Below, in pieces: positions 1 through 47,890 of a stretch of 47,890 nt of DNA. The DNA is from Candidatus Melainabacteria bacterium (GTDB lineage Bacteria; Cyanobacteriota; Vampirovibrionia; 2-02-FULL-35-15): NCBI GenBank assembly GCA_016201905.1, contig JACQBQ010000042.1, positions 1 through 47,890 of the forward strand, given 5' to 3'. The first letter of the stretch is position 1; each line of letters starts with the position of its first letter. The notes under the pieces are model-generated. The model was not told the origin of the DNA. It searched no databases and saw nothing but the letters and a program-made list of their open reading frames with translations. The position numbers and the translations under genes are program-made.

Positions 1-115
1 AGAACACATGGCTAATCGTTATGTCAGATGTTACAAATCAATGTTTACTAAACTTGAGATGAGAGCTGCTTTACTTGCTCACACATTCTCAAAGTGGGTT
101 AAGCTGCTTTTGAAC

Positions 116-295
116 CTAATTTTTCACAGGTCGTTCTAATACAACACCTCCTTTTTGAATATTTGGCAAGATAGCTTCTCTTGCAGTTTTTCTTAGAGCA
201 GGTCTTGTAAACCTTCTGGCAGTCTCATACATATCAAATATATCTGTGTGTTTCCAAGCAGTTCCTTGGTATTTGTCTAAAAATGCTGTAGTCAT
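116..295 (-). CDS. small hypothetical protein (59 aa)
   Basis: An open frame of 59 codons starts with ATG at 295 and ends with TAG at 116-118. An AAGGAG ribosome binding site sits nine bases before the ATG (seen as ctcctt at 305-310 on the plus strand), which is the main reason to call it. The product is basic and mostly helical-looking (MTTAFLDKYQGTAWKHTDIF at its start). The stretch ILPNIQKGGVVLE near its end faintly resembles the start of a methyltransferase SAM-binding motif, so it may be a truncated remnant; that is a guess. It lies downstream of the recombinase gene in the same direction and would belong to the same mobile element. Confidence 0.45.
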   Translation of the reverse strand: MTTAFLDKYQGTAWKHTDIFDMYETARRFTRPALRKTAREAILPNIQKGGVVLERPVKN

Positions 296-403
296 TTTAT
301 ATTACTCCTTAAATAAAGTTTTAAAATATGAAGTCAAGCTTAGTATACATTTATGCTTATATCTTTAATCTTTATATTTTTTTTATCTTAAGGTTAAGAG
401 TAA

Positions 404-1516
404 TCACCACCCCTGCATCTCTTTAATAACCTCATCCTGACTGGTCATCAAATATCCTTGTGTTGTCTTTAAATCCGAGTGTCCTAATGCAAGTGAAATT
501 ATATTAATTGGCTTACCAGCATTTGCTGCAACAGTTGCAAAAGTTCTTCTCAAACCATGAGCAGATACTTCAACCCCAACCCTTTTTGCTAGCCTTCTTA
601 TTTTTTTACCTAAAGTACTTTTGTTAAAGGCAACGGGTGTTTTTGTCTGGTAGTCAATTGAAACAAATAAGTTTTCTAAATTAGTTTTCGGTCTAACCTG
701 CAGATATTTAGTTAAACATTCATGCAATCTATTACAAATACCAACATATCTATTTTTCCTGCCTTTACCTAGATATATAAACAATCTTCTGTTGTTGAGG
801 TCCAAATCTTGCAACCTAAGATTGCACAGCTCACTAGCCCTTAAACCTGTGAAACCTATCGTTGAAATCGTTGCAATCGTTAACATCCTGTCATACTCTC
901 TTTGACCATTACGTTTATTACCAGCAAACTCAAGCAATTTCTCAAAGCCTTCAATACTTAAATGTGTTCTTTTCGGCGGATAAAACCTTCTTGGTTTTAA
1001 TGTTGATAGTTCATTAAGGAGTTCATTATCAGCATAGTTTTTAGCAATTAAATACTTTGTAAATGACCTAATTGCTTTATAAATATTGTCTTTCTTACTA
1101 AAACTCTTTGCATCAAGATTTCCAAATACTTCTCTTAAATTCTCTTTTGAAATAATTGAGTGTTGTCCATTCTTTTTGGGTAAAAACTTCCAATATAATC
1201 CCATGCAATAAATATAAAGCTCTATTGTTGTTTCACTTAGTGGCTTGCCAATTAATAATCCCTTTTTACACCACTCAAGCCATTCTTGTTGTTGTTCTTT
1301 TACAAATGAAGCATCATATAAGGAAGAGTTTTGGCTTTTCTTCCCATTAGATTGTTTTTTCCATTCCAAATACAGTGCTAAAGGAATTATGTACCTAAAT
1401 CCACCAGGAAACGGTTTAGTGAGCGTAGGTAGTTTTTCATTCCTTGCCAGTCTTAAAACTGAACGTTTGGATAGTTTTAAATCCTCTGCAACTTCTTCAA
1501 TAGAAAGTGTGTCCAT
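404..1516 (-). CDS. tyrosine recombinase / integrase with N-terminal helix-turn-helix
   Basis: Site-specific recombinase of the phage-integrase family, 370 aa. Residues 1-52 form an excisionase/MerR-type helix-turn-helix (SIEEVAEDLKLSKRSVLRLA followed by a basic wing), residues about 70-180 look like a SAM-like core-binding domain, and residues 185-370 are the catalytic domain. The expected active-site set is visible: Arg226 in TGLRASEL, Lys251/254 in GKGRKNR, His320 and Arg323 in HGLRR, His346 in LGHSD and the nucleophile Tyr355 in QGYL. The gene starts 78 bases past the 3' end of tRNA-Ala and reads away from it, the standard layout for an element integrated in a tRNA gene. A fused DNA-binding domain on an integrase is less common and may let it recognise its own arm sites. 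It is probably active: the frame is full length and all catalytic residues are present. Confidence 0.9.
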   Translation of the reverse strand: MDTLSIEEVAEDLKLSKRSVLRLARNEKLPTLTKPFPGGFRYIIPLALYLEWKKQSNGKKSQNSSLYDASFVKEQQQEWLEWCKKGLLIGKPLSETTIELYIYCMGLYWKFLPKKNGQHSIISKENLREVFGNLDAKSFSKKDNIYKAIRSFTKYLIAKNYADNELLNELSTLKPRRFYPPKRTHLSIEGFEKLLEFAGNKRNGQREYDRMLTIATISTIGFTGLRASELCNLRLQDLDLNNRRLFIYLGKGRKNRYVGICNRLHECLTKYLQVRPKTNLENLFVSIDYQTKTPVAFNKSTLGKKIRRLAKRVGVEVSAHGLRRTFATVAANAGKPINIISLALGHSDLKTTQGYLMTSQDEVIKEMQGW

Positions 1517-1535
1517 TATGTCTCGCTTTTACTTC

Positions 1536-1556
1536 CAGCAAGACAACAGCAGGACA
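1536..1556. repeat. two adjacent 10-bp direct repeats upstream of the integrase gene
   Basis: CAGCAAGACA (1536-1545) and CAGCAGGACA (1547-1556) differ at one base and are separated by one base. They lie between the integrase start and the tRNA 3' end, where integrase arm sites or directionality-factor sites are often found. That function is inferred from position only. Confidence 0.35.
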
Positions 1557-1594
1557 GAACACTTATTTACATTTTCTAAATCAGCTTAATTCTA

Positions 1595-1667
1595 TGGACC
1601 TAACCGGACTTGAACCGGTGACCCCTTGCATGCCATGCAAGTGCTCTACCAACTGAGCTATAGGCCC
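1595..1667 (-). tRNA. tRNA-Ala (anticodon GGC)
   Basis: Read on the minus strand, this 73-base segment folds as a complete cloverleaf. The acceptor arm GGGCCTA pairs with TAGGTCC, including a G3-U70 wobble, the main alanine identity element. The anticodon stem CTTGC/GCAAG encloses the loop ATGGCAT, giving anticodon GGC. The T arm contains the usual GTTCAAGTC loop, and the discriminator base is A at 1595. CCA is not encoded. The recombinase gene follows its 3' end directly, so this tRNA is the likely attachment site. Confidence 0.96.
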
Positions 1668-1711
1668 ATTTTTTACTTAAATCAGAATTCGACAAAGCTA
1701 ATTATAGCTTA

Positions 1712-3193
1712 TTAATTGATGCTTGCTTTTAGTAATTGTTTTGCATTGCTGAGGGTAAACCCATTTTGCATAATCTGATTTACTAAATGATTTCTTATCC
1801 AGTCCCCCTCTTTTGTAAACATATACTTTTGTATAAATGGAATTAAAGCTTTTATAATATTGAACCCAGGATCTAATGCATGTCCGACACCTTCAAGAGT
1901 AAGCAATGCACGCATAATTAATGCAAACTCTACAGGGATCTTAAATGGGTACTCATAGATAATATGTGCTAATGCTTCTATGATTTGTTTAAAGCTGGTT
2001 GTAATGTCTTCAGAATGTCCAAAACGTGCATCATATATGGGTTTTAAGGTTTTAGCCAGTTCATCTTTTTTATTAAAATCTTTATCTAGGAACCCCATTA
2101 AAATAAAATCGTTTACTACATTTTTATAGTCTCTGTTTATTAAATGTAATATTGTGTTTATAAGTTTTATTTGAGTATCTTTTGAAACATATCCCACCAT
2201 TCCAAAATCAAAAAATGCTAATCTCCCATCTTCCATAATTCGTAAATTACCTGGATGTGGATCTGCATGAAAAAATCCATCTGTCAGAAGCTGCTTTAAA
2301 TAAACATTACATCCTTCTTTTGTGATTTCTTTTAAGTTAAACCCTGCCTGGATTATTTTTTCTTTTTCTGTTACTTTCCATCCATGTATATGTTCAAGGG
2401 TAATAACTTTTCGTGTGGTAAATTGCCAGTAAACTTTTGGAACATAAACACGATGGTAGCTCTTAAAATTTTTCCTAAATAGATCACAATGCTTACCTTC
2501 TTTTATATAGTCTATTTCTTCATTTATTACTTTTAAAAATTCATCCAGCAGTCCATAATAATCATTACCTCTGGAGATTTTTGGATATTTGGTAATTTCT
2601 TTTGCAACTGCTTTTAAAATAAAGACATCATTTTCTATTAACTCTTTCAGTCCTGGTCTTTGAACCTTGATGATAACTTCCTTATCTGTATCCAGAATTT
2701 TCCCTTTATAAACTTGACCTAAGCTTGCTGAAGCCATTGGAGTAAAATCAATCTCTGAAAAAATACTTGTAATTGGCCTTATAAGCTCAGTTCTGATAAT
2801 TTCAAAAGCAGTATTATTATCAAATGGTGGTACTTCATCCTGAAGTTTAGCAAGCTCTTTCATGTAAACAAGAGGAATGAAGTCTGCCCTTGTAGCCAGT
2901 ATTTGACCAAGTTTTATAAATGTCGTTCCATGTAAAAGAATTTGTTCTAAAAGCCACTTTGCTCTTTTTTGATCTCTTTCTTCTTTGGAAATCAGTAAAA
3001 ATGGATCAAACTTTGAACAAATATAAAATAAAAAACTGTCATTTCTGAAATCTTTATGATCAAGCCAGATATAAAAACTTATTTGTGTCCCAAATTGTAG
3101 AAAGGAGAAAAACCTTTTTAAACCTTTGTAGCTTAAAACAGAAAAGACCTCAAGCGAGATGATGTATAAACTTTTTATGATTTTAAAGATCAT
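1712..3193 (-). CDS. ubiB: ABC1/UbiB-family atypical kinase
   Basis: UbiB/AarF-type protein-kinase-like ATPase, 493 aa, a family needed for isoprenoid quinone synthesis or lipid trafficking at membranes. Family marks are all present: KLGQ at 94-97 (the KxGQ motif), the Ala-rich nucleotide loop ASASLGQ at 154-160 replacing the Gly-rich loop, Lys176 in IIKVQ, HADPHPGN at 309-316 and DFG at 329-331. The C-terminus is hydrophobic in parts and may be membrane-associated. Its ATG follows the stop of the FixX-like gene with no gap (TAAATG), so the two are co-translated. With FixC-like and FixX-like proteins upstream and mqnE elsewhere in the window, a role around menaquinone is likely. The family is secure; the substrate is unknown. 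Confidence 0.9.
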   Translation of the reverse strand: MIFKIIKSLYIISLEVFSVLSYKGLKRFFSFLQFGTQISFYIWLDHKDFRNDSFLFYICSKFDPFLLISKEERDQKRAKWLLEQILLHGTTFIKLGQILATRADFIPLVYMKELAKLQDEVPPFDNNTAFEIIRTELIRPITSIFSEIDFTPMASASLGQVYKGKILDTDKEVIIKVQRPGLKELIENDVFILKAVAKEITKYPKISRGNDYYGLLDEFLKVINEEIDYIKEGKHCDLFRKNFKSYHRVYVPKVYWQFTTRKVITLEHIHGWKVTEKEKIIQAGFNLKEITKEGCNVYLKQLLTDGFFHADPHPGNLRIMEDGRLAFFDFGMVGYVSKDTQIKLINTILHLINRDYKNVVNDFILMGFLDKDFNKKDELAKTLKPIYDARFGHSEDITTSFKQIIEALAHIIYEYPFKIPVEFALIMRALLTLEGVGHALDPGFNIIKALIPFIQKYMFTKEGDWIRNHLVNQIMQNGFTLSNAKQLLKASIN

Positions 3194-3556
3194 TTAGATT
3201 ATGCCGTAGCCGGCTTTAGGATGCGTATATTGAATTGACTCATAAGGACAGCCAATACTGCATGCTCCGCATTCCATGCAGTTTTCATAAGCAATGATTA
3301 AACTCTCATCTGTCTTTGACCAGTTAAAAACATTTGCAGGACAGAATTTTGTACATTCTTTTCCTTTGCACATAATACAAATATCAGGATTTGTTTTTAT
3401 ATGTGGTTCTGTATCCGGACAGAACCTTGTTATATAAAGCTTTGCTTCTATTGTACTGGAAGAATCTTGACTCAAGAAAGATTTTTCCTTTGCTCTTTCG
3501 ACGCTCAGGATATTGCTCCTTGCAACATCCTTTGCTTGTTTATTTATTTCTCCCAT
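3194..3556 (-). CDS. fixX: FixX-like ferredoxin, two Cys clusters
   Basis: Ferredoxin-like protein of 120 aa. The first cluster is C60-x2-C63-x4-C68-x3-C72-P, the second C93-x2-C96-x2-C99-x3-C103-P, ending with the FixX-type tail IQYTHPKAGYGI. It would pass electrons between the FixC-like flavoprotein encoded two bases upstream and the quinone pool, as FixX does with FixC or as the iron-sulfur domain of ETF:quinone oxidoreductase does. About 45 residues precede the first Cys and look unstructured. A GGGAAAT stretch at the end of fixC can act as ribosome binding site. FixA/FixB (electron transfer flavoprotein) genes are not in this window, so the electron donor cannot be named. Confidence 0.82.
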   Translation of the reverse strand: MGEINKQAKDVARSNILSVERAKEKSFLSQDSSSTIEAKLYITRFCPDTEPHIKTNPDICIMCKGKECTKFCPANVFNWSKTDESLIIAYENCMECGACSIGCPYESIQYTHPKAGYGII

Positions 3557-3558
3557 GA

Positions 3559-4794
3559 TTATTTCCCTTTCAAAACAACTTTACTTAAATTATTTAATGC
3601 TGAAGTATCTGAAATGTCTGAGTCTTTATTTGCAAGAAGAAGTGAAAGATTGTTTTCTGCCTTAATGAATGAAAATGCAGATCTTAATTTTGATGGTTTT
3701 TGTTTTTGGAGCTCTTTGTATTCTATAGTTTCTTTAAGAGTTTTTTCATAGTAAGAAAGAGCCTTTGTTGAATAGTCGCCTGATTCTTTTGCTTTGATAA
3801 TTGTTTCTGCTGCGAGTTTGCCAGAAAGAATTGCTAGTGATGATAAATCCCAGCTAAAAGGATTTACCAGTGTAGCTGCACCACCTATTACAAGACAGCC
3901 ATCTGTATATAGTTTTCTGGTGTTGCTTTGTGATGAGTTATAAATGACAGGTAACATAAATGAGCTGTAATGGTTTGTAACTCCATTCATAATAAGTGAT
4001 TTGACAATAGGATGGGTTTTTAAATTTTCCTGATACTGATTAATATTTATCCCTTTTGAGATTGATTCAGATAGCATAACGCCAGTAGCAAGTGAGATAG
4101 AGTCTTTGTTCGTATGCAGGTAAGCAATGCTCGGTGCTTTAAAAAATGAATGAGTAAATAATTTTGCTGCTATACCACCTTCATTTTCTAGATTAAGCCT
4201 CTCTTCAATTACTTCAGGAGGTAATGCAATATTTTCTTCTGCAAATAAAAACACCTGATCTGATGTAGGTGAACCAGCCCTTAATCCTGCTTGTTTTGTT
4301 AATAAAGAATTTACTCCTTCAGCTACGATGACTACATTTGCATGATATTCACCCTCATCACATTTAACACCACTTATTTTTCCATCTTTAGTAATTAATT
4401 CTCTTGCTACGGTTTTATAAGATATAGTTGCTCCTGCTTTTTCGACCATTCTTGAAATAGCTTTATGGAAAGGCTTTGTTAATACAGAAAAACTATTTTT
4501 ATTTTCAGTTCTATTGTTCAGCGACACGTATGAATCTTCTTTTAAGAGGTAAGCTCTGTATTCAGATATGGCTCTCTCGATTTTTAGGTTACCAGTCTCA
4601 ATGAATTTACCAAAAATATTTTCATATGGTTCTTGTGAAATAACAGTGCTAAAAAAGTTGCTTGAAGAATCAGGCTGTGTTTCTTTTTCCAATACAATGG
4701 TTTCTATCCCAGCATCTGCTAGTACTTTAGCTGATGCTAATCCTGCCGGACCTGCACCAATTACAATTACCTCAATATTTTTTTTACTTGCCAT
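3559..4794 (-). CDS. fixC: FixC-like FAD-dependent oxidoreductase (ETF-QO / geranylgeranyl reductase superfamily)
   Basis: Flavoprotein of 411 aa. Residues 8-38 make a dinucleotide-binding fold (VIVIGAGPAGLASAKVLADA, then Glu in VLEKE). A second FAD motif, VIVAEGVNSLLTKQAGL, lies near residue 155, and a C-terminal VIGGAATLVNPFS segment corresponds to the usual GDAA-x-x-x-N element, here with Gly where Asp is common. The superfamily covers FixC, ETF:quinone oxidoreductases and geranylgeranyl reductases; the FixX-like gene two bases downstream favours the FixC assignment. It heads a minus-strand operon fixC-fixX-ubiB. The divergent cdsA starts 85 bases away, across an intergenic inverted repeat. 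It could instead reduce an isoprenoid chain, for example on a quinone or lipid. Confidence 0.75.
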   Translation of the reverse strand: MASKKNIEVIVIGAGPAGLASAKVLADAGIETIVLEKETQPDSSSNFFSTVISQEPYENIFGKFIETGNLKIERAISEYRAYLLKEDSYVSLNNRTENKNSFSVLTKPFHKAISRMVEKAGATISYKTVARELITKDGKISGVKCDEGEYHANVVIVAEGVNSLLTKQAGLRAGSPTSDQVFLFAEENIALPPEVIEERLNLENEGGIAAKLFTHSFFKAPSIAYLHTNKDSISLATGVMLSESISKGININQYQENLKTHPIVKSLIMNGVTNHYSSFMLPVIYNSSQSNTRKLYTDGCLVIGGAATLVNPFSWDLSSLAILSGKLAAETIIKAKESGDYSTKALSYYEKTLKETIEYKELQKQKPSKLRSAFSFIKAENNLSLLLANKDSDISDTSALNNLSKVVLKGK

Positions 4795-4803
4795 AAATTA
4801 TGC

Positions 4804-4837
4804 CTTTAATAATATACCGCATAACTGATTATTAAAG
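4804..4837. repeat. 10-bp inverted repeat in the fixC/cdsA divergent promoter region
   Basis: CTTTAATAAT (4804-4813) and ATTATTAAAG (4828-4837) are perfect inverted arms with a 14-base spacer, inside the only 85 bases between divergent genes. It could be an operator covering both promoters. The arms are A+T-rich, so chance contributes. Confidence 0.4.
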
Positions 4838-4879
4838 TTGCTAAGCTAATAAGCTATAAAAAAGATAAAATATAAAGAT

Positions 4880-5758
4880 ATGAAATCAAAAATTGAAAGT
4901 GTAATTTTAACAAATGAACAATTTTCAAGACTAATTATTGGACTCTTTGTATTTTCGCTTGCTTTTTTGTCATTGTATTTTGGCAGTTGGATTTTAAGTG
5001 CGGTTTTAATTTTTGTGTTTTGGCAGGTTAATACAGAGTTTATAAATATTGTACGTGCAAAGGGTATAAACCCTTCAAACAAGTGGATTAGATTTGTCAG
5101 TATGCTTTTTTTTATAACTGCTTCTTTGCCTATTTTTGGACTGCCAAATAATTTACCACTTAAGTTATTTGTATTTGTTTTTGTGTTTGGAGTAATAGGT
5201 TGCTTTTTCAGGCTGATTTTCCGGGGCAGTAAAAAAGATCCAATTGCAACTATACCTGATGTAGGTGCATCTGTATTAGGTTTTGTTTATACTGGTTTAT
5301 TGCCATGCTTTTTAATTCTTCTAAGACAGTTAGGTTTTTCTTATGCATTGATTGCTATTGTCAGTACAGCATTTTGTGATGTTGGTGCTTATTATGGCGG
5401 AAAATTGTTTGGAAGAACTGCTTTAAAACCAGAAATAAGCTCTCGGAAAACACTTGAAGGAGCTATAAGTGGTTTTATTTCAAGTATGATTATTTCTATA
5501 ATTCTTGTTTATTTTGCAAGAGCAAATTTTAATTACAATATTTTTCATGGTGTAATAATTGGATTATTTGCTGGGATTTTTAGTCAGTTTGGAGATTTGT
5601 TTGAATCACTTTTGAAGCGGGATGCAGGTTTAAAAGATTCAGGAAAAGCCCTGCTTTCACATGGTGGTATTTTAGATAGAGTTGATAGTTATATCTTTGT
5701 AATTTGGGCGATTTACTTTTATGTAAGCTGGATTGTACTTGGTCAGTTTAAACTTTAA
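4880..5758 (+). CDS. cdsA: phosphatidate cytidylyltransferase (CDP-diglyceride synthase)
   Basis: Makes CDP-diacylglycerol from phosphatidate and CTP, the branch point of phospholipid synthesis, in the inner membrane. The 292-aa protein is highly hydrophobic with about seven to eight membrane segments. It carries the full CdsA signature near its C-terminus: SLLKRDAGLKDSGKALLSHG followed by GILDRVDSYIF, with the KR, KD and HGG-x-x-DRxD elements. Length is normal for the family. There is no strong ribosome binding site before the ATG. It ends directly against the stop codon of the convergent small gene at 5759, with no room for a terminator. Confidence 0.95.
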   Translation: MKSKIESVILTNEQFSRLIIGLFVFSLAFLSLYFGSWILSAVLIFVFWQVNTEFINIVRAKGINPSNKWIRFVSMLFFITASLPIFGLPNNLPLKLFVFVFVFGVIGCFFRLIFRGSKKDPIATIPDVGASVLGFVYTGLLPCFLILLRQLGFSYALIAIVSTAFCDVGAYYGGKLFGRTALKPEISSRKTLEGAISGFISSMIISIILVYFARANFNYNIFHGVIIGLFAGIFSQFGDLFESLLKRDAGLKDSGKALLSHGGILDRVDSYIFVIWAIYFYVSWIVLGQFKL

Positions 5759-6112
5759 TCAATTCGCTTGAAAACCATGTGCTTCTTCGATATGCCCAAC
5801 TTCTGGCATTTGCTGAATTAACTCTGCAGTTTCTTTTGTACAAGTTATAATACAGAAATTAAATATAGTAGGATTAGGACGCATCCAATAAGCATTTTCA
5901 GAAATACCTTGACTAGCTAGATACAATTTTATTTTATTCTTAAATTCTGTGTTAAGTGCTAGTAGCTTGTTAGTTCTTTCTTCTTGGGATTTAACCTCAA
6001 AATTTATTTCTTGTTCTTTCATGCATATATACCAATAAGGATTTTGATTATAGAATTGAGTCGTATCTATGTTATGAGATGGATTGGATCTATGTATTGG
6101 TTCTGACTTCAT
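5759..6112 (-). CDS. hypothetical protein (117 aa)
   Basis: No family recognised. The start is supported by an excellent AAGGAGGT site about five bases before the ATG. It is the last gene of the minus-strand operon that begins with the LytR-CpsA-Psr gene, 28 bases after the decarboxylase stop. The N-terminal 30 residues are polar and rich in Asn/His, the middle is charged and helical (KEQEINFEVKSQEERTNKLL), and the C-terminal half (NPTIFNFCIITCTKETAELI) looks like a small alpha/beta fold. There is no signal peptide or membrane segment, so it is probably cytoplasmic. Confidence 0.75.
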   Translation of the reverse strand: MKSEPIHRSNPSHNIDTTQFYNQNPYWYICMKEQEINFEVKSQEERTNKLLALNTEFKNKIKLYLASQGISENAYWMRPNPTIFNFCIITCTKETAELIQQMPEVGHIEEAHGFQAN

Positions 6113-6140
6113 AATTACCTCCTTGGTTTTTAATCACATT

Positions 6141-7796
6141 CTAAACTTTTATCTTACCTGCTGCTGATTTTTCTACGAAACTTCCAAGCTGTTCACCAAA
6201 AGTTCTGAGTGCTGGTGAGATGTCATATTCGTCCAGAATTACATCCAGCAAAACAAAAGTATCTTTTACGTTTTTTGCTGTTTGTAGTGCGTTCTTAAAA
6301 TCACTTACAGTTTGTACCTTTATTCCTTTGCCTCCCATAATTTCAGCCATTCTGGCATAATCCATAGTAGGAATTTTATGCTTTTGCATTGTAGCTGGCG
6401 GTTCGCAATAGCGCAATGTAGCATAGATAGTGTTATTGAAAAGTATAATAATGGGATTTAATTTTAACTTAGCCATGGTAATTAATTCCATTCCAGTCAT
6501 CTGGAATGCACCATCGCCTACCATTACAATAGGACGCCTTGCAGGATCTGCGATTTGTGCACCAATTGCACCTGGAACAGCAAAACCCATACTTAAATAA
6601 TATGCAGGTGAAAGAAATGTCGAAGCTCCACGCATTTGTAATTCTTGCCCGCCAAACAAGCAATCTCCTACGTCGCATATAACCCTGTAACCCTTATCGA
6701 TAAAGTCATTGGTAATGGTGAGCATAGCTTTAACAGTTATCTTATCTTTATCTTCGCCTGTAGGATAGTTTGGAATGTGAATTCTTGGAAAGTTTATATT
6801 GTGACCTTTAATATCTTTTCTGGCAAGAAGTCCTTTCATGAAAACATCTAATCCTATCTGTGGATAGAAATGTTTTTTTATTTTTAAACCTTCTATGTTT
6901 GCTACTACAGCATCATCAGGTGAAAACTTTGCAGTAAACATTCCAAGATTTATGTCGCTTAAAATTACCCCTAGCATTAAACGAAAATCTGAATTATGAA
7001 TAAACTCTGCTACTTTTGAATTACTTAACTGTCCGAAATATACACCCATAGCAAGCGGGTGTTCTTCAGGAAAAATTGACTTCCCAAGAATTGTAGAAGC
7101 TACTGGTATGTTTACTCTTTCAGCAAATGTAATCAGCTCTTTTTGCAAACCTATTCTTGCAAGTTCTGCATCAGCAATAATTACCGGATTTTTTGCACTA
7201 TTTAACATTTTAACTATTTCGTCTAAAGCTTCTTCTAAAGCTACTGGATCTTCTGGTTTATTTTGTACCTGAAATGGTTCTTCCTGAATTTCAATTTCAC
7301 CCATATCACGCGGGATTTCTATGTATACAGGTAATTTAAAAGTCACCGCCATATTTAAAGCACGATCAATTTCTCTTCCTGCTGTCAATGGATTGTCTAC
7401 GATAATGCTAACAGCAGTAATTTCATTCATAACTCTTTGATGTGTTTCATAGGTTCTAACTTTGTGATGAAGATGAGTATATTTTCTTCTTTCATGTACT
7501 CCTGGTCCACCGCTAATAACAACAAGTGGTGATCGCTCTGCATATGCTTGTCCTACAGCGTTTACTATATTTAATGTGCCTACACCATAGCTAATAAGTG
7601 CTGCACCAAGTCCACGTATTCTGGAATATGCATCAGCAGCATATCCGACGCATGGTTCATGTGTCATTAATACTGATTTCAGCGGACTTTTTTCTAAATA
7701 ATGAAAGTGTACATGTACTGATTCTCCAGCTATTCCAAATACATGATCAACACCATATGATTTTAGTCTTTTATACAAAAACTCTAGAAGCTTCAT
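6141..7796 (-). CDS. ThDP-dependent 2-oxoacid decarboxylase (pyruvate/indolepyruvate decarboxylase-like)
   Basis: Thiamine-diphosphate enzyme of 551 aa, the normal length for the family. The activating Glu is E47 in MTHEPCVGYAADAYSR. His109-His110 in the segment THLHHKVRT correspond to the double His of pyruvate and indolepyruvate decarboxylases, which acetolactate synthases lack. The cofactor motif runs from GDGAFQMTGMEL (about residue 425) to the Asn pair in IILFNN about 27 residues later. It should therefore decarboxylate a 2-oxoacid such as pyruvate, phenylpyruvate or indolepyruvate to an aldehyde; the substrate cannot be read from sequence. AAGGAT eight bases before the ATG serves as ribosome binding site. 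It follows a glycosyltransferase gene by 16 bases, an odd partner for a fermentative enzyme. A carboligase of the same superfamily is the main alternative. Confidence 0.85.
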   Translation of the reverse strand: MKLLEFLYKRLKSYGVDHVFGIAGESVHVHFHYLEKSPLKSVLMTHEPCVGYAADAYSRIRGLGAALISYGVGTLNIVNAVGQAYAERSPLVVISGGPGVHERRKYTHLHHKVRTYETHQRVMNEITAVSIIVDNPLTAGREIDRALNMAVTFKLPVYIEIPRDMGEIEIQEEPFQVQNKPEDPVALEEALDEIVKMLNSAKNPVIIADAELARIGLQKELITFAERVNIPVASTILGKSIFPEEHPLAMGVYFGQLSNSKVAEFIHNSDFRLMLGVILSDINLGMFTAKFSPDDAVVANIEGLKIKKHFYPQIGLDVFMKGLLARKDIKGHNINFPRIHIPNYPTGEDKDKITVKAMLTITNDFIDKGYRVICDVGDCLFGGQELQMRGASTFLSPAYYLSMGFAVPGAIGAQIADPARRPIVMVGDGAFQMTGMELITMAKLKLNPIIILFNNTIYATLRYCEPPATMQKHKIPTMDYARMAEIMGGKGIKVQTVSDFKNALQTAKNVKDTFVLLDVILDEYDISPALRTFGEQLGSFVEKSAAGKIKV

Positions 7797-7812
7797 ATGT
7801 TTTTATCCTTGT

Positions 7813-9171
7813 TTAAACTTTTTTAAGCTCAGTATCATTATAGTGTTCAGTTCTATGCCATCTTCCCTTTGTTCTGCTAAAGAGTACCTTTCTGACTGTA
7901 AGAAGTACGATGAGTGGCCAAATAGTTAAAAAATAAATGTTTGTTTCCAATGCACGCTTTATGCTTGTTCTCCAGGAAAAGTTTCTATAAATCCTAATTC
8001 CAAATATAAGATTTACTAAGGTTATAAGCCAGATTACAAATGATATGAGCATTAAACTAGTTAAGTGTGTTTCTTGGTCTTTTAAGTACCTTACAATTTC
8101 TGAAATAATGTCTAAAAAGATCCATATTGGTACTGCAAACTGACTTAAGAAAACAAATGCGTCAAACTGCTGAGAAAATCTTGTCTCTTTGCCTGGTCCA
8201 AAGATTTTTAAAAAGTTTGAAAGAAATCTTCTAAGACTACCTTCAGTCCATCTTCTTCTTTGTATGATAAGAGAACTAAAATTTATTGGTGCTTGTTCTA
8301 GGGTTATAGCTTCTGGACAAAACCTTATCTGCCAGCCAGAAACAGTAAGCCTGGTAGATAATTCAAGATCATCTGTTAGTGTTTCTTCATCCCACAAACC
8401 AACACTTTCTAAGACTTTACGCTTGATAATTTGACCGTTACCTCTTAGTTCAACATTTCCTTCAATAACGTCTTTCCCACACTGAAAATAATTATCGAGA
8501 CAGTACTCATTTTCCTGTAATTTGGTCAGGTAATTAACATTTGCATTTGAAACTCTTTTTTGAGATTGAACAGCACTGGTTTGATCGTCCACTAAATAAG
8601 GAACCATCGTTAAAAGAAAATCCGACTCAACTTTGGCGTCAGCATCAAATACGGTAATTAACTCACCGCTTGAATGGCGAAAAGCATTGTTTAGTGCTGC
8701 GGCTTTTCCTGAGCTGCTTTCATCAAGCCTGTGTATTACTTTAATTGTATTTGGGTAGAGTAAATGATATCTTTCTAAAATTTCTTTTGTAGAATCAGTA
8801 GAACGATCGTTTATTAAATAAATCAAATAATCAGGATAATTTAAACATAAAAGATTTTCTATTGTGGCTGCAATAACCTTTTCTTCATTGTGGACAGCTA
8901 TAAAAATATCAACACTGGGATAGCGGCTGATTTTTGGAATTTGATTTGTTGAATTTTCAAACCTGGTTTTAAAAAAACCTTTTCTTCTTTGAGCCAGTGC
9001 AAGCCAGATAGTATGAATAATCATAGCTACCACAAAAACTAAGACTGCATAAAGCGCAAGCGGCTTGGGAAGATAGTTTAAAGCTTTGTCAGGAAGCATT
9101 TCCTCGGTAAGCTTTATTAAAGCCCACACACCAACAATTAAGCTTCCTAAAAATAAGCGGTCATAAATCAT
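7813..9171 (-). CDS. membrane glycosyltransferase family 2 (processive type)
   Basis: Inner-membrane glycosyltransferase of 452 aa. Two N-terminal membrane segments (residues about 5-20 and 38-60) precede a GT-A domain: VDIFIAVHNEEKV, the nucleotide-binding LINDRSTDST, the DxD-type VFDADAKV, the acceptor TDDLELSTRL and the polymer-binding QRRRWTEGS. The last set is the Q-x-x-R-W mark of processive enzymes such as cellulose, chitin and poly-GlcNAc synthases. Three C-terminal hydrophobic stretches follow. It would build and export a beta-linked polysaccharide from a UDP-sugar. It starts three bases after the LytR-CpsA-Psr stop codon, so the two are translationally linked and may supply and attach the same envelope polymer. 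Confidence 0.92.
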   Translation of the reverse strand: MIYDRLFLGSLIVGVWALIKLTEEMLPDKALNYLPKPLALYAVLVFVVAMIIHTIWLALAQRRKGFFKTRFENSTNQIPKISRYPSVDIFIAVHNEEKVIAATIENLLCLNYPDYLIYLINDRSTDSTKEILERYHLLYPNTIKVIHRLDESSSGKAAALNNAFRHSSGELITVFDADAKVESDFLLTMVPYLVDDQTSAVQSQKRVSNANVNYLTKLQENEYCLDNYFQCGKDVIEGNVELRGNGQIIKRKVLESVGLWDEETLTDDLELSTRLTVSGWQIRFCPEAITLEQAPINFSSLIIQRRRWTEGSLRRFLSNFLKIFGPGKETRFSQQFDAFVFLSQFAVPIWIFLDIISEIVRYLKDQETHLTSLMLISFVIWLITLVNLIFGIRIYRNFSWRTSIKRALETNIYFLTIWPLIVLLTVRKVLFSRTKGRWHRTEHYNDTELKKV

Positions 9172-9174
9172 TAA

Positions 9175-10434
9175 TTACTTTTTAGTCCTTACCTTTAAAT
9201 TTACCAAATCATCACCAGCTAAGATAGTAACATCTGCCTTTGGATCACCCAAACTTCCTATCAATAATTCTCCAATATTTCCAATATCGTTCTTAACTTG
9301 AAGAGCTATCTCTGGATTTGCCTTTTGAGCATATATTTTAGTCATATTTACATGACTTTCATAATCTTGTGCAAGGAGAACTGTATAGCCATATTCTCTT
9401 AATAAATTTGTTAGTTTGGTTGCTAATAAATGGTCTTTATGGGAGCCATTAAATACAGAAATTTTAATTTCCTTTGGATTTGCTCTTACAAACCTAAAGA
9501 AATCTTTTTCATTGTAAAAAAGTTTTTTTATCACCTTATCAATTTCTTTTGGATTTGGAATCCAGTAACTAACCTGATTTCGTTGACCAAATTCACCTGG
9601 CAAGATAACAATATTTTGATTTGGTGAAGGTACGTTTCTAACAAAATTAGCAATCTTAATAATTTCTACTGGTTTTAGATCCGTAAGGATCGTTTTTTTA
9701 TAGATTGAAATAACATCAGGAAGTTTTGTAAAAATTATTGGATCAAGTAATCTTTTAAAGACAGCTCTCATAAATAATTGCTGTCTTTGAATCCTTCCGA
9801 TATCGGCAAGCAAATCGTGTCTGAAACGTAAAAACCCAACAGCTTGTTCACCATTTAATAACTGTTTTCCCGGGAAGAGATTTATATACAACATTGCTGT
9901 ATGATCGATATATTGCATTCTTTGAGGTACATCTATAATGATTCCTCCAACCTCATCAATGATTTTATTTAATCCCTGGACGTTTACAATCACATAATGA
10001 TCAATTCGTGTTCTAAGAAGTCTTTCTAAATATTTCTTTGTGAATGTTGGTCCACCTATAGTATTTAAGTAATTAATTTTTTCTACACCGTGTCCTGGAA
10101 CCCTGATTTTTGTATCCCTTGGAATATTTAAAATGTTCAATGTATTTTTAAATGGATTGCAGCTTATTAGAATAATAGTATCTGAGCGTCCTTTCCAGAG
10201 AAGTTTTCCATTTACAGCTTCAGGAAATATTTCATCGCAGCCTAGTACAAGAATATTTATTTTTTTATTTAAACTTACAACTCTTAATTCGTTTGGGACT
10301 AAAGAAGGATTATAAATATTTAAAGAGATAAGCGTTAAAAAAAATCCAATTAAAAAAAGAGAGATTCCAAACCAGAATGAAGATTTAGGTTCTTTCTTTC
10401 TATCTAATATTCTTGGATATCTTTCAAATTCCAT
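9175..10434 (-). CDS. LytR-CpsA-Psr family protein with LytR_C domain
   Basis: Cell-envelope phosphotransferase of 419 aa; the family attaches lipid-linked glycopolymers to peptidoglycan. A cytoplasmic tail and one membrane segment (residues 21-42) lead into the LCP domain: VLGCDE, then GRSDTIILIS with the catalytic Arg/Asp region, NILNIPRDTKI, the Arg-rich FLRFRHDLLADIGRIQRQQ and the GGI-x-x-DVP loop. A C-terminal LytR_C domain starts about residue 325 (IKISVFNGSHKDHLL). It is first in the minus-strand operon LCP - glycosyltransferase - decarboxylase - unknown. No clear ribosome binding site precedes the ATG. The upstream gap to the patatin gene carries repeated ATGCTAAA boxes. Confidence 0.92.
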   Translation of the reverse strand: MEFERYPRILDRKKEPKSSFWFGISLFLIGFFLTLISLNIYNPSLVPNELRVVSLNKKINILVLGCDEIFPEAVNGKLLWKGRSDTIILISCNPFKNTLNILNIPRDTKIRVPGHGVEKINYLNTIGGPTFTKKYLERLLRTRIDHYVIVNVQGLNKIIDEVGGIIIDVPQRMQYIDHTAMLYINLFPGKQLLNGEQAVGFLRFRHDLLADIGRIQRQQLFMRAVFKRLLDPIIFTKLPDVISIYKKTILTDLKPVEIIKIANFVRNVPSPNQNIVILPGEFGQRNQVSYWIPNPKEIDKVIKKLFYNEKDFFRFVRANPKEIKISVFNGSHKDHLLATKLTNLLREYGYTVLLAQDYESHVNMTKIYAQKANPEIALQVKNDIGNIGELLIGSLGDPKADVTILAGDDLVNLKVRTKK

Positions 10435-10455
10435 ACGAACATTACTAAGGCTTAT

Positions 10456-10527
10456 ATGCTAAAAATCTTTTAATTATTTATCATGCTAAACAAAGATTTA
10501 AAAGGCAGGAACTAAATAATTTAGCAT
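10456..10527. promoter_or_regulatory. three ATGCTAAA boxes in a divergent promoter region
   Basis: ATGCTAAA occurs directly at 10456-10463 and 10483-10490, and inverted as TTTAGCAT at 10520-10527, all inside the 117 bases between the LCP gene and the patatin gene. Three copies of an 8-mer in so short a stretch suggest a regulator-binding site. Both direct copies are followed by related A+T-rich sequence ending near ATCTTT/AGATTT. Confidence 0.4.
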
Positions 10528-10551
10528 AACATCTCAGGTAAGACAGAATCC

Positions 10552-11328
10552 GTGGAATATAATATTGCATTTTCAAGTTCTGGAGTACGTTTTGCAGCAC
10601 ATGTTGGAGTGCTTGCATATCTACAGGATAATAATATAAAAATTAAAAATTATTCAGGAACATCTGGAGGTGCTGTTGTTGCAGCATGGGGTGCAAATAA
10701 TCTTCCTGCAAGGAAGCTCATGGACCTTACTTTACAATTTGGCTATGCTAAGTTTTTTCTGAAACCTTCACTAGGCTTAGCTGGAATATTGGACCATAGT
10801 TCATTTATAGACAGTATTTCAGCACACTGTACACCAAAAAAAAATCTCTGGATAGTAACTTTTAATATTTTAAAAATGCAAAAAGAAGTCTGGAATGGTC
10901 AAGGGTTTAGCCTCTCCAAAATCTTAGCTGCAACTACCAGTATCCCTGGGTTATTTAAACCTGTAATGTATTCAAATGGTTTACATATTGATGGGATTTT
11001 TGGTAGGTTTTGTCCTGATGATTTATGGGATGAAGGAGTTACATTCTCTGTACAGCTCAAGTCTAAGAAAAAAACAAAATCAAGATATCCATTTGATAGT
11101 TTTGTACATGAAATTGAAAAAGCTACAATTGATTTTTTATATGAGAATCAGAAAAAGAAAAATAGAGATGCTGAAATTATTTATATACAGCCCGATGTAA
11201 GCTCAATTGCGCAAATGGATTTGTTTCTGGTAAATGAAAAAGATCACCTGGAATTGTTTAAAAAAGGGTACGAGGCTGCAAAGAAAGTTCTTGAAACTAA
11301 CTTCAGTAGTATTAGCTCTGTTGCATGA
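10552..11328 (+). CDS. patatin-like phospholipase / esterase
   Basis: Patatin-fold serine hydrolase of 258 aa (RssA-like size). The nucleophile elbow is GTSGG (Ser about residue 39, YSGTSGGAVVAA) and the second member of the Ser-Asp dyad is in HIDGIFG near residue 146. The oxyanion loop at the N-terminus reads SSSGVRFAAHVGVL, where the family more often has GGG, so the first glycines are replaced by serine. The start is GTG, preceded by AGGTAAG eleven bases upstream. There is no signal peptide. Likely roles are membrane lipid turnover or acyl-ester cleavage. It stands alone, and its downstream region holds hairpins shared with a convergent gene. Confidence 0.85.
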   Translation: MEYNIAFSSSGVRFAAHVGVLAYLQDNNIKIKNYSGTSGGAVVAAWGANNLPARKLMDLTLQFGYAKFFLKPSLGLAGILDHSSFIDSISAHCTPKKNLWIVTFNILKMQKEVWNGQGFSLSKILAATTSIPGLFKPVMYSNGLHIDGIFGRFCPDDLWDEGVTFSVQLKSKKKTKSRYPFDSFVHEIEKATIDFLYENQKKKNRDAEIIYIQPDVSSIAQMDLFLVNEKDHLELFKKGYEAAKKVLETNFSSISSVA

Positions 11329-11379
11329 TAAATCTGTATAAGATGTAATTAGTTAGTGAATCTTTGGGAATTTAATAAA

Positions 11380-11413
11380 GCCTTGAATGTCTGGCTTTGC
11401 CAGCATTCAAGGC
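11380..11413. repeat. long imperfect hairpin
   Basis: GCCTTGAATG pairs with CATTCAAGGC. Inside, CTGGC pairs with GCCAG around a TTT loop, with one bulged base, giving about 15 pairs. No T-run follows, so it is not a plain terminator. It lies between convergent genes, beside a second, longer palindrome. Confidence 0.6.
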
Positions 11414-11426
11414 GCTCTCCGGAAGT

Positions 11427-11463
11427 CAAAGTAATTTTTACACTTGTTGTAAAAATTACTTTG
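11427..11463. repeat. 16-bp perfect inverted repeat
   Basis: CAAAGTAATTTTTACA (11427-11442) is exactly inverted at 11448-11463 with a 5-base loop. With the hairpin 14 bases before it, this non-coding stretch looks like a small palindromic mobile repeat or a double-stranded processing site. A short minus-strand open frame across it is an artefact of the palindromes. Confidence 0.65.
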
Positions 11464-11469
11464 CGTAAT

Positions 11470-11503
11470 AAAAAATAAAAACCCCGCTGGGTGATACGGG
11501 GTT
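11470..11503 (-). terminator. intrinsic terminator for the minus-strand gene at 11647
   Basis: On the minus strand AACCCCG and CGGGGTT (arms 11480-11486 and 11497-11503) form a G+C-rich stem, followed by TTTATTTTTTATT. The plus strand has a shorter TTTT, so it may work in both directions between the convergent genes. Confidence 0.8.
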
Positions 11504-11646
11504 TTGGGCTAGGTAACTTATGAATGATTACATGATAATTTAAAATTATTAAAGCAAGGTAATAACTATACCCCATGCAAAATAAATAGCACTTAAATGT
11601 TAATAGAACTGTCCCTGGCTTTAAGAAGTAGGCTTAGGGTTAGCTA

Positions 11647-12519
11647 TCATTTTTTTCCTTGTGGTTTTGTTTTGGATAATTCTTGAAGTAGTTTCTTTAG
11701 ATTTACATAAGTAAAATTCTGAGCAAGTATTTTGTCCATAAATGCCTGATTTGTCTTTAGATCTGATCTTCCTATTTCATCTAAAGTTCGAGACAACATT
11801 TCTTTTTTCTCTTCATTTGTCATAGATTCTGTTAGCGCTGTAACCATTTGTGTGTATGTTAAAGCCTTGTTTGATTTTAAGAAACTAATGATGCTTTCTA
11901 TGTTTTGTTTGTCTTTTTTAATTCCAAAAACTATTTCATATGCTTTACTGGCGGCTTGCCTGAATGCTTGTTCATCGTCTTTTGTATTATAGACAATCTC
12001 TGCTTTTAAGCCATCTAAAACTGTACCGTATTTTTCAATTAAGCTCTTAAAATAATTGACCAGTTCTTTAAATGTTTTAAGTTTTGTTCGTGGTAAAATC
12101 CCCAATATTTCTTCAATGTTTTCACTTTCTCCAACTGCTATAAGTGCTCTAACTACAATCAACCTTTGCTCTCTAGGTACAAGTTGATCTCTAAGAGTCT
12201 TAGCATCTAAGTCACTATATAAGTCTCTTTCTTGTTCAGTTAGTTTTCTGCCTAAAACCTCATAAGCAGTACTTGATTTTTCTTTTGCAGGCTCCTCTAC
12301 TGTTGGTTCAGCAGTCTCATTACTTTCTTCAGGTGTATTACCATTATCGTCAACATTTTCTAAATCTTTTTGTAATTTTTTTTCTGTGGTTGTATTCCCA
12401 GTGTTAGTACTAGGATTTTCCCCTTGAGCGAATGAAACATTGTTAATGCTTAAGACAAAGCAAAAAATGCTTGCCAGAACAAATTGAACTAAAAGTAATT
12501 TCTTAGGCTTTGAATTCAT
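11647..12519 (-). CDS. exported helical protein of unknown function
   Basis: No family recognised. The preferred start (MNSKPKKLLLVQFVLASIFC) gives a clear signal peptide cut near SFAQ; a GTG 15 bases further upstream would add MVLSR and has no better ribosome binding site. The mature protein begins with 60 low-complexity residues rich in Asn, Thr, Glu and Pro, then about 190 residues of charged amphipathic helices. These contain a recurring pattern of short helices with Leu-Lys-x-Phe/Tyr-x-x-Leu (TKLKTFKELVNYFKSLI, NQAFMDKILAQNFTYVNLKK), perhaps a helical repeat. It is expected outside the cytoplasmic membrane. It follows the sigma-factor gene in the same direction, about 280 bases away, and ends before a strong terminator. 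Confidence 0.75.
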   Translation of the reverse strand: MNSKPKKLLLVQFVLASIFCFVLSINNVSFAQGENPSTNTGNTTTEKKLQKDLENVDDNGNTPEESNETAEPTVEEPAKEKSSTAYEVLGRKLTEQERDLYSDLDAKTLRDQLVPREQRLIVVRALIAVGESENIEEILGILPRTKLKTFKELVNYFKSLIEKYGTVLDGLKAEIVYNTKDDEQAFRQAASKAYEIVFGIKKDKQNIESIISFLKSNKALTYTQMVTALTESMTNEEKKEMLSRTLDEIGRSDLKTNQAFMDKILAQNFTYVNLKKLLQELSKTKPQGKK

Positions 12520-12579
12520 CCTGCTTAAAACCACTTTGCATGGCCGTTTCCAACAATACGGTCATGGATTTATTTAATT

Positions 12580-12609
12580 TATAGAGTCATGAAACCTCAT
12601 GCCTCTATA
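12580..12609. repeat. 12-bp hairpin with one mismatch in the leader of the exported-protein gene
   Basis: TATAGAG-T-CATGA pairs with TCATG-C-CTCTATA around an AACC tetraloop. It lies about 60 bases upstream of the exported-protein start on its transcript strand and could be a leader structure. Confidence 0.45.
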
Positions 12610-12748
12610 TACTATTTGTGAAATTAAGCGGGATTCATCTAGTAGCTGTCCCTAGTAATATCTAATTTTCTCTTAGGATAGAGCTGTCAAACCCCTAGAG
12701 GCAGCCCTTTTTGGCTTAGTTATCTAAATCAAATGATGTAGAAATGCC

Positions 12749-12776
12749 GGCAGAGACGCACCATTGTGTCTCTGTC
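12749..12776 (-). terminator. hairpin after the sigma-factor gene, without T-run
   Basis: CAGAGAC (12751-12757) pairs with GTCTCTG (12768-12774), extended by two more pairs (one G-T). It begins about 20 bases after the sigma-factor stop on its transcript. No U-tract follows, so it may be a weak terminator or a 3'-end stabiliser. The rest of 12610-12748 shows no gene; two AGCTGTC copies (12645-12651 and 12683-12689) were the only other pattern seen. Confidence 0.4.
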
Positions 12777-12795
12777 TGGGTTTATTATTCTCAAT

Positions 12796-13767
12796 CTAAG
12801 CCACAAAATAATCTTTTAAATTCTCACAAGCACCAGGCTGGCGGAGCTTTTTAAGAGCACGAAATTCTAATTGTCGAACTCTTTCTCTTGTAACACCTAA
12901 AATTTTTCCAACTTCTTCAAGTGTTCTTTCCTGCCCGCAGTCTAAACCGAACCGTAATCTGATTACTGCTGCTTCTTTTAAAGTTAAACACTTCAAAGCC
13001 TTATTAATATTCATGCCAAGAAGTATGCCGTTTGCTAAACACTCTGGTGAGAAGTTGTCGTTATCGCTAATAAAGTCTTCTAGATCACCTTCTTCTTCTG
13101 AGTTTACAGGAGAGTTTAATGAAACAGGTGATTCCATAATTTGAATTACCTCTTTTACTTTATTTACATCGACGTCGATTTCACGGGCAATGTCTGCTTC
13201 TGTAGGAGTATGCCCTGATTTTTCACTAAGCCTTTTAATGGCTTTTTTTAGTTTACTTAAAAGTTCAACCATGTGAACCGGAATTCTAATTGTTCTGGAT
13301 TTGTCCGATAAGGATCTGGTTATTGCTTGTCTTATCCACCAGGTTGCATAAGTAGATAATTTATAACCCCTCTCAGGATCAAATTTCTCTACTGCTTTCA
13401 TAAGCCCGAGATTTCCTTCCTGAATGAGATCAAGGAATGACATACCTCTATTTAGATATCTTTTTGCAATTGAAACTACTAATCTTAAATTATGCCTGAC
13501 GAGCTCTTGTCTTGCTTTTGGATCACCCTGTTTAACTTTTCGTGCAAGTTCAAGCTCTTTTTTTTGATTTAACACAGACATCTTGCCAATTTCTCTTAGA
13601 TAAACTTTTACCAGATCATCTGTTAGTGGGGTATTTTGTAGCTTAGTCTCTTCTTCTAGAAGATCTTCGGACTCAATACTGAATTCATTGTTTTGAATAT
13701 CAAATGAATTATTCTTTTGATCTATTTTTAAAACTTGACAGTCTAGTTGCTTATTAAATGTTGCCAT
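12796..13767 (-). CDS. RNA polymerase sigma factor, RpoD/SigA family (short form)
   Basis: Sigma-70 protein of 323 aa. Region 1.2 is at about 48-75 ([18 protein letters not shown]), regions 2.1-2.4 at about 90-160 ([40 protein letters not shown] and the -10 recognition part [13 protein letters not shown]), region 3 at about 165-240, and region 4 at about 255-320 with the -35 helix [19 protein letters not shown]. It lacks region 1.1 and the long spacer after region 1.2 that the other sigma gene in this window has. Size and sequence fit a group 2 or minimal primary sigma factor of cyanobacterial type. A strong AAGGAG precedes the ATG by nine bases. The upstream coiled-coil gene is separated by a terminator-like hairpin ending only 28 bases before the start. 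Confidence 0.93.
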
Positions 13768-13794
13768 GTTATATCTCCTTAAAATTAAGTTATT

Positions 13795-13833
13795 AAAAAA
13801 TAGGATTCACTAAACCCTGGATTCTGAATCCTA
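13795..13833 (-). terminator. intrinsic terminator or attenuator just upstream of the sigma-factor gene
   Basis: On the minus strand TAGGATTCA and TGAATCCTA (13825-13833 and 13801-13809) form a 9-bp stem with a 15-base loop, followed at once by TTTTTT (13800-13795). It can end transcription from the coiled-coil gene at 13953, but only 27 bases remain before the sigma-factor ATG, so transcription that makes the sigma factor must either start very close or read through. Confidence 0.65.
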
Positions 13834-13952
13834 TATCCTGAGTCTATTTGATCTATAAAAAGAGGTTAAGAAGACAAATTTGATAGTGCAAATGAAAGAA
13901 TCCCCTTAACCTTAGAAAAACTTAATAATTTGATAACCCTAACTATGGAGTA

Positions 13953-14780
13953 TTATTTAAAAAACCAGAATTTTTGCTTTTTTTGTTCCTTTTCTTTAGC
14001 ATCTTGCATTTCTTCGAAATTTTGAGTTTTTAACTTTTCAGTAGTAGCCTTTTTAATAAGTTGGTTTAATAAAGCATCTTTATACTCAACCTCTTTTGAT
14101 TTGAATTCTATTTTTTCAGCCTGTTCATTTAATAATACCTCAAACTCTTCTACTTGTTTTTTTAAATTATCTCTTTCAATAGTTAGCTCTTGCTCTTTTT
14201 GGTGGAAATTAAAGTTTTGATCTAAAAGGTCTTGTCTTAGTTTTTGGTGGTCTTGTTCTAATTCAGAAAAATTTGATTCCATCTCATCATGAGTTTGTAA
14301 TCTTTCATCTTCTAATAGTTTGATTCTATTTTCCTGTTCTTGATTTTGTTTTGTGAGACTCTTAATTTTATCTTTGTAACCTTCTTCAGCTTTTTTTGCT
14401 GATTCCTGGTAATTATTTAGCTCTTGTTCAAGTTTTTTTAAGACTTCTCTTGCATTTTGTAATTCATAAATCAGACTTCTGTTTGTCTCGCGCACTTTGG
14501 CAATTTCTATTTTTGTCTCTTCAGAAGAAGTCTTGATATTTTCTAAATTAACCTTGTATTCTTCTGTTTCATTTGCTTTGTTTACATAGCCTTCCATCAG
14601 GGCCTTAAATTCTGGACTTACATCACTGTCTAATTTATTAACTAACAAAGCCAGTTGATTTTGAATATCACCAACAACATTTCCTAGATCTGAAATCGAA
14701 GTAATTGGGATAACATTCTTTCTTTGTGAAAGTTTTGTATCGGCTTTGCTTACAGTTGAACCAATGATTTCGTCTGGCAT
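13953..14780 (-). CDS. coiled-coil protein of unknown function
   Basis: No enzyme or binding domain recognised. After about 70 residues containing a short predicted fold (ISDLGNVVGDIQNQLALLVN), residues 75-250 are an almost unbroken heptad-rich coiled coil full of Glu, Lys, Gln and Asn. The tail is Lys-rich and ends in KQKFWFFK, an aromatic-basic end that could touch a membrane. There is no signal peptide, so it is presumably cytoplasmic and structural, or an adaptor. No ribosome binding site stands out before the ATG at 14780. It lies upstream of the sigma-factor gene in the same direction, with a terminator-like hairpin between. Confidence 0.75.
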   Translation of the reverse strand: MPDEIIGSTVSKADTKLSQRKNVIPITSISDLGNVVGDIQNQLALLVNKLDSDVSPEFKALMEGYVNKANETEEYKVNLENIKTSSEETKIEIAKVRETNRSLIYELQNAREVLKKLEQELNNYQESAKKAEEGYKDKIKSLTKQNQEQENRIKLLEDERLQTHDEMESNFSELEQDHQKLRQDLLDQNFNFHQKEQELTIERDNLKKQVEEFEVLLNEQAEKIEFKSKEVEYKDALLNQLIKKATTEKLKTQNFEEMQDAKEKEQKKQKFWFFK

Positions 14781-14908
14781 AGAATTTATACTTTATTCAC
14801 ATGTTAACAGATTAGGGTGATTTAGAAATAGTTCCTGTAAAGTTAAAAGGACAAAAACCAGACATATTATTGCTTCTTAAGCCTCTGAGCTTCTATAATT
14901 TGTTTGAC

Positions 14909-15616
14909 ATGAAATACAAGGTTATATATCAGTTTAGGTGGATGCTAGTGTTAGCCTTTCTTGCCTTAATTTATTTTAGTAATTTTATTTTAATCAATCT
15001 CCCTTTTGTAAGCCTTAGTTTTCCTAAAAAAGAAGCTAGTATGGGATTATTTGTTTTTTTGTTAAGCTTTTTCCCCAGATTTAACTTTGAATCCCAGATT
15101 TATAATATTCAGACTGTTATTGCTTGGGTGTCCGGTGTAATTTTGGGTCCTAGGTTAGGAGCTATAGTGCTGGGCTTTTATTTGTTATTGGGGTTTATTG
15201 GTTTACCAGTTTTTGCTGGCGGTGGCGGGTTTGATTACTATAAAGAACCTACTTTTGGATACTTAATTTCGCTTCCGCTTAATGCATATATAAGTGGACT
15301 CCTTTATGAAAAAAATAAAAAAATATTAGCTGTTTTTATACCAATGCTTGCTACCCATTTATGTGGGATTCTTTATCTGCTATTTTTTAAGCAATCTTGG
15401 CTAAGTGTTAGTTGGCATTTATCTTTTAGTATGATTGGCTATGATTTAATTTTTGCTTTGCTGTTAATGCCGCTTATGCCGATTTTTTCTTTTGTTTTAA
15501 AAGAAATGATTACTCAGGAAATCCCAGTTCGCGATGCATCACTCTTTACTAGTCGTTTGGAGCGGGAGGCAAGATATAAAAAGTACTATGATCGAGAAAA
15601 AAGAGATGATTTATGA
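14909..15616 (+). CDS. bioY: BioY-family biotin transporter (substrate-binding membrane protein)
   Basis: Integral membrane S-component for biotin, about 235 aa with six membrane segments. The diagnostic stretch is GPRLGAIVLGFYLLLGFIGL followed by PVFAGGGGFDYYKEPTFGYL, typical of BioY. It works with EcfT/EcfA energising proteins (not in this window) or alone. The start is uncertain: the ATG at 14909 gives MKYKVIYQF, a TTG at 14870 would add 13 residues, and neither has a good ribosome binding site. The next gene starts inside its stop codon (ATGA overlap), so it is co-translated with rsgA. bioD at 18679 is a second biotin gene nearby. Confidence 0.88.
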   Translation: MKYKVIYQFRWMLVLAFLALIYFSNFILINLPFVSLSFPKKEASMGLFVFLLSFFPRFNFESQIYNIQTVIAWVSGVILGPRLGAIVLGFYLLLGFIGLPVFAGGGGFDYYKEPTFGYLISLPLNAYISGLLYEKNKKILAVFIPMLATHLCGILYLLFFKQSWLSVSWHLSFSMIGYDLIFALLLMPLMPIFSFVLKEMITQEIPVRDASLFTSRLEREARYKKYYDREKRDDL

Positions 15617-16647
15617 AGCTTAAGGGAAAAATTACAAAAATCTTAGCTAATTTCTATTATGTACAGGATATGGAAAACAAAACATGGCAGTGCTTTTCTA
15701 GAAATAGACTGCTTAAGGAAGGAAAGCTCTTATTTGTAGGTGATGAAGTAGAGATAGAAATATCAAGTCCAAGCCAAGGAGTAATAGTTGATCTTTTAAA
15801 CAGAAAAAATAAAATTATTAAACCTCCTATAGCAAATATTGATCAGGTGCTGGTTGTATTTTCTACTTGTGAGCCTGATTTTGATTTTTACAATTTAGAT
15901 CGTTATCTCTCATATGTATCTTATGAGCTGCCTGATGAAAAGATAGCAGTCTGCATTAATAAGATCGATCTTAAAAAGCTTGATATTACTGAAAATTATA
16001 AAAACAGCGGCTTTCAGATTTTCTATGTTTCAGCTTTGACAAAAGAAGGACTGAATGATCTGTCATTAGAGCTTGTAAACAAAACTACAGTTCTAACAGG
16101 ACCATCTGGTGTAGGAAAATCGAGTTTAATAAAAGCACTTGCACCTGATGAGGATATAAAAATTGGATCTCTAAGCGCGATTAAACAAGGAAAACACATA
16201 ACAAGAAACGTACAATTAATATCCATTAAATATAATAATGAGCAAGGTTTTCTTGTGGATACGCCTGGGTTTACGCAGTTTAGCTTTGCAGCCTTAAATC
16301 CAAATAAACTGCTGGCTACATTTAAAGAACTGGACAGGTTAAGTTGTAGTTTTAACAATTGTCTTCACAATGGTGAAACAGGGTGTGTCTTAGAGGATTT
16401 GAATAAATTAAAATCAATACCTGAGTCAAGATTTGAAAGCTATATCAATATGCTGGAAGAATTAAAATCTGAGATTGCTTATGGCACGAAAGAAGAATCT
16501 AAAATTAAATCTACAGGGGGTAGGGACGAGGGGAAAGGAAAGAAAAGAAATATTCCTAAGATTGATCAGGAAACAAGATCAAAATCCAGAAAAAAGGAAA
16601 AGCAAGAACTTTTAAAATTGGAAACAGAAACTGAAAACTATGAATAA
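15613..16647 (+). CDS. rsgA: small-subunit ribosome biogenesis GTPase RsgA
   Basis: Circularly permuted GTPase that checks 30S subunit maturation, 344 aa. An N-terminal OB fold (residues 1-65) is followed by the permuted G domain: NKID (G4) near residue 116, GPSGVGKSSL (G1) near 162, DTPGFTQF (G3) near 215, and the zinc knuckle C-x4-C-x-H-x5-C in CSFNNCLHNGETGC near residue 250. The last 45 residues are a Lys/Arg/Glu-rich tail (GRDEGKGKKRNIPKID onward) beyond the usual end, perhaps rRNA-binding. It overlaps bioY by four bases. Confidence 0.95.
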   Translation: MKLKGKITKILANFYYVQDMENKTWQCFSRNRLLKEGKLLFVGDEVEIEISSPSQGVIVDLLNRKNKIIKPPIANIDQVLVVFSTCEPDFDFYNLDRYLSYVSYELPDEKIAVCINKIDLKKLDITENYKNSGFQIFYVSALTKEGLNDLSLELVNKTTVLTGPSGVGKSSLIKALAPDEDIKIGSLSAIKQGKHITRNVQLISIKYNNEQGFLVDTPGFTQFSFAALNPNKLLATFKELDRLSCSFNNCLHNGETGCVLEDLNKLKSIPESRFESYINMLEELKSEIAYGTKEESKIKSTGGRDEGKGKKRNIPKIDQETRSKSRKKEKQELLKLETETENYE

Positions 16648-16977
16648 GTTAAGGCTTTGAGACCAATCTACTAAAATTGTCAAGGTATGTAATTACAATC
16701 TAATCTTTGTCAAATAATAACTAAACGTAAAGCTCTTCAGGAACATTTTTAATTATATTCTTTAGCTATAAAAATCCTTTAAGCGGCCGTAATTCACGGT
16801 TTCAAGGCCAAATTGATTAACTAAGCTTGGATGTAAGACAACGTCTAAAAAATATACCTTAAATAAATACTTGCATTTTTTTTCTAGTGGTCCTAGCATA
16901 TCAAAGATAGGTCTGCTTTTAAAAGAAAAAGTAGAAAAAGTAAGGTTAAAAAGAAAAAAGAGGTTAATAAAAGAATT
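16648..16977. other. 330-base intergenic region before ftsZ, no gene seen
   Basis: A+T-rich sequence with no credible open frame with a ribosome binding site. A short inverted repeat around GGCCG...GGCC (about 16786-16811) and a weak promoter-like pair TTGCAT/TAGCAT near 16872-16900 are the only signals; the latter matches sigma-70 poorly. The ftsZ promoter presumably lies here. Confidence 0.5.
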
Positions 16978-18144
16978 ATGGAAGAACAAATTTTTGATTC
17001 GAATTCAAAACTAAATGTTTCATTTGCAAATATAAAAGTGTTTGGAGTTGGAGGAGCAGGATGTAATGCAATCAACAGAATGATTGAAGGCAACCTTACT
17101 AATGTAGAATTCTGGGCTGTAAACACTGATGCTCAGGCACTACAGTTTTGTTCTGCACCAAACAAAATTCAAATCGGAAGTAAACTAACAAAAGGCCTTG
17201 GTGCAGGTGGCAATCCTAGTATAGGTTTGAAGGCTGCAGAAGAAAGTCGTGATGAAATGGCAGCTGCTATTGAAGGTGCTGATATGGTGTTTATCACCAA
17301 TGGCATGGGTGGCGGAACCGGTACTGGGGCAGCTTCAATTGTTGCTGAGATTGCAAGAGATTTAGGTGCACTAACAGTTGGTGTTTGTACAAGGCCATTT
17401 ACATTTGAAGGGCGCCGAAGAATCAGTCAGGCTGAACAAGGCATTGAATCGTTAAAACAAAAAGTTGATGCTTTAATTACTATTCCAAATGACAAACTTC
17501 TTCAAGTTATAGAAAGAAGAACATCGGTACATGATGCATTTAAACAAGCAGATGATGTCCTGCTCCAAGGTGTTCAAGGCATATCAGACATAATTACAAT
17601 TCCTGGACTAATAAACGTTGACTTTGCAGATGTCAAAAACATTATGTCATTGGCAGGTTCAGCGCTTATGGGGATCGGAAGAGCAACAGGTGAAGGCAGA
17701 TCGACAGAAGCTGCCAGAAAAGCTATTGAAAGCCCGCTCTTAGAAACCACAATTAACGGTGCTTCAGGAATTATATTTAATGTTACTGGTGGTCCTGATC
17801 TGACACTGCATGAAGTTCACGAGGCAGCAGGATTAATCTATGAGCTTGCTCAGGATGATGCAAATATAATTATTGGGGCAGTCATTGATCCAAAATTCCA
17901 AAGCGAAGTCCAAATTACAGTTATTGCAACTGGATTTTCAATGCAAGCACAAGCTCTGGAAAAACAAAAAGCTCAATCAAAGGAATTTACTAAAGAATTC
18001 TTTGGAGCTGTAAATGGGGCAGTTCATGAAAAAGCTGAAGAAAAGGTCATTGATTCTAAACCAAAAATCATAGTAGATGATAAGGTGAGAAGAAAAGCTT
18101 CAGATATTCTGGATATTCCAGAGTTCCTAAGAGGCAGAAAATAA
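16978..18144 (+). CDS. ftsZ: cell division protein FtsZ
   Basis: Tubulin-like GTPase that forms the division ring, 388 aa. The N-terminal GTP-binding domain shows [23 protein letters not shown] and the tubulin signature [12 protein letters not shown] near residue 108. The T7 loop [11 protein letters not shown] is near 217, followed by the C-terminal domain. After a variable linker the protein ends in [13 protein letters not shown], the conserved peptide that binds FtsA/SepF-type anchors. No strong ribosome binding site is seen; AGAGG lies about 14 bases before the ATG. It is a single-gene unit ended by a strong palindromic terminator, with no ftsA or ftsQ beside it. Confidence 0.97.
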
Positions 18145-18188
18145 AATTTTCCTTGGTTTTCCTATCAGGGTTGATTGGGGAGAGATGT

Positions 18189-18220
18189 AAAAGCGGGTTT
18201 TAAAACCCGCTTTTGCTTTA
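18189..18220. terminator. bidirectional terminator between ftsZ and the ORF6N fragment
   Basis: A 26-base perfect palindrome (18189-18214; arm AAAAGCGGGTTTT) followed by TGCTTTAG on the plus strand and by a weaker run on the minus strand. It lies 45 bases after the ftsZ stop and 37 bases before the end of the convergent small gene. Confidence 0.85.
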
Positions 18221-18251
18221 GTCTTACCAGTTAGTTTGAAATCCAAACCTC

Positions 18252-18488
18252 TTAATGTTGTCCACGTTTTAAGGTCGCAATTTGCAACCTTAAAGAAATT
18301 GCTTCTTCTTGTGTTAATTGGAACATAAAGTCCTCTGGAAAGCGGTCTAAATTTCTTTTTACTTGTTCATTAAGTCTGTATGTTGGTACTCCATAAAGTT
18401 CAGCTAAATCTTTATCTAACATTACTTTCTTTCCTCTTACGAGAAAGATCTTCTTTTCTATTTTTTCTTCTGCAGTTAAACTTGACAT
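18252..18488 (-). pseudogene. ORF6N-domain protein, C-terminally truncated
   Basis: The 78-aa product matches the N-terminal part of ORF6N (KilA-N related) DNA-binding proteins: KKIFLVRGKKVMLDKDLAEL, then YGVPTYRLNEQVKRNLDRFP and EDFMFQLTQEE. It stops right after ATLKRGQH, where family members normally continue with a conserved YLPYAFTEQG block. No continuation is found downstream in any minus-strand frame before the terminator. It looks like a broken copy of a phage- or mobile-element-type gene. A short but functional DNA-binding protein cannot be excluded, since the start and reading frame are intact. Confidence 0.7.
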
Positions 18489-18525
18489 GAGGATTTTAAT
18501 TTAATCATAGTGCAAATTGTGATAC

Positions 18526-18542
18526 TGTAACCGTGGGTTACA
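18526..18542. promoter_or_regulatory. palindromic site TGTAACC-gtg-GGTTACA
   Basis: Seven-base perfect arms with a 3-base spacer, 38 bases upstream of the ORF6N fragment and 137 bases upstream of bioD. The half sites look a little like biotin-operator half sites, but the spacing is far too short for BirA. It is a candidate operator for an unknown repressor. Confidence 0.4.
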
Positions 18543-18678
18543 TTGATCATCTAAAGGAAGAAAAATTTTTAAAAAGTTTACATTATCAGACAGCTTCCTG
18601 TGAAAGGTTAAGATTTATCAGGTGGGAAACATCGCTAACTAGTCCTCTATTTCATGACTAAAAGCTATACTTTAAATT

Positions 18679-19389
18679 ATGATTTTTGAACAAAAAACAA
18701 TTTTTATAACTGGCACAGATACCGGTGTAGGTAAAAGTATTTTTACAGCCATGCTTGCTCTTTTTTATTTGGTAGGTGGGAAGAAGATAGCAATTTCAAA
18801 ACCAGTTCAAACAGGCTCTCCTAAAGATACAGACTTTTTAACTTCTCTTACCGGTAATAAGATTCCAGTGTTTAACACTTATAGCTTTTCTCTTGGAGCT
18901 GCACCATCTCTTAGCAGTAAGATTGAAAATGAGATTATTGAAAAAAATAAAATAATTGCTGACATTAGAAAACTGGAAAATGAGTTTGATGTTGTAATCG
19001 TTGAAGGGATTGGAGGAATTGCAGTTCCTATAACGGATAGCGTCAGCCCTTGCAATGACACATATTTGGTGGCTGATCTAATTAAAGACCTAAACTATCC
19101 GATAGTAATAGTTGCTCGTCCAACACTTGGCACAATTAACCACACTGTTTTAACGATGGAATTTGCTAAGCAGAAAAATCTCAATGTCCTGGGATTTGTT
19201 ATTTCTGGATATGATGAGAAAATAAATGATCCTGTCATAAAAACTGCACCAGATATTATTTCTGAAATTACAGGACTTAAGTGTTTAATGAAAATACCAG
19301 TTATTAAAAAGGTGAATTATGAATCAATACTAGCTGTTGCTAATGGCTCGTTTTCTTCAAATGCACCTAATTGTCTTGCAAATGTGTAG
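18679..19389 (+). CDS. bioD: ATP-dependent dethiobiotin synthetase
   Basis: Forms the ureido ring of dethiobiotin from 7,8-diaminopelargonate, CO2 and ATP; 236 aa. The P-loop FITGTDTGVGKSIFTA lies at 8-23, the catalytic Lys region ISKPVQTG near 38, and VVIVEGIGGIAVPI near residue 112. No ribosome binding site is present. A TATACT -10-like box ends only seven bases before the ATG, so the transcript may be leaderless. No other bio synthesis genes adjoin, though bioY is 3 kb upstream. The last 73 bases overlap, tail to tail, the coding end of the ureohydrolase gene on the other strand; the VANGSFSSNAPNCLANV end lies in that overlap. Confidence 0.93.
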   Translation: MIFEQKTIFITGTDTGVGKSIFTAMLALFYLVGGKKIAISKPVQTGSPKDTDFLTSLTGNKIPVFNTYSFSLGAAPSLSSKIENEIIEKNKIIADIRKLENEFDVVIVEGIGGIAVPITDSVSPCNDTYLVADLIKDLNYPIVIVARPTLGTINHTVLTMEFAKQKNLNVLGFVISGYDEKINDPVIKTAPDIISEITGLKCLMKIPVIKKVNYESILAVANGSFSSNAPNCLANV

Positions 19390-20246
19390 CCAATTATTTT
19401 GTAAATTAGTTTTGCAGCCAAAAAGTCAGGTGCTTGTAGTCCTTGAATTGGGGTAAACTCAACAAAATCCATCCCTACAATTTCTTTAAATGCACAAATA
19501 TTTTTTATAATATCCATTGTTTGCTCAAAGCTCAAGCCACCGGGTTCTGGTGTTACACAGGATGGCATAATGCCTGAATCAAGTACATTAAAGTTAAAAC
19601 TTACATAGACGTTCTTTCCAAGATTGGAAATAATATCTGGCATTTTCCATTGGTTCTTATCCCGCGCAAAAAAGAATTCAATATTTGGATTGGTATTTTC
19701 AATCCATGCTACTTCTTCTTTTGAAATTGATCGTGCTCCAAGCTGAACAATTTTCAGATCTGGCATTGTTTCGTAAATTTGTCTTAGAGTACAGCTATGA
19801 TTAAACTTATTATTTTGGAAACTTGATTTTAAATTAGCATGAGCATCAAAATATAAAATTGAAACATCTGGATATAGATCATATATTGCCTTTATTGAAC
19901 CATATGATATGGAGTGTTCACCTCCAATTACAATAGGCAGGCAGCCATTTATAACAGTACTCCTGATAGTTTCTTCAACTTCACTAAATGGTTGGGTTGT
20001 CTTGTTGTTTACAAATTCACAGTTAATAAAACTTGAAGTATTAATTCCAATTTTATTTACATCTGTCCAGAGTTCATCGTCAAATTTTTCTAGGTGAGTA
20101 CTTGCGTTTAAAATTGCTTGTGGTCCGTTTTTTGTACCTTTACAGTATGAAGTTGTATATTCGTAAGGTGTTGGAATAATTAAAACTTTTGGGTCTTCTC
20201 CCTGGCTAAAATTCCCAAAAAAGTTAGTTTCTACTATTGTGCCCAT
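19317..20246 (-). CDS. ureohydrolase (agmatinase/arginase family) with altered metal site
   Basis: Agmatinase-like fold of 309 aa, probably descended from SpeB. Conserved parts are seen: PTPYEYTTSYCKGTKNGP, VIGGEHSISYG with His111, YFDAHANLKSS and FVEFTPIQG. Three of the six metal ligands expected for the family are changed: DAHxD reads D134-A-H136-A-N138, and SFDxDxxDP reads S-F-N218-F-N220-V-L-D-S. Asn at these positions should weaken or abolish binding of the two Mn ions, so hydrolysis of agmatine is doubtful. It may be a pseudoenzyme, or bind one metal and act on something else. The frame is intact and the rest is well conserved, so it is not decaying as a whole. It overlaps bioD at its 3' end. 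Confidence 0.85.
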   Translation of the reverse strand: MGTIVETNFFGNFSQGEDPKVLIIPTPYEYTTSYCKGTKNGPQAILNASTHLEKFDDELWTDVNKIGINTSSFINCEFVNNKTTQPFSEVEETIRSTVINGCLPIVIGGEHSISYGSIKAIYDLYPDVSILYFDAHANLKSSFQNNKFNHSCTLRQIYETMPDLKIVQLGARSISKEEVAWIENTNPNIEFFFARDKNQWKMPDIISNLGKNVYVSFNFNVLDSGIMPSCVTPEPGGLSFEQTMDIIKNICAFKEIVGMDFVEFTPIQGLQAPDFLAAKLIYKIIGYTFARQLGAFEENEPLATASIDS

Positions 20247-20336
20247 GATTGTATTAGTTTAGCAAGATTTTGCATAATTAGAAAGTAGGGCACAGGTCAT
20301 GAGTCCCTTTATAATATCTATAATAAGGAGACAGTA

Positions 20337-20648
20337 ATGATATTGAAAGAACTGAGGATTGTACCAACTAAGGGAAAAACGAAACAAGACCTTGAAAGAG
20401 AATTAATTGAAGAAGGTTTTAGTTGTTATTCTTGGTCTGATTCACCCGGGGCTTATTACCCACCGCATAACCATGCTCACGATGAATGCATTTGTGTAAT
20501 AAGTGGGAAAATGTCATTTATTATAGATAATAAAGAGTATGAGCTTGAATCAGGTAAAAAACTATATTTGCCAGCTGGTACTGTCCATGAATCTAAAAAC
20601 AAGTTTAGTGAGAAAGTAGTTTATCTGATTGGTGAAATGAGTTCATAA
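20337..20648 (+). CDS. small cupin-fold protein
   Basis: Single-domain cupin of 103 aa. Motif 1 is PPHNHAHDECICVISGKMSF, with the His pair and Glu ligands, and motif 2 is KLYLPAGTVHES with the last His, so a divalent metal site is likely. Such small cupins bind or sense metabolites or metals; no substrate can be given. AAGGAGA eight bases before the ATG is a good ribosome binding site. recG starts four bases after its stop, so they form one transcript. Confidence 0.85.
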   Translation: MILKELRIVPTKGKTKQDLERELIEEGFSCYSWSDSPGAYYPPHNHAHDECICVISGKMSFIIDNKEYELESGKKLYLPAGTVHESKNKFSEKVVYLIGEMSS

Positions 20649-20652
20649 AAAA

Positions 20653-23106
20653 ATGAGTAAAGTCATCAATGAAAAACTTAAAACAATTCAAGATGCAATT
20701 AATTATGAAATTGATCAGCACTATGTGAATGCAAAAGGTAAGAAAACCACGTTTTCAAATTTCATTATTCAAAACACAAAATCACTTTCATATGAAATAA
20801 ATGATAAAAATCAGCTTAAACAATTAATTAATTTATTTTATGGATACCCTTCTCAGGATATAAATGCAAGAATTGATACTATTCACAGAGCACAACAAAT
20901 TCTAAAGGATATATCTGACAAAAATAAAAAATCAGCTTTTGATAAGCCAAATGAAGAGGTTTTTAAAATAAAAAACATATTTGAAAAAGATTTAAGAAAG
21001 GTTGATGTTAAATATGTTAAAGGTGTTGGACCGAGAATCTCTCAAATATTAAATAAAATGGGAATATTCTCAGTGTACAACCTCATTTGTTATTATCCGC
21101 GAGCTTACATTGATTATCAAAATCAAAAACCAATTAGAGAGCTGAAGATCAATGAAGAAGTAACAGTAGTTGGAACGATTAAAGGGATTAGAACTTATAG
21201 CCTTCCTAAAAGAAAAGGGCTTACTATTTTTACAATTATTATTCAGGATAATACAGGAAAAATTTCTGTTACGAAATTTATTGGTGGCAAATTTGGCAGA
21301 GTAATACAAGAGCAGTATAAAAAACAATATCCAGTTGGTGCAAAAGTTTTGTGTTCTGGTACTGTTTCATATGATAAATTTTCAAGATCATTTTCTCTGC
21401 AGAATGCAGCAATTGAAATAATTGATCAGGTTTCTTCTGATGAAGAGCCTCAAGCTGAGCATGGCTTGTTAAATGTAGCAAGAATTGTACCTGTCTATCC
21501 ACTGACAGAAGGTATTTCATTGGAGTTTATAAGAAAGATTATTTCAAATGCATTTAAGGTGTATGGTGATTTGGTTCATGAAACTCTTCCGAAAATTCTT
21601 TTGAAAGAAGAAAAACTGCTAGATTTGAAAACGAGCTTGTTTCAAATTCATTTTCCGGATAGCCAGGAATTATGTGATCTTTCAAGAACAAGAATTGTAT
21701 TCGAAGAATTTTTTCTTATGCAACTGCAACTTGCTTATAGGCGTCACATGATTGAAAAAAACAGATCTGGTCTATGTTTGAAAGAAACAAATGAAATACT
21801 GGTGAAAAAGCTGATTGAATCATTGCCTTTTGAATTAACTAGTGCACAAAAAAGAGTTTATGAAGAAATTAAAAGAGACTTAATGAATGATAAGCCAATG
21901 CACAGGCTTCTTCAGGGAGATGTTGGAAGTGGAAAAACAATAGTAGCTTTAATGACGCTTTTGTTTGCAATTGAAAATGGGTTTCAGGCAGCCATCATGG
22001 CTCCGACAGAAATCCTTGTTCAGCAGCATGCAAGGAAGTTTCAGGAGTATCTTAATCCTCTAAATATTCAAGTTGCAATGCTAACAGGTAGTACACCAAA
22101 TAAAATAAAAAAAGAGATTTATGGTGGTCTGGCAAATGGGCAAATAAAAATAGTGGTTGGTACTCATGCTTTAATTCAGGATGAAGTACAATTTTCAAAT
22201 CTTGGTCTTGTGATAATAGATGAACAACACAGATTTGGTGTTAAGCAGAGAGATGCCCTTTTAAATAAAGGAAAAAATGTTGAAAGACTCTTTATGACTG
22301 CAACGCCAATTCCACGAACGTTAGCTTTGGCAATTCATGGAGATCTGGAGTTGTCTGAAATTGATGAATTACCCAAAGGCCGTATCCCGATTAAAACATC
22401 AATAGTTCAATCCTGGCAAAGACCTAAAGCATATGATCTTATTCGAGGAGAAGTTGCTAAAGGCAGGCAGGTATATATTGTCTTTCCATTGATTGAGGAG
22501 TCAGAGGCGCTTTCTGCAAAAGCAGCAACTATTGAATATGAGGAATTGTCAAAATCTGTCTTCAAAGATTTAAAACTTGGTCTTATGCATGGTGAACTAG
22601 CCTCTCATGAAAAAGAGGAAGTGATGAGAGCATTTGTAAGTGGAGAGATTAATATTTTGGTTACTACAACAGTAATAGAAGTCGGTGTTGATGTGCAAAA
22701 TGCTACTGTAATGATGATTGAAAATGCTGAGCGCTTTGGACTCTCACAATTACACCAATTACGCGGAAGGGTTGGTAGAGGAGGAGAGCAAGCATATTGT
22801 TTATTAGCTCCACAGAATTATTCAGAAGATGCATTGAAAAGATTAGAAATAATGACAAAAACCAATAATGGATTTATTATTTCTCAGGAGGATTTAAAAA
22901 TCAGGGGTCCAGGTGAATTCTTAGGCACAAGACAAAGTGGGCTGCCAGACTTACTTCTTGCAGATCTTGTTAACGATGCACCGGTTTTAGAGTTAGCGAG
23001 AAAGAAAGCGATTCAAATAATAAAAGGAGATCCTGAACTAGTTAATTATCCAGAGTTAAGAAAATTAGTCGCTGAAAAACAAGAAACATATATACAGGCA
23101 GGTTAA
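20653..23106 (+). CDS. recG: ATP-dependent DNA helicase RecG
   Basis: Helicase that reverses stalled replication forks and branch-migrates Holliday junctions, 817 aa. About 110 extra N-terminal residues precede the wedge domain (VKGVGPRISQILNKMGIFSV), as I recall from cyanobacterial RecG. The helicase core shows Walker A LLQGDVGSGKTIVAL near residue 415, the DEQH box IIDEQHRFGVKQR, motif III FMTATPIPRTLAL, and motif VI QLRGRVGRGGEQAYC. The C-terminal TRG region (GEFLGTRQSGLPDLL) is intact. Confidence 0.97.
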   Translation: MSKVINEKLKTIQDAINYEIDQHYVNAKGKKTTFSNFIIQNTKSLSYEINDKNQLKQLINLFYGYPSQDINARIDTIHRAQQILKDISDKNKKSAFDKPNEEVFKIKNIFEKDLRKVDVKYVKGVGPRISQILNKMGIFSVYNLICYYPRAYIDYQNQKPIRELKINEEVTVVGTIKGIRTYSLPKRKGLTIFTIIIQDNTGKISVTKFIGGKFGRVIQEQYKKQYPVGAKVLCSGTVSYDKFSRSFSLQNAAIEIIDQVSSDEEPQAEHGLLNVARIVPVYPLTEGISLEFIRKIISNAFKVYGDLVHETLPKILLKEEKLLDLKTSLFQIHFPDSQELCDLSRTRIVFEEFFLMQLQLAYRRHMIEKNRSGLCLKETNEILVKKLIESLPFELTSAQKRVYEEIKRDLMNDKPMHRLLQGDVGSGKTIVALMTLLFAIENGFQAAIMAPTEILVQQHARKFQEYLNPLNIQVAMLTGSTPNKIKKEIYGGLANGQIKIVVGTHALIQDEVQFSNLGLVIIDEQHRFGVKQRDALLNKGKNVERLFMTATPIPRTLALAIHGDLELSEIDELPKGRIPIKTSIVQSWQRPKAYDLIRGEVAKGRQVYIVFPLIEESEALSAKAATIEYEELSKSVFKDLKLGLMHGELASHEKEEVMRAFVSGEINILVTTTVIEVGVDVQNATVMMIENAERFGLSQLHQLRGRVGRGGEQAYCLLAPQNYSEDALKRLEIMTKTNNGFIISQEDLKIRGPGEFLGTRQSGLPDLLLADLVNDAPVLELARKKAIQIIKGDPELVNYPELRKLVAEKQETYIQAG

Positions 23107-23199
23107 TGCTTTAATATTGGGAATAAAAGATCTATACATTTGTTCACCTTTTTGATTATGATCCGTCTATTCTAAAGAATTCGAGATTAGAGAAAAGAA

Positions 23200-24162
23200 A
23201 TGCCAGAGACCAGAGAAACATTTGAACTTCTAAAAAATTATGTAGATCAACTTCCTATTGGTCTTGTACTTTTTGATTCTAAAAAAAGTATTATTTCTTG
23301 GAATAAGTATGCCATCAATATTTTAGAGATTAAAGAAGAAGATTTTAAGAAAAACGATTTAGGTCTATTAAAAAGTCAAATTAGTGAAGTGTTAAGTAGT
23401 GATAAAAGTTTTGACAAAGAGCTAATCGGACTATCTAAGCCTTTAAAGGCAAGAAAAGTGCTTGCAGAAGATAAAAACATTATTTTAATTATTTCTGAAG
23501 CCCATCAAGAAGCCATTGGTGAGATGAGCCATGAATTACGTCGCCCGATTACAAACATTAAAACGCTTACGGAAAGCCTTCTTCTTGGAGCAAAAAATGA
23601 TCCAGAGACTGCACGCAAATTTCTCGAACAAGTAAATAATGAAGTAGATAGATTGACCAGATTAATTAATGAGCTTATAAACTTAAGTAAGATTAGATCA
23701 GGAAAATTATCCCAGGAAAAAAAGAAGATAAGTCTAAAATTAAAGGTTGATGAAGCCATTAAACTTCTTCAGGGTATTGCAGATAAAAATAAAATAAAAA
23801 TTGTTAATGAAGTACCTGAGCAGTATCAAATTTTTGCTGATAGTGAACAGATTGATCATGTCATCCAAAACTTAATTGAGAATGCACTTAAATATAGTCC
23901 AGAAGGATCTATCGTAAATATAAAACCCGGCCCAGTTCCTGGAAGCTTTCAGGTTGATGATACAGGTATAGGAATCTCAGATAGCGAGGTGCCAAAAATC
24001 TTTGATAGATTTTATAGGGTTGACCGCACAAGAGCTAAAGGAAGTTCAGGTTTAGGGTTGTCCATTGTTAAGAATGTTGTTGACCTTCATGGTGGTAGGA
24101 TTGAGGTTAAATCTAAGCAGGGAAATGGCTCTAGTTTTATTATCTACCTGCCGATTGACTAA
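23200..24162 (+). CDS. soluble PAS-domain sensor histidine kinase
   Basis: Histidine kinase of 320 aa without membrane segments. Residues 10-60 form a PAS-like domain (LPIGLVLFDSKKSIISWNKY). The HisKA helix has the phosphorylated His at about residue 110 in GEMSHELRRPITNI. The ATPase domain shows the N box LIENALKYSPEG, G1 DDTGIGISDSE, F box FDRFYRVDR and G2 GSSGLGLSIVKN. It would phosphorylate the OmpR-type regulator encoded 110 bases downstream. The PAS domain points to an internal signal such as redox state or a small molecule. It could be related to the Hik33/NblS or PhoR line, but lacks their membrane part. Confidence 0.93.
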   Translation: MPETRETFELLKNYVDQLPIGLVLFDSKKSIISWNKYAINILEIKEEDFKKNDLGLLKSQISEVLSSDKSFDKELIGLSKPLKARKVLAEDKNIILIISEAHQEAIGEMSHELRRPITNIKTLTESLLLGAKNDPETARKFLEQVNNEVDRLTRLINELINLSKIRSGKLSQEKKKISLKLKVDEAIKLLQGIADKNKIKIVNEVPEQYQIFADSEQIDHVIQNLIENALKYSPEGSIVNIKPGPVPGSFQVDDTGIGISDSEVPKIFDRFYRVDRTRAKGSSGLGLSIVKNVVDLHGGRIEVKSKQGNGSSFIIYLPID

Positions 24163-24271
24163 GCAGGTATTAAGGAATACGATTAAGGTAGGTTTATCTT
24201 AACCTAGATTATGGTAAGTTAATCTTATAAAGACTTTTCTTAAATAGTTTTTAAAGAGAGGAAAGAAAAGA

Positions 24272-24958
24272 ATGCCAAATAAAATTTTATTAGTTGACGA
24301 TGAAGTAAACCTTATTGATCCAGTAGCTTATAACTTAAAGCAAAAAGGATATGACACCATAACTACATATGACGGAAAAAGTGCTCTTGAAGCATTTAGA
24401 AAAGATCAACCTGACCTAGTAATTTTGGACTGGACGCTTCCAGATGTACAAGGTGTGGAAATACTTAAACAAATCCGTCAGGAGCAAGATTTTACTCCTG
24501 TAATAATGCTTACTGGAAGAACTGCAAAAGAAGATATTGTAGAAGGACTTACTGCAGGAGCTGATGACTATGTAACTAAGCCATTTACCTGGGAAGAACT
24601 ACTTGCAAGAATTAGCTCAGTTTTAAGAAGAGCTCAGCAAGTAGCTCAAACACCGGGTAAAAGACTTCGCTTTGGCGATATCATAATGGACACAGCCTCG
24701 CACCGAGTATGGTTAGCTGATAAAGAGCTTTCACTTTCACCAAGGGAATATGCTCTCTTAGAGATTTTTATGAACAACCCAAGACGTGTTTACTCAAGGG
24801 ACGATTTAATTGAACGTGTTTGGGGACTTGACTATGATGGAGATACAAAAACAGTTGATGTCCATATTTGCTGGCTAAGACAAAAAATAGAAGAAGATCC
24901 AGCAAGACCAAAGATTTTACAAACAGTTAGAGGGTTTGGATACCGCTTAGGTGGATAG
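24272..24958 (+). CDS. OmpR/PhoB-family response regulator
   Basis: Two-domain response regulator of 228 aa. The receiver has acidic DDE at 9-11, phosphoacceptor Asp about residue 53 in VILDWTLPDVQG, Thr in MLTGRT and Lys in YVTKPFTWEEL. A C-terminal winged helix follows (SPREYALLEIFMNNPRRVYS, TVDVHICWLRQKIE, RGFGYRLGG). GAGGAAAG before the ATG is a good ribosome binding site. Its partner kinase lies directly upstream, and the 110-base gap holds several TTAA-centred repeats that might be an autoregulatory site. pheA follows six bases after the stop. Cyanobacterial RpaB is a possible relative, which I cannot confirm without an alignment. Confidence 0.94.
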   Translation: MPNKILLVDDEVNLIDPVAYNLKQKGYDTITTYDGKSALEAFRKDQPDLVILDWTLPDVQGVEILKQIRQEQDFTPVIMLTGRTAKEDIVEGLTAGADDYVTKPFTWEELLARISSVLRRAQQVAQTPGKRLRFGDIIMDTASHRVWLADKELSLSPREYALLEIFMNNPRRVYSRDDLIERVWGLDYDGDTKTVDVHICWLRQKIEEDPARPKILQTVRGFGYRLGG

Positions 24959-24964
24959 ACTTCA

Positions 24965-25795
24965 ATGATTGGATACCTGGGTCCTGAAGGTTCATTTACG
25001 CATCAGGCACTGATTGCTTTTTTGGCTAAAATAAATAGTAACAGTCAGGTCGTCTCTTTCACTACAATTACACAAATAGTTGACTCGGTAAATTCAGGAA
25101 AGATAAAAAGTGGGATTGCTCCAATTGAGAACTCTATTGAAGGTGGAGTTGGTGAGACTTTAGATGTATTAATTAGGACATCTCAAAAAATAACAATTAA
25201 TCATGAGGTTATTATTCCAATAGAACACTGCTTAATAACAAAGACAAAAAATCTTTCAGAAGTCAAAAAAGTTATAGCTCATACCCAAGCACTTAGTCAG
25301 TGTCAAACTTATATAAAAAGATTTTTACCTGAGGCTGAACTTGAACCGGTTACAAGTAATTCAACAGGGGTAAAAATTGTAAGTGAATCTACAAATGGAG
25401 CTGTTGCAGCAATAGGACCAGAAATGGCATCAAAAATTTATAACGTCCCAATTTATGAAAAGGGCATAAATGATGAGAAAGAAAACTTTACGAGATTTGT
25501 TATAGTTGGAACAGAAACCATGACATCAAGTGGCAAAGACAAGACTACGATTGCATTTGGTGTTCCTTATGATAAGCCAGGTACACTGGTAGGTGTTTTA
25601 AACTCTTTTGCTAAAGAAAAAGTAAATTTATCCAGGATAGAATCACGTCCTTCCAGAAAAGCTCTTGGTGAGTATATTTTTTATGTGGATCTTGAAGCAC
25701 ATAGAGATGATTTGCCATTAAAGAAAGCACTGAGTGAGATAGTCTCAGAATTTAGCTTCTATCGCTGGTTAGGTAGTTATCCGCGTTGGCAATAA
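24965..25795 (+). CDS. pheA: prephenate dehydratase
   Basis: Converts prephenate to phenylpyruvate in phenylalanine synthesis, 276 aa. The N-terminal dehydratase domain (1-180) shows YLGPEGSFTHQAL, APIENSIEGGVGETLD and the catalytic NFTRFVIVG near residue 178. The C-terminal ACT domain (about 190-270) carries the ESRPS element that forms the phenylalanine feedback site. It has no chorismate mutase domain. It is downstream of the response regulator by six bases, apparently in the same transcript. Phenylpyruvate could feed the decarboxylase at 6141, if that enzyme uses it. Confidence 0.96.
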   Translation: MIGYLGPEGSFTHQALIAFLAKINSNSQVVSFTTITQIVDSVNSGKIKSGIAPIENSIEGGVGETLDVLIRTSQKITINHEVIIPIEHCLITKTKNLSEVKKVIAHTQALSQCQTYIKRFLPEAELEPVTSNSTGVKIVSESTNGAVAAIGPEMASKIYNVPIYEKGINDEKENFTRFVIVGTETMTSSGKDKTTIAFGVPYDKPGTLVGVLNSFAKEKVNLSRIESRPSRKALGEYIFYVDLEAHRDDLPLKKALSEIVSEFSFYRWLGSYPRWQ

Positions 25796-25800
25796 AAGTA

Positions 25801-25823
25801 TTTGTTCGGTTTATCCGACAAAT
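25801..25823. terminator. weak hairpin between convergent genes
   Basis: TTTGTTCGG (25801-25809) pairs with CCGACAAA (25815-25822) with one bulged T. It lies in the 37 bases between the pheA stop and the convergent DUF1285 gene. The G+C core is only three pairs and no long T-run follows. Confidence 0.4.
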
Positions 25824-25832
25824 CCAATCAAA

Positions 25833-26219
25833 CTAAGAACCTAAAATCACTTCACCAAGCTTAAATGCAGCATGTCTATTGAATCTAGCCTTAATTCTTC
25901 CGCGTTTTACCAGTGCATATGGAATGTTACCTTGAAAATCCAAAGTATTTGTATCAAGCTTTTCCATTGTCTCATCATTTAAAACAAGTTTTATTTCATT
26001 GCTATCTTTCACTACATCTTTTACAACAAATAATGTATCTTCTGGAACAATGTTTATCTTTTGAGAAGTATTATTGTTCTGCCATTTGAGCTGGTATGTC
26101 TTGTCATCAACTCTTTCAAAGTCAAGCTTTTTAAAAAACTCTATGATTTTGTCATGAGTAAATTTTTCTCCTTGGTAATATAAATTACCTTCAAGATCGA
26201 CTTTTATATGATCATCCAT
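25833..26219 (-). CDS. DUF1285-like protein
   Basis: The 128-aa product has the layout of DUF1285 proteins: an N-terminal strand pair around LEGNLYYQGEKFTHDKIIEF, the middle YQLKWQ...KINIVPEDTLFVVKD, and a C-terminal PYALVKRGRIKARFNRHAAF followed by KLGEVI. The function of this family is unknown to me; it is small and cytoplasmic. No ribosome binding site is clear before the ATG at 26219. It stands alone between pheA and mqnE. Confidence 0.6.
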   Translation of the reverse strand: MDDHIKVDLEGNLYYQGEKFTHDKIIEFFKKLDFERVDDKTYQLKWQNNNTSQKINIVPEDTLFVVKDVVKDSNEIKLVLNDETMEKLDTNTLDFQGNIPYALVKRGRIKARFNRHAAFKLGEVILGS

Positions 26220-26288
26220 AGTTTATAAATATAATTATAACTCTTAATTGTCCTTGTTTTATCTACAGCTCGCAATGACATGTTTCGT

Positions 26289-27377
26289 TTAATGTTTTGC
26301 TACTGCCAATACGTTATAAACAGTGTCTCTCTCTACAGGCGTATAACCAGCATCTTCAATCAAAGTTTGTATGAAGTCTTTTCCAAGTCCCCTTTTTTCT
26401 GCACCAGCTGCATGCGTGATATTTTCTTCCTGAACTGTACCATCCAAATCGTCTGCACCAAAATTTAAACTGACTTGTGCAAGCCCAACTCCAAGCTGAA
26501 TCCAATAAGCTTTTATGTGATCAAAGTTATCAAGCATGATTCTAGATATTGCAATGTTTTTCAGCTGGTCAAAAGCAGTGAGTGGTTCTACTTTTCCTGC
26601 AATTTCTGTATCTTCATAATGACAGCTAAGCGGAATAAAAGTTTGAAAGCCATTTGTTTTATCCTGTTGTTCTCTAAGCTGTACCATATGATCAACTCTG
26701 TCCTCAACATTTTCACCAATACCGCATAACATGGTGGCATTGGTTTTTAAACCTACTTTATGTGCTATTCCATGGATTTCAAGCCACTTGCTTGCCGGTA
26801 TTTTATCAGGGCAGGTTTCATTGCGAACCGATTTTGAAAATATTTCAGCACCGCCGCCTGGCATACTGTCTAAGCCAGCATCAATTAACTGTTTTAAGGT
26901 TTCTTCGTGGCTTATTTTTTTTAGTTTGCTGAAAAAATCTATTTCAACTGCTGTAAATCCTTTTATGTGTAGAGCAGGAAATTTGTTTTTAATTGCTTTT
27001 AAAAGCTCTGTATAGTATGGCAAAGCAGCTTTTGGATTTAGTCCACCTACAATGTGAACTTCATTAGCGCCACCTTCAGCGCCTTTTCTTACCTTTTCTA
27101 AAGCTTCATCTATAGTATAAGTCCATGCACCTTTTTCATTTGGAAGTTTTGCAAAAGCACAAAACTCACATCTGGCTATACAGACATTTGTTGGATTTAA
27201 ATGCATATTCCTGTTCCAGTAAATCCATTTTTCTTGACCTTGCTTTGTTTTTAAATCTCTTGCCAATCTTCCAAGAGATCCAATTGCTAAAAGGTCATTT
27301 GATTTATAGAGAGTGACGCCTTCTTCAAAAGCAATTCTTTCTTTATTTAGAATTTTTTGTTTGACTTGAGAGAACAT
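26289..27377 (-). CDS. mqnE: aminodeoxyfutalosine synthase
   Basis: Radical SAM enzyme that joins 3-[(1-carboxyvinyl)oxy]benzoate and SAM to aminodeoxyfutalosine, the first radical step of the futalosine route to menaquinone. The 362-aa protein has the cluster motif C-x3-C-x2-C in NPTNVCIARCEFCAFAKL (about residues 62-80), then VHIVGGLNPKAALPYYTELL, DSMPGGGAEIF and TNATMLCGIGE. The HLNPTNVC form and SMPGGGAEIF favour MqnE over the related MqnC. It shows that this organism makes menaquinone, linking to the UbiB and FixC/FixX genes. No other mqn genes are in the window. The divergent neighbour starts 91 bases away. Confidence 0.9.
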   Translation of the reverse strand: MFSQVKQKILNKERIAFEEGVTLYKSNDLLAIGSLGRLARDLKTKQGQEKWIYWNRNMHLNPTNVCIARCEFCAFAKLPNEKGAWTYTIDEALEKVRKGAEGGANEVHIVGGLNPKAALPYYTELLKAIKNKFPALHIKGFTAVEIDFFSKLKKISHEETLKQLIDAGLDSMPGGGAEIFSKSVRNETCPDKIPASKWLEIHGIAHKVGLKTNATMLCGIGENVEDRVDHMVQLREQQDKTNGFQTFIPLSCHYEDTEIAGKVEPLTAFDQLKNIAISRIMLDNFDHIKAYWIQLGVGLAQVSLNFGADDLDGTVQEENITHAAGAEKRGLGKDFIQTLIEDAGYTPVERDTVYNVLAVAKH

Positions 27378-27468
27378 ACTGTATATTTACAAAAACAATA
27401 TCATAAATCTCTTTTGATTTTACTGAATGTACAGTACAATCAGTATTATTAATGCTTAAGGAGGATTG

Positions 27469-27912
27469 ATGGTCAGAGCTATAGATACAGTAACACAGAT
27501 ACTTCAACAACACGTTCCAATATCAATTCAATTTCATCGACTAAAATTAGAACAAGAAAAAAAAGAATGGGAAGATTGCAGCAGATTAGTTGGTGAAGTA
27601 AAAAAAGATTTTATAAATATTGTAGAAAGAGAATTAAGAAAAAGACTGAATGAAAATCCAATCCTCACTAAGAGTATGTACTTGGATATTATGCCTATTC
27701 CTAGTGCCGTAATAGAAGAACATATTAGAACCAGTGGACAGATTAGTATTTCTTCTTCTAAAGTTCCAGTGTTACAAGAGTTAGTTGATTTTGTTAAGAA
27801 AGAAGGGTTAAATCCATTTATTAGCCATGAGGATTCAGAAACCCCAGGGAAAAAGTATGATGCGGTTTTTCAAGTCATTATTCCAGATGAGATTATACAA
27901 AAAACATTTTGA
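27469..27912 (+). CDS. hypothetical protein (147 aa)
   Basis: No family recognised. The ATG at 27469 is preceded by AAGGAGG five bases upstream, an excellent site that decides the start over the TTG just before it. The N-terminal half is helical and charged (FHRLKLEQEKKEWEDCSRLV, VKKDFINIVERELRKRLNEN). The C-terminal half looks like mixed alpha/beta (SSSKVPVLQELVDFVKKEGL). No signal peptide or membrane segment. A promoter region with TACTG/CAGTA repeats lies upstream, and it converges on the M23 peptidase gene 19 bases away. Confidence 0.75.
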   Translation: MVRAIDTVTQILQQHVPISIQFHRLKLEQEKKEWEDCSRLVGEVKKDFINIVERELRKRLNENPILTKSMYLDIMPIPSAVIEEHIRTSGQISISSSKVPVLQELVDFVKKEGLNPFISHEDSETPGKKYDAVFQVIIPDEIIQKTF

Positions 27913-27931
27913 AGTCAATAAAGATCAGATT

Positions 27932-29317
27932 TTACTTACATATTGGCAAAGCAGTATAAGATTCATGTTCTACTAAAGCACCATCGATGCTGTTAAATCG
28001 AATTGGAATTTTTTCTTCTCCGCTAAATCCTTTTGGAAGAACAACTTGAACGTGTAAGTGTGGACCCTGGGTATAACCTGTGTTCCCAGAGTAACCAATA
28101 ACATCTCCTACTTTTACTTTGTCTCCAAGATTTACTAATGCGCCGTTTTGTTTCAGGTGAACATATCTGCCTATAGAGCCATCTACATGTAAAACCCATA
28201 TAAAGTTTGCCTTGTCAAGAAAAGATTTGTCTGGTCCACCTTCATTTGAGCCTTCTTTTATAAAGACTACGGTTCCATTTCTCATTGCTGTTACTTCAGT
28301 ACCTTCTGGCATACCAAAATCAATTGAATATAAAAAATCACCGAAGTGTGAAAATGTCCCCATCTCACCCTGTGTTACTGCATATGATTCACCGGCTTTA
28401 AAAGGCAAGAAATATTTCCCGTCACCGGTATAAACATTTGTTGAAAACCCTATTTCATCTTTAAAACTATAGTTGTAACTCCATGACATTGAACTATCTA
28501 CAACACAAACTTTAAATCCATACTTCTGACTTTTTGGAGATAAGGAAATCACGGAATGAATATCAGAAGATACATTTGTTGATTCATCGAGTGAAACCAT
28601 TACCTCGCTTGGAACAGAAGAAGTGTTTTTTGCAATGTAAATATCTCCCATATTAAGAGAATATTTATAGAATTCAATGTTACCCAAGTCAAGCTTGGTG
28701 TCTACCATTGCAGAAGAAGAAAGAGTCAGCTTGTTGCTATTTAATATATTTTCAAAATTTAGTACTTCATTTTGATCGCAACCAATTATTACATCATCAT
28801 TCTGTGTGGTTGAATCAGTGTTTTGTTCAGGTTCATTGTTAACCAAGCAACTTGTAGAATCAGAACTTGTAGAGCCGGAGCTTGTGAAATCAGAGTTTAA
28901 ACATATATCTGGGACCTCATCGCTATTTGATGCAGGGCTTAATAAATCACTAACATTGCTAATTTTTAATACAATGTCATCTGCTGTACTTATTGGGACA
29001 CATTGTGATTTTTTATTTTTAGATTTTTTACACTTTCTTTTTTTAATTTTTGAACTTAAATCATTTAACTGTAAAATAACATCTCCTATTTCACTGCTAC
29101 AGTCACTCTCTAAGTCCGATATTGCTTTATTTACAGTATCAATAATAGAGTTAACTTTACCTGTGAAAGTAGATAAGAATTTATTATTAGAATGCTGAAG
29201 AATGTTTTTAATGTCATCTAAACTGCTTAAGACATCATCTTCTAAACCTGTAGAAAATGCTGGTAAGCCAAGCTGCAAGAAAATAATAAATACTAAAAAT
29301 AAACTTTTAAGTTTCAT
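27932..29317 (-). CDS. exported M23-family metallopeptidase domain protein
   Basis: Exported protein of about 461 aa. MKLKSLFLVFIIFLQLGLPA is a clear signal peptide; a longer frame would start 60 bases upstream but would run through a 12-bp hairpin and has no better ribosome binding site. Residues about 25-150 are helical with a low-complexity region rich in Ser, Thr, Asp and Lys. The C-terminal 160 residues are a LytM/M23 domain: SHFGDFLYSIDFGMPEGTEV, GTVVFIKEG, GRYVHLKQNG, VGDVIGYSGNTGY and the final HLHVQ, so the zinc ligands are present. It should cut or bind peptidoglycan cross-links. A tiny membrane protein gene lies just upstream in the same direction. Confidence 0.9.
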   Translation of the reverse strand: MKLKSLFLVFIIFLQLGLPAFSTGLEDDVLSSLDDIKNILQHSNNKFLSTFTGKVNSIIDTVNKAISDLESDCSSEIGDVILQLNDLSSKIKKRKCKKSKNKKSQCVPISTADDIVLKISNVSDLLSPASNSDEVPDICLNSDFTSSGSTSSDSTSCLVNNEPEQNTDSTTQNDDVIIGCDQNEVLNFENILNSNKLTLSSSAMVDTKLDLGNIEFYKYSLNMGDIYIAKNTSSVPSEVMVSLDESTNVSSDIHSVISLSPKSQKYGFKVCVVDSSMSWSYNYSFKDEIGFSTNVYTGDGKYFLPFKAGESYAVTQGEMGTFSHFGDFLYSIDFGMPEGTEVTAMRNGTVVFIKEGSNEGGPDKSFLDKANFIWVLHVDGSIGRYVHLKQNGALVNLGDKVKVGDVIGYSGNTGYTQGPHLHVQVVLPKGFSGEEKIPIRFNSIDGALVEHESYTALPICK

Positions 29318-29334
29318 CTGATGAATCAAAATTA

Positions 29335-29374
29335 AGCTCATGTACCTACAAAGAAATTTATGGGTACATGAGCT
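29335..29374 (-). terminator. 12-bp hairpin between the tiny membrane protein and the M23 gene
   Basis: AGCTCATGTACC (29335-29346) is exactly inverted at 29363-29374 with a 16-base loop. On the transcript strand it follows the 32-aa gene and is followed by TTAATTTTG, so it may partly terminate or set the 5' end of the M23 message. Confidence 0.5.
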
Positions 29375-29396
29375 CATATGCTTGTAGGTTCAAAAA

Positions 29397-29495
29397 TTAT
29401 TTCTTATCGATCTTTTTTCCAAGCCAATAAAATCCAGCAACCATTACAACAAGTAATGTAATGTCTGAGTTTAATAAATTTCCTAAGTCTCCCAT
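29397..29495 (-). CDS. tiny single-span membrane protein (32 aa)
   Basis: ATG at 29495 to TAA at 29397. The frame MGDLGNLLNSDITLLVVMVA continues with GFYWLGKKIDKK: one membrane helix and a Lys-rich C-terminal end, topologically sensible. The ribosome binding site is excellent (AGGAGGAC, ten bases before the ATG). It lies upstream of the M23 peptidase and downstream of a Pro/Asn-rich membrane protein, so an envelope role is likely. No family recognised; small size makes it easy to miss in annotation. Confidence 0.6.
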   Translation of the reverse strand: MGDLGNLLNSDITLLVVMVAGFYWLGKKIDKK

Positions 29496-29530
29496 ATTAA
29501 AGTCCTCCTTTTGCTTTCAAAGTAGACTTA

Positions 29531-29557
29531 TTAAATAAGAGAAGGTTTCTTATTTAA
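29531..29557. repeat. 9-bp hairpin in the leader of the tiny membrane protein
   Basis: TTAAATAAG (29531-29539) is inverted at 29549-29557 with a 9-base loop, 36 bases before the start of the 32-aa gene on its transcript strand. All pairs but one are A-T, so the stem is weak. Confidence 0.35.
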
Positions 29558-29574
29558 AACATATATTTATAAAC

Positions 29575-29609
29575 AAAACTCCCCCACGATAAAAACTTGA
29601 GGGAGTTTT
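29575..29609 (-). terminator. terminator after the Pro/Asn-rich membrane protein gene
   Basis: AAAACTCCC and GGGAGTTTT arms (29575-29583 and 29601-29609) on the minus strand, followed by G then TTTATAAATA. It lies about 25 bases past the stop codon at 29634. The opposite strand ends in TTTTAC, so it may act both ways. Confidence 0.75.
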
Positions 29610-29633
29610 ACTATTTATTTTTGTTTTTTAATC

Positions 29634-30149
29634 CTATGCTGATGCTCTTATTGGATTTTGAAGAGCGGGCAGAGGGGAGGTATCAAGTGAAGGATGAGGT
29701 ATTAACTCAGGCTGACTAGCAGGAGGTGGTGCTGAGGTTCTTCGTGCTTGAGGAGATTGTGTGCGAGGAGAAGGAACTCCAGCAACTTGTTGTGTAGGCT
29801 GGTTATTTTGCTGTTGTGTAGATGGGTTGGTATCATCATTATTATTATGACGGGAATTCATTCCTGCAAAAAATAAGCTACCAAGTAAAGCTCCTAATAT
29901 ACCAACTAGAAGTATTGCTATCAATGAAAAACCAAACATAGACATAATTGCCATGCCAGCTCCTGCAAAAATTCCGCCACGTAGTATAGATGGTGTTCTT
30001 GATGGAGCATTATTAGATGTAGGTGCAGGTGGTCCAACAAATAAATCTTCATCATTATTAGTTGTGTTATTGGCTGGGTTTGCTGGTCCTGTTGTTGGTA
30101 ATGGTGTAATCGTAGGCTTTGTTTGTGATCTAATTCCTGTTACTGACAT
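29634..30149 (-). CDS. membrane protein with Pro/Asn/Gln-rich flanks
   Basis: No family recognised, 171 aa. An N-terminal low-complexity part rich in Thr, Pro and Asn (1-58) leads to a long hydrophobic stretch (about 59-95: GGIFAGAGMAIMSMFGFSLI then AILLVGILGALLGSLFFAGM) that can cross the membrane once or twice. A C-terminal disordered tail of Asn, Gln, Pro and Ser follows. An in-frame stop sits just before the ATG, so the start is fixed, but no ribosome binding site is seen close to it; a GGAGG lies about 46 bases upstream. There is no signal peptide of the cleaved type. Confidence 0.65.
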   Translation of the reverse strand: MSVTGIRSQTKPTITPLPTTGPANPANNTTNNDEDLFVGPPAPTSNNAPSRTPSILRGGIFAGAGMAIMSMFGFSLIAILLVGILGALLGSLFFAGMNSRHNNNDDTNPSTQQQNNQPTQQVAGVPSPRTQSPQARRTSAPPPASQPELIPHPSLDTSPLPALQNPIRASA

Positions 30150-30373
30150 ATTAAATTATTTGATTTTACCGACACCTGTCGTTTTATCAAATCCTCCGCC
30201 GGGTTTTAACTATTAACAAACTATATAAAGGGACTAGTTAAGAAAATTTGATAACCTAATTTGCTTAAAATTGCTTAAAAAGATCAACAGAAACATTAAA
30301 TAAATTTAATTTTTAGAAAAATAGCTTTAGTGTATACTGTTCTATTAATCAATATAAAGAGCAGGAGATTTAT

Positions 30374-30538
30374 ATGAAAATAGTAGATTTTCAATTTGCG
30401 TTCCCAGTCAATAACTTAAGAGTGGCTTCACAAAGTGATCAACCAACCCCAGAGGAGTTAAATGAAGATAATGAGAACATGACTTTGGCAGGAGAAAGTG
30501 CTGGGCTTGAGTATATTTTTCAAAAAACCAAGGACTAA
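30374..30538 (+). CDS. small acidic hypothetical protein (54 aa)
   Basis: ATG at 30374, TAA at 30536-30538. An AGGAG ribosome binding site ends seven bases before the ATG, and a TATACT -10-like box lies about 35 bases upstream. The product begins MKIVDFQFAFPVNNLRVASQ and is acidic in the middle (TPEELNEDNENMT). The length and hydrophobic-then-acidic pattern resemble a small peptide precursor, but no leader-peptide family is recognised. It converges on the next gene with nine bases between stops. Confidence 0.5.
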   Translation: MKIVDFQFAFPVNNLRVASQSDQPTPEELNEDNENMTLAGESAGLEYIFQKTKD

Positions 30539-30547
30539 TCTTTAGTT

Positions 30548-30907
30548 TTAATTTTCTCCCAAAACTTCAACTTTAGAAATTATTAACTTATTTCCCTCAC
30601 CATTTTTTATTTGAAATCCAAATAGTCGGCTTTTATTTGTAGGATCAATCGTTAATCTAATGTATGGAGGAATTTCATTGCTGTCTAATTCTTGTCCGTC
30701 CATTTTAAATAGTGTCATGCAAGCAGCTTGCTCAATAGCGTCTTCAAAGTTTTTTACTTCTCCTTCGGAGCTTAAATTTCCAGCTGCTTCTTTAAGCTTC
30801 TGTTTTGATTTTGAATTAAGTTCAAAGTCAATGTGGTATTGCCCTTTGGGTGGAGCAACACGATAGATCCATTGATGACTCAGATTTAAATTGGTTACTG
30901 CAAACAT
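30548..30907 (-). CDS. hypothetical protein (119 aa)
   Basis: No family recognised. The sequence alternates hydrophobic and charged residues like a beta-rich fold (QYHIDFELNSKSKQKLKEAA, PPYIRLTIDPTNKSRLFGFQ, NKLIISKVEVLG), with one helical stretch containing EDAIEQAACMTLFKM. No signal peptide. It starts 19 bases from the outer inverted repeat that borders the 23S rRNA locus, and it is read in the same direction as the rRNA, so it could be transcribed as its downstream gene. No convincing ribosome binding site is visible before the ATG. Confidence 0.65.
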   Translation of the reverse strand: MFAVTNLNLSHQWIYRVAPPKGQYHIDFELNSKSKQKLKEAAGNLSSEGEVKNFEDAIEQAACMTLFKMDGQELDSNEIPPYIRLTIDPTNKSRLFGFQIKNGEGNKLIISKVEVLGEN

Positions 30908-30925
30908 TAGATTTATTTACAAATG

Positions 30926-30941
30926 CTGAAAACTGCATACA
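30926..30941. repeat. left arm of outer 16-bp inverted repeat around the 23S gene
   Basis: CTGAAAACTGCATACA here is matched exactly by TGTATGCAGTTTTCAG at 34213-34228, on the other side of the 23S gene. In a minus-strand transcript the two can pair and close the whole precursor, including its leader hairpins. Confidence 0.8.
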
Positions 30942-30945
30942 AAAT

Positions 30946-30967
30946 TGATCCCTTTGTGGTCTAGAGG

Positions 30968-30972
<5 letters not shown>
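30946..30972. repeat. left arm of the 27-bp 23S processing stem
   Basis: This 27-base segment is inverted at 33949-33975 with 25 matches; the two differences give one G-U pair and one A-C mismatch in the RNA. It directly borders the mature 23S end and fits an RNase III-type processing stem. Confidence 0.88.
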
Positions 30973-33928
<2,956 letters not shown>

Positions 33929-33948
33929 CATTTGATTTTCATCAAATC

Positions 33949-33975
33949 TTTTTCCTCTAGACTACAAAAGGATCA
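33949..33975. repeat. right arm of the 27-bp 23S processing stem
   Basis: Partner of 30946-30972. Between this arm and the mature 5' end is a small hairpin (TTTGAT/ATCAAA, about 33931-33946). Confidence 0.88.
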
Positions 33976-34007
33976 CTTTCGTTTTCCTTATGCTTTACAT
34001 TAGCTAT

Positions 34008-34035
34008 TACAAAATAGGGATGTCCCCATTTTGTA
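34008..34035 (-). other. leader hairpin of the 23S precursor
   Basis: TACAAAAT-A-GGG pairs with CCC-C-ATTTTGTA around an ATGT loop (one A-C mismatch as read on the plus strand). It lies about 80 bases upstream of the mature 23S 5' end within the inferred precursor. Confidence 0.6.
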
Positions 34036-34085
34036 TTTGCTTATGTATTTATTCTCTCTATTTATCTGTTTTATCGTTTTTGGTT

Positions 34086-34192
34086 TATCAATAATTTCTG
34101 TAAGTGTTTTTGAAAACACTTATGATTCTCTGACAAATCTTTTCTATCAATAACATCAATAAATGTCTTCGAAGACATTTATGATTCTCTGA
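34086..34192 (-). repeat. duplicated 59-base hairpin module in the 23S leader
   Basis: Two copies of a unit spaced 59 bases apart (34086-34133 and 34145-34192). Each has TATCAATAA, then a 20-base palindrome (AAGTGTTTTTGAAAACACTT at 34102-34121; AAATGTCTTCGAAGACATTT at 34161-34180), then ATGATTCTCTGA. The stems differ at two pairs, each by a compensatory double change (G-C to A-T, T-A to C-G), and at the loop-closing pair (T-G to C-G). This argues for selection on the RNA structure. The role may be antitermination, leader processing or protein binding. Confidence 0.75.
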
Positions 34193-34212
34193 TTTAAATT
34201 TTTAATATTTTC

Positions 34213-34228
34213 TGTATGCAGTTTTCAG
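34213..34228. repeat. right arm of outer 16-bp inverted repeat around the 23S gene
   Basis: Exact inverse of 30926-30941. It marks the minimum upstream extent of the precursor if pairing is real, so transcription should begin beyond 34228. No convincing promoter was identified in the next 60 bases on the minus strand. Confidence 0.75.
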
Positions 34229-34267
34229 AATTCAAGTTGACCTAAATTAGGCCATAAAAACACCAAA

Positions 34268-34306
34268 AGAAAAAGCAAAAAACTTTTTTACTCTTTTGTT
34301 TTTCTT
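34268..34306 (-). terminator. A/T-rich terminator-like hairpin upstream of the 23S unit
   Basis: AGAAAAA-G-CAAAA and TTTTG-TTTTTCT can pair, and the minus strand continues into TTTGGTGTTTTT. It would end transcription from the glycosyltransferase/small-ORF unit before the rRNA promoter. Few G-C pairs, so only moderate support. Confidence 0.4.
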
Positions 34307-34463
34307 CATCTTAATTAGCCCCTGCCTAATAAATTAAACAAGGAAATTAAATGGCGGATAATCATGGTATCAATCACTAGTCAGGTGGTCAAGGAATAAT
34401 ATTGAGAAAGTAAAAACCTTGTAAATTCATACCTGCAGACAAGTTAAATTTTGGTATAGACAT

Positions 34464-34625
34464 TCACTTTTTACACTGAACTTGCTTAAGTTTAATTCTT
34501 CCACCCTGATAACGCTCATTGTATTCTCTCAAAAGATCTTTATCATACCAATTTGATTCTTTTAATAATTTTTCTAACTCTTCATTAGTTAGATTTCTAA
34601 GCTTTGATTTTTTGTAAATGTTCAT
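34464..34625 (-). CDS. small basic hypothetical protein (53 aa)
   Basis: ATG at 34625, TGA at 34464-34466. AAGGA lies five bases before the ATG. The product is charged and helical: MNIYKKSKLRNLTNEELEKL, then LKESNWYDKDLLREYNERYQ, ending in VQCKK. The pattern NLTNEELEKLLKES suggests a small helical protein, possibly nucleic-acid-binding by charge; no family is recognised. It lies about 120 bases downstream of the glycosyltransferase in the same direction. The gap 34307-34463 and the flanks hold no other gene that I can support. Confidence 0.55.
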   Translation of the reverse strand: MNIYKKSKLRNLTNEELEKLLKESNWYDKDLLREYNERYQGGRIKLKQVQCKK

Positions 34626-34747
34626 TTTGGTCCTTATCAATGTAATATCTTTTTTGTGAATTACGATGAAGTTTCATTGGAATATTTACTTTATCAAATT
34701 AATGTCAAAATTCATGTAACCAAAGGTTACATGAATAATTAAATTTT

Positions 34748-35836
34748 TTAAACTTGACAAATCATACCTTGCCTTATCTCGCCTGAAACTCTTGCAATCA
34801 TTGTAGTTAAATAAAATGGTCTTTTAATTAAAAATAAAAGTATTGTAAACGGCAAAAGTAAAACAAGTAAAAGTAATTTAGCCCATAGATAAATTGAAAT
34901 ATTCAATATTTTTGTTTTGAGGAGGATCTTTCCAAAAATTGATGGCAGTTTGTTTGCAATAAATCCCTCAATTCCCATCATATGTTTTTTATGTACATTA
35001 AATGCACGCCCTGTATTATTTACAAGATAAAGTGATTTTCCAAGATTAAAATACCACTTGTGTAGATAGCTTACAGTAAGCCTTTCAGGCAAAACTGGAT
35101 GATAAAGTGCTGCATAAGGCCAGTATAAAATCTTGAATTTATTTAAGAGTGCATACCAAAAAAACTCTGTGTCTTCGCAAACACCGCTTTGACCAGCCCC
35201 AAGATCTTCTCTAAATGGTCCAAGCTTTTCAAACACTTCTTTTTTTACAATAAAGCAGGCACCAATTGGGTTTCTGGCTTTGCTATTTGGGTATTGAAGA
35301 GGTTCAACTCCAAGATCATGCACTGGCAAAAAACTCTGAATGAGTTGAAAAGGTTTTTTAAATGTAAGCCAGAATGGTGGCTTGAAAGCTGGGTTACTGA
35401 AAGCTGGGTTGCGCAACCCAGCTTTCGGTGGCTCCGGCCATTCCGGCAATATTCTAAATCCGAAAATATGAAATTCTGGAAACTCCTGAATACCAAACAA
35501 TGTATTGTTTAAGAACTCTTTTGGTATTAAAACGTCATCGTCTATAAAAAGTACAAGCGAACCCTTAGAAGCTAAAACGCCCGTGTTCCTTGCATATGAA
35601 AGCCCGGTTTTAGGTTCAAATATGTAATTAACTTTTAAGTTACTTCCTTCACAAAATGCATATGCAACTTCTTTTGTGTTGTCACTTGAGTTATTATCAA
35701 CAATGACAATTTCCCAGTTCAGATTTTCAATGTCTTTTTGTGAGCCTAAGCATTGAATAAGAATAGCTAGCTGCCTTGCTCTGTTTCGCGTGCAAATAAT
35801 AACTGAAAGTTCTACTTGTGTTTTTAACTCAGCCAT
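34748..35836 (-). CDS. glycosyltransferase family 2
   Basis: Glycosyltransferase of 362 aa with a GT-A domain at the N-terminus: LSVIICTRNRARQLAILIQC, EIVIVDNNSSDNT, the acceptor-side GLSYARNTG and LFIDDDVLIPKEF with the metal-binding DDD. A GAGQSGVCEDTEFFWYALL segment gives the catalytic base region. The C-terminal 60 residues contain a long hydrophobic stretch (about 300-345), so it is membrane-attached. It likely transfers a sugar to a cell-surface glycan. Residues about 142-156 hold a repeated NPAF encoded by a tandem 15-base duplication next to a 28-base palindrome. Its ATG overlaps the ATG of queA on the other strand. Confidence 0.9.
   Translation of the reverse strand: MAELKTQVELSVIICTRNRARQLAILIQCLGSQKDIENLNWEIVIVDNNSSDNTKEVAYAFCEGSNLKVNYIFEPKTGLSYARNTGVLASKGSLVLFIDDDVLIPKEFLNNTLFGIQEFPEFHIFGFRILPEWPEPPKAGLRNPAFSNPAFKPPFWLTFKKPFQLIQSFLPVHDLGVEPLQYPNSKARNPIGACFIVKKEVFEKLGPFREDLGAGQSGVCEDTEFFWYALLNKFKILYWPYAALYHPVLPERLTVSYLHKWYFNLGKSLYLVNNTGRAFNVHKKHMMGIEGFIANKLPSIFGKILLKTKILNISIYLWAKLLLLVLLLPFTILLFLIKRPFYLTTMIARVSGEIRQGMICQV
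35384..35426. repeat. 28-bp perfect palindrome plus tandem copy inside the glycosyltransferase gene
   Basis: GAAAGCTGGGTT occurs at 35384-35395 and again at 35399-35410, and 35399-35426 is a perfect palindrome (arm GAAAGCTGGGTTGC). In the protein it encodes RNPAFSNPAFK. It looks like a small duplication/inversion scar, or a palindromic repeat that inserted in frame. Confidence 0.7.
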
Positions 35837-36884
35837 GAATGAAGAAAATTTATATAAACTGGATACCTATAACTATTCTCTGCCAAAAGAATTAATTGCA
35901 CAATATCCAAGCAAAAAACGTGATGAGTCAAGATTGCTTTGTTACAAAAAAGGCGGAAATAATAAAGAAAAAATCTCACATCACAGATTTTGTGAATTGC
36001 CTGATATGCTTTCTAGTAATGATGTTTTAGTTTTGAACAATACTAAGGTAATACCAGCAAGATTTTATGCAAAGACGGAAAATAATAAAGAAGTTGAGAT
36101 TCTTCTTGTAAGTTCGACAGGTCCTGACAATTTGATCTGGAAAGTCTTGGCAAGTCCTAAGAAGTTGTTAAATACAGTAGAGACATTGCATGCAATGTCT
36201 CTGCAAGCAATTAATGTTATTGATCCTGAAACAATAGAATTCAATTCTCACAAAGACCTCGAAACCATTTTAAATAGTGCAGGTAAAATGCCCTTGCCAC
36301 CTTATATAAAAAGAGAGGCAGAAGAAATAGATATAGAACGCTATCAAAGTGTTTTTGCAAAAAAAGCAGGAGCAGTTGCTGCACCGACCGCTAGCTTACA
36401 CTTTACTAAAGAGTTGCTTAAAAAAATTGAAAATAAAGGCATTGAAATTTTATATTTAACTTTGCATGTGGGACCTGGAACGTTCCTGCCTGTTAGAACC
36501 AATGACATAAGAGAACATAAATTAATCCCTGAGTCTTTTTATATTGAGCAGGAGGTTTGGGATAAGATTTTAAGCGCAAAAGTAAATAAGAAAAGAATAA
36601 TTGCATGTGGAACTACTACTGTTCGAGCTCTTGAATATGCAGCCTGTATAAATAAGCTTAGTGGACTTACAAGCCTTTATATTACTCCGGGTTTTGACTT
36701 TCAAATTGCAGATGCCTTAATTACAAACTTTCATTTGCCTAAAACTACACTTTTAGTTTTAGCTAGTGCATTTATCGGTTGGAAAAATGTGAAAAAAATA
36801 TATGAAGAAGCTATTGAACAAAAATACAGGTTTTATAGTTATGGAGATGCAATGTTCATAAAATCACAAGATTCCAGTCCTTAA
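35835..36884 (+). CDS. queA: S-adenosylmethionine:tRNA ribosyltransferase-isomerase
   Basis: Penultimate step of queuosine synthesis: transfers and isomerises the ribosyl part of SAM onto preQ1 at tRNA position 34. About 349 aa from the ATG at 35835 (MNEENLYKLDTYNYSLPKE), the start that best fits the usual N-terminus SLPKELIAQYP; an upstream in-frame ATG at 35790 would add 15 residues lying wholly inside the divergent gene. Family marks include RDESRLLCY, NNTKVIPARFYAK, AGAVAAPTASLHFT, LHVGPGTFLPVR, CGTTTVRALEYA and NFHLPKTTLLVLASAF. No ribosome binding site is clear. No other que genes are nearby. Confidence 0.95.
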   Translation: MNEENLYKLDTYNYSLPKELIAQYPSKKRDESRLLCYKKGGNNKEKISHHRFCELPDMLSSNDVLVLNNTKVIPARFYAKTENNKEVEILLVSSTGPDNLIWKVLASPKKLLNTVETLHAMSLQAINVIDPETIEFNSHKDLETILNSAGKMPLPPYIKREAEEIDIERYQSVFAKKAGAVAAPTASLHFTKELLKKIENKGIEILYLTLHVGPGTFLPVRTNDIREHKLIPESFYIEQEVWDKILSAKVNKKRIIACGTTTVRALEYAACINKLSGLTSLYITPGFDFQIADALITNFHLPKTTLLVLASAFIGWKNVKKIYEEAIEQKYRFYSYGDAMFIKSQDSSP

Positions 36885-36901
36885 CTTCTTAGGGCTGTAG
36901 A

Positions 36902-36915
36902 TTTTATATAATCCT
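36902..36915 (+). promoter_or_regulatory. putative -10 element before the giant sigma-factor gene
   Basis: TATAAT at about 36907-36912, within ATTTTATATAATCC, lies about 25 bases upstream of the ATG at 36936. The -35 region is unclear. It suggests that the gene is transcribed separately from queA by the housekeeping holoenzyme. Confidence 0.4.
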
Positions 36916-36935
36916 TCTAACCTAAAAAATAAAAA

Positions 36936-39900
36936 ATGATAGCTATAAAATCAGCAACAGAAGCCACTGCTCGTTTTAGACATGTGTCAAGTAGAGTAGC
37001 ACGTGATTTTTCAAAAGCAGTTGGCCATAATGGAACCGTTTTAAGAAAAACACAAGTAGAGCCTGAGCAGGATACTTTAATTAACTGTAATTTAAAAGCA
37101 GTGCAGGATTTGTTAGTATCAGACGAACTCATTGATCAAAACAAAATTCGTGAACAAATAAAACTTGAATCTGATGAAGAAAAAGAAAGCAGGTTACTCA
37201 AAGCAGAAATTGCAAAGTCTCTTGTAGGTGAGATAAGAAATGATATCAAACAAATTAGTCAACTTTGTGAAGAACATAAAGGTAAACACCCAAAACGACT
37301 AGTTTTGCAAGCAGAAGACTTAATTAAGCAAGCAAAAGAAATAGATACTAAACTGAAAACTCAGCTAATAGGCCAAAGTGCTGACCTTCTTTATATTGCA
37401 TCTTTGCCAATGCAAAAGTCCTTGATAATTAAAGAGCCTCTAACGCTAATTGCGTCAGCAGAAAAGTTCCAGGATTTTATAAAACATGTTGCAAAAAAGC
37501 GTGGTATATCAGAACTAGTAGAGGATGATGAAGTATTAGCACTGACTGCTTATTATGCTACAAGGTCAAAAATTAATCCACAAGGAATTATTCAGCACTT
37601 GCCAGATAAGCTTATAAGTCTTGGTGATAAAAGCTATGAGTGTAGAGTCAGGGTTCTTGCAAAGCATTTTTTTATTGACTTAAAGAATCAGAAGTCTGCT
37701 CGTGATATAGAGCTTTTTTTAAAAACCCATAAGTATATGAGTGAGTTTAAGAGCTCCGGGCTAGACTTATTAAGTCGTTTGCTTTCTTTTAGGGAGCTGG
37801 TAAAAGTTGCTTTTCCCAATCATATTACAGGTGATAATCCTATGATTAGAGAGTGGCTGTTACCAAAAGAATCACAAGAAGAGGATTTTGAAGAACTCTG
37901 CAATAGAGGACTTGCTTGGGTGTTGCAATTTGGTGAAGGAGTATTTGATGAAAAAACAAGAGCGTTTAACTTAGAAAAAATGAGATCTGTTAATTGGCGG
38001 AATATTTTTAGAAAGCATGGGTTGCGTTTAGATTGTATGCCGCATATCTCAAATACACTAGAGGCAATAAAAGCTGGTGCAAAAAAACTTGGAAGAGATG
38101 ACTTGTTAGGTCTTGAAAGAGAGGATCAACTTCACCCATGGGATGTTAGAAGAAGCTGTATGTGGGAGGAAAAAAGTGAAAGTAAAGAAAAATTAATTAA
38201 TTGTATAACTAAGTTTTTAGTAGAAGTATATTTTCGCAAAAAATATCCATTTATGTTTAAAGATAATGGGAAGGGAAAACTAATCCCACGGGAATTATTG
38301 AAAGTGTCAAATTGGGGAGATGAATTTAATTCTGTAGACTCTGAATGCTTGCAGAGCTCTGGCATTGGACCTGTTGGAGCTTTGCAAACAGCTTATCCTG
38401 AATGCTTTGGATGGGAAGAGAGTAAAATTAAACCTTCTGAGATATTTTATCCTGGGATTTGGTATGGAAAAGAAGGAGAAAAATTATTTGCGCAGACTTT
38501 TGCTTATTGTTTGTCTAAAATGGGGCTTGGAAAGTTTAATTCTGGTGGAGAACCGCCATTAATATTTACAAAGGTAGAATTATTTAAATGGAAAAATGAA
38601 CATCTTAAAACATGGAAAGAATTATTCCTTTCATTTAATGCTTTATGTAAGAATATGAATTCTGTTTTTAAAGATATCTGTGGTCAGAATATTATAACTG
38701 CTTTTAAAATGTTGCTTGGTCCTTTAAATGAGCAAACTAGATGTTTTGGTGGTTCAGATATTTTACCAAGTGATGTGAAAGCTAGCAGAAGAAGAAATTT
38801 AAGATCAGACAAATCTGTAAATTTAATAGAATGTAGAGTAGAGAGTAATAATTCTGAAGAAGTTATTCAAGATGAAAAACAAATCCCACCAGTTGATATT
38901 TCAAGTCAAAATTCTGAGACACATCCTGCTGAAGGTGATAGATCACCAAGTATAGAAGAGCTAAATAAAATTGAAAATGAATTGCCTGATGAAGTTCATT
39001 ATAAGGATAAAGAGTTAATAGATGCAGACTCTGGAATTGATGCAGATGATTTAATTGGTTTGTATCTTAAAGAAATGTGGAAAATACCACGTATTAAAAG
39101 GGAGAAAGAAATTGAACTTGCAAAAAGAATTGAACCTCTAAGAAAACTTAATGAGGTAACTAAAAAACTTTCAGAAGAATTAATATCACAAGGAATAAAC
39201 AGGGAGCCATATGATAATGAACTTTCGACTGCAATGGATATTTCCGTTGAAGAAATAAAGAAAATTAAAAATGGAGATCCTGACATAATTGATGCAAAAG
39301 ATGAACTTGTCCGGGCAAATCTCAGGCTAGTTGTTTCAATTGCTAAAAGATATAGAGGTAGAGGACTTTCTTTTCTTGACCTGATTCAGGAAGGCAATCT
39401 TGGTCTAATGCGTGCAGCAGAAAAGTATAATTATAAATTAGGATTTAAGTTTGGAACTTATGCTACATGGTGGATTAGGCAAGCCATTACTCGTGCACTT
39501 ACAAATAAGTCAAGAACTATTCGTGTTCCTGCACATATAGTTGAAAATATAAGCGAGCTTAATAATGCAGCTAAAAAATTAAATTCACAATTAAATAGAG
39601 AACCAACTGAATATGAGCTTGCAGCTGCAATGGGTACTTCTGCTGAAAAAGTAAAGGGCATTATTGCTGCAAATAAGACAACATCTATTTCTTTTGGAGA
39701 CATAGGTGGAAAAGAAGAAGACAAAGAACCAGGAGATTTTATAGAAGATACTAAAGCTTTGCAGCCTGAGATTTTAGCTACGAACAATTTCTTAGGAACT
39801 GACATAGAAGAAGTTTTAAAAAGCCTTTCCCAAAAAGAACGTGAAGTGATTCGGTTACGTTTTGGACTTGACGGTGAAGGACCAAAAACACTTGATGAAG

Positions 39901-40016
39901 TAGGTAAGCTTCTTAAAATTACCAGGGAACGTGTTCGTCAAATTGAACAAAAAGCAATGATTAAGTTAAGAAAACCTCACAGGCGTGTAAAACTTCAAGG
40001 TTATTTAGATGACTAA
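36936..40016 (+). CDS. giant sigma-70 factor with about 630-residue novel N-terminal region
   Basis: A 1026-aa protein whose C-terminal third is a complete RpoD-family sigma factor. Region 1.2 starts near residue 703 (DLIGLYLKEMWKIPRIKREK). A spacer of about 50 residues follows (NEVTKKLSEELISQGINREP), like that of cyanobacterial SigA. Region 2 lies near 788-855 ([40 protein letters not shown]), region 3 near 856-930, and region 4 near 961-1015 (LDEVGKLLKITRERVRQIEQ). Residues 1-630 match no family I know: mostly helical, with W-rich segments (CNRGLAWVLQFGEGVFDE, VNWRNIFRKHGLRL, SKIKPSEIFYPGIWYGKEGE). An acidic, Ser-rich linker (about 635-705) joins the halves. The N-terminal part could be a sensor, anti-sigma-like or DNA-binding module. 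A prkA operon follows. Confidence 0.88.
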   Translation: MIAIKSATEATARFRHVSSRVARDFSKAVGHNGTVLRKTQVEPEQDTLINCNLKAVQDLLVSDELIDQNKIREQIKLESDEEKESRLLKAEIAKSLVGEIRNDIKQISQLCEEHKGKHPKRLVLQAEDLIKQAKEIDTKLKTQLIGQSADLLYIASLPMQKSLIIKEPLTLIASAEKFQDFIKHVAKKRGISELVEDDEVLALTAYYATRSKINPQGIIQHLPDKLISLGDKSYECRVRVLAKHFFIDLKNQKSARDIELFLKTHKYMSEFKSSGLDLLSRLLSFRELVKVAFPNHITGDNPMIREWLLPKESQEEDFEELCNRGLAWVLQFGEGVFDEKTRAFNLEKMRSVNWRNIFRKHGLRLDCMPHISNTLEAIKAGAKKLGRDDLLGLEREDQLHPWDVRRSCMWEEKSESKEKLINCITKFLVEVYFRKKYPFMFKDNGKGKLIPRELLKVSNWGDEFNSVDSECLQSSGIGPVGALQTAYPECFGWEESKIKPSEIFYPGIWYGKEGEKLFAQTFAYCLSKMGLGKFNSGGEPPLIFTKVELFKWKNEHLKTWKELFLSFNALCKNMNSVFKDICGQNIITAFKMLLGPLNEQTRCFGGSDILPSDVKASRRRNLRSDKSVNLIECRVESNNSEEVIQDEKQIPPVDISSQNSETHPAEGDRSPSIEELNKIENELPDEVHYKDKELIDADSGIDADDLIGLYLKEMWKIPRIKREKEIELAKRIEPLRKLNEVTKKLSEELISQGINREPYDNELSTAMDISVEEIKKIKNGDPDIIDAKDELVRANLRLVVSIAKRYRGRGLSFLDLIQEGNLGLMRAAEKYNYKLGFKFGTYATWWIRQAITRALTNKSRTIRVPAHIVENISELNNAAKKLNSQLNREPTEYELAAAMGTSAEKVKGIIAANKTTSISFGDIGGKEEDKEPGDFIEDTKALQPEILATNNFLGTDIEEVLKSLSQKEREVIRLRFGLDGEGPKTLDEVGKLLKITRERVRQIEQKAMIKLRKPHRRVKLQGYLDD

Positions 40017-40427
40017 TTATTGAAAAGTACTCCAAAAGTTTTAAATAAATTACAGTAAATAAAAAATAAAAATTAAGTAGGACATAGTTAAAGAGAAGTG
40101 TAACGAAATGTAAAGAAGCAATTTTTGAAAGCCAGGCAGATTAAGTCAGATTTTTTTGTGCTTGAAAATCTCAATTGTATCTAATTCGTAATTTTTTCAA
40201 ACAAATAAAAGACAAGTTCTTTTTTGGTTAATAAAAACCAAAAGACAGATATAGACAAAACTTAGTAAGCAGTGCAAAATAAAATACAATAAAATTTCAG
40301 TTTAAGGAAATAGAAAGGGTAAAAAACCTGCACAAGTAAAAAGGTTTGCGTAATTTGGTGTAAACATATGCAGGTTATCTTTATACTGGGCCTTTCTGGA
40401 AAGTTTTAAAAGAAAAATAAAGGAGAT
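40017..40427. promoter_or_regulatory. long upstream region and structured leader of the prkA operon
   Basis: About 410 A+T-rich bases without a credible gene. Near the end, AACCTGCA (40325-40332) is inverted at 40369-40376 and encloses a weaker GTTT/AAAC pair. A TATACT box at 40382-40387 has no good -35 at 17 bases, and a small CTTTC-TG-GAAAG hairpin follows (40392-40403). If transcription starts near 40394 the large inverted repeat is an operator; if it starts further upstream it is a leader structure. Confidence 0.45.
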
Positions 40428-40433
40428 ATGAAA

Positions 40434-42728
40434 ATGCCAATTGATCCAGTTAATTCAGGAGTACCTGCAAATACCACAGTAGCCCCTGTTAAAGAAAAAA
40501 ATGATGATGCTAATCCTGAAAGAAGTACTTCTTTTTCATCTACAGGATCAGAAAATGGAGTAAATGCAGGACTTGGTGCACTAGCAGAAAATGCAGAGAA
40601 GTTAAGTGCTTTATTTAGAATTGCAAGATCTTCTGTCACAGTAGCAACACAGGCAGCACGAAATGAACAGATCTCCTTTGATAAATATTTAGAAAAAGTT
40701 TCTGAAAATCCCAAATTAATTCGTTTATCAGCTCAAAGAGCTTATGACATGATTTTATCTAAGGGTAGAAATGCTATTGAAGTGGATGGAGAACCGATTT
40801 ATGAATATGAGTTCTTTAGACATACAGTAGATCCTCGCGATTCAATTTCAGGTGTAAAAAAAGCAATTCATTTATTTGTAGAAGCAATTGGTGGAGCTGC
40901 AAAAGAAACAGGTCCTGATCAAAGAATTATCCTTCTTGCAGGTCCAGTAGGTTCAGCAAAAACGACTCTGGCAAGAGGACTTTTTAGAGGACTTGAAGAA
41001 TATTCTGCAACGGAAGAAGGAGAGATGCATGCCCTTGGCTGGAACCTGAGAGATGAAAAAGGCGAACTCCTTAAGGACAAAAAAGGACAGCTGCTGTTTA
41101 AGTATGTTGATCCTGATAAATCATGCGAAATATTTGAAGATCCTTTAAATGTTATTCCTCTTGGATCAAGAAAACAAATTATAGAGGTTTTAAATGCACA
41201 GAGACTGAATGATGCTAGAAATGCAGGTATTCCAATTGATTATTTGCTTGGCACACATTCCCAATTATGCCCTTCATGCCAAAATATTTTTAATAAGCTG
41301 GTTGAGCATCATGATGGTGATATGGATAAAGTTCTAAGTCATGTTGTGGCAAAGAGATTAATACTTAATGAAAAAACAAGGACTGGAATTACTTTTTTTG
41401 GTGCAAAAGATGAAAAAAGTCACAATGCAAATGAGCTTTCTGGCAGTGTAAATGTTAGAAAATTATTGCAGATAGGTACTGATAGTGATCCCCAAGCAAT
41501 TACACTTGATGGTGATGTATTAAAAGCTAATAGAGGCGGAGTACATTTTGGTGAATTCATAAAACTTCCAAATGAAATCAGGTATCCCCTTCTGGATGGT
41601 GCACAGGACAGAGCTGTAAAAGTAGCTAGAAATGCAATGGTTGACTTTGACAGCTTGCTTATTGCTACTACTAATATGCCTGACTGGAGAAAAATAGCAA
41701 GAGATGAACACCAGGAAGCTATCAGAAGCAGGATACTTCCTGTAACAGTTCCATATCTGGATAGAATCCAGGATGAAATGGGCATTTATCAAAAAACATT
41801 CTCTGCAAAAGCTAAGCAGCTTGGAATACATGAAGCGCCTCACTCTTTGTGGCTTGCTTCTTTGTGGGCACTGACTACTCGTTTAGCAGAACCTAAGGGT
41901 GCAAATGTTACACATATACAAAAGGCTTATCTGTATAGTGGAAAGCGAATAGCTGGATTTACAGAGCAGGAAGTAACTCAGATGAAAAGAGATGTTTCTC
42001 CTGAAGAAATGGAATTGCTTAAAGGTGTTTCTCCGAGAGACATTCAGGATGCTTTAGCATCAGCTCTTGAACATCCAGTTGTTACAGACAGAGAAAAAGG
42101 AACAAGGTGTGTCGATCCATTTATTGTTGTTGATACATTGAAAAGCCGCTTAAAGCAACTTGTTGCAAAAATCACTCCTGAGGATAAAAAAGCCTGGAGT
42201 ACAAGGCTTGAAGAGGTTGAAAAAGAACTGGATAGAAAACTATCTGATGATGTTAGAAAAGCTGTAAGTGGAGATTCAAAGGAAGTTAAGAATCTTTTTG
42301 ATAATTACATCATGCATGTAAAAGCATGGGTAAAGAAAGAAAAAGTTAAAGATCCCCTTCAAGGAAATAAGCTTGTAGACCCAAATGAAAAGCTTATGAA
42401 ATCTATTGAAGAAAAGAGAGGGATTAATGATACAAGGCGTCAGGACTTTAGAAGAGGATTGATAGAGCAAGTCGGTATGATGAGTATTGAAGGCAAAGTG
42501 TTTGATTATGATACCGATGAGCAGTTAAAACAATCTATCGAAGAAGCACTACTTGAAAAACATAGAGATGTTACCCTGCCCGTAATGAGTGTAGAGTTTG
42601 CAAATGAAGAGCAAAGAAGAAAGCTTGATACTGTAAAAACCAGGTTAATTGAAGAGCATGGTTATTGTCAACACTGTGCACAAATAGCCATGAGACGTAC
42701 TCAAGCTCCTGAAAATAGAGGCAGATAA
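40434..42728 (+). CDS. prkA: PrkA (YeaG)-type serine protein kinase, full length
   Basis: PrkA-family AAA+ protein/kinase of about 764 aa; PrkA and YeaG act in sporulation, nitrogen starvation and stress in other bacteria. The start at 40434 is preferred because AGGAG then lies eight bases upstream, versus two for the ATG at 40428. A disordered N-terminal extension of roughly 60-75 residues precedes the core. Walker A is LLAGPVGSAKTTLARGL near residue 170, then FEDPLNVIPLGSRK and the CPSC knuckle near 278 (GTHSQLCPSCQNIF). The sensor-type ATTNMPDWRKI is near 410 and the LWLASLWALTTRLAEP segment near 467. The C-terminal kinase-like part (470-764) is complete, with LMKSIEEKRGINDTRRQDFR. It is first in the operon prkA-spoVR-DUF444-prkA2. 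A C-terminal HGYCQHCA could bind metal. Confidence 0.93.
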   Translation: MPIDPVNSGVPANTTVAPVKEKNDDANPERSTSFSSTGSENGVNAGLGALAENAEKLSALFRIARSSVTVATQAARNEQISFDKYLEKVSENPKLIRLSAQRAYDMILSKGRNAIEVDGEPIYEYEFFRHTVDPRDSISGVKKAIHLFVEAIGGAAKETGPDQRIILLAGPVGSAKTTLARGLFRGLEEYSATEEGEMHALGWNLRDEKGELLKDKKGQLLFKYVDPDKSCEIFEDPLNVIPLGSRKQIIEVLNAQRLNDARNAGIPIDYLLGTHSQLCPSCQNIFNKLVEHHDGDMDKVLSHVVAKRLILNEKTRTGITFFGAKDEKSHNANELSGSVNVRKLLQIGTDSDPQAITLDGDVLKANRGGVHFGEFIKLPNEIRYPLLDGAQDRAVKVARNAMVDFDSLLIATTNMPDWRKIARDEHQEAIRSRILPVTVPYLDRIQDEMGIYQKTFSAKAKQLGIHEAPHSLWLASLWALTTRLAEPKGANVTHIQKAYLYSGKRIAGFTEQEVTQMKRDVSPEEMELLKGVSPRDIQDALASALEHPVVTDREKGTRCVDPFIVVDTLKSRLKQLVAKITPEDKKAWSTRLEEVEKELDRKLSDDVRKAVSGDSKEVKNLFDNYIMHVKAWVKKEKVKDPLQGNKLVDPNEKLMKSIEEKRGINDTRRQDFRRGLIEQVGMMSIEGKVFDYDTDEQLKQSIEEALLEKHRDVTLPVMSVEFANEEQRRKLDTVKTRLIEEHGYCQHCAQIAMRRTQAPENRGR

Positions 42729-42747
42729 CATAGGAGTAGGTGTCAGA

Positions 42748-44592
42748 GTGCTTCAAAGGACTTTACCAGTTGGACAGACTGTTCCAGGCTATGTAGCAAA
42801 AGTAGCTGGCAGTACAGCAGGTGATAAAAAAGACTTGACTGTCTGCTCACAGTCGACTACTGATGTAACCCAAGTTAAAAATGTAGAATTACCTTATGAA
42901 TATAAGGCAGCTGCAGCTATAGGAAGAGGAATTACAGGACAAAGAAGTTATCCTGTATCTCCTGAAACAAATCCTGAATATTGGAGCTGGAATAAAAAAA
43001 TCTATGAAGTAGCAAAAAGAGAAGGACTTGATCTGTATGATGTAGTTTATTGGGTATGTAGAAGAGACGCACTACTTCAAGCTGCTGCAAGAGGTGGATT
43101 TCCGGTAAATCTTTCTCACTGGAAAAATGGAATGGAATTCTATGAATTACATGAGGGTCATAAGTTTAATTTATCAAGAATCTATGAAATGATCATTAAT
43201 AATAATCCTTCTCATGCATATTTGCTTGAAGGAAATGATCTTGTGGATCAAAAACTTGTTATGAGTCACTGTATGGGACACTCTGATTTCTTTAAAAACA
43301 ATATTCACTTTAGACATACAGATAGAAACATGCTAAACAGAATAGCTGAGCATGCTGCATATCAAGGACATGTGTTAGATACTGAAAGTGTTTCATTTGT
43401 TGAAATGGAAAAGTTTTTAGAGAGAGCATATTCAATAGACGACTTAATTGACTATTCAGATCTTGAGCCAAGGCAGTTACAATTTGAGCTTCAGCAGGAA
43501 AAGCATGCAGATAAAATACCGGATGATTATGGAATAATTGATGTTCCGGAGTTACCAAGCCATATGCAAGGCAGAATTAATGATCCAGAAAGAATCAAGA
43601 AAGAAAGAGAAGTTGAAAGAGGTCGCCTGGAAAGAGAAGCCCAAAAAATCCCCAAGCACCCAGATTATGATGTTATAGGATTTATAATTGAGCATTCTAA
43701 AGCTTTAAAGCCATGGCAAAGACAAGTCCTCATGCATATAAGAGAACAGGCATATTACTATGCTCCTCAAGGACTCACTAAAATAATGAATGAAGGCTGG
43801 GCTGTCTACTGGCATAGAAAGCTTATGTCTCATCCGGAAATTGTGGATCTAAGACATGCATCAGCTTTTGCAGATCATAATGCAGGTACCATTGCAATAT
43901 CTCGTGGACAAATAAATCCATACAGAGTAGGGTATGAAATATTTATGGATATTGAAGAGCGCTGGAATACTGGTCGCCATGGGGAGAAGTGGGGAGAAAT
44001 AGAAGATGAAAGAGAAAAAAGAGATTTTGATGATAAGTCAATGAAAGGTTTTGGAAAGATTTTTGATGTGAGAAAGTGGGAAAAAGATGCCACATTTGTA
44101 GATAAGTATCTTACCCCTGAAGTTGCAGAGAAACTAAAACTCTTTACCTGGGAACAAAAAGGTGAAGACTATGTGATAGCAAGCAGACGATTTGAAGAAG
44201 TAAAAGCAAAACTTGTTCAGCAGCTTCATAGGGGTGGAAGGCCTGCAATAGCTGTTAGAGATGGGAATTATGATAATAAAGGTGAGTTACTTTTACATCA
44301 TGATTTTAGCTATGATTTAAAACAAGACTATGCAATAGAAACTTTAAAAAACCTTTTATCGCTCTGGGGAAATGCAGTACATTTAAATACAAAGCTCTAT
44401 TTAGACGATGATAAACCTACACCGGTAAGAATTACAGCAGAAAATATAATACTTATGGATTCGGATAAAGAAAAACCAGGCATAAGAATTACCTTTAGAA
44501 AAGCATATGAAAAAACCAATGAAGATGGCTTAGTTGAATTTCACCCTGCTACAGATGTCTTGAATGAAATCAAAGAAGAGGTTCAACCTTAA
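42748..44592 (+). CDS. spoVR: SpoVR family protein
   Basis: SpoVR/YcgB-type protein of 614 aa, a family of unknown biochemical activity that travels with PrkA and DUF444 proteins. Family regions are clear: PVNLSHWKNGMEFYELHEG, INNNPSHAYLLEGND, VMSHCMGHSDFFKNN with FRHTDRNML, KPWQRQVLMHIREQAYYYAP and IMNEGWAVYWHRKLM. Conserved His, Cys and Glu in these blocks look like a metal site. The start is GTG at 42748 with AGGAG eleven bases upstream. The N-terminal 85 or so residues (VTQVKNVELPYEYKAAAAIG region) extend beyond the usual start, and the protein is longer than the roughly 470-510 aa typical of relatives. Confidence 0.93.
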   Translation: MLQRTLPVGQTVPGYVAKVAGSTAGDKKDLTVCSQSTTDVTQVKNVELPYEYKAAAAIGRGITGQRSYPVSPETNPEYWSWNKKIYEVAKREGLDLYDVVYWVCRRDALLQAAARGGFPVNLSHWKNGMEFYELHEGHKFNLSRIYEMIINNNPSHAYLLEGNDLVDQKLVMSHCMGHSDFFKNNIHFRHTDRNMLNRIAEHAAYQGHVLDTESVSFVEMEKFLERAYSIDDLIDYSDLEPRQLQFELQQEKHADKIPDDYGIIDVPELPSHMQGRINDPERIKKEREVERGRLEREAQKIPKHPDYDVIGFIIEHSKALKPWQRQVLMHIREQAYYYAPQGLTKIMNEGWAVYWHRKLMSHPEIVDLRHASAFADHNAGTIAISRGQINPYRVGYEIFMDIEERWNTGRHGEKWGEIEDEREKRDFDDKSMKGFGKIFDVRKWEKDATFVDKYLTPEVAEKLKLFTWEQKGEDYVIASRRFEEVKAKLVQQLHRGGRPAIAVRDGNYDNKGELLLHHDFSYDLKQDYAIETLKNLLSLWGNAVHLNTKLYLDDDKPTPVRITAENIILMDSDKEKPGIRITFRKAYEKTNEDGLVEFHPATDVLNEIKEEVQP

Positions 44593-46013
44593 TGAAAATC
44601 AAAGAAGTTAGTAAACCAATTAACCCCATGGAAATACCTCCAGTAAAGATTTCCGCAGATGCACAGCCATTGCTAGCAGCTACGCCGGCAGATTTGCTTG
44701 GAATAGAAAAATCAAATTCAAAACTAACTCTAGAGGCACCTACAGAAGCACAAACTGTCCCAACTATTATGCCTCGCATTCTCCCGCCGAGCTTACTAAC
44801 ACACTTTCTTCTTTTTGATTCTGTCTCTGATCCTGATTTGCAAAGATATAACGATATTCTTAGAGGCAAAGCTAGGGAGGAATTAAAAAAATTTAAAACT
44901 CCAGGTGAAATGCTTGGAATAAAAGGTGGAAAGATAGTCAGTATTCCAGTACCAAAAATAGGACTTCCTCACTTTACCAGAGGAAGTGGAAAGGGTGGCG
45001 GAGCTGCTCAAGGTGATGGAAAACCTGGTGATTCACTAACACCACAAAAAGGAGACGGTAGTTCAGGAGCTGGGGATCAGCCTGGTGGACACATACAGGA
45101 AATATCGGTCCCGATGACGTTAAGTGAAATAGCAGAACTCATAATAAAGGATCGTAAGTTACCTTACTTACAGCCAAAAGGTTATGGAGTTGCAAAAGAA
45201 AAGGCTATTAGATGGAATACAAAAAGTAAAGTAGGAATAGACATAGATCTTCAAGCCACTATAATTAATGCTTTAAAAAGAGTAGGCTCAGAAATAGGAG
45301 ATCAATTTAATCTTGAAACAGAAGAAGGATTAAATGCATTATTAGACCAGGTTGCTATTGAAGAGCAGGACAAGGTTTATATATCGTGGAGAGAGATAGA
45401 AAAGCCACAAGTATCTGCAGTGATTATTTATATGATGGATGTTTCAGGCTCTGTAACTGATGAAATGAAAGAAAAAGTTAGAAAAACAGCCAGATGGCTT
45501 TCTCTTATTATCCAGTATCAGTTTGGACAAGTTAGAGCAGATCTAAGAGGAGAAAAGTTTTCAAATGAAAGCTTTGGAGAAGGTGTTGAAGAAGTCTTTA
45601 TTATTCATGATGCTGCTGCACAAGAAGTAACCGAAGAACAGTTTTATACTACAAGGGAAAGTGGTGGTACAAAAATATCACCTGCTTATGAGCTTGCAAG
45701 AAAAATTATAAAAGAAAGATATGATCCAGATACCTGGAATGTGTATGCTTTTCACTTTAGTGATGGGGATAATTGGGGGGACGATAATTCACGGGCAATT
45801 GAGTTAATAGAAGAGCTATCAAGAGAAATCAATGAGTTTGGTTATATTCAAGTAGCTTCGGAATATGGAAGTGGTGAATTTTATGACTATGTAAAAGCAT
45901 TTACAGAAAATCAGATGCATGTCAGGACTGTAAAAATTGCAGCAGCAGGTAATGAGGACATTGATAAAGTTATAGATGAAATGTTTGCAGAAAAAGGAGA
46001 TAAAAAAGATTAA
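44592..46013 (+). CDS. yhbH: DUF444 (YhbH/YeaH) family protein with von Willebrand A-like domain
   Basis: YhbH/YeaH-type protein of 473 aa, the usual partner of PrkA. The VWA-like domain carries the metal-ion-dependent adhesion motif D-x-S-x-S in MMDVSGSVTDEMK near residue 282, then GGTKISPAYELARK and FHFSDGDNWGDDNSRAI. The Gly-rich linker (TRGSGKGGGAAQGDGKPGD) before it is common in the family. The N-terminal 100 residues (Pro/Ala-rich, PPVKISADAQPLLAATPADL) are an extension. The start codon shares a base with the spoVR stop (TAATG), so translation is coupled, and the next gene is coupled the same way. Confidence 0.92.
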   Translation: MKIKEVSKPINPMEIPPVKISADAQPLLAATPADLLGIEKSNSKLTLEAPTEAQTVPTIMPRILPPSLLTHFLLFDSVSDPDLQRYNDILRGKAREELKKFKTPGEMLGIKGGKIVSIPVPKIGLPHFTRGSGKGGGAAQGDGKPGDSLTPQKGDGSSGAGDQPGGHIQEISVPMTLSEIAELIIKDRKLPYLQPKGYGVAKEKAIRWNTKSKVGIDIDLQATIINALKRVGSEIGDQFNLETEEGLNALLDQVAIEEQDKVYISWREIEKPQVSAVIIYMMDVSGSVTDEMKEKVRKTARWLSLIIQYQFGQVRADLRGEKFSNESFGEGVEEVFIIHDAAAQEVTEEQFYTTRESGGTKISPAYELARKIIKERYDPDTWNVYAFHFSDGDNWGDDNSRAIELIEELSREINEFGYIQVASEYGSGEFYDYVKAFTENQMHVRTVKIAAAGNEDIDKVIDEMFAEKGDKKD

Positions 46014-47773
46014 TGCCACCTATTCAGGGAATATCAGGAGCTGGTGAAGTCAGGACTAGTGGTGGAATTATCCTTCCACAGGGTGCTTTAGATATTGTTA
46101 GTGCATCAGCTTCTCTGACAGATGCTGTTTCTGTATCTGATTCAAAAGGCTTACAGGAAAATTTTTCGACAGGATTTCTTGAAAGGGCACAGGCTAATAA
46201 AGCCAGGTTTATGGCTGAAAAACCATGGATGCAGTTTCTTAGTGAATACATTCCACAAGTAGAGCAAAATCCAAGGAAATACCTGCGTCAGGTAGCCAGG
46301 TATTTTTTAGATGCAGTTGAATATTGGGATAAGGTTTGTGGTGTAGAACCAAATAAAAAAGTAAAAGTAACAGGTGGAGGACTAATTCATCCTTATGCTT
46401 TTGTTACTAAGCCCTGGGAGCCTAAAGAATTAGTTGACAAAGAACTTGTTCAGGACCAACTGGTTTTCTGGAATGATTTAATTGAGCAAATGAAAGTAGT
46501 ATCAAGGAAAAAACATCCAAATAAAATGATTGTGGTTCATGGACCAAATGCTACTGGAAAATCACTAACTTTTGATACCATGTTTGGAATGCTGGAAGCA
46601 TATTCTAAAACAGATGAAGGGGCTCTTTATACTTATGAATGGGTTTTTGGAAATATGCCAGGAAATATGGGATTTCATAGTAGCGCAGAGAGCCAAAAAA
46701 AAGGAGAGAAAATTGATAGAGCTGATGTTGCAATTAGTATACCTGCTGGTAAAAATGCAAATCCAATTTTTCTCTTAGATAAAAGTGAAAGAGTAGAACT
46801 ATTAAAAAGATTAAATGCTGGTGGAAAAATACCGGAAGATTTAAACACAGATTACCTTTTGTCTGCTGAAGCCAATGATTTATCCCGAAGGGTTTATGAG
46901 TCACTTTTAGGCCTCTATGAAGGAGATGTTGAGAGTGTATTAAATCATGTGCATGTAGTCAGGTGGACATATTCAGCTCAAGGTAGAAGAGGACTTGTTT
47001 TGATTCAGCCAAATGTAACTCCAAATACAAAGCTTGTTGAAGTTACACCTGAAATAAATTGGGATGATTTACCACGTCCTATTGTAAATGCATTTAGAAA
47101 TGCAGGGATTCATATGATAGAAGGGGATGAAGCAGAAGCAAATCACGGATTAATTGTCTATGATGACTTTTTAAAAGATGCTGTTCAGGGGGAACATATT
47201 GGTTCTATGGATGAGTTTTTACATCTTCTTAGATTTGCTGAAAAAGGGAAAACCACTATTTCTACCACTACTACTAAAGGAAGAGGAGCACATGCAGTAG
47301 ATGAAACCTTTGATGTCCTGATGTTTGGAACTACAAATGATGATACTTTAATGCTGCTTGAAGAGAAGTATTCTGAGTGGCCTTCCCTTAATGCCAGACT
47401 TTTAAAAGTAGCAATGTGGATGGCAAGGGTTTATAGACCGGTTACAGAAATATTTAGACCTCAGTTATTACAACTAGTCCCTCCAAAAAGTAACAGGCAT
47501 ATTTCACCAAATGCTCTTGAATCATTTGGTTTATGGGTAACTATGACTTATCTTTTCCCTCCTCAGAACCCTAATTACTATAATTCGCTTCCTCACATAG
47601 ATGAAAGTATTAAACCAAGACTAAACGCGCTACTGAAAAGCAAAATGTCAATTCTTGAGAAAGCACTTTTATACCAGCGTGAGGATATTAATTCCTACAG
47701 ATTAAGCACTGACGATAGAGGATATTCACAGGAAGAAAAACAACTTTTAGAAGCTCATACGAGATGTGAATAA
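46013..47773 (+). CDS. second PrkA-like ATPase, lacking most of the C-terminal region
   Basis: A PrkA paralogue of 586 aa. After a Ser/Ala/Gly-rich N-terminal tail of about 50 residues it aligns with the AAA+ part: FLSEYIPQVEQNPRKYLRQV, Walker A VVHGPNATGKSLTFDTMFG near residue 174, then IFLLDKSERVELLKRLN, HGLIVYDDFLKDA, LMFGTTNDDTLML and SPNALESFGLWVTMTYLFPP near 498. It ends about 90 residues later, whereas the first PrkA runs nearly 300 further. The CPSC knuckle is replaced by SAEAND, and the Walker A GPVGSAKTT by GPNATGKSL. It thus keeps an ATPase core without the C-terminal region linked to PrkA kinase activity, and may form mixed rings with, or regulate, the first PrkA. It is coupled to the DUF444 gene by TAATG. 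Confidence 0.88.
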   Translation: MPPIQGISGAGEVRTSGGIILPQGALDIVSASASLTDAVSVSDSKGLQENFSTGFLERAQANKARFMAEKPWMQFLSEYIPQVEQNPRKYLRQVARYFLDAVEYWDKVCGVEPNKKVKVTGGGLIHPYAFVTKPWEPKELVDKELVQDQLVFWNDLIEQMKVVSRKKHPNKMIVVHGPNATGKSLTFDTMFGMLEAYSKTDEGALYTYEWVFGNMPGNMGFHSSAESQKKGEKIDRADVAISIPAGKNANPIFLLDKSERVELLKRLNAGGKIPEDLNTDYLLSAEANDLSRRVYESLLGLYEGDVESVLNHVHVVRWTYSAQGRRGLVLIQPNVTPNTKLVEVTPEINWDDLPRPIVNAFRNAGIHMIEGDEAEANHGLIVYDDFLKDAVQGEHIGSMDEFLHLLRFAEKGKTTISTTTTKGRGAHAVDETFDVLMFGTTNDDTLMLLEEKYSEWPSLNARLLKVAMWMARVYRPVTEIFRPQLLQLVPPKSNRHISPNALESFGLWVTMTYLFPPQNPNYYNSLPHIDESIKPRLNALLKSKMSILEKALLYQREDINSYRLSTDDRGYSQEEKQLLEAHTRCE

Positions 47774-47802
47774 TTCACAAAAGGCCACTTTTCAATAAAA
47801 AA

Positions 47803-47837
47803 GCCTGTCAAAAGCTTTGAAAGTGAGCTAGACAGGC
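47803..47837 (+). terminator. hairpin at the end of the prkA operon
   Basis: GCCTGTC (47803-47809) pairs with GACAGGC (47831-47837) around a 21-base loop, 30 bases after the last stop codon. The following sequence ATATGATTTTAATT has a short T-run, so termination is plausible. Confidence 0.6.
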
Positions 47838-47857
47838 ATATGATTTTAATTAACGAA

Positions 47858-47878
47858 AAAGACCTTTTAAGGGTCTTT
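47858..47878 (-). terminator. second hairpin, T-run on the minus strand
   Basis: AAAGACC (47858-47864) pairs with GGTCTTT (47872-47878). On the minus strand the stem is followed by TTCGTTAATT after a TTTTT run, as for a terminator of a minus-strand gene beyond the right edge. It may work as backup for the prkA operon. Confidence 0.5.
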
Positions 47879-47890
47879 CACAAGATAGAA

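Follow-up and report, generated by a model that had tools for sequence, protein, structure and literature searches.

Two tandem copies of a 48-nt hairpin module lie in the predicted 23S rRNA leader of a Candidatus Melainabacteria bacterium, and they are probably leader-side helices of the pre-23S rRNA that aid folding or processing of the precursor. The module is most likely an order-specific, previously undescribed element of an already known kind, the pre-rRNA leader helices. Comparison among relatives shows, at the level of sequence, its position, its predicted fold, its restriction to pre-23S, the conservation of the promoter and the leader-trailer helix; we infer that the modules act in assembly or processing and that RNase III removes them.

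The window, the whole 47,890-nt stretch of DNA that was analyzed, carries a single rRNA gene, a complete 23S gene at 30968–33926 on the minus strand, running from 33926 to 30968; no 16S or 5S gene was found within it. Because the gene is on the minus strand, the modules, at 34086–34192, lie 160–266 nt upstream of 23S in the direction of transcription. The genome's own 16S gene is on a separate contig, where it is truncated by the contig edge, and the 16S genes of relatives are likewise solitary. Thus, the rRNA genes are unlinked, an arrangement for which our literature search found no report in Melainabacteria. In the genome set, the order consists of one family of 11 genomes, the window's genome included, and the 23S leader is available for eight of these.

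The sequence-only reading had described two similar modules at a spacing of 59 bases, and these are confirmed as a direct repeat of 48 nt (34086–34133 and 34145–34192, with an 11-nt linker at 34134–34144 on the minus strand), identical at 39 of 48 positions (81%) and separated start to start by 59. The best 48-mer match within the leader is this one at 39/48; among 400 dinucleotide shuffles of the leader, none exceeded 32/48. Copy a, the first transcribed (34145–34192, minus strand, RNA-sense UCAGAGAAUCAUAAAUGUCUUCGAAGACAUUUAUUGAUGUUAUUGAUA), scores 80 bits with the covariance model, and copy b (34086–34133, minus strand, RNA-sense UCAGAGAAUCAUAAGUGUUUUCAAAAACACUUACAGAAAUUAUUGAUA) scores 70 bits. 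Copy a contains a perfect 12+12 palindrome at 34159–34182 and is predicted to fold into a UCAG/UUGA stem, an internal loop of AGA opposite GUUA, an AUCA/UGAU stem and a 13-bp hairpin closed by a UCGA tetraloop; in copy b, the outer pairs and the hairpin are kept, and the lower AUCA/UGAU stem is lost. Pair probabilities within the modules are 0.72–1.0 when the full leader is folded. The flanks had been regarded as linear kept sequence. They are indeed kept as sequence, but in the predicted fold they are partly paired, UCAG with UUGA in both copies and AUCA with UGAU in copy a.

Two compensated pairs in the stem had also been taken as direct evidence that the fold is kept. The pairs are real, being A-U/G-C and C-G/U-A double changes between the copies, and the third difference sits in the loop. 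The probability that four random changes in a 9-bp stem leave all pairs Watson-Crick is 0.0012, which rises to 0.012 if only transitions are considered and to 0.14 if, in addition, G-U pairs are allowed. Given a palindromic stem and four base changes that are transitions without exception, the two copies alone provide moderate evidence, to which the relatives add.

The module is present in six of the eight genomes with an available leader, always at the same place, so that the similar hairpins whose absence from close relatives would have spoken against the proposal are found there. The window's genome has two copies and the other five have one each, so repetition is not essential to the element. 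In the window's genome, the second copy arose by local tandem duplication; copy a is more like the relatives' single copies, which suggests that copy b is the duplicate that diverged. Of the 48 columns, 29 do not vary among the seven copies, and one of the outer pairs is G-U in all of them. As in pre-rRNA leader helices, the stem has been retained through compensated changes, with both bases replaced in four of the stem pairs, a number attained by 3 of 500 shuffles, which do not model kinship. Of the cells in the stem alignment, 96.6% are paired, versus 28–49% in slid versions, a control biased toward the structure, as this was derived from the same sequences. In two genomes (G001 and G002), the leader is present with no recognizable module, and the module is therefore dispensable. 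When named genomes were scanned for the module pattern, four Candidatus Melainabacteria assemblies matched, nzgw192, nzgw193, RIFCSPLOWO2_02_FULL_35_15 and RIFCSPHIGHO2_02_FULL_34_12, all from the window's family.

Upstream of the modules is a predicted 23S promoter, TTGACC-17-TACCAT (34364–34392, minus strand), conserved in eight family genomes; the promoter-like block common to these genomes is followed in the window by TTATCCGCC. From this block, transcription is predicted to begin near 34357, ahead of both modules rather than downstream of 34086, where a start would have contradicted their being transcribed with 23S. Retention in related genera and the conserved promoter upstream support the view of an element of the 23S leader with a kept fold. 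Downstream of the promoter, the leader contains, in order, a hairpin, CTGAAAACTGCATACA (34228–34213), the modules, a third hairpin and TGATCCTTTTGTAGTCTAGAGGA (33975–33953). The hairpin before boxA (34266–34307, minus strand) comes from the predicted fold and is boxB-like in position only. The third hairpin (ACAAAATGGGGACATCCCTATTTTGT, 34009–34034, minus strand, z −6.3) is conserved in position in relatives, including one that lacks the module; its covariation is weak, being equaled by 99 of 500 shuffles, and we do not count it as a second covariation proof. Leaders of two other relatives (L008 and L013, from G009 and G007) carry extra hairpins that are unrelated to the module and inserted elsewhere, and the leader side therefore tolerates insertions.

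The modules are framed by a leader-trailer helix in two parts. The 5′ strand of the outer helix, CTGAAAACTGCATACA (34213–34228, minus strand), is the end of boxA plus the cyanobacterial D4 element and pairs with TGTATGCAGTTTTCAG in the 3′ flank (30926–30941, minus strand). The inner helix, a 22-nt stem of the kind cut by RNase III, joins TGATCCTTTTGTAGTCTAGAGGA (33953–33975, minus strand) to CCTCTAGACCACAAAGGGATCA (30946–30967, minus strand), and the two 3′-flank strands are separated by only 4 nt. Across 11 distinct sequences of the class, the outer helix shows eight compensated pairs, versus 1.8 expected in shuffles, and, because its strands lie 3 kb apart, this compensation does not come from local palindrome repair. 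The modules thus sit on the 5′ (leader) side, between the two parts of the helix, the place of a leader helix. In 9 of the 12 cyanobacterial loci examined, TTGAAAACTGCATA, which corresponds to the spacer elements boxA and D4 of Cyanobacteria, occurs 29–111 nt before 23S. Its position just before the cyanobacterial 23S gene means that the modules occupy the place of the spacer's V3 helix. The boxA, a likely antitermination signal, and the likely RNase III stem are separate elements that neighbor the modules.

The module appears confined to this setting. It is absent from the six family 16S leaders, where it had been suggested that it be sought (the genome's own 16S being truncated at the contig edge), and is therefore no general rRNA leader signal. 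These six leaders (L036–L041) belong to 16S genes that are transcribed alone; they start with a similar TATTAT…TCCGCC or TTCGCC block, have a conserved promoter-like block, and contain a boxA-like CTGAAAA and leader-trailer complementarity of their own. A genome-wide search found no further copies of the module, which rules out a dispersed, REP-like repeat; a weak match on contig C10 falls within an open reading frame and reflects chance similarity of low-complexity sequence. A covariance search of 240 genomes of the class gave only chance-level matches outside the family, the best of which (G099, E 7e-4 per genome over the 240) is no better than the palindrome's reverse-strand echoes. No Rfam family scored above its gathering score, and a relaxed threshold yielded only chance-level matches.

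Several known systems resemble this arrangement. In Escherichia coli pre-16S rRNA, helices hA and hB are located on the leader strand of the leader-trailer helix, deleting them reduces activity by 30–40% with an effect on fidelity, and not all relatives have them, their number differing even between operons within a genome (PMC10250234). The modules are likewise leader-strand hairpins of ~10 bp that lie between boxA and the mature rRNA, interrupt the leader-trailer helix and differ in number among relatives. Unlike hA and hB, they are part of the pre-23S transcript of a gene that stands alone, have a conserved sequence of 48 nt in common, include one tandem duplicate and are known from sequence alone. 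The likeness to the V3 helix, which lies between D4 and 23S in the cyanobacterial 16S–23S spacer, is one of place relative to boxA and D4, with no sequence relation seen, and the modules' spacer is, in contrast, a leader with its own promoter. As for the rrn boxB-boxA-boxC site, a boxA-like element is found in the same 23S leader and before 16S, but the module itself contains no boxA, which lies upstream of it. The module can be rejected as such an antitermination site, as the boxA-like string at 34213–34228 is outside both copies.

It is because this anatomy equals that of enterobacterial pre-16S with hA and hB that we read the modules as leader-side helices. Transcription would begin near 34357, boxA being made first, and the modules and third hairpin would fold while the polymerase advances. 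With the 3′ flank transcribed, both the boxA/D4 strand and the inner strand could pair with it, and the modules would then branch from the leader-trailer helix, which is split, on its 5′ side. In that position, they would probably hold ~230 nt of leader compact, clear of both 23S folding and leader-trailer pairing, and they would be discarded once RNase III cuts the helix.

The 29 invariant columns exceed the needs of a pure spacer, which hints at a bound partner. It is possible, though unlikely, that the module is a specific site for an rRNA-transcription or 50S-assembly protein (be it a Nus factor, a ribosomal protein or one specific to the lineage), with the two copies binding two molecules. 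The invariant flanks UCAGA.AAUCA and UAUUGAU and the internal loop, all kept as sequence, would fit such a site, as would the position of the module ~20 nt past the boxA/D4 string in the window's genome and the NusB gene that the genome contains. Such a site, however, finds no match in Rfam, is missing before 16S, whose leaders carry a separate boxA-like CTGAAAA, and is not recognizable in two members of the family. In a narrower version, which we regard as doubtful, an undescribed protein-binding RNA element specific to the order would serve only the unlinked 23S transcript, its duplication in the window's genome setting 23S output or assembly relative to the 16S, which is transcribed separately. 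Alternatively, the hairpins could be extra sites for RNase III or another endonuclease, separating the leader before the main cut. Their double-stranded stems of 9–13 bp with an internal loop and the presence of an RNase III gene are compatible with this, but stems of this length are short for RNase III and the leader has a separate, better kept leader-trailer stem of 22 nt that is typical of RNase III sites; we consider this explanation unlikely.

Two further possibilities seem very improbable. The palindromes, which are near-perfect as DNA and lie downstream of the promoter, could be operators through which a regulator controls 23S transcription. They are, however, ~165–270 bp beyond the predicted start, the genome contains no further copy with two or fewer mismatches, the conserved flanks are not palindromic and one of the outer pairs is G-U throughout. 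The compensation could instead be mutational, in that template switching, which acts on near-perfect palindromes, re-perfects the stem without selection on the RNA; in each lineage, both strands of the stem do change together. But this mechanism leaves unexplained why position, flanks and internal loop have been kept over several genera and why the whole leader is conserved in parallel, and it cannot account for the outer leader-trailer helix.

With the modules read as leader helices, the locus offers a small comparative model of a pre-23S leader in a bacterium whose unlinked 16S and 23S genes must be balanced from two promoters. The outer helix with boxA and D4 is maintained by compensated changes across Vampirovibrionia, and hairpins on its leader side are gained, duplicated and lost, as has been reported for pre-16S in Enterobacteriaceae.

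The survey also brought out other features. In one relative (G006), the 23S gene is interrupted by an insert of ~700 nt near position 1991 (L068 2652–3346), and in another (G005; L069/L083), it carries inserts of ~670 and ~400 nt near positions 1982 and 2652. These are probably introns, because the larger ones encode LAGLIDADG endonucleases; no Rfam intron family was reported in them. Elsewhere in the window, a gene at 36936–40016 encodes a protein of 1026 residues; a full sigma-70 factor (regions 1.2–4) makes up its last third, and its first 700 residues have no Pfam match. Adjoining this unusual sigma factor gene is a row of genes at 40428–47773 for a PrkA kinase, SpoVR, a DUF444 protein and a 586-residue protein without a Pfam match.
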